From a virus: 26,275 nucleotides of DNA. The DNA lies in the IMG/VR virus record IMGVR_UViG_3300007542_000155, positions 1-26,275 of that record; one strand, given 5' to 3'. The notes beneath the pieces are model-generated. The model was not told where the DNA came from, ran no database searches, and worked only from the letters and a program-made list of their open reading frames with translations. Each line of letters begins with the position of its first letter. The stretch's first letter is position 1. Below are positions 1 through 26,275 of the stretch, in pieces. The position numbers and the translations under genes were made by a program.

Positions 1-1
1 C

Positions 2-586
2 AATATCGGCGGTGGCCAAGACCTTGCCACGTTCGCACAGCAGTGGCAGCAACAGAACGACCCTAATGCCAATATCAGCCAGTTTCAGACAGGCGGCCCA
101 CAGGCGCAGCAGCAGGCTATATCGGCATTCGAGCAAAGCCCGATGTTTCAGGGCCTCGCGCAGCAGGGCGAAAATGCTATCTTGCAGAATGCCAGCGCAA
201 CGGGCGGCTTGCGTGGGGGTAACGTGCAGGGCGCGCTTGCACAATTCAGGCCCCAATTGCTTAATCAGCAAATCCAGCAGCAGATTGCCAGTCTTGGCGG
301 GATTGCATCACTAGGCCAAAATGCAGCGGCAGGTGTCGGCAATGCAGGCGTGCAGACCGGGCAGGGCATTAGCACTCTCTTGCAGGATACGGGGCAAGCC
401 AATGCTTACGGTGCACTAACGTCTGGTCTAGCATTGGGGCGGGGTGTCAGTGGTGCGCTTAGTGGCATCGGCAATGCTATTGGCGGCATGAATTATGGTG
501 GGGGTGGTTTCGGCACTGGTTCGCAAATCGCCGCTAACACTAGCGCTAATATCTTGGCCAATCCTGTAGGCATGGTGAAGTTCTAA
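2..586 (+). CDS. Ejection/DNA-transfer protein, P22 gp7-like position (5' end cut off)
   Basis: The frame is open from base 2 with no stop before TAA at 584-586, so this is the C-terminal ~194 residues of a longer protein. The visible part is rich in Gln, Ala and Gly. It has a segment reading SPMFQGLAQQGE then ILQNASATGGLRGGN, then glycine-rich hydrophobic stretches. From memory, this 'NASATGGLRGG' pattern is common in phage proteins annotated as DNA transfer/ejection proteins. It comes first of three consecutive candidates, as gp7 does before gp20 and gp16 in P22. Such proteins are carried in the virion and enter the cell envelope with the DNA. It is joined to the next gene by TAATG. An internal ATG at 143 also exists, but the open frame upstream reads as the same Gln-rich protein, so a truncated gene is preferred. 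The role is inferred from context. Confidence 0.7.
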   Translation, partial: NIGGGQDLATFAQQWQQQNDPNANISQFQTGGPQAQQQAISAFEQSPMFQGLAQQGENAILQNASATGGLRGGNVQGALAQFRPQLLNQQIQQQIASLGGIASLGQNAAAGVGNAGVQTGQGISTLLQDTGQANAYGALTSGLALGRGVSGALSGIGNAIGGMNYGGGGFGTGSQIAANTSANILANPVGMVKF

Positions 587-1377
587 TGGCAATCAACCCG
601 CTCCCATTCCTGCAAGCCATGCCCGATCCCGGTCAGGCATTTTTGCAGTCGTTTAATGCAGCACGCCAGCAGCGGCAGCAGCAAGAACAACTTGCCTTGC
701 AGCAACAGCAGCAAGCCACGCAAAAGCAGCAATATGCGCAGGGCATCGAGACCTTGTTAAAAGATCCATCATATGAAAACATGGTGCGGTTCAATGCGGC
801 ATTCCCCGAACAGGCGAAAGGCATGCAGGACTTGCTGTCAAAGCTATCGGACGAGCAGAAAAAGAGCCGCTTCAGCCAAGCTAGCACAGCTATGCAAATG
901 CTGGACGCTGGCGATGTTGAAGGGGCAAAGCGCTACGGTCAGGAAATACTGCAAGCCGCGAAGAACACACGTGGGCAGGAGGAATACGCCAAGGCTCTCG
1001 AATACAATCTCGACATGATCGACAAGAACCCGGAAGCAGCAAAGCTGGGGCTTGCGAAAAGCACGTATTACCTTGATCCTGATGGCTATAAGGCGCTTTA
1101 TGATAAAAAGCAGGAAGAGCCTTACGTTGTCGTTCCGGGCTATGGTGTAGTTCTCAAGCGCGATATTTACGCAGCGGATGCGGCTGCGGCCAAGGGTGTG
1201 CAGGACGTTACGGTTAAGCCGTCCATACCCCAGGCTGCAATTGACATGCTGAAAAAGAACCCATCATTAAAGCCACAGTTTGAAGAAAAGTATGGGGCAG
1301 GTTCAGCGAATAGCATTTTGGGAGGCGCCAGTAGCAATGCTGGCGGTAGCTTTCCAGCCTCGCGGCCTGCCGGGTGA
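586..1377 (+). CDS. Ejection/DNA-injection protein, P22 gp20-like position
   Basis: A 263-residue protein starting at the ATG of a TAATG overlap. The N-terminal ~60 residues contain an extreme Gln-rich stretch (about residues 28-50), then a helical, charged middle and a Gly/Ser-rich tail. It lies between a gp7-like and a gp16-like gene, so a virion ejection protein is the best inference. The stop codon is preceded by GGG (GGG TGA at 1372-1377). The +1 frame from 1376 continues with a complete zinc-peptidase-like M15 domain, so the true product may be a ~332-residue fusion made by +1 frameshifting. No other catalytic motif is visible in this part. Function comes from position and composition, not from a recognised domain. 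Confidence 0.7.
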   Translation: MAINPLPFLQAMPDPGQAFLQSFNAARQQRQQQEQLALQQQQQATQKQQYAQGIETLLKDPSYENMVRFNAAFPEQAKGMQDLLSKLSDEQKKSRFSQASTAMQMLDAGDVEGAKRYGQEILQAAKNTRGQEEYAKALEYNLDMIDKNPEAAKLGLAKSTYYLDPDGYKALYDKKQEEPYVVVPGYGVVLKRDIYAADAAAAKGVQDVTVKPSIPQAAIDMLKKNPSLKPQFEEKYGAGSANSILGGASSNAGGSFPASRPAG

Positions 1378-1585
1378 GACTGTGACTTCGACAATGCGCA
1401 GCGCAGCACGTAACAAGGCAGTAGGCGGAAAGGCTAATAGCTATCATCTGTCTGGTCGTGCTCGTGACAGTGTTCCGCCGCCGGGGATGAGTATGAACGA
1501 ATACTATCGCCAGTTGAAAGCAATGAACCCCGGCCTCGACGTAATAAACGAAGGCGACCACATTCATGTAGAGCCAAAATCATGA
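1376..1585 (+). CDS. M15-type peptidase domain, +1-frame continuation of the ejection protein or separate gene
   Basis: In the +1 frame relative to the upstream gene, 69 residues carry the hallmarks of the Peptidase_M15_3 (DD-carboxypeptidase/endopeptidase) fold. An RNKAVGG loop is followed by SYHLSGRARD, which fits SxHxxGxAxD with zinc-ligand His and Asp. The domain ends in EGDHIHVEP, with the catalytic Asp/Glu and third zinc-ligand His region. Such domains cleave peptide crosslinks in peptidoglycan. Attached to an ejection protein it would be a virion lysin that opens the wall during DNA entry. Expression could be by +1 shifting at GGG_TGA (tRNA-Gly moving from GGG to GGT), or from GTG at 1382 or TTG at 1280 as a coupled small gene. 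The residues just after the junction, ETVTS, look like the usual first strand of this domain, which favours a fusion. A sequencing error or natural frameshift cannot be excluded. Confidence 0.7.
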   Translation, partial: ETVTSTMRSAARNKAVGGKANSYHLSGRARDSVPPPGMSMNEYYRQLKAMNPGLDVINEGDHIHVEPKS

Positions 1586-2070
1586 TTGACCCAAAAATTC
1601 TTCATGAAACTCTTGACTTCGATTTTACGTCTGGCCGCATGTTCTGGAAGCATCGTTCCGATGCAAGCCCGCAATGGAACGCGCGTTATGCTGGGAAAGA
1701 GGCGTTTACATGTGTAACGTATGGCTACCGCCAAGGGCAAATTCATGGAAAAAGACTTTTGGCGCATCGTGTTATCTATGCAGCAGCGCACGGAACGTGG
1801 CCAGAACTAATTGACCATATTAATCAAGATCGTTCTGATAATAGCCTTTCTAATTTAAGGCGAGCAGACAAAGTGATTAATGCCCATAATTCCAAAAATA
1901 GGCTTGACAACAAGTCTGGTCAAAAGGGCGTGAATTGGTGGCCAAGAACATCTCGTTGGCGTGCCTACATTAATATCAACGGCAAGCAAAAACATCTGGG
2001 ATTTTTTGATAAGTTCGATGATGCCGTTAACGCAAGGCAAACAGCGTTTAACGCAATGGGAATTTGCTAA
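1582..2070 (+). CDS. HNH homing endonuclease with AP2-like DNA-binding domain
   Basis: A 162-residue protein overlapping the previous frame by ATGA. The centre shows an HNH core: LAHRVIYAAAHG, then IDHINQDRSDNSLSNLR, with the DH pair, the N-rich loop and NL. The C-terminal part (about residues 110-160) has GVNWWPRTSRWRAYI and LGFFDKFDDAV, typical of the AP2/ERF-like beta-sheet DNA-binding domain attached to phage HNH nucleases. Enzymes of this class are free-standing homing endonucleases that cut intron-less or variant alleles and spread their own gene. It sits between two virion-protein genes, where it serves no evident structural role, so it is best read as a selfish insertion tolerated in the late operon. 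The next gene restarts by TAATG. Confidence 0.9.
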   Translation: MIDPKILHETLDFDFTSGRMFWKHRSDASPQWNARYAGKEAFTCVTYGYRQGQIHGKRLLAHRVIYAAAHGTWPELIDHINQDRSDNSLSNLRRADKVINAHNSKNRLDNKSGQKGVNWWPRTSRWRAYININGKQKHLGFFDKFDDAVNARQTAFNAMGIC

Positions 2071-4760
2071 TGGCACAGTCTAACCCATTTGACCAGTTCG
2101 ACGGGCAGAGCCAGCCGGTTCCTCTCTCGACGATCAAGCCGATTATTTCCACGCAAGAAGCTGAAAAAGCCCCAGCGCCGCCTTCCGGCTATGAACGCAC
2201 GGCTGGCGGTGGATTGTCTTACATCCCCGGCGGGCCTGATGATCCAGAAGTGATTGCGCGTAATGCTGCGATCAAAAAAGATGTAGAGGTATCTGGCGCT
2301 AAGCCCACTGAATCGCAGCAGAAAGCATCAACTCTTGTCACCCGCATCGCTGGCGGCTTTCAGGATATTGAGAACGTCATTGCAAAAAGCCCTGAGGCAC
2401 AATCTCCGGGGCTCGTTGAAACCGTTCGTGGCGGCTTATCTCCAACCGGACTTATGGCTCCTGTATCCAGGAGCATCGCCGGTGCCGAACGTCGCGTTGT
2501 TTATGACGCACAACGCGACGTTCTTGATGCGCTTCTAACACTTGGCACTGGCGCGGCATATTCGCCGGAGCAGCTTGAGGCGCAAATGGGCGGGTATTTC
2601 CCGCAATACGGCGATACTCAAGAGGAAATTGACTACAAAAACAACCGCATGCGTCGGTTGATCGAAAGTGCGCGGGAAAATGCTGGTCCGCTTGCGCCTA
2701 AGATTGATGAAGTCCTGCAAAAGTTCAACATGCCATCTGGGCAGTCCGCCGAACAAGAGCAGAAGTCGATTGGCGGCGGCACGTTCATGACCGAACAGGA
2801 CAAGACATATCAAGCTGAATTGCAATCAGCCTTTGATGGTGGTGCATCGGCTGAACAGTTGAACGCTATCGCCGCGCGCTTTGGGCGACCTGCCCTTACC
2901 GGTATACAGCAGGCTATTGAGGCGCGCGATAAGGGCACTAAGGGTATCCGTGCGAATGTGGAACCTACCGGCGTGGCTGAAGCCCCTTCTGCTTTGCGTG
3001 AAGCTGCTACCGGATATGCGGCGGGCGCGGCAAACGCATTGACCGCAGGACAGTTGGACGAGCTTGCCCCGATTATCGGGCTTGATCCTCAACAAGTAGA
3101 AGCTGCTAAGGCGTATCTACAGCAGAATGCTCCGGTTTCGTCTATGCTTGGCGAAGTTACCGGCGGTGCCTTGGCTTCCATTCCTATGGTGCGTGGCGCA
3201 GGCGCTGCGCTGGCCGGATCGCGTCTTGCTGCTGCTGCACCTCTTGTCGGAGAAACAGCATATGGTGCAGCCTATGGTGCTGGCGAAGCCCCGAAAGGGC
3301 AGCGCGGCATGGGCGCTCTTGTAGGTGGCGCTGGCGCAATGGCAGGTGGCGCGCTTGCAAACCGCTTTATGCCGGGTAGCTCTGGCACATGGTCCGGCGT
3401 AGAAAAGCGAAGCGCAGCGCCTAGCTTTGGTGGCCCGCAGGCGTCCCCGCAGCAGGTTATCGAAGCAGGACAGCAATTTAATGTTCCCGTAATGACTTCG
3501 GACGTTACACCGCCTGACACTTTCATGGGGCGCGTCACACAGCAGATCGGCGATGTTGTTCCACTTGGCACGGCTGGGCGCAGGCGTGGGCAGCAAGAGG
3601 CACGCATTCAAGCTGTCGAAACACTGCTTGCAGATGCAGGTGTCACGGTAGATCAGAATATCGCAAGTGAGGTAGTAAAGGGCCTTAATGCCAAAAGGTC
3701 CGCCGACATTAGCAAATACAAAGGCCTCAAGGATGATGTTATAGACCGCTACAACACTATGGGAGACGTTCAGGCTCCCAAGGCGCTAGATGCGATTGAC
3801 GGACTTCTCGCTTCCCTAAAGGGGGAGAATATGAGCCGTCAACTTGGTGGGCTTATCTCTAATCTTGATGACGTGAAGCGCAGCCTTGAAGGTCCGGGTG
3901 GGCTTCGCAAGATCGAAGATAACCGCGCCACAATCTTTGGTCTTAAGGGCGATGATGCATTGTCGTCCGTTAAGGGGAAGGCTGAAAAGGCATTCACCAA
4001 GGTTTACAATTCACTCAATGAGGATATGGGCGACTTCATAAAAGCTAATGGCGACATGAAAGACTTTAATAAGTGGAAGGTCGCTAACACCAAGTTGGCC
4101 ACAATGGTTGGTGAACTTGAGCAGCAAGGCTTGAAGCGTGTTCTCGATAAGGGCGACTTCGACCCTGATGTTGTGCGCAGGATGTTGAATAGCAAAAACC
4201 CTCAAGAGGTTCGTTTGCTCTTCACTAATCTTGGCAAGCAAGGGCGTACCAATGCAAGGCTGCTTTTGTTGCAGGATGCTGCGCAAAAGGCGTTCAACAA
4301 CGAAACCAAAGAGATTAACCCTCAGGCATTCACCAAGGCAGTCTTGGGTGCAGAAAACGGTTTTCGTCAATTCTTTGGCGGAGAAGAGGCTAAGAAGGTC
4401 AAAGGATTGGCCGCACTTATGACCGCGACCCGCCGCGCTCAGGAAGCGCAGTTCGCACCAAGAACGGGCGAAAGGCTGGTCCCATTTGCGACCGCTGGCA
4501 GCTTCGCCGGGCTAGCATCGTTGCTTGGCATGGACTTCCTTGGTGGTGTCGGATTAGCAGCAGGCTTTGGCGCTGCACGTAGTCTTTACGAAAGCCCGCC
4601 AGTGCGGAACCTTTTAGTTAAAATCGGAGAGACAAGCGGCTCTCAGCAAGCGCAGTTAATCCAAAGGTTGCAAAACAACATCGCATCGGCGGCTGGCGCA
4701 GTAGGCGCTGAAAAGGTCGCTGGCCCAGAAGATCAGCAGTTTGGAGCGCCCGCCCAATGA
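2070..4760 (+). CDS. Large ejection protein, P22 gp16-like position
   Basis: A 896-residue protein starting at the ATG of a TAATG overlap (TTG at 2064 is also in frame but less likely). The first ~100 residues are Pro/Gly-rich and polar. The middle holds Ala/Gly-rich, weakly hydrophobic stretches (roughly residues 310-460), including a segment with AGAALAGSRLAAAAPLVG. The C-terminal half is helical and charged, followed by another Gly/Ala-hydrophobic stretch near residues 810-845. Large, helical, amphipathic proteins like this, next to a tailspike gene, are usually the biggest internal ejection protein. They cross or line the envelope channel during DNA delivery. I see no lytic transglycosylase or protease motif. 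Assignment is by length, composition and gene order. Confidence 0.75.
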   Translation: MAQSNPFDQFDGQSQPVPLSTIKPIISTQEAEKAPAPPSGYERTAGGGLSYIPGGPDDPEVIARNAAIKKDVEVSGAKPTESQQKASTLVTRIAGGFQDIENVIAKSPEAQSPGLVETVRGGLSPTGLMAPVSRSIAGAERRVVYDAQRDVLDALLTLGTGAAYSPEQLEAQMGGYFPQYGDTQEEIDYKNNRMRRLIESARENAGPLAPKIDEVLQKFNMPSGQSAEQEQKSIGGGTFMTEQDKTYQAELQSAFDGGASAEQLNAIAARFGRPALTGIQQAIEARDKGTKGIRANVEPTGVAEAPSALREAATGYAAGAANALTAGQLDELAPIIGLDPQQVEAAKAYLQQNAPVSSMLGEVTGGALASIPMVRGAGAALAGSRLAAAAPLVGETAYGAAYGAGEAPKGQRGMGALVGGAGAMAGGALANRFMPGSSGTWSGVEKRSAAPSFGGPQASPQQVIEAGQQFNVPVMTSDVTPPDTFMGRVTQQIGDVVPLGTAGRRRGQQEARIQAVETLLADAGVTVDQNIASEVVKGLNAKRSADISKYKGLKDDVIDRYNTMGDVQAPKALDAIDGLLASLKGENMSRQLGGLISNLDDVKRSLEGPGGLRKIEDNRATIFGLKGDDALSSVKGKAEKAFTKVYNSLNEDMGDFIKANGDMKDFNKWKVANTKLATMVGELEQQGLKRVLDKGDFDPDVVRRMLNSKNPQEVRLLFTNLGKQGRTNARLLLLQDAAQKAFNNETKEINPQAFTKAVLGAENGFRQFFGGEEAKKVKGLAALMTATRRAQEAQFAPRTGERLVPFATAGSFAGLASLLGMDFLGGVGLAAGFGAARSLYESPPVRNLLVKIGETSGSQQAQLIQRLQNNIASAAGAVGAEKVAGPEDQQFGAPAQ

Positions 4761-5983
4761 CCGACATCCTAAATCCCTTTCCGTATTTCCCCGAGGCCGG
4801 GACTGGTGGCTATGTCTACATCGGCACGGCTGGCATGGACGCACGCACCAATCCTGTCACGGTCTATCGGGATGAGGCGCATACTTTGGCATGGGCGCAG
4901 CCTATCCGCACGGTTGACGGCTATCCGGCATATCAAGGCGCGAAAGCTGGCCTTTACATCGTCGCCACTGATTTTTCGCTTACGGTGCTTGATAGCAACC
5001 AGGCAGTCGTGTCCAATCTGACGTCTGCCGAGGCGGTTATCAAATTATCGCAAACGATTGCAGACGAAGCAACTACGGCAAGGGATGAAGCTGTAGCTGC
5101 ACAAGCTGCATCTGAAACGGCGCAGGGCATTACGGAAACGGCGCGTGATGAGGCTGTAAGCGCACGTGACGCAGCCAATTCAGCGGCGGCGGCTTCACAG
5201 CAATACTATCCCGGCGCACGTGCCTACGTCCCTCGCGGGCTTACGTCTGTGACCATCACGGCGGCGGGCACAGGCGGCACGAATGGAACGTACACTTGCC
5301 CTTTGACCGGCGATAACCTTACCGTTGACGCATATGCTACGATAGTTGTTTCTGGCGGTTCGGTATCAAGCGTTACGGTTGCGGCTCCCGGTCTATATAT
5401 CGGCGCGTCACCTACAGCGGGCACGGTTGACACATCGTCAATCACAGGCTTGACCAGTGCAACGCTTACGCCAGTTATCGGGTATCTCAAGACATCTGGC
5501 GAATATTGGCTGACCGATACAAGCCCTGCTTCGGCATACCTTTCGCTGTTTCAAAATCAGTCTAATGCCGCTGTAGAAATAGACGCACAGTTTGATCCAA
5601 TGAGTGCAGGCCGTGCTACCGATGAAGCGGACCGTGCCGAGGCGGCAGTCGGGGCTGTCCTGCAAACCGTGTCAGTTATTCTGCAACCAGACGACGGCCT
5701 TGTAGATGGCGCTTGGTATGGCGAGTTTTTCATTTCGGTCGATACGAACTTTACGCTTTTGCGCCACCAACTGTTTTTAGACGATGGCATGGGCTTAACT
5801 AGCGTATCAGTGAACCTGAACGATGAAAACTATGGGGGGCCATTCACTGTCACATCTACGGCGGATAGTGATGCTGTGACGATCTTTGCGCCCGCTGGAA
5901 CCTCTCGCATTTCATTCCAGATTGATGGCACAACCGGGTCGCCGGGTGGCGCTGCATTTAAACTTGAAGGGCTTCCCCCATGA
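4757..5983 (+). CDS. Tail fibre/spike protein with P22-tailspike-like head-binding domain
   Basis: A 408-residue protein overlapping the previous gene by ATGA. Residues 1-90 resemble the P22 tailspike head-binding domain: NPFPYFPEAGTGGYVYIGTA, a PVTVYRDEA segment, a short 'G-pa-yqG' turn and a strand with YIVATDFSLTVLDS. This domain anchors the fibre to the tail hub. Residues ~93-150 form an Ala-rich heptad region with repeated TARDEAV units, suiting a trimeric coiled coil. The remainder is beta-rich with Gly/Thr/Ser repeats and no visible catalytic triad. It therefore looks like an adaptor or fibre rather than an enzyme. The following gene overlaps by ATGA and carries the enzymatic domain, so the two may form a branched adsorption apparatus. 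Confidence 0.85.
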   Translation: MTDILNPFPYFPEAGTGGYVYIGTAGMDARTNPVTVYRDEAHTLAWAQPIRTVDGYPAYQGAKAGLYIVATDFSLTVLDSNQAVVSNLTSAEAVIKLSQTIADEATTARDEAVAAQAASETAQGITETARDEAVSARDAANSAAAASQQYYPGARAYVPRGLTSVTITAAGTGGTNGTYTCPLTGDNLTVDAYATIVVSGGSVSSVTVAAPGLYIGASPTAGTVDTSSITGLTSATLTPVIGYLKTSGEYWLTDTSPASAYLSLFQNQSNAAVEIDAQFDPMSAGRATDEADRAEAAVGAVLQTVSVILQPDDGLVDGAWYGEFFISVDTNFTLLRHQLFLDDGMGLTSVSVNLNDENYGGPFTVTSTADSDAVTIFAPAGTSRISFQIDGTTGSPGGAAFKLEGLPP

Positions 5984-8106
5984 CCGTGCTTTACATTGGA
6001 CAAGCGCTGTCGAATGCGCCTTCCATCGCGCTCATTCCCGGCCCATCGTTTCGTGATGACTTCACCAGTGCAGGCAATCTCAACGGGCGCACTGGCTGGA
6101 CAGTTGAAACGCGGCCAGCCTTTACCGCGCAGGTCAACGCCATTGCGGCGGCTGACGGCTTCGCAGGCGGCACAACCGGCAACGCGGCGTGGGCACTGAA
6201 TACTGCGCCTGTGGTTGACGCATGGCTGACCGTGCGCATTGGGGTCGTGGCAAGCAGCCTTTACATGCACGCTAACATTGCGGCGGTCGATGCAGAACGC
6301 GATTGGCTTACGTGGCAGTTCTTGCAGACTGTGACGGGTGGAATTAATACGGGCTTTGTAGGCCTTCGCAAGGTAGTAAATGGTGCAACTGCATTTACCA
6401 TTCTATCTATTGCTGGCCTACGTCTTGAAGTTGGTGATGTTTGGTATTGCGTCTCCGCAACGGCGGCGGGAACGACAACGCTAACCCCATATTTGAACGG
6501 TCGGCAGGCATCATCGGAAGTTGATATTTCAGAGGCCACAACTGGCGTAGCGCTGAACAAAAAGCATGGGTTCATCGGGAACACTGGGGCGACGGCGGTC
6601 GATAGCTTTCAGGTTGGCGACCCCGCTACCGAAGTAGTCATGCGCCTGTTTCAGCCGAACCGCATGGTTTACCACAATGCCGATGGCTCTGTGACATGGC
6701 GCGGTTCCGTCACCTATACCGGCCCTGCACCTTCGACACTTTATGCCACGATCTACAGCCGAAACAGTGGCGCAGACGTTGCCATAGTGACTGACCGGGC
6801 TGTGTCCGAACTTGTCGCGGCGGCAGGCGTAGCGACGTTCACGGTTACGGCTTCGGCGGCTGAAATTGCCACGGCGGGGCCTTACTCGCTGCGTATCGTT
6901 CGCAAGGGCTTGCTGGCATCTTCGCGCGAAAGCATTGCTGGGGGACCGCTGCAATATCCCGGCTATATCATCGGCACCTATGGGCAATCGCTGAATACCG
7001 AAAGCACGGCGCAGCTTGTCACCACTGACACCTACGTTGCGCCTACAAATACATTCTGGATTGACGGCGCGCCAACAGATAAAACTGTGCTAGGTGACTT
7101 GATTGATAATCGCCAGTTGCCCGTGACCAGCAACACAACCGTTGCTGCGCTTGCCAAGGCTTTTAGCGATGCGACAAGCGGCAAGCTCTGCACCGTTATC
7201 AAGGGTGGTGCGGGCGGTTCTACCATTGCAGAGCGTGCAGTTGGAACGGTCAGCCATACGGCTTTGCTTGACGGTATCGAACATGCCGGGGGGCGGTTGC
7301 ACTTGCTGACATGGATGGATGGTCAGGGCGATGCAACATCTGCTACTACAGAGGCGGCTTATACCGCTTCGATGCAGGCTTTTGCCGATGACATTGCATC
7401 ACGTAACGGCGGTTCGATCAAGGTTATGGTGAACCCGCTGGCGGCTGCTTGGTCAACTGCTGGGGGCAGCGACGAAAATTGGCAGACGATCCGGCGCGCG
7501 CAGGACAAGTTGCCGACTGTGGACGCAACACGCTATTTCAGGGGGGCCAATGCGCTTGACCTGCAAAAGCGCGATGATCTGCATTTGGTTGATAATGCCT
7601 ATGGCGAATTGATGCGCAGGCAGGGATGGAATATTGCCAAGGCGCTGGGCCTGACAACCTACGGGCGCGGTGGGCCGAAGATGTTCAGTGTGACCAAGAA
7701 CAGCGCAACCGAAGTTTATGTCCTTTACGATCTCGACGGCGCGGACAGTCTGGAATTGGTCAATACAGGATATGCCAGCGAGTTTCACGGCGGCATGGTA
7801 TTTTCCGACGCTGCGACGATCACAAGCGGCACGATTGCAAACAAGATTTATCCGACAAATGCGGTCGTTGACGGTTCACCATCAGCGGGCAAGCAGGGTA
7901 TTACGTTCACGATCCCAAGTATTGCCGGGACTGTTTACGCGTGGGCCTGCTACGGCAAAGACCCGTTCAATCCGACACAGAATGTAGCAATTCGCGCTGA
8001 CATGGCGGGCAAGGCTTCAATGATCCGCGCTGTGCGTTCGGGCGAACCGAGTGTCGGGCTGCGGGCATATTTTGGCGCGTCTGTCGATTACATCACGGCA
8101 TCATAA
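5980..8106 (+). CDS. Tail protein with SGNH (sialate O-acetylesterase-like) esterase domain
   Basis: A 708-residue protein. Residues ~25-220 read as a beta-sandwich (LamG/concanavalin-like: FRDDFTSAGNLNGRTGW at the start, later YLNGRQASSEVD). Residues ~335-555 follow the SGNH/SASA esterase plan. GQSLN around Ser337 is the nucleophile block and GGAGGST follows. WMDGQGDA (Q449-G450-D451) is in the place of WxQGE, IRRAQ comes later, and DDLH (D532/H535) precedes a final helix. A C-terminal beta domain follows. The likely job is to remove acetyl or similar esters from host surface polysaccharide during adsorption. The substrate is not predictable. It may be held to the virion through the preceding fibre. 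The Glu usual in WxQGE is Asp here. Confidence 0.82.
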   Translation: MTVLYIGQALSNAPSIALIPGPSFRDDFTSAGNLNGRTGWTVETRPAFTAQVNAIAAADGFAGGTTGNAAWALNTAPVVDAWLTVRIGVVASSLYMHANIAAVDAERDWLTWQFLQTVTGGINTGFVGLRKVVNGATAFTILSIAGLRLEVGDVWYCVSATAAGTTTLTPYLNGRQASSEVDISEATTGVALNKKHGFIGNTGATAVDSFQVGDPATEVVMRLFQPNRMVYHNADGSVTWRGSVTYTGPAPSTLYATIYSRNSGADVAIVTDRAVSELVAAAGVATFTVTASAAEIATAGPYSLRIVRKGLLASSRESIAGGPLQYPGYIIGTYGQSLNTESTAQLVTTDTYVAPTNTFWIDGAPTDKTVLGDLIDNRQLPVTSNTTVAALAKAFSDATSGKLCTVIKGGAGGSTIAERAVGTVSHTALLDGIEHAGGRLHLLTWMDGQGDATSATTEAAYTASMQAFADDIASRNGGSIKVMVNPLAAAWSTAGGSDENWQTIRRAQDKLPTVDATRYFRGANALDLQKRDDLHLVDNAYGELMRRQGWNIAKALGLTTYGRGGPKMFSVTKNSATEVYVLYDLDGADSLELVNTGYASEFHGGMVFSDAATITSGTIANKIYPTNAVVDGSPSAGKQGITFTIPSIAGTVYAWACYGKDPFNPTQNVAIRADMAGKASMIRAVRSGEPSVGLRAYFGASVDYITAS

Positions 8107-8118
8107 GGGAGCATGACA

Positions 8119-8334
8119 ATGGACAGGAACGCGATTGCCAAGGAACTTGGCGAACTAGGCCGGGAAGAGGCGCGCATTACCAAGCACATTCGCCAGCAAC
8201 TTCGGCGCGTATCGGCAATTCAGGCGCGGCGGTGTGAACTGCTTTCATTGGTCGCCTGCCACAAAGACGCAGGGCTTGAACCTGAAGTCGCTGCGGCGGC
8301 TGCTGGGCCCAAGACTGAACCGACCGATGGCTGA
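8119..8334 (+). CDS. Small charged helical protein of unknown function
   Basis: A 71-residue protein, Lys/Arg/Glu-rich and helical in its first 50 residues (KELGELGREEARI, then an RQQLRRVSAIQARR stretch), with an Ala-rich acidic tail. I choose the ATG at 8119 over 8113 because AAGGGAG at 8106-8112 is 6 bases from 8119 but abuts 8113. It opens the lysis/membrane block and overlaps the next gene by 8 bases. No family is recognised. The pattern suits a short coiled coil, and nothing shows a catalytic role. Confidence 0.6.
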   Translation: MDRNAIAKELGELGREEARITKHIRQQLRRVSAIQARRCELLSLVACHKDAGLEPEVAAAAAGPKTEPTDG

Positions 8335-8779
8335 TCTTGGCATCTTGGCAAGTGGCCTTGCTGCCGCTGCATGTGTCGCATGGGGCCGTAACGCATGGCT
8401 GTCGCGCGCATTGTTCGCGTCATGGCTAGTTATCATGATTGCCGTTGATCTAGGTGCAAACAAGAGTGAAACCGTGCTTACAATGGCGTCGCTGGATATG
8501 GCGATTGCCCTTGTCGCGCTGGCTCAATTCACTCTTGATTGCACTAATCGCACTGCGCAAACCGTGGGCCTTATGTCGCTGGGGCTTATGCCTGCTCATT
8601 CCATTATGGCAGTATCTCACGGCAATGCGGATTGGACGATTTATGTATCTGCGTGTAATGCCATCTTTGCACTTCAATGCCTTACGGCGGGAGGCTGGCT
8701 TGATGGCTTGGGGCGCGGCATTGCTAATATCTGGCACCGGGTGTATCCTGTTCGCTCTCTACACGATAGGGGGCGATAA
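8327..8779 (+). CDS. Multi-spanning membrane protein in the lysis block
   Basis: A 150-residue protein starting at the ATG at 8327, coupled to the previous gene. It has about four hydrophobic segments (roughly residues 3-18, 24-42, 48-70 and 72-92, with a further one near 107-128) and a short Arg-rich cytoplasmic-like tail. I do not recognise the family. Its position directly before a holin-like gene and upstream of the lysozyme suggests a membrane role in lysis or superinfection exclusion, but this is inference from context only. Confidence 0.6.
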   Translation: MADLGILASGLAAAACVAWGRNAWLSRALFASWLVIMIAVDLGANKSETVLTMASLDMAIALVALAQFTLDCTNRTAQTVGLMSLGLMPAHSIMAVSHGNADWTIYVSACNAIFALQCLTAGGWLDGLGRGIANIWHRVYPVRSLHDRGR

Positions 8780-9088
8780 GTGGATCTCGACCCTACGCTC
8801 CTGGCTAACGCGAAGATAGCTTTTGCAGCCCTTTGTGGCGGCATTGTGCGTCTGCTATTTCGGCCTGCGGAAAGCATTTTCCAAACCATATGGCTTTTAT
8901 TCGCCTGTGTAACCTGTGGCTTTTACGGAACGCCTGCGGTGGTCAAGTGGCTTGCGATTGTGGAGCCTGACTACATTGGCGCAATCGGTGCGCTTGTGGG
9001 CCTTGTAGGCATATCGTTTGCCCGTGGTGCGCTTATCGCGGCGGACAAGTTTGATCTGGTGGGATGGCTGGAAAGGCGGGCAGGATGA
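8780..9088 (+). CDS. Holin-like membrane protein
   Basis: A 102-residue protein starting with GTG at 8780, immediately after the TAA of the previous gene. Three hydrophobic segments are visible: about residues 12-28, 36-55 (IWLLFACVTCGFYG) and 65-87 (IGAIGALVGLVGISFARG), followed by a charged C-terminus ending WLERRAG. Size, three spans and a charged tail fit class I holins, which permeabilise the inner membrane so that a signal-less endolysin can reach the wall. A second two-span holin candidate (9932-10171) follows the lysozyme, so which one is the true holin and which an antiholin or accessory is open. Confidence 0.6.
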   Translation: MDLDPTLLANAKIAFAALCGGIVRLLFRPAESIFQTIWLLFACVTCGFYGTPAVVKWLAIVEPDYIGAIGALVGLVGISFARGALIAADKFDLVGWLERRAG

Positions 9089-9090
9089 AT

Positions 9091-9435
9091 CTAGCGCAAA
9101 TCCCAAACAGGTATCCCAGCGTTTGCCAGGCGCCTTGCCATGTCGGCAGTCCCGTCACCACCAGGGAATACAATGGCCGCATCTGGCGCACCTTCATCGA
9201 TCATGCGCTGGTTTCTGATCGGTCCAGCCCGCTTGCCTTGCGCCTTCCATTCGGCGTTAAAGGTAGCAACCGGAATGCTGTTCTCCCATCCCCATTCGGC
9301 AGACAGTCGGTCTGCGCCGCTGGCTCCGCCCTGTATCAGTTTCGTGATGCCGTGCTTGCGATGAACGGCGGCAAGAGCGCGTGCGATAAGGGCTGCATCT
9401 CTGAAATCCCGTCCGCCAGTTACCACGATTTTCAT
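9091..9435 (-). CDS. SLOG/DUF2493-family protein, inverted within the lysis cassette
   Basis: A 114-residue Rossmann-like protein starting at the ATG at 9435, with AGGA about 7 bases upstream on the minus strand. It begins MKIVVTGGRDF (first strand and glycine-rich loop). It continues with IQGGASGADRLSAEW and GKRAGPIRNQRMI, then a strand with AAIVFPGGDGTADM. These are the conserved motifs of the DUF2493/YpsA-like SLOG family, thought to bind nucleotide-derived ligands. It is the only minus-strand gene among the late genes and fills the gap between holin and lysozyme without disrupting either, which suits a separately expressed 'moron'. It ends at TAG 9091-9093, only 3 bases beyond the holin stop. 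Function in phage is unknown; nucleotide sensing or defence-related roles are conceivable. Confidence 0.85.
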   Translation of the reverse strand: MKIVVTGGRDFRDAALIARALAAVHRKHGITKLIQGGASGADRLSAEWGWENSIPVATFNAEWKAQGKRAGPIRNQRMIDEGAPDAAIVFPGGDGTADMARRLANAGIPVWDLR

Positions 9436-9473
9436 GCTGAATCCTACCATTTTCAGGCGGAAAGGAAAGCAGG

Positions 9474-9935
9474 ATGATTGTCGTGGAAGCATGGCAACCA
9501 CTCGCAGCAAAGGTAGTCAAGGCATTCGAGGGGTGCAAGCTGACCGCATATCCCGATCCTGCAACCGGCAATGACCCATGGACGATAGGCTGGGGAGCAA
9601 CTGGTCCCGGCATTGCAAAGGGCGTCACGTGGACGCAGGAGCAAGCCGATGCGCGCCTTATGGACGATCTACAGCGCTTTGGTGACGGTGTGGCTGCATT
9701 GGTCAAATCTGCTCCCACTACGGCAGGGCAATTCGCGGCTATGGTATCGCTGGCCTACAATATCGGGCTTGGCAACTTCAAGACTTCCACGTTGCTGCGA
9801 AAGCACATGGAAGGCGACTACGCGGGCGCACAGGCTCAATTCACGCGCTGGAACAAAGCCGCTGGCAAGGTCATGCGCGGATTGACGCGGCGACGGGAGC
9901 AAGAGGCTGAACTTTATGGAAGGGTCGCGGAATGA
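9474..9935 (+). CDS. Endolysin, T4-type lysozyme (GH24)
   Basis: A 153-residue muramidase that cleaves the MurNAc-GlcNAc bond of peptidoglycan. The GH24 motif is clear: FEGCKLTAYPDPATGNDPWT with Glu19 and Asp28 nine residues apart, and Thr37 before IGWGAT. Later come SLAYNIGLGNF and RGLTRRREQE, the usual C-terminal lobe motifs. There is no cleavable signal or signal-arrest segment at the N-terminus (MIVVEAWQPLA), so release should depend on a holin. AAGGAAA lies upstream of the ATG at a suitable distance. It overlaps the next gene by ATGA. The length is normal for phage lysozymes of this family. Confidence 0.93.
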   Translation: MIVVEAWQPLAAKVVKAFEGCKLTAYPDPATGNDPWTIGWGATGPGIAKGVTWTQEQADARLMDDLQRFGDGVAALVKSAPTTAGQFAAMVSLAYNIGLGNFKTSTLLRKHMEGDYAGAQAQFTRWNKAAGKVMRGLTRRREQEAELYGRVAE

Positions 9936-10171
9936 AACTAATCGACGATTGGGCAATGCACCTGCGCAAGGCATGGTCAATCCGCCTCGCTGGCATCGCC
10001 GCTGTGGTGGGCGCGTATTTCGTCGCGTTCCCGGCTGAACTGGAGCGACTGACTACCATGTTGCCCGAAGCCTATCGCGAACCGTTTGGGCTTGTCGCGG
10101 GCATTGTGATCTTCGCCACGGCCAGCGGTTCGCGTCTGGTCAAGCAGGGTAAGGACAACCCCGATGCTTGA
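9932..10171 (+). CDS. Two-span holin-like membrane protein
   Basis: A 79-residue protein overlapping the lysozyme by ATGA. It has an amphipathic N-terminus (LIDDWAMHLRKAWSIR) and a first hydrophobic segment around residues 17-33. A central part with LTTMLPEAYREPF follows, then a second span at about residues 51-66 (GLVAGIVIFATASG) and a Lys/Arg-rich end. This plan is common among small phage holins that sit right beside GH24 lysozymes and spanins. It competes with the 8780-9088 protein for the holin role. Confidence 0.72.
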   Translation: MKLIDDWAMHLRKAWSIRLAGIAAVVGAYFVAFPAELERLTTMLPEAYREPFGLVAGIVIFATASGSRLVKQGKDNPDA

Positions 10172-10520
10172 AGCCCTGCTTATCCGCGCTGTAGCGTCTG
10201 TGGGCGTCCCTGAACGCTTTCGGCGCATTGCAGGCTATATCGGCCTAGCGCTGTCTGTCCTCGCGCTCCTGTGGCTTGGCAAGACGCTTTATGATAGGTC
10301 TATCATTGCAGAGCATGACGCCAAGCAGGACGTTGCTGTTTTGAAAGCAGACGCGGTGGCCGATGATCTTGCGGGCAAGGTCGCTGCGTCTGGTGTGGCG
10401 AAGGTGGAGAAAGAAAATGAAGATGCACGCCGTGAAGCTGTGGGCAGTGATGATCCTCTCAAGTCTGGCCTTGACCGGCTGCGGTCAGGAAAGGCCGGTA
10501 AAGATGCTACCACCCGCTAA
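10164..10520 (+). CDS. Inner-membrane spanin (Rz-like)
   Basis: A 118-residue protein with one N-terminal signal-anchor-like segment (about residues 22-42, GYIGLALSVLALLWLGKT). A long Ala/Lys/Asp/Glu-rich helical periplasmic part follows (roughly 45-100), with no second span. This is the topology of i-spanins such as lambda Rz, which link to an outer-membrane lipoprotein and fuse the membranes at the end of lysis. The identification rests mostly on the neighbour: a lipoprotein gene begins inside it in another frame at 10417, the classic nested Rz/Rz1 arrangement. It overlaps the holin-like gene by 8 bases. A GGTAAGGA stretch lies upstream of the ATG. Confidence 0.78.
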   Translation: MLEALLIRAVASVGVPERFRRIAGYIGLALSVLALLWLGKTLYDRSIIAEHDAKQDVAVLKADAVADDLAGKVAASGVAKVEKENEDARREAVGSDDPLKSGLDRLRSGKAGKDATTR

Positions 10521-10686
10521 CCTGCTGACATGCGCCGATGAACCGGACGCGCCAGACTTGCCAGGACGCGATATGCAAACGCAGCGTGACGCCATGACGT
10601 TCGATTATATCCTTGCCATGCGCTCGGCATGGGGTGACTGCCGCGCCAAGGTTGACGGCATTCGGGAATGGGCGGGAGTTAACTAA
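10417..10686 (+). CDS. Outer-membrane lipoprotein spanin (Rz1-like), nested in the Rz-like gene
   Basis: An 89-residue protein starting at the ATG at 10417 (GGTGGAG with 7 bases spacing). It has a signal peptide (KMHAVKLWAVMILSSLA) and a lipobox LTGC, giving an acylated Cys22 after cleavage. The mature part has Pro-rich stretches (KMLPPANLL and DAPDLPGRD) and two further Cys. The gene starts inside the i-spanin gene in another frame and runs 166 bases past its end. It is therefore a partly embedded pair, longer than the lambda Rz1 type. It ends by TAATG overlap with the second SGNH gene. Confidence 0.82.
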   Translation: MKMHAVKLWAVMILSSLALTGCGQERPVKMLPPANLLTCADEPDAPDLPGRDMQTQRDAMTFDYILAMRSAWGDCRAKVDGIREWAGVN

Positions 10687-11984
10687 TGCTTAGCCTTACG
10701 ATGTCTCTTGGCCTTGGCGCTTATCGTGCCGGGACTAGCTCGGCTCCTTCCATCTTCGCCGCATCGGCTCAAAAGATCGTGGACGCATGGGCCGCCAAGC
10801 AGACTGTCAATCGGTCTCCTGCATCGCCGCCGACTGTGACGCTCGGAAACACTGGTGTCAGCACGATCAATGGGCGAGCGTTAAATCAGAATGGTATTGT
10901 GCCCACAACGTCTATCCCAGATGGCTATTCCGCGCCAATGAATGCAGATAGCCGATGGATTGTGACGAAAGCCGCTTCAACACAGATTGAGAGCAACCGC
11001 ACGTATGCGCCCGGCAACTCAAAAATGCCCATTTTTACCGGGCAGGCATTCGACTTCAAGGCTTCGGTGTCCAGCGGCAAGGCATTTTCAATACGATGGT
11101 CCGAGGACAACGGAGCGACTTGGAATGAAGTCGGCCCCTATGTCTGCACACTGTCTAGTTGGACGTTGGTAGACTTCGGTTCTGCCGCAACTCGCGTGGT
11201 TGAACTGATCTGCGAGGACCAAGCATTCCAGACCTACGGCTTCAACTTCGACACTGGAACGACGCCCCCGGAAGCATGGGCCTATACTGGCCCCGCTGGC
11301 GTAATGCTTGGTGATAGCTACGTATTCAACCAAGGTGCTGGCGCAATCGTGGGCCTGTCGAACAATCAGCACGCGACCAAGGGCATGTGTCGCCAAATGG
11401 CCGAATATCTCGGCTTCCTGCAAATCCGTAACCACGGATTTAGGACAAATGGGTGGTCAAACACTCAAAGCGGTGTGCAGTCGAACTTCAAGGATCGCAT
11501 AGACTTGCCTGCACCTGCGGACAACGCGCTATCCGAGGGCATTGTGATGGGCGCAAATCGCGACTTTGTTGTTGTTCCGACCTCGATCAATGACGCATCT
11601 GCGACGTTCGATGGAACGCGCCGCACGGACGTTTCTACCGCTTTGGCACGGCTTCGGGCCATGCAGCCCAATGCGCTCATTGTCGTTCCGTTTGGGGCTA
11701 ACGCGCCGCAACTGGCAGAGCCGACAAACTGGCTCAATGATATGAAGAATGGTTTCAATGACGTCTTCGGCACAACCGAAGCTGAGTGGATTGCTAACGG
11801 GGCCTACTTTATCGACGGTTCACGCGCGGCGGGCGCTGCATGGGTTCCGGCGGGGGTAGCAGGTTCATCGGCCTACTTCCCGGCAAGTGGCGATCCGCAG
11901 CACCCAAACACAGCAGGACATGCGTTTTTTGGCGAGAAATACGGCGATGGGTTGCTATATTTGGCTCAGCAGATAGTTGCCTAA
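10686..11984 (+). CDS. SGNH/GDSL-type hydrolase, second esterase of the phage
   Basis: A 432-residue protein starting in a TAATG overlap with the Rz1-like gene. The first ~195 residues are beta-rich, with AFSIRWSEDNGATWNEVG resembling a repeat of carbohydrate-binding/tail proteins. The catalytic part starts with GVMLGDSYVF (Ser211, block I GDS), and YFPASGDPQHPNTAGH near residue 405 has the DxxH block V pair. It probably de-esterifies host surface glycan, or modifies the receptor on release. Unusually it lies after the lysis genes, away from the tail genes. It has no signal peptide, so it is either a virion component or an enzyme released at lysis. A hairpin follows 7 bases after the stop. 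Confidence 0.8.
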   Translation: MLSLTMSLGLGAYRAGTSSAPSIFAASAQKIVDAWAAKQTVNRSPASPPTVTLGNTGVSTINGRALNQNGIVPTTSIPDGYSAPMNADSRWIVTKAASTQIESNRTYAPGNSKMPIFTGQAFDFKASVSSGKAFSIRWSEDNGATWNEVGPYVCTLSSWTLVDFGSAATRVVELICEDQAFQTYGFNFDTGTTPPEAWAYTGPAGVMLGDSYVFNQGAGAIVGLSNNQHATKGMCRQMAEYLGFLQIRNHGFRTNGWSNTQSGVQSNFKDRIDLPAPADNALSEGIVMGANRDFVVVPTSINDASATFDGTRRTDVSTALARLRAMQPNALIVVPFGANAPQLAEPTNWLNDMKNGFNDVFGTTEAEWIANGAYFIDGSRAAGAAWVPAGVAGSSAYFPASGDPQHPNTAGHAFFGEKYGDGLLYLAQQIVA

Positions 11985-11990
11985 CGACTA

Positions 11991-12018
11991 AGGCCAGCGC
12001 CGGTTAAGACGCTGGCCT
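11991..12018. terminator. Hairpin closing the late operon
   Basis: A perfect 9-bp inverted repeat, AGGCCAGCG / CGCTGGCCT, with a 10-base loop, begins 6 bases after the stop of the last late gene and 62 bases before the end of the convergent gene at 12080. There is no T-run on either side, so it is not a textbook intrinsic terminator. The convergent position suits a two-way terminator or an mRNA 3'-end stabiliser. Confidence 0.55.
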
Positions 12019-12079
12019 ATGTCCGCTGCAACCTGTCTGGCTTGTATAGGGGGACCAGCCAATTCCCAGCGGTATGGGG

Positions 12080-12454
12080 TTAGGGCTTTAGAGCGCGGAT
12101 AGCGGCAAGAGCGCTTTCAGGGTAAATCTGGACGCTACCCGGCTCATTCTCGCTTTCAATCGCGTAACCAATGGGTGTTAGGTTGGTGGAATAGAAGCCG
12201 ACGACTTTGCCCGTCCATGCGCTGCCTTTGGTCTTGGTAACGCGCTCGCCCAAGCTGAACTTACCCACCGGCCCCGCTGCTTGGGCAGGGGTTAGGGGGC
12301 GGTGACTAGCGAAGGCATCCAGCATGAAATGCCGCTCGGTTGAACGCAGCAAGTTTGTGATGCTATGCCCATTGCCAAACAGGATGGTTGCCAACTCGAT
12401 GGCCTTTTCACGATCCGCCTGCGTAACGACAACTTCGGTCTTATCTTGGCTCAT
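12080..12454 (-). CDS. Fusion: phage helical N-terminus plus type II (R67/DfrB-like) dihydrofolate reductase domain
   Basis: A 124-residue protein. Residues ~66-118 match plasmid R67 DHFR as I remember it, with about 33 of 51 positions identical by hand count. Active-site residues are kept: Lys74 (R67 K32), Trp80 (W38) and the VQIYP motif with Gln109, Ile110 and Tyr111 (Q67, I68, Y69). W45 is Phe87. [10 protein letters not shown] and EPGSVQIYP are diagnostic. R67 works as a homotetramer of SH3-like barrels forming one central pore that reduces dihydrofolate with NADPH, and it is insensitive to trimethoprim. Residues 1-60 are a separate helical segment seen in small phage proteins ([19 protein letters not shown]). 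The domain may supply folate for phage nucleotide synthesis, or it may be a non-enzymatic SH3-like relative. It is the last gene of the minus chain and overlaps its upstream neighbour by ATGA. Confidence 0.85.
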
Positions 12455-12624
12455 GATTGATCCTTGGGAACTGGGCGGCTCATATCTGCGTATTGTGAAG
12501 CGCGTCTATGCTGCTCAGGCTCAGTCAGCTTGCTATTCCGCAGATATGCTCGCCAGTTGCGATATAGCTTTTCCTGTGCTCTAGTGACGGGTGGTTTGTT
12601 ACGCATGTGTTCATAAGCGCTCAT
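12451..12624 (-). CDS. Small basic hypothetical protein
   Basis: A 57-residue protein, rich in Arg, Lys and Gln (for example [19 protein letters not shown]). I choose the ATG at 12624 because it overlaps the stop of the upstream Lar-like gene by ATGA. The frame is open further upstream, but that part lies wholly inside the Lar-like gene and looks non-coding. Its stop overlaps the DfrB-like gene start by ATGA. No family is recognised. Nucleic-acid binding is possible given the charge but not shown. Confidence 0.6.
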
Positions 12625-12950
12625 GACGCGGCTCCGGTCGCGCGGGTGAGGGCATCTGCACACAGGTCTGCAAACCGCTGATTTGTTGCAGCCTTTTCGT
12701 GCTTGCCAGCATTGCGATGCTCTGTGGCGTAGAAGTTGAATTGCGCATGACACGCCTTCAACGCCCCCACCAAGTCATTATGCACAGTGCGCGCGCTCCA
12801 TGCTGCGAGGGCTTCGGCTTCGGTGGGGTGATTGCCAGACGTTGCACCACAATTTTCGCAATGAACTTCCCCATCATGGATTTCTGACAAGCCGATGAAC
12901 AGTTTAATATTAGCGCTACTGCAAAATGGGCATGGCGCGGGGTCTGTCAT
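12621..12950 (-). CDS. Lar-like restriction-alleviation / zinc-ribbon protein
   Basis: A 109-residue protein. The first ~55 residues follow the Lar pattern: PCPFCSSANI (CxxC), then HCENCGATSGNH (second CxxC), then a helix containing EAEALAAWSART. The N-terminal zinc ribbon followed by 'A..AW..R' is typical of Lar-family phage proteins. The founding member modulates type I restriction in favour of the phage. The C-terminal half, with FNFYATEHRNAGKHEKAATN, is a helical extension of unknown role. Most Lar-like annotations rest on this motif alone, so anti-restriction activity is a family-level inference. Confidence 0.75.
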   Translation of the reverse strand: MTDPAPCPFCSSANIKLFIGLSEIHDGEVHCENCGATSGNHPTEAEALAAWSARTVHNDLVGALKACHAQFNFYATEHRNAGKHEKAATNQRFADLCADALTRATGAAS

Positions 12951-13189
12951 GGGTTTTGCTCCGGCTTGTAGGCGATGATGCGACGCGGTGGTGTCGCCTC
13001 GCTAGTTTCCCATTGCCAGCAGTCAAAGCCATAATCTGCCGAGACCCAGAGTGAGGCTAGCTTCCAACTTGGCGGGTAATCTAGGCCGGTATTGAACTTA
13101 ACCCCCGGCTTGCTATCCAGCGACACCGGACAAGGCCCACCATCATGCGGCAACCATCCGTCTGTGATCTGTTTAGGGGTTAGGGTCAT
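12947..13189 (-). CDS. Small phage protein with GGPCPV / IIAYK motifs
   Basis: An 80-residue protein with WLPHDGGPCPV near the N-terminus, several Trp residues (LWVSADYGFDCWQW) and RRIIAYKPE at the end. From memory, small phage proteins with 'W..H.GG.CPV' and a terminal 'IIAYR' recur in early regions, with no known function. It overlaps its neighbours on both sides by ATGA (12947-12950 and 13186-13189), so it is part of one translationally coupled chain. Confidence 0.65.
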   Translation of the reverse strand: MTLTPKQITDGWLPHDGGPCPVSLDSKPGVKFNTGLDYPPSWKLASLWVSADYGFDCWQWETSEATPPRRIIAYKPEQNP

Positions 13190-13416
13190 GGGTGTGGCTC
13201 CTGCAAAATGGCGCGCAATCCTGTCGCGGTGATCGGTAGAGCAAATGCTAGGGCCAATGGGTTCATTGAGCCTTCAATCACTCCGAAAATGCCACACAGG
13301 CCAAACGCCATTGTGATGAACGCACTGCCTACAAAAGCCAGCCCCGCAGCGATCTTGCGCGCACTCTTTTCGGTCATCACATCCTTACCGGCGCTGTCTG
13401 GGGTGTGATCGGTCAT
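13186..13416 (-). CDS. Small two-span membrane protein
   Basis: A 76-residue protein with a polar N-terminus, then two hydrophobic segments (about residues 21-45, AAGLAFVGSAFITMAFGLCG, and 51-68, PLALAFALPITATGLRAI) and a short tail. It is a likely inner-membrane hairpin protein. Overlaps with both neighbours are ATGA. No family is recognised. Small early phage membrane proteins often act in superinfection exclusion, but nothing here shows that directly. Confidence 0.6.
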   Translation of the reverse strand: MTDHTPDSAGKDVMTEKSARKIAAGLAFVGSAFITMAFGLCGIFGVIEGSMNPLALAFALPITATGLRAILQEPHP

Positions 13417-13553
13417 GCCTTGTTCCTTTCCATACGCTTAGAAGCACGTTTGCGAAGGCGGCGCTTTTCCAGTGATAAAGCGCTTTGCTGTGCTTTGATC
13501 TTTGCCAAGCTCCGCGCTTCAATCGCGTTCAAGTAGTGTTTCCATTCTCTCAT
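13413..13553 (-). CDS. Small, highly basic protein, probably from a leaderless mRNA
   Basis: A 46-residue protein, strongly basic and helical (EKRRLRKRASKRMERNKA at the end). Two ATGs are close together, at 13562 and 13553. A promoter-like TTGACA plus TATAAT/TAATAT at 13561-13589 places the transcript start at about 13553-13556. The 13562 ATG overlaps that -10 box, so 13553 is the likely start for that transcript, with an mRNA leader of 0-2 bases. Read-through transcripts from upstream could use 13562. It overlaps the next gene by ATGA. RNA or DNA binding is plausible from the charge, but no motif is recognised. Confidence 0.55.
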   Translation of the reverse strand: MREWKHYLNAIEARSLAKIKAQQSALSLEKRRLRKRASKRMERNKA

Positions 13554-13560
13554 GGTCGCC

Positions 13561-13589
13561 ATATTATAGGCGACTGGCTGGACTGTCAA
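13561..13589 (-). promoter_or_regulatory. Sigma70-like promoter inside the minus-strand gene chain
   Basis: On the minus strand TTGACA (13589-13584) is a perfect -35. It is followed by TATAAT (13568-13563) at 15 bases, or TAATAT (13566-13561) at 17 bases. The overlapping -10 options leave the exact box open. The predicted start falls at the ATG of the 46-residue gene. It overlaps the end of the 13564-13743 gene. It would give separate, strong expression of the distal chain, including the Lar-like and DfrB-like genes. Confidence 0.6.
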
Positions 13590-13743
13590 CCACCTCCCAA
13601 ACGCCCGCCATTTCCAGGGCCATAAGCACAAGCGCGCCAGCTTCGTATTCGTCCTGAGTTATGTCCTCAAAGCACAGGCGCTCGGCTTCAAGGATGCACT
13701 GGCGGCGGTATGTAGCGGGGGTTAGCGTTTGCGATCCAGCCAA
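13564..13743 (-). CDS. Small acidic protein with TTG start
   Basis: A 59-residue reading frame found by eye. It starts at TTG 13743, inside the end of the upstream gene (22-base overlap), and ends with TAA at 13564-13566. It contains ATYRRQCILEAERLCFEDI and DEYEAGALVLMALEMAGV, an acidic, amphipathic composition unlike chance translation of GC-rich DNA. No ATG is available near the N-terminus. The frame fills a gap in an otherwise gap-free chain. Its last codons are TTGACA- and TATAAT-rich and double as a promoter. Function is unknown. Confidence 0.5.
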   Translation of the reverse strand: MAGSQTLTPATYRRQCILEAERLCFEDITQDEYEAGALVLMALEMAGVWEVVDSPASRL

Positions 13744-13859
13744 TCACGCATAGGCACAGCGGCCTTGCGCGGCTCTGGTGCGTAAATGTGGGCAGGGACG
13801 CGGATTTGATGGCCGGTGTGCGGGTCTGTGATGACGCGGGTGGCGATGGGGGTGGTCAT
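13722..13859 (-). CDS. Small hypothetical protein
   Basis: A 45-residue protein: it begins MTTPIATRVITDPHTGHQI, continues with RVPAHIYAPEPRKAA and ends in WLDRKR. The ATG at 13859 overlaps the stop of the upstream gene by ATGA, which supports it as a real gene despite its size. No family is recognised. Beta-strand-like N-terminal residues and a Pro-rich centre suggest a short folded or peptide-like product. Confidence 0.55.
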   Translation of the reverse strand: MTTPIATRVITDPHTGHQIRVPAHIYAPEPRKAAVPMRDWLDRKR

Positions 13860-14029
13860 GCGTGCTCAACTACGTCATGGACAAACCAGCCACCTTCAAC
13901 ATCGCAGTTGATCAGCATACCGCGTTCAATGCGCTCGATCTGGCGTTCGGTCTTGCCGGTCACTTCGATCTTGTTCGACACTTCGCCAGTGCGCCAGTTC
14001 TTGAATTGCAAATACCGGCGCTCAACCAT
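13856..14029 (-). CDS. Small hypothetical protein
   Basis: A 57-residue protein beginning MVERRYLQFKNWRTGE. The ATG at 14029 has a strong ribosome-binding site, GGAGAGG, about 4 bases upstream, so it is preferred over the further upstream start at 14119. The sequence has a charged centre (GKTERQIERIERGM) and a Trp-containing acidic end (GGWFVHDVVEHA). It overlaps the upstream gene by 8 bases and the downstream one by ATGA. No function is recognised. Confidence 0.6.
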   Translation of the reverse strand: MVERRYLQFKNWRTGEVSNKIEVTGKTERQIERIERGMLINCDVEGGWFVHDVVEHA

Positions 14030-14315
14030 TGGACCTCTCCTGCTTGTATTGGGCGACGGCGCGTTCATAGCTTCCCGGCTCGTAATACGGGTTGGTGCGG
14101 ATATTGTCGCTGAAACCATACCAAGCGCGAATGATCCGCTTCACTGCTTCCACATCGGGATCGATGGGTGGTTGTTCGTGCTGCATGACCAGCTTGGCGA
14201 CGGTGCGGACGCCAAGGTCTGGGCGTGCTTCTGGCCAAGTGTATCGCGTGTAGCCGCACTCAATATTCAGCAGTTCACAGGCGCGCTTGCCTGCCCAATC
14301 TGGAATGTCGGTCAT
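14022..14315 (-). CDS. Hypothetical protein of the minus-strand early chain
   Basis: A 97-residue protein beginning MTDIPDWAGKRACELLN. The ATG at 14315 overlaps the stop of a mini membrane gene by ATGA and has GGAAGG 9 bases upstream, so I use it rather than the longer frame to 14387. The sequence is mostly helical with aromatic-rich parts (GYTRYTWPEARPD, RAWYGFSDNIRTNPYYEPG). No family is recognised with confidence. Confidence 0.6.
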   Translation of the reverse strand: MTDIPDWAGKRACELLNIECGYTRYTWPEARPDLGVRTVAKLVMQHEQPPIDPDVEAVKRIIRAWYGFSDNIRTNPYYEPGSYERAVAQYKQERSNG

Positions 14316-14434
14316 GATAGCGGTCCTTCCATAATACTTGCCAAGATTGCCAATCCGGCGATTGCAACGGCGATCATCCCAAGACACGCAGCAAGCGCGC
14401 CGATGAAGTCGCGGCGAGGTGAGTAGTTAGGCAT
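14312..14434 (-). CDS. Mini membrane protein (40 residues)
   Basis: The gene is only 40 codons long. It starts MPNYSPRRDFIGALAACLG, with one hydrophobic segment at about residues 10-34 (GMIAVAIAGLAILASI) preceded by two Arg, suggesting N-in topology. It is joined by 8-base and ATGA overlaps to the genes on either side, which is the main support. Function is unknown. Confidence 0.55.
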   Translation of the reverse strand: MPNYSPRRDFIGALAACLGMIAVAIAGLAILASIMEGPLS

Positions 14435-14597
14435 TGGTTGCATCCTCAATTATCGCCCGCAAATCCCGCGCCACTGCAATACGCTCTTGCGCTATCGCGG
14501 CCTCGGCCTCGTTCCAGCGCTTCAGGCATTCCGCCAATGCAAGCAGCTTTGCGTCAAGCTGTGCATTCCAGTCTTCCCAATTGAACGGTTGTTCCAT
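14427..14597 (-). CDS. Small helical hypothetical protein
   Basis: A 56-residue protein beginning MEQPFNWEDWNAQLDAK, continuing as an Ala/Glu/Arg-rich helix (EAEAAIAQERIAVARDLRAI) likely to form a coiled coil. Its ATG overlaps the upstream stop by TGATG, and it overlaps the mini membrane gene by 8 bases. No family is recognised. Confidence 0.55.
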   Translation of the reverse strand: MEQPFNWEDWNAQLDAKLLALAECLKRWNEAEAAIAQERIAVARDLRAIIEDATNA

Positions 14598-14785
14598 CAC
14601 CCAATCCCTTCCATCACCTGCCAGCGCGCATCTGTGAAAAGCTGCGCCTCATATCCTGCGATCTCGCGTTCAACTTCAGCCCGGTCGCGTCCGTGGAATG
14701 TGACTCCATGTTCTAGATTGCTTGCGTCCCAAGGATCAAACGGCGCGTCTGTGCGGCGGACCTGCCAGCCTGTTGCGGGGTTCAT
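14597..14785 (-). CDS. Small hypothetical protein
   Basis: A 62-residue protein beginning MNPATGWQVRRTDAPFDPW, with GVTFHGRDRAEVEREIAGY in the middle. The start overlaps the upstream stop by ATGA and the end overlaps the next start by TGATG. An N-terminal strand part followed by a charged helix is apparent. No known family. Confidence 0.6.
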   Translation of the reverse strand: MNPATGWQVRRTDAPFDPWDASNLEHGVTFHGRDRAEVEREIAGYEAQLFTDARWQVMEGIG

Positions 14786-14961
14786 GCCACACCTGATAGT
14801 TCAACGCGAAGATCAAGGTCGCGCTTGCACTTTTCGGCAAACAAGCGCGCCTGTATTTCATCGCTAAAGCCAAACTTGCGGACAGGTGTGTGGCTAGCGA
14901 CCTGAAAGGTGACGAACCACTTTGCGTCTGCTTCGGTCGGGGCCATATTTTTGTAAGTCAT
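14782..14961 (-). CDS. Small hypothetical protein
   Basis: A 59-residue protein beginning MTYKNMAPTEADAKWFVTF, with a middle reading GFSDEIQARLFAEKCKRDLD. The start overlaps the stop of the first gene of the operon by ATGA, and its own stop overlaps the next start by ATGA. A beta-alpha type layout is likely. Function is unknown. Confidence 0.6.
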   Translation of the reverse strand: MTYKNMAPTEADAKWFVTFQVASHTPVRKFGFSDEIQARLFAEKCKRDLDLRVELSGVA

Positions 14962-15206
14962 GCCGCAATCCCCCGAACCAAAACACGATCATGCGCAGGG
15001 CCATCGTAAATAACCCGTCCCGAACCATCGCGAACGATCACGAAGTCACGGCAGGCATAGTCAGCTTCAAACTTGCACGCCTTGATAGCTGCTGCGTCGT
15101 TCTTGGCAGGGATGAAATATTCGATTGCCTGCGATGGGTTTGTATAGGCAAGCATCTGGTAGCGCCCGTTGCTTGGCGGTGCATGGCGAAATGTGGGTTT
15201 GGTCAT
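14958..15206 (-). CDS. First gene of the leftward early chain, hypothetical
   Basis: An 82-residue protein beginning MTKPTFRHAPPSNGRYQML. The ATG at 15206 has GGAG upstream at about 10 bases and is preferred to the start at 15248, which lies inside the divergent control region. The middle has AKNDAAAIKACKFEADYAC and the end DGSGRVIYDGP, suggesting a small alpha-beta fold, perhaps a KTSC- or DUF-type single domain. It is the promoter-proximal gene of the minus chain, opposite the cro-like gene, so it is probably expressed first. Confidence 0.65.
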   Translation of the reverse strand: MTKPTFRHAPPSNGRYQMLAYTNPSQAIEYFIPAKNDAAAIKACKFEADYACRDFVIVRDGSGRVIYDGPAHDRVLVRGIAA

Positions 15207-15234
15207 TTTCCGTGTCTCCGTTGCCGATGAGTGC

Positions 15235-15273
15235 TTGCATAAAGCCATCTTTCGCGTATGTAAAGCTATCTTT
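15235..15273. promoter_or_regulatory. Divergent promoter-operator region with two AAAGCYATCTTT sites
   Basis: AAAGCCATCTTT (15241-15252) and AAAGCTATCTTT (15262-15273) are near-identical imperfect palindromes (AAAG-N4-CTTT) whose starts are 21 bp apart, two helical turns. Rightward elements: TTGCAT 15235-15240, 16 bases, TATGTA 15257-15262. Leftward elements: TTTACA 15264-15259, 17 bases, TATGCA 15241-15236. Both repeats fall in spacers or on start boxes, as expected for sites bound by the Cro-like protein encoded 22 bp downstream. The -10 boxes are weak. Confidence 0.7.
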
Positions 15274-15294
15274 CACAAAAAAGATGAGGCATCG

Positions 15295-15609
15295 ATGAAA
15301 ACACAAGAGGTAGTCAAGCGATACGGCAGTAAGGCAGCGCTTGCCCGCAAGCTGGATATTACGCCACAAGCAATCAGCCAATGGGGTGATGAAATGCCGG
15401 AATTGCAGGTTTTTCGCCTGCGTGAACTGGAAGCAAAATCACACATCACTAGCTACAGGATTGTGCAAGATGGATGGCCTGTTGCTTGGGCAACGTCGAT
15501 GAAGGAAATACAGCACTACGCTGTGGTATACGGTCAAGACGGACCTGTTACAATTCAGCAACTCAAAGGAAGGCGCTGGGTGGAAGCCAAGGAAGGGGGT
15601 GTGAAGTGA
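15295..15609 (+). CDS. Cro-like repressor (helix-turn-helix)
   Basis: A 104-residue protein starting at the ATG at 15295. The N-terminus has the short Cro/YdaS-type helix-turn-helix: VVKRYGSKAALARKLDITPQ then AISQWGDEMPE, with the recognition helix around ITPQAISQW (residues ~21-31). It ends that domain with PELQVFRLRELEAKSH. The following ~55 residues (WPVAWATSMKEIQHYAV and an end rich in Lys/Gly) are an extra domain not usual for minimal Cro proteins. It lies directly after the divergent operator region, so it most likely represses one or both early promoters. No CI partner is in the window, so a lysis-lysogeny switch cannot be claimed. Confidence 0.85.
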   Translation: MKTQEVVKRYGSKAALARKLDITPQAISQWGDEMPELQVFRLRELEAKSHITSYRIVQDGWPVAWATSMKEIQHYAVVYGQDGPVTIQQLKGRRWVEAKEGGVK

Positions 15610-15809
15610 GTGATTGGCAACCGATAGAGAGCGCGCCTGACTTGGAGCGCGTTATGGTGGCAGGCTGGCGAAATGCCACATATGGTTGCCGCGGCTATTG
15701 GTGGTGGGGTGAGGATGTCTGCGACAAAGGCGTGGCCATCGAAAAACCGAATGCCACTTTGTGGTGCCCTATAATCCTTCCTGCATTCCCACCGGAGCAA
15801 GACCAATGA
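15606..15809 (+). CDS. DUF551-like small protein
   Basis: A 67-residue protein starting with GTG in a GTGA overlap with the Cro-like gene (AAGGAAGGGGG upstream). It begins SDWQPIESAPDLERVMVAGW, matching the 'W.PIE.AP' start of DUF551-type phage proteins, and ends with a 'W.P...PP' motif (TLWCPIILPAFPPEQDQ). The centre is Trp-rich (GYWWWGEDV). Members of this family are common small phage proteins without an assigned role. Confidence 0.75.
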   Translation: MSDWQPIESAPDLERVMVAGWRNATYGCRGYWWWGEDVCDKGVAIEKPNATLWCPIILPAFPPEQDQ

Positions 15810-15898
15810 CCCATTTCGCAAAAGGCATGATCATAGCCGCGTGCATATCCGCTTGCCTGTGGCTTATCATCGGCGCTGTGGTGTGGAGTATATGGTAA
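15806..15898 (+). CDS. Mini membrane protein (30 residues)
   Basis: The gene has 30 codons between ATGA and TAATG overlaps. It starts MTHFAKGMIIAACISAC and continues as one hydrophobic helix to the end (LIIGAVVWSIW). The two flanking overlaps are the support, as the protein is too short for family recognition. It could be a membrane-anchored peptide or a coupling leader that passes ribosomes to the next gene. Confidence 0.5.
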   Translation: MTHFAKGMIIAACISACLWLIIGAVVWSIW

Positions 15899-16539
15899 TG
15901 TGGAAGTATGCTGCAAAAACACCATGTGCATATAAGGGCTGCAAGGACAACGTAGGCCCGAAAAATAAAAGCGGCCTGTGTCGATGGCATAAGGTCATTG
16001 TAGCGCGTGAGAAAAAGCCACTTCGGCAATGCAGTGAGTGCAAAGACTTTTTGCGCCATGGCAATATTAGCGGGATTTGTGGCGTTTGCCGATCAAAGGA
16101 AAGCCGCCGCCGCACCAAAACATGCCGTGTATGCTCCAAGAAGCTGGATCATCGCACAATCAGCGGCCTTTGCTTTGTTCACCTGCACCCAAAGGCGAAA
16201 GACGTTTACAACATGGGTAAGCCGGACGCGCCGTATTCAGTGGCAGAGGTCAAGGAAGCTGCTGCATGGATGACGCGGATTAGCATTGCAGACCTGGACC
16301 GCCCTAAAGGACCGCGATGGCTTTCAAATATCCGCTTTGCCTGCTGGGCTATCCTATACTCACATTATTCATATGGGCATATCGGCAGGGTGTTTGGTGG
16401 ACGGGATCATTCTACTATTATGCACGGAGTAGATCGTGCTGAAACCATGATAGAAACCGATAAAAACTTTGCGTCACTGGTAAACGCAATAAAGCGTGAA
16501 ACCTTTGCGCGCCAGAAAATAGAAAGGCTCGCAGCATGA
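15898..16539 (+). CDS. Zinc-finger protein with DnaA domain IV-like DNA-binding domain
   Basis: A 213-residue protein starting at the ATG of a TAATG overlap. Residues 1-100 hold three treble-clef-like zinc sites: C10..C15..C28..H31, C45xxC48..C61xxC64, and C76xxC79..C92xxH95, each with an SG(L/I)C turn. Residues ~114-195 match the C-terminal DnaA domain (domain IV), with HIGRVFGGRDHSTIMHGVDR as its signature helix-turn-helix; GGRDHST is at 167-173. In DnaA this motif reads the DnaA box. There is no AAA+ ATPase domain. The protein therefore should bind DnaA-box-like DNA without ATP-driven unwinding. It may act at a phage or host origin, as a transcription factor, or as a decoy for DnaA boxes. 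It lies directly upstream of the methyltransferase and overlaps it by ATGA. Confidence 0.85.
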   Translation: MWKYAAKTPCAYKGCKDNVGPKNKSGLCRWHKVIVAREKKPLRQCSECKDFLRHGNISGICGVCRSKESRRRTKTCRVCSKKLDHRTISGLCFVHLHPKAKDVYNMGKPDAPYSVAEVKEAAAWMTRISIADLDRPKGPRWLSNIRFACWAILYSHYSYGHIGRVFGGRDHSTIMHGVDRAETMIETDKNFASLVNAIKRETFARQKIERLAA

Positions 16540-17294
16540 CCAATCTGCGCGTGCTTGATCTTTTTTCAGGTATTGGCGGCTTCTCTTTAGGACTTGAAAG
16601 GGCTAACCATGACGGAAAATACAACGGCTTCGAAACAGTCGCCTTCTGCGAAATCGAAGAGTTCCCGCGCAAAGTCCTCGCAAAGCACTGGCCAGGTGTG
16701 CCTTGCTACCGAGACGTGCGCGAACTCACCGCAGAGCGACTTACTGCCGATGGAATTGCCGTTGACGTTATCTGTGGAGGGTTCCCGTGCCAGGACCTTT
16801 CATCGTCTGGGACTGGTTCTGGATTGGATGGGGATCGAAGTCGCCTCTGGTATGAATACGCGCGCCTTATTTGCGAACTTCGACCATCCTACGTCATCGT
16901 GGAGAACAGCCCAAACCTGCTTGATTGGTTTGGCCCCGTCCTTGGGACGATGGCCAAGGTCGGGCTTGATGCGGAATGGGAGTGCATACCAGCGGGAGCC
17001 GTTGGTGCCCCACATTTCCGCGACAGGCTTTGGGTTGTTGCCTACCCCTCTGGCCAGCGATTATCGAGACAGGGGGAACTTATCTCATCCGTCACTCAAG
17101 AGGCGTCTGCGTATAGGGAAGCAAATCAGCTTGAACGCGCATTTCGAGAAAGAAACCTGCCCTTCGTGTGTGGAGGGCATGATGGGATTCCCCCATACGT
17201 GGACCAAGCTGCCGTAAAAGCCCTTGGAAACGCCGTAGTTCCCGCCATCCCTGAACTTATCGGAAACGCCATATTGGAGGCAATAAACACATGA
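16536..17294 (+). CDS. C5 cytosine DNA methyltransferase
   Basis: A 252-residue protein, short for the family but with the main motifs in order. Motif I is DLFSGIGG (8-15) and motif IV GGFPCQDLS with catalytic Cys85. Motif VI is VIVENSPN (Glu123; ENS instead of ENV). Motif VIII is GAPHFRDRLWVVA (157-169) and motif X is KALGNAVVP (228-236). The target-recognition region between VIII and X is only ~55 residues, so specificity may be narrow or relaxed. The enzyme transfers a methyl group from SAM to cytosine C5, probably protecting phage DNA from host restriction or tagging it. No endonuclease lies beside it, so it is an orphan enzyme. A 202-codon ORF with its own ribosome-binding site lies within it in the +1 frame. 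Confidence 0.93.
   Translation: MTNLRVLDLFSGIGGFSLGLERANHDGKYNGFETVAFCEIEEFPRKVLAKHWPGVPCYRDVRELTAERLTADGIAVDVICGGFPCQDLSSSGTGSGLDGDRSRLWYEYARLICELRPSYVIVENSPNLLDWFGPVLGTMAKVGLDAEWECIPAGAVGAPHFRDRLWVVAYPSGQRLSRQGELISSVTQEASAYREANQLERAFRERNLPFVCGGHDGIPPYVDQAAVKALGNAVVPAIPELIGNAILEAINT
16609..17217 (+). CDS. Overlapping +1-frame ORF inside the methyltransferase gene
   Basis: A 202-residue frame beginning ATG at 16609, preceded by AAAGGG at a 6-base spacing, and fully inside the methyltransferase gene. It includes a Ser/Lys-rich N-terminus (SKQSPSAKSKSSRAKSSQS), SRARTFHRLG, SSWRTAQTC, WPRSGLMRNG, VPHISATGFGLLPTPLASD and a C-terminal GMMGFPHTWTKL. From memory, proteins with 'SSWRTSQ', 'WPRSGM..NG', 'G..LPTP.A.D' and 'MGFP.GWT.L' recur in phage annotations and lie in the +1 frame of C5 methyltransferases. 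SSWRTAQTC, for example, is the shifted reading of the motif VI codons. Length, ribosome-binding site and motif recurrence support translation. Conservation could instead be a by-product of the methyltransferase motifs. Confidence 0.5.
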   Translation: MTENTTASKQSPSAKSKSSRAKSSQSTGQVCLATETCANSPQSDLLPMELPLTLSVEGSRARTFHRLGLVLDWMGIEVASGMNTRALFANFDHPTSSWRTAQTCLIGLAPSLGRWPRSGLMRNGSAYQREPLVPHISATGFGLLPTPLASDYRDRGNLSHPSLKRRLRIGKQISLNAHFEKETCPSCVEGMMGFPHTWTKLP

Positions 17295-17467
17295 CCGAAC
17301 TAACCGCCCTAGCCGAACGTCTGGCAACACTGGTGGCGCAACACCCTGACGGCGTGCCCGTGGAATACATCGAGACGGAAATACGCAGGGTTTCTGAATT
17401 GGCGTTTATGGTGCAGCAGGGGCTTGTTAGCATCCCAGTCGATCAGCCTCTTGACGAAGTGTTGTAA
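17291..17467 (+). CDS. Small hypothetical protein at the end of the rightward early unit
   Basis: A 58-residue protein starting in an ATGA overlap with the methyltransferase. It begins MTELTALAERLATLVAQHP, is helical and acidic, and ends in DQPLDEVL. The last 41 bases overlap the convergent gene on the minus strand tail to tail. No family is recognised. There is no hairpin between the converging units. Confidence 0.6.
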   Translation: MTELTALAERLATLVAQHPDGVPVEYIETEIRRVSELAFMVQQGLVSIPVDQPLDEVL

Positions 17468-17873
17468 TATCAACTCCAGTCCATGTAGACCAAAGCCCCA
17501 AGGCCCGCGTTGTATAATCAGCGCGGGCCGCTTCGTTCATGGCGCGATTACTGGTTGAGTGATAGCGCTTGAACGATTGCCCGCTCGGCAGTTTGAACTC
17601 ATCATACATGCCGAACTTGTCACGGGTTATATCGTGCAATTCCTTTTCGGTCAGCGTCATGGTATGCAGATCGTTCAATATCTGCACTACAATGCCCGCA
17701 CAGACCCAATACAGGCCCCTCCGCCGCTGATTAGCAGTGCCGCCCCGGATTTGAACTTGCACGCGCCCACGGACCTCTAGCATGGCTTCCTCGGCCATTC
17801 TATTTGCTGGAAACAATCCACCAAGGCGCGCTTCAAATATCAGGGGCGGTTCATTGGCAATATTACTAGCCAT
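17427..17873 (-). CDS. Hypothetical phage protein of the recombination arm
   Basis: A 148-residue protein starting at the ATG at 17873 in a TGATG overlap with the upstream gene. A strand-rich N-terminus (PPLIFEARLGGLFPANRM) is followed by RRRGLYWVCAGIVVQILND, then ITRDKFGMYDEFKLPSGQS and a final helical part (GLWSTWTGVDITTLRQE). I recall phage proteins with 'R..GLYW' and a 'DE..LPSG' segment near HNH and recombination genes, but cannot name a function. The tail overlaps a convergent gene by 41 bases. Confidence 0.6.
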   Translation of the reverse strand: MASNIANEPPLIFEARLGGLFPANRMAEEAMLEVRGRVQVQIRGGTANQRRRGLYWVCAGIVVQILNDLHTMTLTEKELHDITRDKFGMYDEFKLPSGQSFKRYHSTSNRAMNEAARADYTTRALGLWSTWTGVDITTLRQEADRLGC

Positions 17874-18856
17874 CACAAACGCTGCCTTATGACTTCTGCC
17901 ATATTAGAATTTGAAGTATCAAATGCTTTAGCGAGTTCTTTAACCGTAGCTCCGGCTTTTCGGCGCTTTATGATTTCATCTGCTTGCGGGTGCCTCGTGA
18001 TATGGCGGCTTTTGCCACCCAATCGCTTCCCATTTTCCCATTCATGTAGGACTATATTCACTGATGGCCTGATATAGCCAGAATCTCTGTATTGATTTAA
18101 GTTTGATGACTTAGGCCATTCCACCACACCGGAAAGAATAAACCCAGCTTCCTTAAATGAAGGGCATAGGAAAAAATTATTAGGCGACATGTTTTCATGG
18201 TCTTTGTCCAGACAAAGCACAACCTCACCTCGCACTAGATTGCGACCAATCTCACGGGCTACAATTAATCTGTGCTCTCCATCATATTTAGCCTCATAAC
18301 CATCGCGATCTATCCTCCTATATTTGCGCCCGGATTGCTGAACGACACCACCAGACCAAGCATGGCTTCGGTCGCGTTTGAAGTATTCTGTCCGACATTT
18401 TGCACTACATGTTTGCTGGTTTCTAAGGCTTGCCAAAACAGAAAATTCAGAATTGCATTCGACGCATATCTTTTTAACGCGCTCTTGATGGGGAGTATTT
18501 GCGCATTCTCGCGAGCAATAACTCCCCACTTTTTTAGGTGATTTCTTGAACTCCTTGCCGCAACAAAGGCAAGTTTTGTTTAAAGATTTTTCCCATTTTC
18601 CGCTTTCAAATATGCAGGCTTTTGAGCAAAAGCGCGATGGATTAGATGGTGCGCCCATCCATTTCTTTTGACACCCAGGGCACGTTCTTTCAGTATGTGT
18701 GGATTGAGCTTTTAATTTTGCCCTGTGCGTCTGTGCGCATGATTTAGAGCAAAACTCCTGCCCTTTCCGATGCGCTGTATATGTCACACTGCAATGAATA
18801 CAGATTTGATTGGGTATGGTCGGAACCCAATGTCCATTTTTGCTATAAGCTGTCAT
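17873..18856 (-). CDS. Four-zinc-finger protein with degenerate HNH-like domain and C-terminal HTH
   Basis: A 327-residue protein. Four treble-clef-like zinc fingers repeat in residues ~19-155, each CxxC then FCSK(S/A)C-like: C19/C22/C36/C40, C59/C62/C77/C81, C96/C99/C114/C118, C131/C134/C150/C154. Residues ~193-232 align with the HNH family that reads HRL...GR.L...EVVHH.DGD..NN...NL. Here HRLIVAREIGRNL is kept, but the HH pair is VLC (EVVLCLDKDHENMSPNN), so nuclease activity is doubtful. The last ~40 residues resemble a short HTH (KRRKAGATVKELAKAFDTS). It may be a worn homing endonuclease or a DNA-binding regulator. It overlaps the HNH gene upstream by 14 bases. Confidence 0.72.
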   Translation of the reverse strand: MTAYSKNGHWVPTIPNQICIHCSVTYTAHRKGQEFCSKSCAQTHRAKLKAQSTHTERTCPGCQKKWMGAPSNPSRFCSKACIFESGKWEKSLNKTCLCCGKEFKKSPKKVGSYCSRECANTPHQERVKKICVECNSEFSVLASLRNQQTCSAKCRTEYFKRDRSHAWSGGVVQQSGRKYRRIDRDGYEAKYDGEHRLIVAREIGRNLVRGEVVLCLDKDHENMSPNNFFLCPSFKEAGFILSGVVEWPKSSNLNQYRDSGYIRPSVNIVLHEWENGKRLGGKSRHITRHPQADEIIKRRKAGATVKELAKAFDTSNSNMAEVIRQRL

Positions 18857-19136
18857 GTGCCAATCTTTCCGCTTCCGCCATCAGGTCTATACCATAGCAC
18901 TCATAAAAGCCTTTATGGCTTAGCGCATGAGCGCTGGTTTTAGGGCCATGCTGAACATCGTGATGGGGCTTGCAAAGCGGCACAACCCGGTCATGGCGTT
19001 TCGGTGCCCTGCCCATGCGGTCGGCATATCCGATGACGTGGTGAGCATCTACCGGCCAAACGCCGCACACTAGGCAGGGCAATTGCTTGACCTTCCCAAT
19101 GTGGCGGCGCTCTTTTGCGTTAGGCGGTTTGGCCAT
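18843..19136 (-). CDS. HNH nuclease-like protein (Ref/DUF968-like)
   Basis: A 97-residue protein. It has LPCLVCGVWPVDAHHVIGYA (CxxC followed by the HH of HNH) and RVVPLCKPHHDVQHG (LCxxHH, closing the HNH site). These match small phage HNH proteins similar to the C-terminus of the RecA-dependent nuclease Ref and to DUF968. Such genes commonly sit with SSB and annealing proteins and are thought to act in recombination. It starts in a TGATG overlap with the GapR-like gene. Confidence 0.8.
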   Translation of the reverse strand: MAKPPNAKERRHIGKVKQLPCLVCGVWPVDAHHVIGYADRMGRAPKRHDRVVPLCKPHHDVQHGPKTSAHALSHKGFYECYGIDLMAEAERLAHDSL

Positions 19137-19363
19137 CAGTCGATATTTAGTGCCGACTTGTACAGATCAAGCACGGTTTCCATTTCGCGCCGGTCGTCCG
19201 GTTTCATCGCGCGCAGTCGGATAACCTGCTTCATGATTTTGGCGTCATATCCGGCGCTTTTAGCCTCTGCGTAGACGTCGTTCAGATCGTCGTTCAGGCC
19301 CTTTCGCTCTTCGATCAATCGTTCGGCGCGCTCGATCAGCAAGCGCAGGCGGTCGTCACTCAT
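19136..19363 (-). CDS. GapR-like (DUF2312) nucleoid-associated protein
   Basis: A 75-residue protein, full length for the family. It reads RLLIERAERLIEERKGLNDD, DVYAEAKSAGYDAKIMKQVI and RLRAMKPDDRREMETVLDLY, which follow the DUF2312 pattern (ERIERLEEEKK..., DVYAEAK..G.D.K...IIRLR). The alphaproteobacterial member GapR forms a tetramer that clasps overtwisted, AT-rich DNA and helps topoisomerases ahead of replication forks. A phage copy beside SSB could control supercoiling on phage DNA, or interfere with the host protein. AGGAGA lies 8 bases upstream of the ATG. This gene is one of the better pointers to an alphaproteobacterial host. Confidence 0.88.
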   Translation of the reverse strand: MSDDRLRLLIERAERLIEERKGLNDDLNDVYAEAKSAGYDAKIMKQVIRLRAMKPDDRREMETVLDLYKSALNID

Positions 19364-19445
19364 ATGCCAGTCTCCTATGATTTAAGGCAGTGATACGGGA
19401 TGCCAGCCCGGCGACCCTTGCGGGATTAGAAAATGCTGCGGTTGG

Positions 19446-19907
19446 TCAGAATGGGATGTCGTCGTCTATATCACCGGCACCGGGGCCTGTGGCATCCGAC
19501 TGGGAACCCTGACGCTGGTTGCTCATTGACGATTGACCCGCACCACCAGCACCGGGTGCGCCGTCCAGCATCGTCAAAACTGCGCCTGGGCCGGTCAGGA
19601 CAATCTCGGTTGAGTAGCGGTCTGCGCCCGATTGATCCTGCCATTTACGCGTCCTCAATTGGCCTTCGATGTAGACCTTGCTGCCTTTGCGCAGATAGCG
19701 TTCAGCCACGCCCACAAGCCCGTCTCCTGAAATGACAACGCTGTGCCATTCGGTACGCTCCTTCTTCTCACCGGTATTCTTGTCCTTCCAGCTTTCCGAA
19801 GTGGCGATGCGCAAGTTGGCAATGCGGCCACCGTTTTGGAAAGACTTCACTTCGGGATCGGCCCCAAGATTGCCGACGATAATCACTTTGTTGACAGAGC
19901 CTACCAT
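19446..19907 (-). CDS. ssb: Single-stranded DNA-binding protein
   Basis: A 153-residue protein with the OB-fold of bacterial [20 protein letters not shown] at the start, [19 protein letters not shown] and [18 protein letters not shown] Gly/Ser/Gln-rich linker follows, then the acidic tip DIDDDIPF that recruits partner proteins. I choose the ATG at 19907 because AAAGGG lies ~6 bases before it; the ATG at 19922 is in frame but only adds MKGNN and overlaps the exonuclease stop. It protects single strands during replication and annealing, and sits downstream of the RAD52-like protein and exonuclease. Confidence 0.95.
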
Positions 19908-19918
19908 ATTGTTCCCTT

Positions 19919-20575
19919 TCAATATCCGACCGCAACAAAGCGGCGATGAATCGCGCGCACGGTTTCAACATCTGACCGGCAATAAGCGGCGATGCGTTCA
20001 TGCTCTCCATTGGCCCAAGCGGCGGCAACCATAGAGCCGTCAAAGTCGCCCTTGCCGGATAGCCCAAGCGCTTCGCAAAGCCGGTCTTGGCTGATAGTGC
20101 CCTTTGCGCCAGACCATGCAACCATGGTGTCGAAAATGTCCTGTGACCATGGCTTGATATCACGCGGGATGATCTTGGGAATTGCCACCCCAAGCACAAT
20201 AGCGCGGCATAGAATGAACCGAAGATCGAACCCACTGATGTAGTGCCCGATAAAGCAGGCCATACCCATTTTAGGCAGCGCGTCAAAGAACGACTGCAAC
20301 ATAGCCTTTTCATCCGCCACAATATGAGCAGACAGGCTTTGCACTTCGCCGTCATCGATTGCCCAGCCAATGCAGCAAATATTCCCGAAAGCCGGGTCAA
20401 AGCTGGTCTTGGCTACGGCTTCGTCTGTTGCACTTTCAGCATTTTCCTCAAGCCATGCCATGATGCTTTCGGGTTTTTTGATCGTGGCGGGTGGCTTGAT
20501 CGTCTCCCGAACCTTGGCGCGGTATTCCGGCGACTGGTTGGGTATTGTTTCAATGTCGAGATATACGTTTTGCAT
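19919..20575 (-). CDS. Predicted 3'-5' exonuclease, DEDD (PolB-like) type
   Basis: A 218-residue protein. Motif I is [10 protein letters not shown] (Asp7 and Glu9), motif II is [15 protein letters not shown], with the metal-binding Asp in GFD, and motif III is [15 protein letters not shown] with YxxxD. These are the features of the DnaQ-like exonuclease group related to the exonuclease domain of family B polymerases. No polymerase domain is present. It could produce or trim single strands for the adjacent annealing protein. It starts at the ATG at 20575 and ends in ATGA near the ssb start. Confidence 0.88.
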
Positions 20576-20583
20576 GTCGATCC

Positions 20584-21318
20584 TCAGTATTTGATTTCGT
20601 CCCCGCCAAGATCATCAGCCGGTGCCATCGCGGCCAGCTTCTTGTTCAGCATGGCGCGTGCGCGATCAAACTGTGCAGACGGCATTTCCTTCACGCTCTT
20701 GATCTTGAACGCAGTGCAGAATGCCTTTGCATCGGCCTTGGTCTTTTCGATCAGGTCCGTAAGGATTGCCCATTCGGCATCGGTGACGGGGCCTTGTGGG
20801 GCTTGCTCGTTGGTCAGTTGCGTAGGGTGCTTCTGGTGCGCCTCCACCTCATCATGACCTATGTGCAGATCGCCCTTATGCCACAGATCAAGCGCAGCAC
20901 CGAAACGCATGGCGGCATTGCGCAGCGCGTCCCCGATGATTTCCTTGATCGCGTCACCGCCTGATTTTCCGTCTGCATGGCCATAACCAATCTGCGATTG
21001 ACCGCAGACCCATAGCTTGATCCACATTCCATTCCCGGGATTGGGCAGGCCGGGGGCGACGTATGGCTCCCAATACCAGTGCGGGTCCGCGTCAAGCAGT
21101 CGATCCGTAAGCGCGGCATGTCCTACGTAATCAAGATGCACTGCGTCCTTGTGATGAGCGCCGCCACATTTAGGGCATTTCCAAACCATGCAACCTTGCT
21201 TGCGGGCCTTACGTTCATCGGCCTGCACCCGCGTTTCTTTTGGTAGCTTGCTAATTTGATTTGGCGGGAAGGGCATTCGTAGCAATGCAAGTCCGGTCGG
21301 TTTTTCAGTTTCGGCCAT
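20584..21318 (-). CDS. RAD52-like single-strand annealing protein
   Basis: A 244-residue protein starting at ATG 21318 (GGAG at a 9-base spacing); the in-frame ATG at 21339 would add seven residues but lacks this site. The core reads LDYVGHAALTDRLLDADPHW, then GMWIKLWVCGQSQIGYG, then GGDAIKEIIGDALRNAAMRF with GAALDLW. The last part, a helix with ALRNAAMRFG, is the hallmark of Rad52/Sak-type phage recombinases. A zinc ribbon-like CPKCGGAHH lies near residue 50. It should coat resected strands and anneal homologous ends. With the exonuclease and SSB it forms a complete phage recombination set. It is the first gene of this minus-strand arm. Confidence 0.83.
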   Translation of the reverse strand: MAETEKPTGLALLRMPFPPNQISKLPKETRVQADERKARKQGCMVWKCPKCGGAHHKDAVHLDYVGHAALTDRLLDADPHWYWEPYVAPGLPNPGNGMWIKLWVCGQSQIGYGHADGKSGGDAIKEIIGDALRNAAMRFGAALDLWHKGDLHIGHDEVEAHQKHPTQLTNEQAPQGPVTDAEWAILTDLIEKTKADAKAFCTAFKIKSVKEMPSAQFDRARAMLNKKLAAMAPADDLGGDEIKY

Positions 21319-21344
21319 GTGTGTTTTCTCCGTTGCCATGCAGC

Positions 21345-21388
21345 TTATCTTGCATTAGGTTGCAGGCAAGTCAATAGGAGAATGCTCG
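21345..21388. promoter_or_regulatory. Divergent control region between recombination and replication arms
   Basis: Between two divergent genes. Leftward: TTGACT (21374-21369) as -35, with an AAGATAA-like -10 17 bases on. The spacer holds an inverted repeat, CTTGC (21349-21353) / GCAAG (21366-21370), with TTGCA repeated inside, an operator-like arrangement. Rightward, no good -35/-10 is visible; AGGAG at 21376-21380 is the ribosome-binding site for the GTG at 21389. Confidence 0.5.
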
Positions 21389-21679
21389 GTGAGAACCGAA
21401 TACGCCAAGGTGAAATTGGTGATAAAACGCAAACCACCGCCCCCACCTTTGGAACCGTTCGTATGCGTAATTTGTGAGCAGGAAACTGAACGCGATGCGG
21501 ATAATCCTAATTGGCAAAGACCCCTTGTTTGCAATTTTTGTGCGCATAGCTCTCCTACGCGCCCGCAATTGTCAGGTGCGTCTTATGAGCAATGGGGTAA
21601 TTTTTACCGCGCCCATGCGCTGCTTTGTGCCATAAAGAAGGAGATAGACCGTGCAAGACGACCTCGCAGAAAATGCTGA
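21389..21679 (+). CDS. Small zinc-ribbon protein, first of the replication arm
   Basis: A 96-residue protein starting with GTG, with AGGAG 8 bases upstream. A poly-Pro stretch (KRKPPPPPLEPF) precedes a zinc site, CVICEQ ... CNFCAH (two CxxC). The C-terminal half is helical and basic (KKEIDRARRPRRKC). No specific family is recognised. Early position and zinc ribbon suggest nucleic acid or protein binding. It overlaps the next gene by 29 bases. Confidence 0.65.
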   Translation: MRTEYAKVKLVIKRKPPPPPLEPFVCVICEQETERDADNPNWQRPLVCNFCAHSSPTRPQLSGASYEQWGNFYRAHALLCAIKKEIDRARRPRRKC

Positions 21680-21890
21680 TCAGTATAGCCTGGATGCTAT
21701 CGTGAAAGGCATTGCAGACGACCTGATTGCCCTTCGCGCCGGTCGCATCAGCATCAAGGACGCACAGGCTCGTGCATTGCTGGCCAAGCAATATATGAAT
21801 GGTGTGCGTCTCGTTATGAATGCGCGGCGCAGTTTGGAAGCTAATGCAAAGCCGGTTAACTGCCTGCCAAGCAATGAGGGTGTAGCATGA
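21651..21890 (+). CDS. Small helical hypothetical protein
   Basis: A 79-residue protein starting with GTG at 21651, preceded by AAGGAG at about 8 bases, a strong site for an internal start. It begins MQDDLAENADQYSLDA and continues with IADDLIALRAGRISIKDAQA and ARALLAKQYMNGVRL. It is entirely helical and overlaps the HTH gene by ATGA. The layout suggests a small regulator or accessory protein, but the family is not recognised. Confidence 0.65.
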   Translation: MQDDLAENADQYSLDAIVKGIADDLIALRAGRISIKDAQARALLAKQYMNGVRLVMNARRSLEANAKPVNCLPSNEGVA

Positions 21891-22048
21891 CCGAAGATGA
21901 AATCCGAAGCCGATTGAGCGACCGTATTTTGCCGCGCGTGGCTGATGCAACGGGCTTGAATTACGACACGGTTCGCCGGTTTGCGCGTGGTGAAGGTCCG
22001 TTCCGTAGATCGACGCTAAAGGCGCTTGAAGGGTATCTTTCGCGGTGA
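21887..22048 (+). CDS. Small helix-turn-helix protein
   Basis: A 53-residue protein found by eye between ATGA and GTGA overlaps. It starts MTEDEIRSRLSDRILPRVA and continues with DATGLNYDTVRRFARGEG and RSTLKALEGYLSR. The ATGLNYDTVRRFARG part is an XRE/Cro-like turn and recognition helix, followed by the usual 'S...L..L..YL' closing helix. It is only one DNA-binding domain, so it probably acts as a dimer at an early promoter. The GapR/RusA-linked position suggests control of replication genes. Confidence 0.7.
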   Translation: MTEDEIRSRLSDRILPRVADATGLNYDTVRRFARGEGPFRRSTLKALEGYLSR

Positions 22049-22389
22049 TCATGCTACCGTTTCCCTCGTCCGTCTTGGCAGGCCATGCAAACAGCAATGG
22101 GCAATGGGCCAAGATCAACGCCACGAAAAAGCACCGCGAAGACGCCAAGAGCGCGACGCAGAGTTATTTCGGAACCGCACCCAAGGTTCCCGATGGGGAT
22201 ATTGTGATAACCGTCACATTCTACCCGCCGAACGACCTTGGTGACAGGATCAATTTTCCGAACCGCATGAAGCCATATTTTGACGGCATCGCGGACGCCT
22301 TGAAGGTCAATGATAAGCGATTTTTGCCAGTGTTCAGGTTTATGGACCCCGAAAAGCCGGGGCGTGTAGAAGTGGAGATAGGGACATGA
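22045..22389 (+). CDS. RusA-like Holliday junction resolvase
   Basis: A 114-residue protein starting with GTG at 22045 in a GTGA overlap with the HTH gene; ATG at 22051 is an alternative. It has a GDIVITVTFYPPN strand and then DRINFPNRMKPYFDGIADAL with VNDKRFLP, close to the RusA pattern 'D.DN..K...D.l......DD..'. Some acidic positions are changed (DRIN rather than D.DN). The end, EKPGRVEVEIG, fits the final strand. RusA resolves four-way junctions made during phage recombination. The substrate and activity are inferred from the fold. Confidence 0.82.
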   Translation: MIMLPFPSSVLAGHANSNGQWAKINATKKHREDAKSATQSYFGTAPKVPDGDIVITVTFYPPNDLGDRINFPNRMKPYFDGIADALKVNDKRFLPVFRFMDPEKPGRVEVEIGT

Positions 22390-22580
22390 CCGTTCTCAAA
22401 ATGCGTGCCAAGCAACGCGGGCCGATATGTAACTTCTGCTCTCAACGGGCTAATTGGCGAGGCGTCTATTTTACGCGCTTCGCTTGTGACGGCCATCATG
22501 GCTTGCTGATCGATGAGGATGAACGCCAACGAATTAGAGACAGTCACCAAAGCGAAGCTGAGTGGAGTATCGGCCTATGA
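22386..22580 (+). CDS. Small zinc-finger-like protein
   Basis: A 64-residue protein with CNFCSQRANWRGVYFTRFAC then DGHHG, a CxxC...C..HH pattern that may bind one zinc ion. It overlaps the resolvase by ATGA and the next gene by ATGA. The C-terminal half is acidic and helical. No family is recognised; it may be a minimal HNH- or ribbon-type adaptor. Confidence 0.6.
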   Translation: MTVLKMRAKQRGPICNFCSQRANWRGVYFTRFACDGHHGLLIDEDERQRIRDSHQSEAEWSIGL

Positions 22581-22729
22581 TCCGCAAATGGTTAGCCCGT
22601 CGCGCATTGGAACGCACCATGCGCCCGGACCCAGACCATCGAGCAAGACGCCTGGCGCAATTCGATACGCCACGGCAGGAGCGCTATTGGCAGAATGTGC
22701 GCGCCGCGTTGCATCCTGATGCCGATTAG
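22577..22729 (+). CDS. Small basic hypothetical protein
   Basis: A 50-residue protein starting at the ATG of an ATGA overlap. It begins MIRKWLARRALERTMRPDPD, continues with HRARRLAQFDTPRQERY and ends in HPDAD. It is very Arg-rich and helical. The overlap and composition support it; function is unknown. Confidence 0.5.
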   Translation: MIRKWLARRALERTMRPDPDHRARRLAQFDTPRQERYWQNVRAALHPDAD

Positions 22730-22748
22730 GGTATGAAGGGCGGGCGAG

Positions 22749-22817
22749 GTGAGCGACATGGCAACGGCGCTCGAACACTCGCCCTATCAACTGGTCACAT
22801 GGAGGCCAATCGAATGA
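22749..22817 (+). CDS. Possible 22-codon peptide gene
   Basis: GTG at 22749 (or ATG at 22758, with GAGGTGA nearby) opens a short frame ending in a TGA that overlaps the next ATG as ATGA. The peptide starts MSDMATALEHSPYQL and ends VTWRPIE. It may act as a coupling leader for the next gene or be chance. Support is only position and overlap. Confidence 0.3.
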   Translation: MSDMATALEHSPYQLVTWRPIE

Positions 22818-23026
22818 GTGCTGATTTACAAGATAGCCGCGTTGATTGCAAGCCGTTGCGGCTTATCGTCTGCGATGCGAAGATTGCGGATGATGCTTAT
22901 GCCGTTTATTCGGCAATGCGAAAGACCGAGGTCGATAAGCCCGAACTGGCGCAATCAACGCTTTGGGTAAGCCTTCGCACGTTTGCATATACGATGTTTT
23001 TTCAAGCATTCGTGGTGCAGAAATGA
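22814..23026 (+). CDS. Small hypothetical protein upstream of dnaB
   Basis: A 70-residue protein starting at the ATG at 22814, with GGAGG 8 bases upstream, which is why I prefer it to the in-frame ATG at 22733. It has RLIVCDAKIADDAYAVYSAM then a helical, hydrophobic end (WVSLRTFAYTMFFQAFV). Its stop overlaps the helicase start by ATGA. No family is recognised. Confidence 0.6.
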   Translation: MSADLQDSRVDCKPLRLIVCDAKIADDAYAVYSAMRKTEVDKPELAQSTLWVSLRTFAYTMFFQAFVVQK

Positions 23027-24387
23027 GCCTGTCAAATTGGGAAGCCGAAGCCGACCTGATCGGCGGTTTGCTGGTCAGCAATGGCAATATTGAAGATGTT
23101 GCGGACATTGTAAAGTCGGATGATTTCGCGCTCGATCTGCACGCGCGCATGTTTGAAACCATACTGATCGAAAGCGCAAAGGGCCGTTCGGTGTCGGGTG
23201 TTACCCTGAAGCCGTATTTTGAAGGAGACGGGGCGTTAGAGGCAATGGGTGGCATTCCCTACCTTGCGCGCCTGACCAATAACCCGGTTAGTTGCATTTA
23301 TTCGGTGGCGCTAGACACTGCGCGCCTGCTGTCAGAACTGGCAACACGCCGTCGTATTCAGGCAGGGCTTAAGGTGGCTGCGGAAGCCTGCGACGATCTA
23401 GCTGCAACCACGCAGGAGATTATAGCCCATGCAGACGCGGCAATCACGCTGGAAAGCGGCGATGGCATCCACCAGCCTACCGGGGGGCAAGCCTTCGATG
23501 AACTGCTAGCCAGCTATGACAACAAGAACAACGGAGTGCAATGCCAAGTCATTCCTGAGTTGGACCAACTACTAGGCCCAATGCGCCCTAAGCAGCTTGT
23601 GATAGGGGCAGGGCGTCCCGGCATGGGCAAGACTGCGCTTGCGCTATCCTACGCCCTTGGCGCAGCTGAGGCAGGGCATGGGGTATTGTTTGTGTCGTTG
23701 GAAATGTCCAGCACGGAACTTGCCGCGCGCATGGCCTCAGACCTATGCTTTAGCGGCGAACGTGGCGTGTTCTATAGCAACATTCGCGACGGTGATCTGA
23801 GCACGTGGCAGTCGATGGAAGTGCGCAAGGCACAAGCGAAGGCCCACCAGTTGCCGTTTCAAATCGTTGACGCGGGGTCTTTGACTATCGGACGCCTGAA
23901 CCGGCTTGTTCGTCGCCACGCACGTCGCATGGAAGCCAATGGTTACAAGCTGGAACTGGTAGTGATTGACTACCTGCAATTGCTGCACCCGGACAACAAA
24001 GGCCGGTCCACATATGAAGCGGTGTCTGAAGTTTCGCGCGGACTGAAGGCAATGGCGAAAGATAACGGTGTTGCGATCTTCGCGCTGGCACAGCTTTCAC
24101 GCTCGGTCGAAAATCGCCCTGACAAGCGCCCGCAACTTTCTGACTTGCGCGATAGCGGACAGATCGAGCAGGATGCAGATGCTGTGCTATTCCTGATGCG
24201 CCTTGAATACTACCTTAAGCAGGATGAGCCAGAACAGGGTAGTGCCAAATATGACGATTGGAAAACCAAGATGGACGCCGCCAAGGGTGAAATCGAGTTT
24301 ATCCTTGCTAAGCGCCGCAATGGTGAGACTGGAACAGCGTTCGGACGCTTCCACGGGGCCTATCAGGCAGTGAGGGGCGAACAATGA
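23023..24387 (+). CDS. dnaB: Replicative DNA helicase, DnaB family
   Basis: A 454-residue protein. An N-terminal helical domain begins EADLIGGLLVSN and contains LHARMFETI, as in the DnaB N-domain. The RecA-like part has Walker A GRPGMGKT (197-204), a motif reading VLFVSLEMS after it (221-229), Walker B LVVIDYLQL (312-320), and a QLSRSVENRPDKRPQLSDLR box followed by DSGQIEQDAD (357-386), with the arginine-finger/sensor region. It forms a hexamer that unwinds the phage fork. I start at the ATG at 23023, which overlaps the previous stop by ATGA. It is slightly shorter than chromosomal DnaB. The adjacent gene probably loads it. Confidence 0.96.
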   Translation: MSLSNWEAEADLIGGLLVSNGNIEDVADIVKSDDFALDLHARMFETILIESAKGRSVSGVTLKPYFEGDGALEAMGGIPYLARLTNNPVSCIYSVALDTARLLSELATRRRIQAGLKVAAEACDDLAATTQEIIAHADAAITLESGDGIHQPTGGQAFDELLASYDNKNNGVQCQVIPELDQLLGPMRPKQLVIGAGRPGMGKTALALSYALGAAEAGHGVLFVSLEMSSTELAARMASDLCFSGERGVFYSNIRDGDLSTWQSMEVRKAQAKAHQLPFQIVDAGSLTIGRLNRLVRRHARRMEANGYKLELVVIDYLQLLHPDNKGRSTYEAVSEVSRGLKAMAKDNGVAIFALAQLSRSVENRPDKRPQLSDLRDSGQIEQDADAVLFLMRLEYYLKQDEPEQGSAKYDDWKTKMDAAKGEIEFILAKRRNGETGTAFGRFHGAYQAVRGEQ

Positions 24388-24971
24388 GTGTTATTGCTAC
24401 GGCAGTCCGTCACTTGATGGCAGCAGGCGTAACAGGTGACGCTTTGTTAGAGGCGATTGCGGAACTTGAAGCGCAAGTGCGCGCCGAACCAAAACCACGT
24501 TCATCGGGTGCAATTCGGCAAGAGCGTTACCGCAAAAACAAAGCGTCACAACCGTCACAAAGCATCACAACCGTCACAAGTGACGCCCCCCTTTCCCTTC
24601 CCCCCAATGAAAATATATCTAACCCCCCTACCCATACCCCCGGAAATAACACCCGCACGCGTAAGGCCCCGGTTCTTGCTGCCAAGCCCGCTGAGGTTTC
24701 AGAACGGGTCTGGATCGATTTTCAAACTTTGCGAAAGCGGAAAGGCGCACCGTTGACGGAAACCGCGCTGGCCGGGATTGCTGACGAAGCCCGGAAAGCT
24801 GGTTGGCCGCTGGAGGCTGCGTTGGCCAAGTGCCAGGTCCGTGGCTGGCAAGGGTTCGAGGCCGACTGGCTGAAGGGTGAGCGCCCGCCGTCCGAGACAC
24901 TAGCAAGCGATGATCCGCTGACGCGCCGCCTGATGGCCCGGAAAGCCGCCAAAGAAACCAATGTTTGCTGA
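24384..24971 (+). CDS. Primosomal / helicase-loader-like replication protein
   Basis: A 195-residue protein overlapping dnaB by ATGA. A helical N-terminus (DALLEAIAELEAQVR) is followed by a Ser/Thr/Pro-rich linker, then a C-terminal domain with VWIDFQTLRKRKGAPLTE, LAGIADEARKAGWPLE and RGWQGFEADWLKGE. The 'W..F..LR..K.APLT..AL.....A..AG...E..L...   W.GF...W' layout is frequent in phage proteins encoded next to helicases and thought to deliver DnaB or prime replication. The Ser/Thr-rich linker is unusually long and low complexity. No ATPase motif is visible, so it is not a DnaC-type loader. Confidence 0.72.
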   Translation: MSVIATAVRHLMAAGVTGDALLEAIAELEAQVRAEPKPRSSGAIRQERYRKNKASQPSQSITTVTSDAPLSLPPNENISNPPTHTPGNNTRTRKAPVLAAKPAEVSERVWIDFQTLRKRKGAPLTETALAGIADEARKAGWPLEAALAKCQVRGWQGFEADWLKGERPPSETLASDDPLTRRLMARKAAKETNVC

Positions 24972-25170
24972 CATCCCAGCCCCAGGCTTCACAAAGATAA
25001 CCGGGACTAAGCTACCCCGCGACGATGGAACCCAATACCATGTGCAGCTACGCAATGGATTTTGCGATTTTCAGAACACCTACACAGCAAAACAACTGGT
25101 CTGGATACATGACTACAGCACGAGGCCCGAAGGTTCCGGGGGTGATGTTGTCGCGGTCAGGCGGGTGTGA
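24961..25170 (+). CDS. Small hypothetical phage protein
   Basis: A 69-residue protein that starts at ATG 24961, 11 bases inside the previous gene. It contains a Gln/Asn-rich middle (YHVQLRNGFCDFQNTYTAKQ), a WIHDY motif and ends in GDVVAVRRV. From memory, phage proteins ending 'W.H....GD(V/I).AVR' recur in replication regions, with unknown function. The ribosome-binding site is weak. The following ~100 bases (25171-25274) hold no clear gene or promoter. Confidence 0.6.
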   Translation: MFADIPAPGFTKITGTKLPRDDGTQYHVQLRNGFCDFQNTYTAKQLVWIHDYSTRPEGSGGDVVAVRRV

Positions 25171-25274
25171 AAAAAGTTTGAGCCATGTGCGATTAGGTGT
25201 TGCCAAGAGCAACTAATGCGCATAGAAGGGTTTCAACGCAACGGACACTGTCCACCATGATAGGGAATATGAAA

Positions 25275-25553
25275 ATGACCATCGAAATCATCCTCGCACC
25301 AACTTCCGCCGCAATCGCTGAAGGTGAACTGCACGTTGGAATTCGCATATACGGTTTTGAATATGCTTGCCGTCATATCAATGGTGAGTTGCGCGTCGAT
25401 TATGTGAGCGGTCAAAAGTATGCACAAAATCGCCCTGCATGGCAGCGTGCCAAGAACTATCAAGCCGCTTGCAAGTGGTTTGCAGATTATGTTTCTGGCA
25501 TGAATGCAGCCTATCACGAAGCCCACCGCAATCTATATTCCGAGGCAGCATGA
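25275..25553 (+). CDS. Hypothetical protein
   Basis: A 92-residue protein starting at the ATG at 25275 with AGGGAA 7-8 bases upstream; ATGs at 25257 and 25269 are also in frame. It reads MTIEIILAPTSAAIAEGEL, then VGIRIYGFEYACRHINGEL and KNYQAACKWFADYVSGM with a helical end. A beta-hairpin followed by helices is likely. Its stop overlaps the next start by ATGA. No family is recognised. Confidence 0.6.
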   Translation: MTIEIILAPTSAAIAEGELHVGIRIYGFEYACRHINGELRVDYVSGQKYAQNRPAWQRAKNYQAACKWFADYVSGMNAAYHEAHRNLYSEAA

Positions 25554-25753
25554 CCCCCGCCGAGTTCAACCGTATCCGCAACGCCAAGGAGCTGTCTATC
25601 GCACAGACAGCCCGCATCTTGCGCATTGCCGACCGATCGACAATTCACCGCTGGGCAACTGGCGACCGCGCTATCAGCGGTCCCGCATCTATCCTTATGG
25701 AAATGCTAGACGCTGGCGAACTGCCGGCACGTTACATAGGAGAAGCAAAATGA
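25550..25753 (+). CDS. Small XRE/Cro-like HTH protein
   Basis: A 67-residue protein starting in an ATGA overlap. It begins MTPAEFNRIRNAKELS, followed by IAQTARILRIADRSTIHRWA (helix-turn-helix, with recognition helix RSTIHRW), then a helix with SGPASILMEMLDAGELP. It is a minimal single-domain HTH, similar in plan to phage Cro or YdaS-like proteins. With the 15295 and 21887 proteins it is one of three small HTH regulators in the window. Confidence 0.78.
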   Translation: MTPAEFNRIRNAKELSIAQTARILRIADRSTIHRWATGDRAISGPASILMEMLDAGELPARYIGEAK

Positions 25754-26127
25754 ACATCGACGATATGACATACGGCCAACTTAAGCAAATCGCTGCTATG
25801 TTTGTAGGAGAGGCTACCGCGCCAGTTACGAAACCCAAGTCACATGATGCCCGCCCGGTTATTGTCTGCACTGACAAGCGCGGCGTGGTGTTTGGTTACT
25901 GCACAGATACCAGCGCCCGCCCTATCACGCTGACGCAAGCCCGCATGGCGCTGTATTGGTCAAGCGATGTAGGTGGTGTGTTTGGCCTTGGTGAAAAAGG
26001 GCCGACCAAGGACTGCAAGATCAGCGCTGTTTTGCCTGAGATTACACTTGAAGGCGTTACGGCTATTTTCACCGTCGATGCGATTGCAGAGGCCGCATGG
26101 AGGGCGGCTAAGGTGCAGGGGCGTTGA
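25750..26127 (+). CDS. DUF6948-like phage protein
   Basis: A 125-residue protein starting in an ATGA overlap. After a helical N-terminus (DDMTYGQLKQIAAMF) comes VIVCTDKRGVVFGYC, then LTQARMALYWSSDVGGVFGL and a strand-rich end (LPEITLEGVTAIFTVDA). The order 'VIV.T...GV.FG', 'L..AR...YW' and a final '...T.' strand is what I remember for DUF6948 phage proteins. Family naming is tentative; function is unknown. Confidence 0.7.
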   Translation: MNIDDMTYGQLKQIAAMFVGEATAPVTKPKSHDARPVIVCTDKRGVVFGYCTDTSARPITLTQARMALYWSSDVGGVFGLGEKGPTKDCKISAVLPEITLEGVTAIFTVDAIAEAAWRAAKVQGR

Positions 26128-26128
26128 T

Positions 26129-26275
26129 ATGGCTGAAATGATCTATGGGAAGAAGCCAAAGGGTTACGGCTACGGCTATGGCGACGGCTCCGGCTACGGC
26201 TACGGCTGCGGCGACGGCTACGGCTATGGCGAGGGCGACGGGGCGGGGTCGGGGGATGGGGACGGCGGGGGCGGC
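26129..26275 (+). CDS. Glycine-tyrosine repeat protein (3' end cut off)
   Basis: The gene starts at ATG 26129 right after the previous stop and is still open at the window end (49 codons). It begins MAEMIYGKKPKGYGYGYG and continues as alternating G-Y and G-D/S/E dipeptides. The first 11 residues are the only non-repetitive part. Such Gly-Tyr low-complexity proteins occur in phages at similar places but their role is unknown. Repeat slippage may vary the length. Confidence 0.55.
   Translation, partial: MAEMIYGKKPKGYGYGYGDGSGYGYGCGDGYGYGEGDGAGSGDGDGGGG
26161..26275 (+). repeat. GGC-TAC/TAT/GAC hexamer-like coding repeat
   Basis: The DNA is built of GGCTAC, GGCTAT and GGCGAC units, translating as GY and GD. 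It grades into a GGGG/GGC-rich stretch (GGGGCGGGGTCGGGGGATGG) at the window end. It is in-frame coding, so it was most likely spread by slippage within the gene. It continues past the right edge. Confidence 0.8.

Follow-up and report, generated by a model that had tools for sequence, protein, structure and literature searches.

Among the closest described relatives of the protein analysed here are the R67/DfrB1-DfrB21 enzymes (PF06442, NF000331), which are encoded in integron cassettes or on Burkholderiales chromosomes; R67 is an unusual enzyme of four subunits that accounts for part of trimethoprim resistance. Where dfrB genes come from and what they do in nature is an open question in the literature, and no characterised relatives of these resistance genes are known (PMC7725336, PMC11662351, PMC9835603). 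Work on dfrB origin points to Burkholderiales chromosomes, in a text that makes no mention of phages (PMC11662351).

In 2020, Moon et al. described DfrB2-like genes on four freshwater phage contigs; at 67% identity to DfrB2, they were given as possible resistance genes and not as fusions (PMC7265639). In 2023, Lemay-St-Denis et al. tested two phage homologues and found that the R67 domain works within larger proteins (PMC9835603). DfrB-H4, a Vibrio-phage fusion, conferred trimethoprim resistance on E. coli, as did its isolated domain, while DfrB-H3 of Pseudomonas phage PS-1 was not expressed and gave no resistance. DfrB-H5, a Methylobacterium fusion, had R67-like kinetics and formed tetramers, and its domain alone directed tetramer formation. 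The same study reports that W45 of R67 is dispensable and not conserved in R67-domain fusion homologues, and that H62 tunes the stability of the R67 tetramer and makes it pH-sensitive (PMC9835603). In 2025 a survey reported dfrB-like genes from lytic phages, eight in all (PMC12466917). Several phage records also already annotate an R67-type dihydrofolate reductase, for example as 'dihydrofolate reductase protein' in a Rhizobium phage. A phage-borne R67 fusion, as described in our initial annotation, is therefore not new, having been anticipated by the literature (PMC9835603, PMC7265639) and by these records. Our own contribution concerns how large and how modular the phage pool is, and the placing of dfrB as one twig amid virus-borne sequences.

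The R67-domain gene and its phage setting

The window, that is, the whole stretch of DNA analysed, is a linear IMG/VR virus record of 26,275 bases, possibly incomplete. The gene of interest and its surroundings comprise the following features.

12080..12454, minus strand: R67/DfrB-domain gene, 124 aa, matching PF06442 and R67 structures
12263..12454, minus strand: N-terminal segment, residues 1-64, predicted to be partly helical
12098..12262, minus strand: R67/DfrB SH3-like core, residues 65-119, from Pfam, NCBIfam and PDB matches and AlphaFold2
12122..12133, minus strand: active-site motif V108-Q109-I110-Y111 (R67 V66-Q67-I68-Y69)
12461..12465, minus strand: AAGGA Shine-Dalgarno-like site of the R67-domain gene
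12451..12624, minus strand: 57-aa gene upstream of the R67-domain gene, with ATGA overlaps at both ends
12621..12950, minus strand: Lar-like (restriction alleviation) zinc-ribbon protein, 109 aa (PF14354, phrog_599)
12947..13189, minus strand: 80-aa gene of the same ATGA chain, from its ORF and overlaps
13186..13416, minus strand: 76-aa gene, first of the ATGA chain, no PHROG match
11991..12018, strand not assigned: hairpin with an 11-bp stem between two converging gene ends

Inspection of the ORF and its start placed an ATG 6 nt downstream of the AAGGA site, and an ATGA overlap couples the gene to the preceding 57-aa gene. Because such an overlap occurs at every junction in the order 13186-13416, 12947-13189, 12621-12950, 12451-12624 and 12080-12454, all on the minus strand, the R67-domain gene closes a chain of five translationally coupled genes. 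The ORF is thus real and lies where the initial annotation had put it, at the end of a minus-strand chain. The Lar-like gene that had been placed beside it is also real (PF14354 E 1.6e-8, 35.1 bits against a cut-off of 28.6), but the two are separated by the 57-aa gene, which in the reading 12451-12642 had no match in a PHROG search. The hairpin folded at -29.6 kcal/mol (z -4.7), and no shuffle was equally good; it lacks a clear T run and the terminator scan gave no listing there. It is a possible shared terminator of the R67-domain gene and of the gene running towards it, whose end is at 11984.

The C-terminal part of the protein matches R67, far beyond what chance would give. Residues 65-118 hit PF06442 (DHFR_2) with E 1.1e-22 and 80 bits, well above the gathering cut-off of 25, and the PDB chains of R67 with E 2.8e-18, in agreement with the core first proposed at residues ~66-118. 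Identity to R67 is 34/54 (63%) over the whole core; an earlier hand count of 33/51 over a shorter span proved exact on recount. NCBIfam trim_DfrB (NF000331) matched with E 1.5e-24, but the 85.7 bits are below its curated cut-off of 137. Residues 63-118 also matched phrog_31682 (E 5.5e-23), which PHROGs lists as of unknown function. R67 numbering is obtained by subtracting 42, so that K74, W80, F87, Q109, I110 and Y111 correspond to K32, W38, W45, Q67, I68 and Y69. This agrees with the first assignment of active-site residues and with its reading of W45 as Phe; the assignment had missed that H62 is replaced by Glu (E104), as it is in most viral copies. All pore-binding residues of R67 and the dimer-dimer tryptophan are kept. 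A single-chain AlphaFold2 model built with 66 relatives reached pLDDT 94-97 over residues 71-120, and its seven best PDB matches were all R67 (0.6-0.7 A; TM 0.91-0.95 by target length). The modelled core is an R67 protomer fold.

The window protein thus shares with R67/DfrB the 54-residue SH3-like core and K32, W38, Q67, I68 and Y69. It differs in W45F and H62E, in its 64-residue unrelated N-terminus as against the 20-residue DfrB tail, in its length (124 aa, whereas NF000331 describes 78 residues free of extra domains), and in lying in a phage early operon instead of an integron cassette or a Burkholderiales chromosome. DfrB-H3 and DfrB-H4 are more similar in organization, being phage proteins with an R67 domain, extra segments and a non-conserved W45; their flanking segments and phages are different. 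The genes of Moon et al. are likewise phage-borne and R67-like. Sm_phiM9_002 of phage phiM9 and gp25 of Ochrobactrum phage ZX86 carry the same domain (74-80% identical) among replication and recombination genes; unlike the window protein, these and the Rhizobium phage genes have the bare domain or other extensions.

The N-terminal segment had been described as a phage helical domain. Partial helicity is predicted, with AlphaFold2 modelling helix 12-26 well and residues 31-60 at pLDDT 53-57. Residues 1-64 had no relatives in IMG/VR, among the ORFs of the fetched loci or in phage records (E up to 5), so the label of phage-type domain is weakly supported, by two motif look-alikes in other phage ORFs. 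By these searches, the segment is private to the window protein. A scan for the motif VTQxDR...AFARHR gave two other matches as against 0-1 in shuffles; the VTQxDR...QAFARHR look-alikes lie in one ORF of L027 and in L044, where the segment opens a further R67-domain protein. We treat these similarities as a lead only.

The phage setting held up: the record carries Lar-like, single-strand-annealing protein, exonuclease, RusA, DnaB and tail/ejection genes. The P22-type ejection/DNA-transfer proteins had their best tblastn matches in P22-like and Vibrio phages (~30%); further genes encode an endolysin, an O-like replication protein, a 3'-5' exonuclease and a C5 cytosine methyltransferase. The latter (16536-17294) directly follows a plus-strand gene (15841-16539) in which a DnaA C-terminal helix-turn-helix (PF08299) is joined to zinc-binding-like repeats. 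With the window DnaB as query for sister phages, four relatives only were found (~60%). The host is probably a sphingomonad, since the nearest copies of the R67 domain are in virus locus L017 (85% identity) and one Novosphingobium chromosome, and DnaB has a weak match to a Sphingopyxis phage.

Spread, conservation and modularity of the R67 domain

Relatives were detected by tblastn in 26 phage records, and an alignment scan found the domain in at least 232 IMG/VR virus contigs and at 51 loci in bacterial contigs (one genome per species). The scan patterns required [EH]xGSVQIYP or LT[PA]xGY[AC][VI]E and the sample is biased; as viral loci we used the 80 most window-like of the 232. Across 95 relatives, K74, W80, G82, G86, Y88, G96, E100, S101, G106, S107, V108, Q109, Y111 and P112 were invariant, and part of the VQIYP conservation follows from the search itself, one pattern of which required this motif. 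K32 and W38, which lie outside the patterns, were present in 100% of 73 distinct viral cores, and the pattern-free phage relatives found by tblastn alone kept VQ[IV]YP. Rough dN/dS estimates (52 codons) were ~0.3 for virus pairs and 0.14-0.48 where one member of the pair was the window gene. These values indicate purifying selection on the R67 domain.

The domain occurs bare (~60-80 aa), C-terminally, N-terminally or in mid-protein, and the flanks share no sequence: attached segments of 0 to >300 residues, at either end, are unrelated to each other. Lar-like zinc ribbons are fused to it in L008/L097, L037:2644-3309 and L104:9761-10204. Fusions with a MazG-like pyrophosphatase, identified by reading the proteins and tallied in a PHROG scan, are C-terminal in L053:4180-4788 and L061:5452-6060 and N-terminal in L102:4770-5558, and a MazG-like gene (L065:10424-11008) adjoins an R67-domain gene. 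Such fusions and neighbours in both orders hint at a role in nucleotide metabolism.

Tyrosine integrases, exonucleases and annealing/recombination proteins are recurrent neighbours. In L062 (8861-10174) a beta sliding clamp immediately precedes a bare R67-domain gene, and a serine integrase lies downstream of the latter; in L279 a DNA-ligase-like ORF, read by eye, is directly upstream. Nearby genes also include a DNA polymerase in MW202697, UvsX and a primase-helicase in phiM9, and SSB and RusA in Rhizobium N4-like phages. As a separate observation, phiM9 (KP881232.1) has a partial ThyA-family match at 147896-148246 and its bare R67-domain gene at 417-620, at opposite ends of the record; the two would be ~1.4 kb apart if the genome is circularly permuted.

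We compared gene counts per record with 29 control contigs, which were picked by a random 14-mer and were not host-matched. Lar-like matches were found in 11/50 DfrB-carrying viruses and 8/29 controls, and despite the three Lar-R67 fusions we dropped the idea of an association with Lar anti-restriction. A ThyA-family match was present in 8/50 DfrB-carrying records, mostly large ones and far from the DfrB gene, as against 2/29 controls; ThyX was found in 1/50. This co-occurrence of thymidylate synthase with DfrB in viruses, which the help for phage nucleotide synthesis raised in the initial annotation would lead one to expect, is weak, and the counts are too weak to establish a folate-cycle module like td/frd of T4.

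Proposed function and alternative explanations

Our preferred account, which we hold to be probable, is that the window gene encodes an NADPH-dependent dihydrofolate reductase that works as a tetramer of its C-terminal domain and serves early nucleotide supply. It is based on the fold model, on the conservation of residues in the pore and on the published assays of DfrB-H4 and DfrB-H5. The gene would yield a type II (R67-like) enzyme in which four C-terminal SH3-like domains assemble round one pore. Gln109, Ile110, Tyr111 and Lys74 of each copy would line the pore and bind NADPH and dihydrofolate, and catalysis there is predicted to be a slow, trimethoprim-insensitive reduction to tetrahydrofolate. 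Expression would be early, alongside the recombination and replication genes; we counted the single-strand-annealing protein, 3'-5' exonuclease, RusA and DnaB found with the R67-domain gene in the window in favour of the account, as we did the replication and recombination genes near its relatives and the MazG-like fusions. The benefit to the phage may be that thymidylate and purine synthesis are sustained during DNA copying. The N-terminal segment would hang off the tetramer and be dispensable for catalysis. Several points weigh against this account: the slowness of R67 and the dihydrofolate reductase that hosts usually have of their own (PMC11662351), the weak thymidylate synthase counts, the Glu in place of H62, the partly pattern-driven conservation of VQIYP, and the failure of DfrB-H3 to be expressed or to give resistance.

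The R67-type pore may instead have been kept for another small ligand that is NADPH-, pterin- or nucleotide-like, for example a modified nucleotide or a signal used in defence. The protein would then be a sponge, a carrier or a different reductase, and dihydrofolate reduction a side activity seen under overexpression. That R67-domain genes are small early accessory genes with many fused partners, in a variable region beside integrase or Lar-like/HNH genes, is compatible with this, as are the weak thymidylate synthase counts, the Lar-like fusions and a macro-domain gene near the R67-domain gene of phage ZX86. Yet conservation is highest at the positions that in R67 bind NADPH and folate, dihydrofolate is the sole tested substrate of such homologues, and Lar-like genes were not commoner in DfrB-carrying viruses than in controls. 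We regard another ligand as rather unlikely.

A structural role is improbable. The same domain joined at either end to unrelated segments could be read as a tetramer-forming module that clusters whatever is attached to it, with catalysis incidental, all the more as in DfrB-H5 the isolated domain is enough for tetramers to form (PMC9835603). Many viral copies are bare, however, with nothing to cluster, and a scaffold needs no exceptionless conservation of Q67, Y69 and K32.

It is very improbable that the gene is a decaying or untranslated remnant: its final place in the chain and an N-terminal segment for which no relatives were found would fit, but the full-length ORF, Shine-Dalgarno site, ATGA coupling, low dN/dS and intact core argue against decay.

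Relation to the dfrB resistance genes

We built a careful tree of 116 cores and 54 columns, which is unrooted because no outgroup exists and which reflects biased sampling. In this tree the dfrB genes of integrons and Burkholderiales make up 17 rows, a shallow twig inside a 34-row set (support 95/84) whose other 17 rows are viral. Constraining the viruses to one clade was rejected (p-AU 0.0008); constraining dfrB to one clade was not (p 0.30). A larger quick tree had few supported forks. Chromosomal copies other than dfrB were scattered among the viral ones, and several of them adjoin phage genes (integrase, DnaB, primase, head morphogenesis, tail, endolysin). The neighbours of dfrB-type loci included integron-type integrases, an acetyltransferase, QacE and transposases. 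The viral copies closest to dfrB, sought with a query alignment that had filler at some row ends and of which only conserved stretches were searched, are 83-85% identical to the Burkholderiales type, the closest being L062 (85%).

A clinical dfrB cassette recently captured by the phage under trimethoprim selection would suit the R67-like sequence (63% identical) and the resistance given by a phage homologue, but has a negligible probability given that the nearest sequences are viral (L017, 85%), integron dfrB lies elsewhere in the tree, the score of 85.7 bits falls short of the one NCBIfam sets for DfrB, neither an integrase nor another cassette marker was identified next to the window gene, and even the viral copies closest to dfrB are just 83-85% identical to the Burkholderiales type.

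The initial annotation had proposed phage copies as a plausible reservoir. This idea gains support from the wide distribution of the domain in viruses and from the shallow integron dfrB twig among virus-borne sequences, which points to phages as the principal natural pool of the R67 fold. Transfer of dfrB from phage to bacterium is the favoured, not proven, direction because the viral diversity is broad; the comparison is limited by the 54 columns, the absence of an outgroup and the biased sampling. A wider picture, which we put forward tentatively and consider possible rather than probable, is that the R67/DfrB fold is an early-gene module of phages of Alpha-, Beta- and Gammaproteobacteria, its pore under selection for phage purposes (nucleotide supply or small-cofactor capture), and that integron and Burkholderiales dfrB are one late offshoot. 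If so, phage early operons are the place to look for the deep diversity and the native function, and phrog_31682, the family matched by the window core and listed in PHROGs with no function, would gain one, the R67 link giving it a name.

Among the bacterial loci, L134-L137, L140, L143 and L144 form a distinct clade with the sequence KKGRASWRGKIVGWYRTDLTxLGYAIES. Its members are ~70 aa long, start with madpwpsd or similar, and lie on chromosomes of Ensifer, Bradyrhizobium, Sphingomonas and Mesorhizobium.
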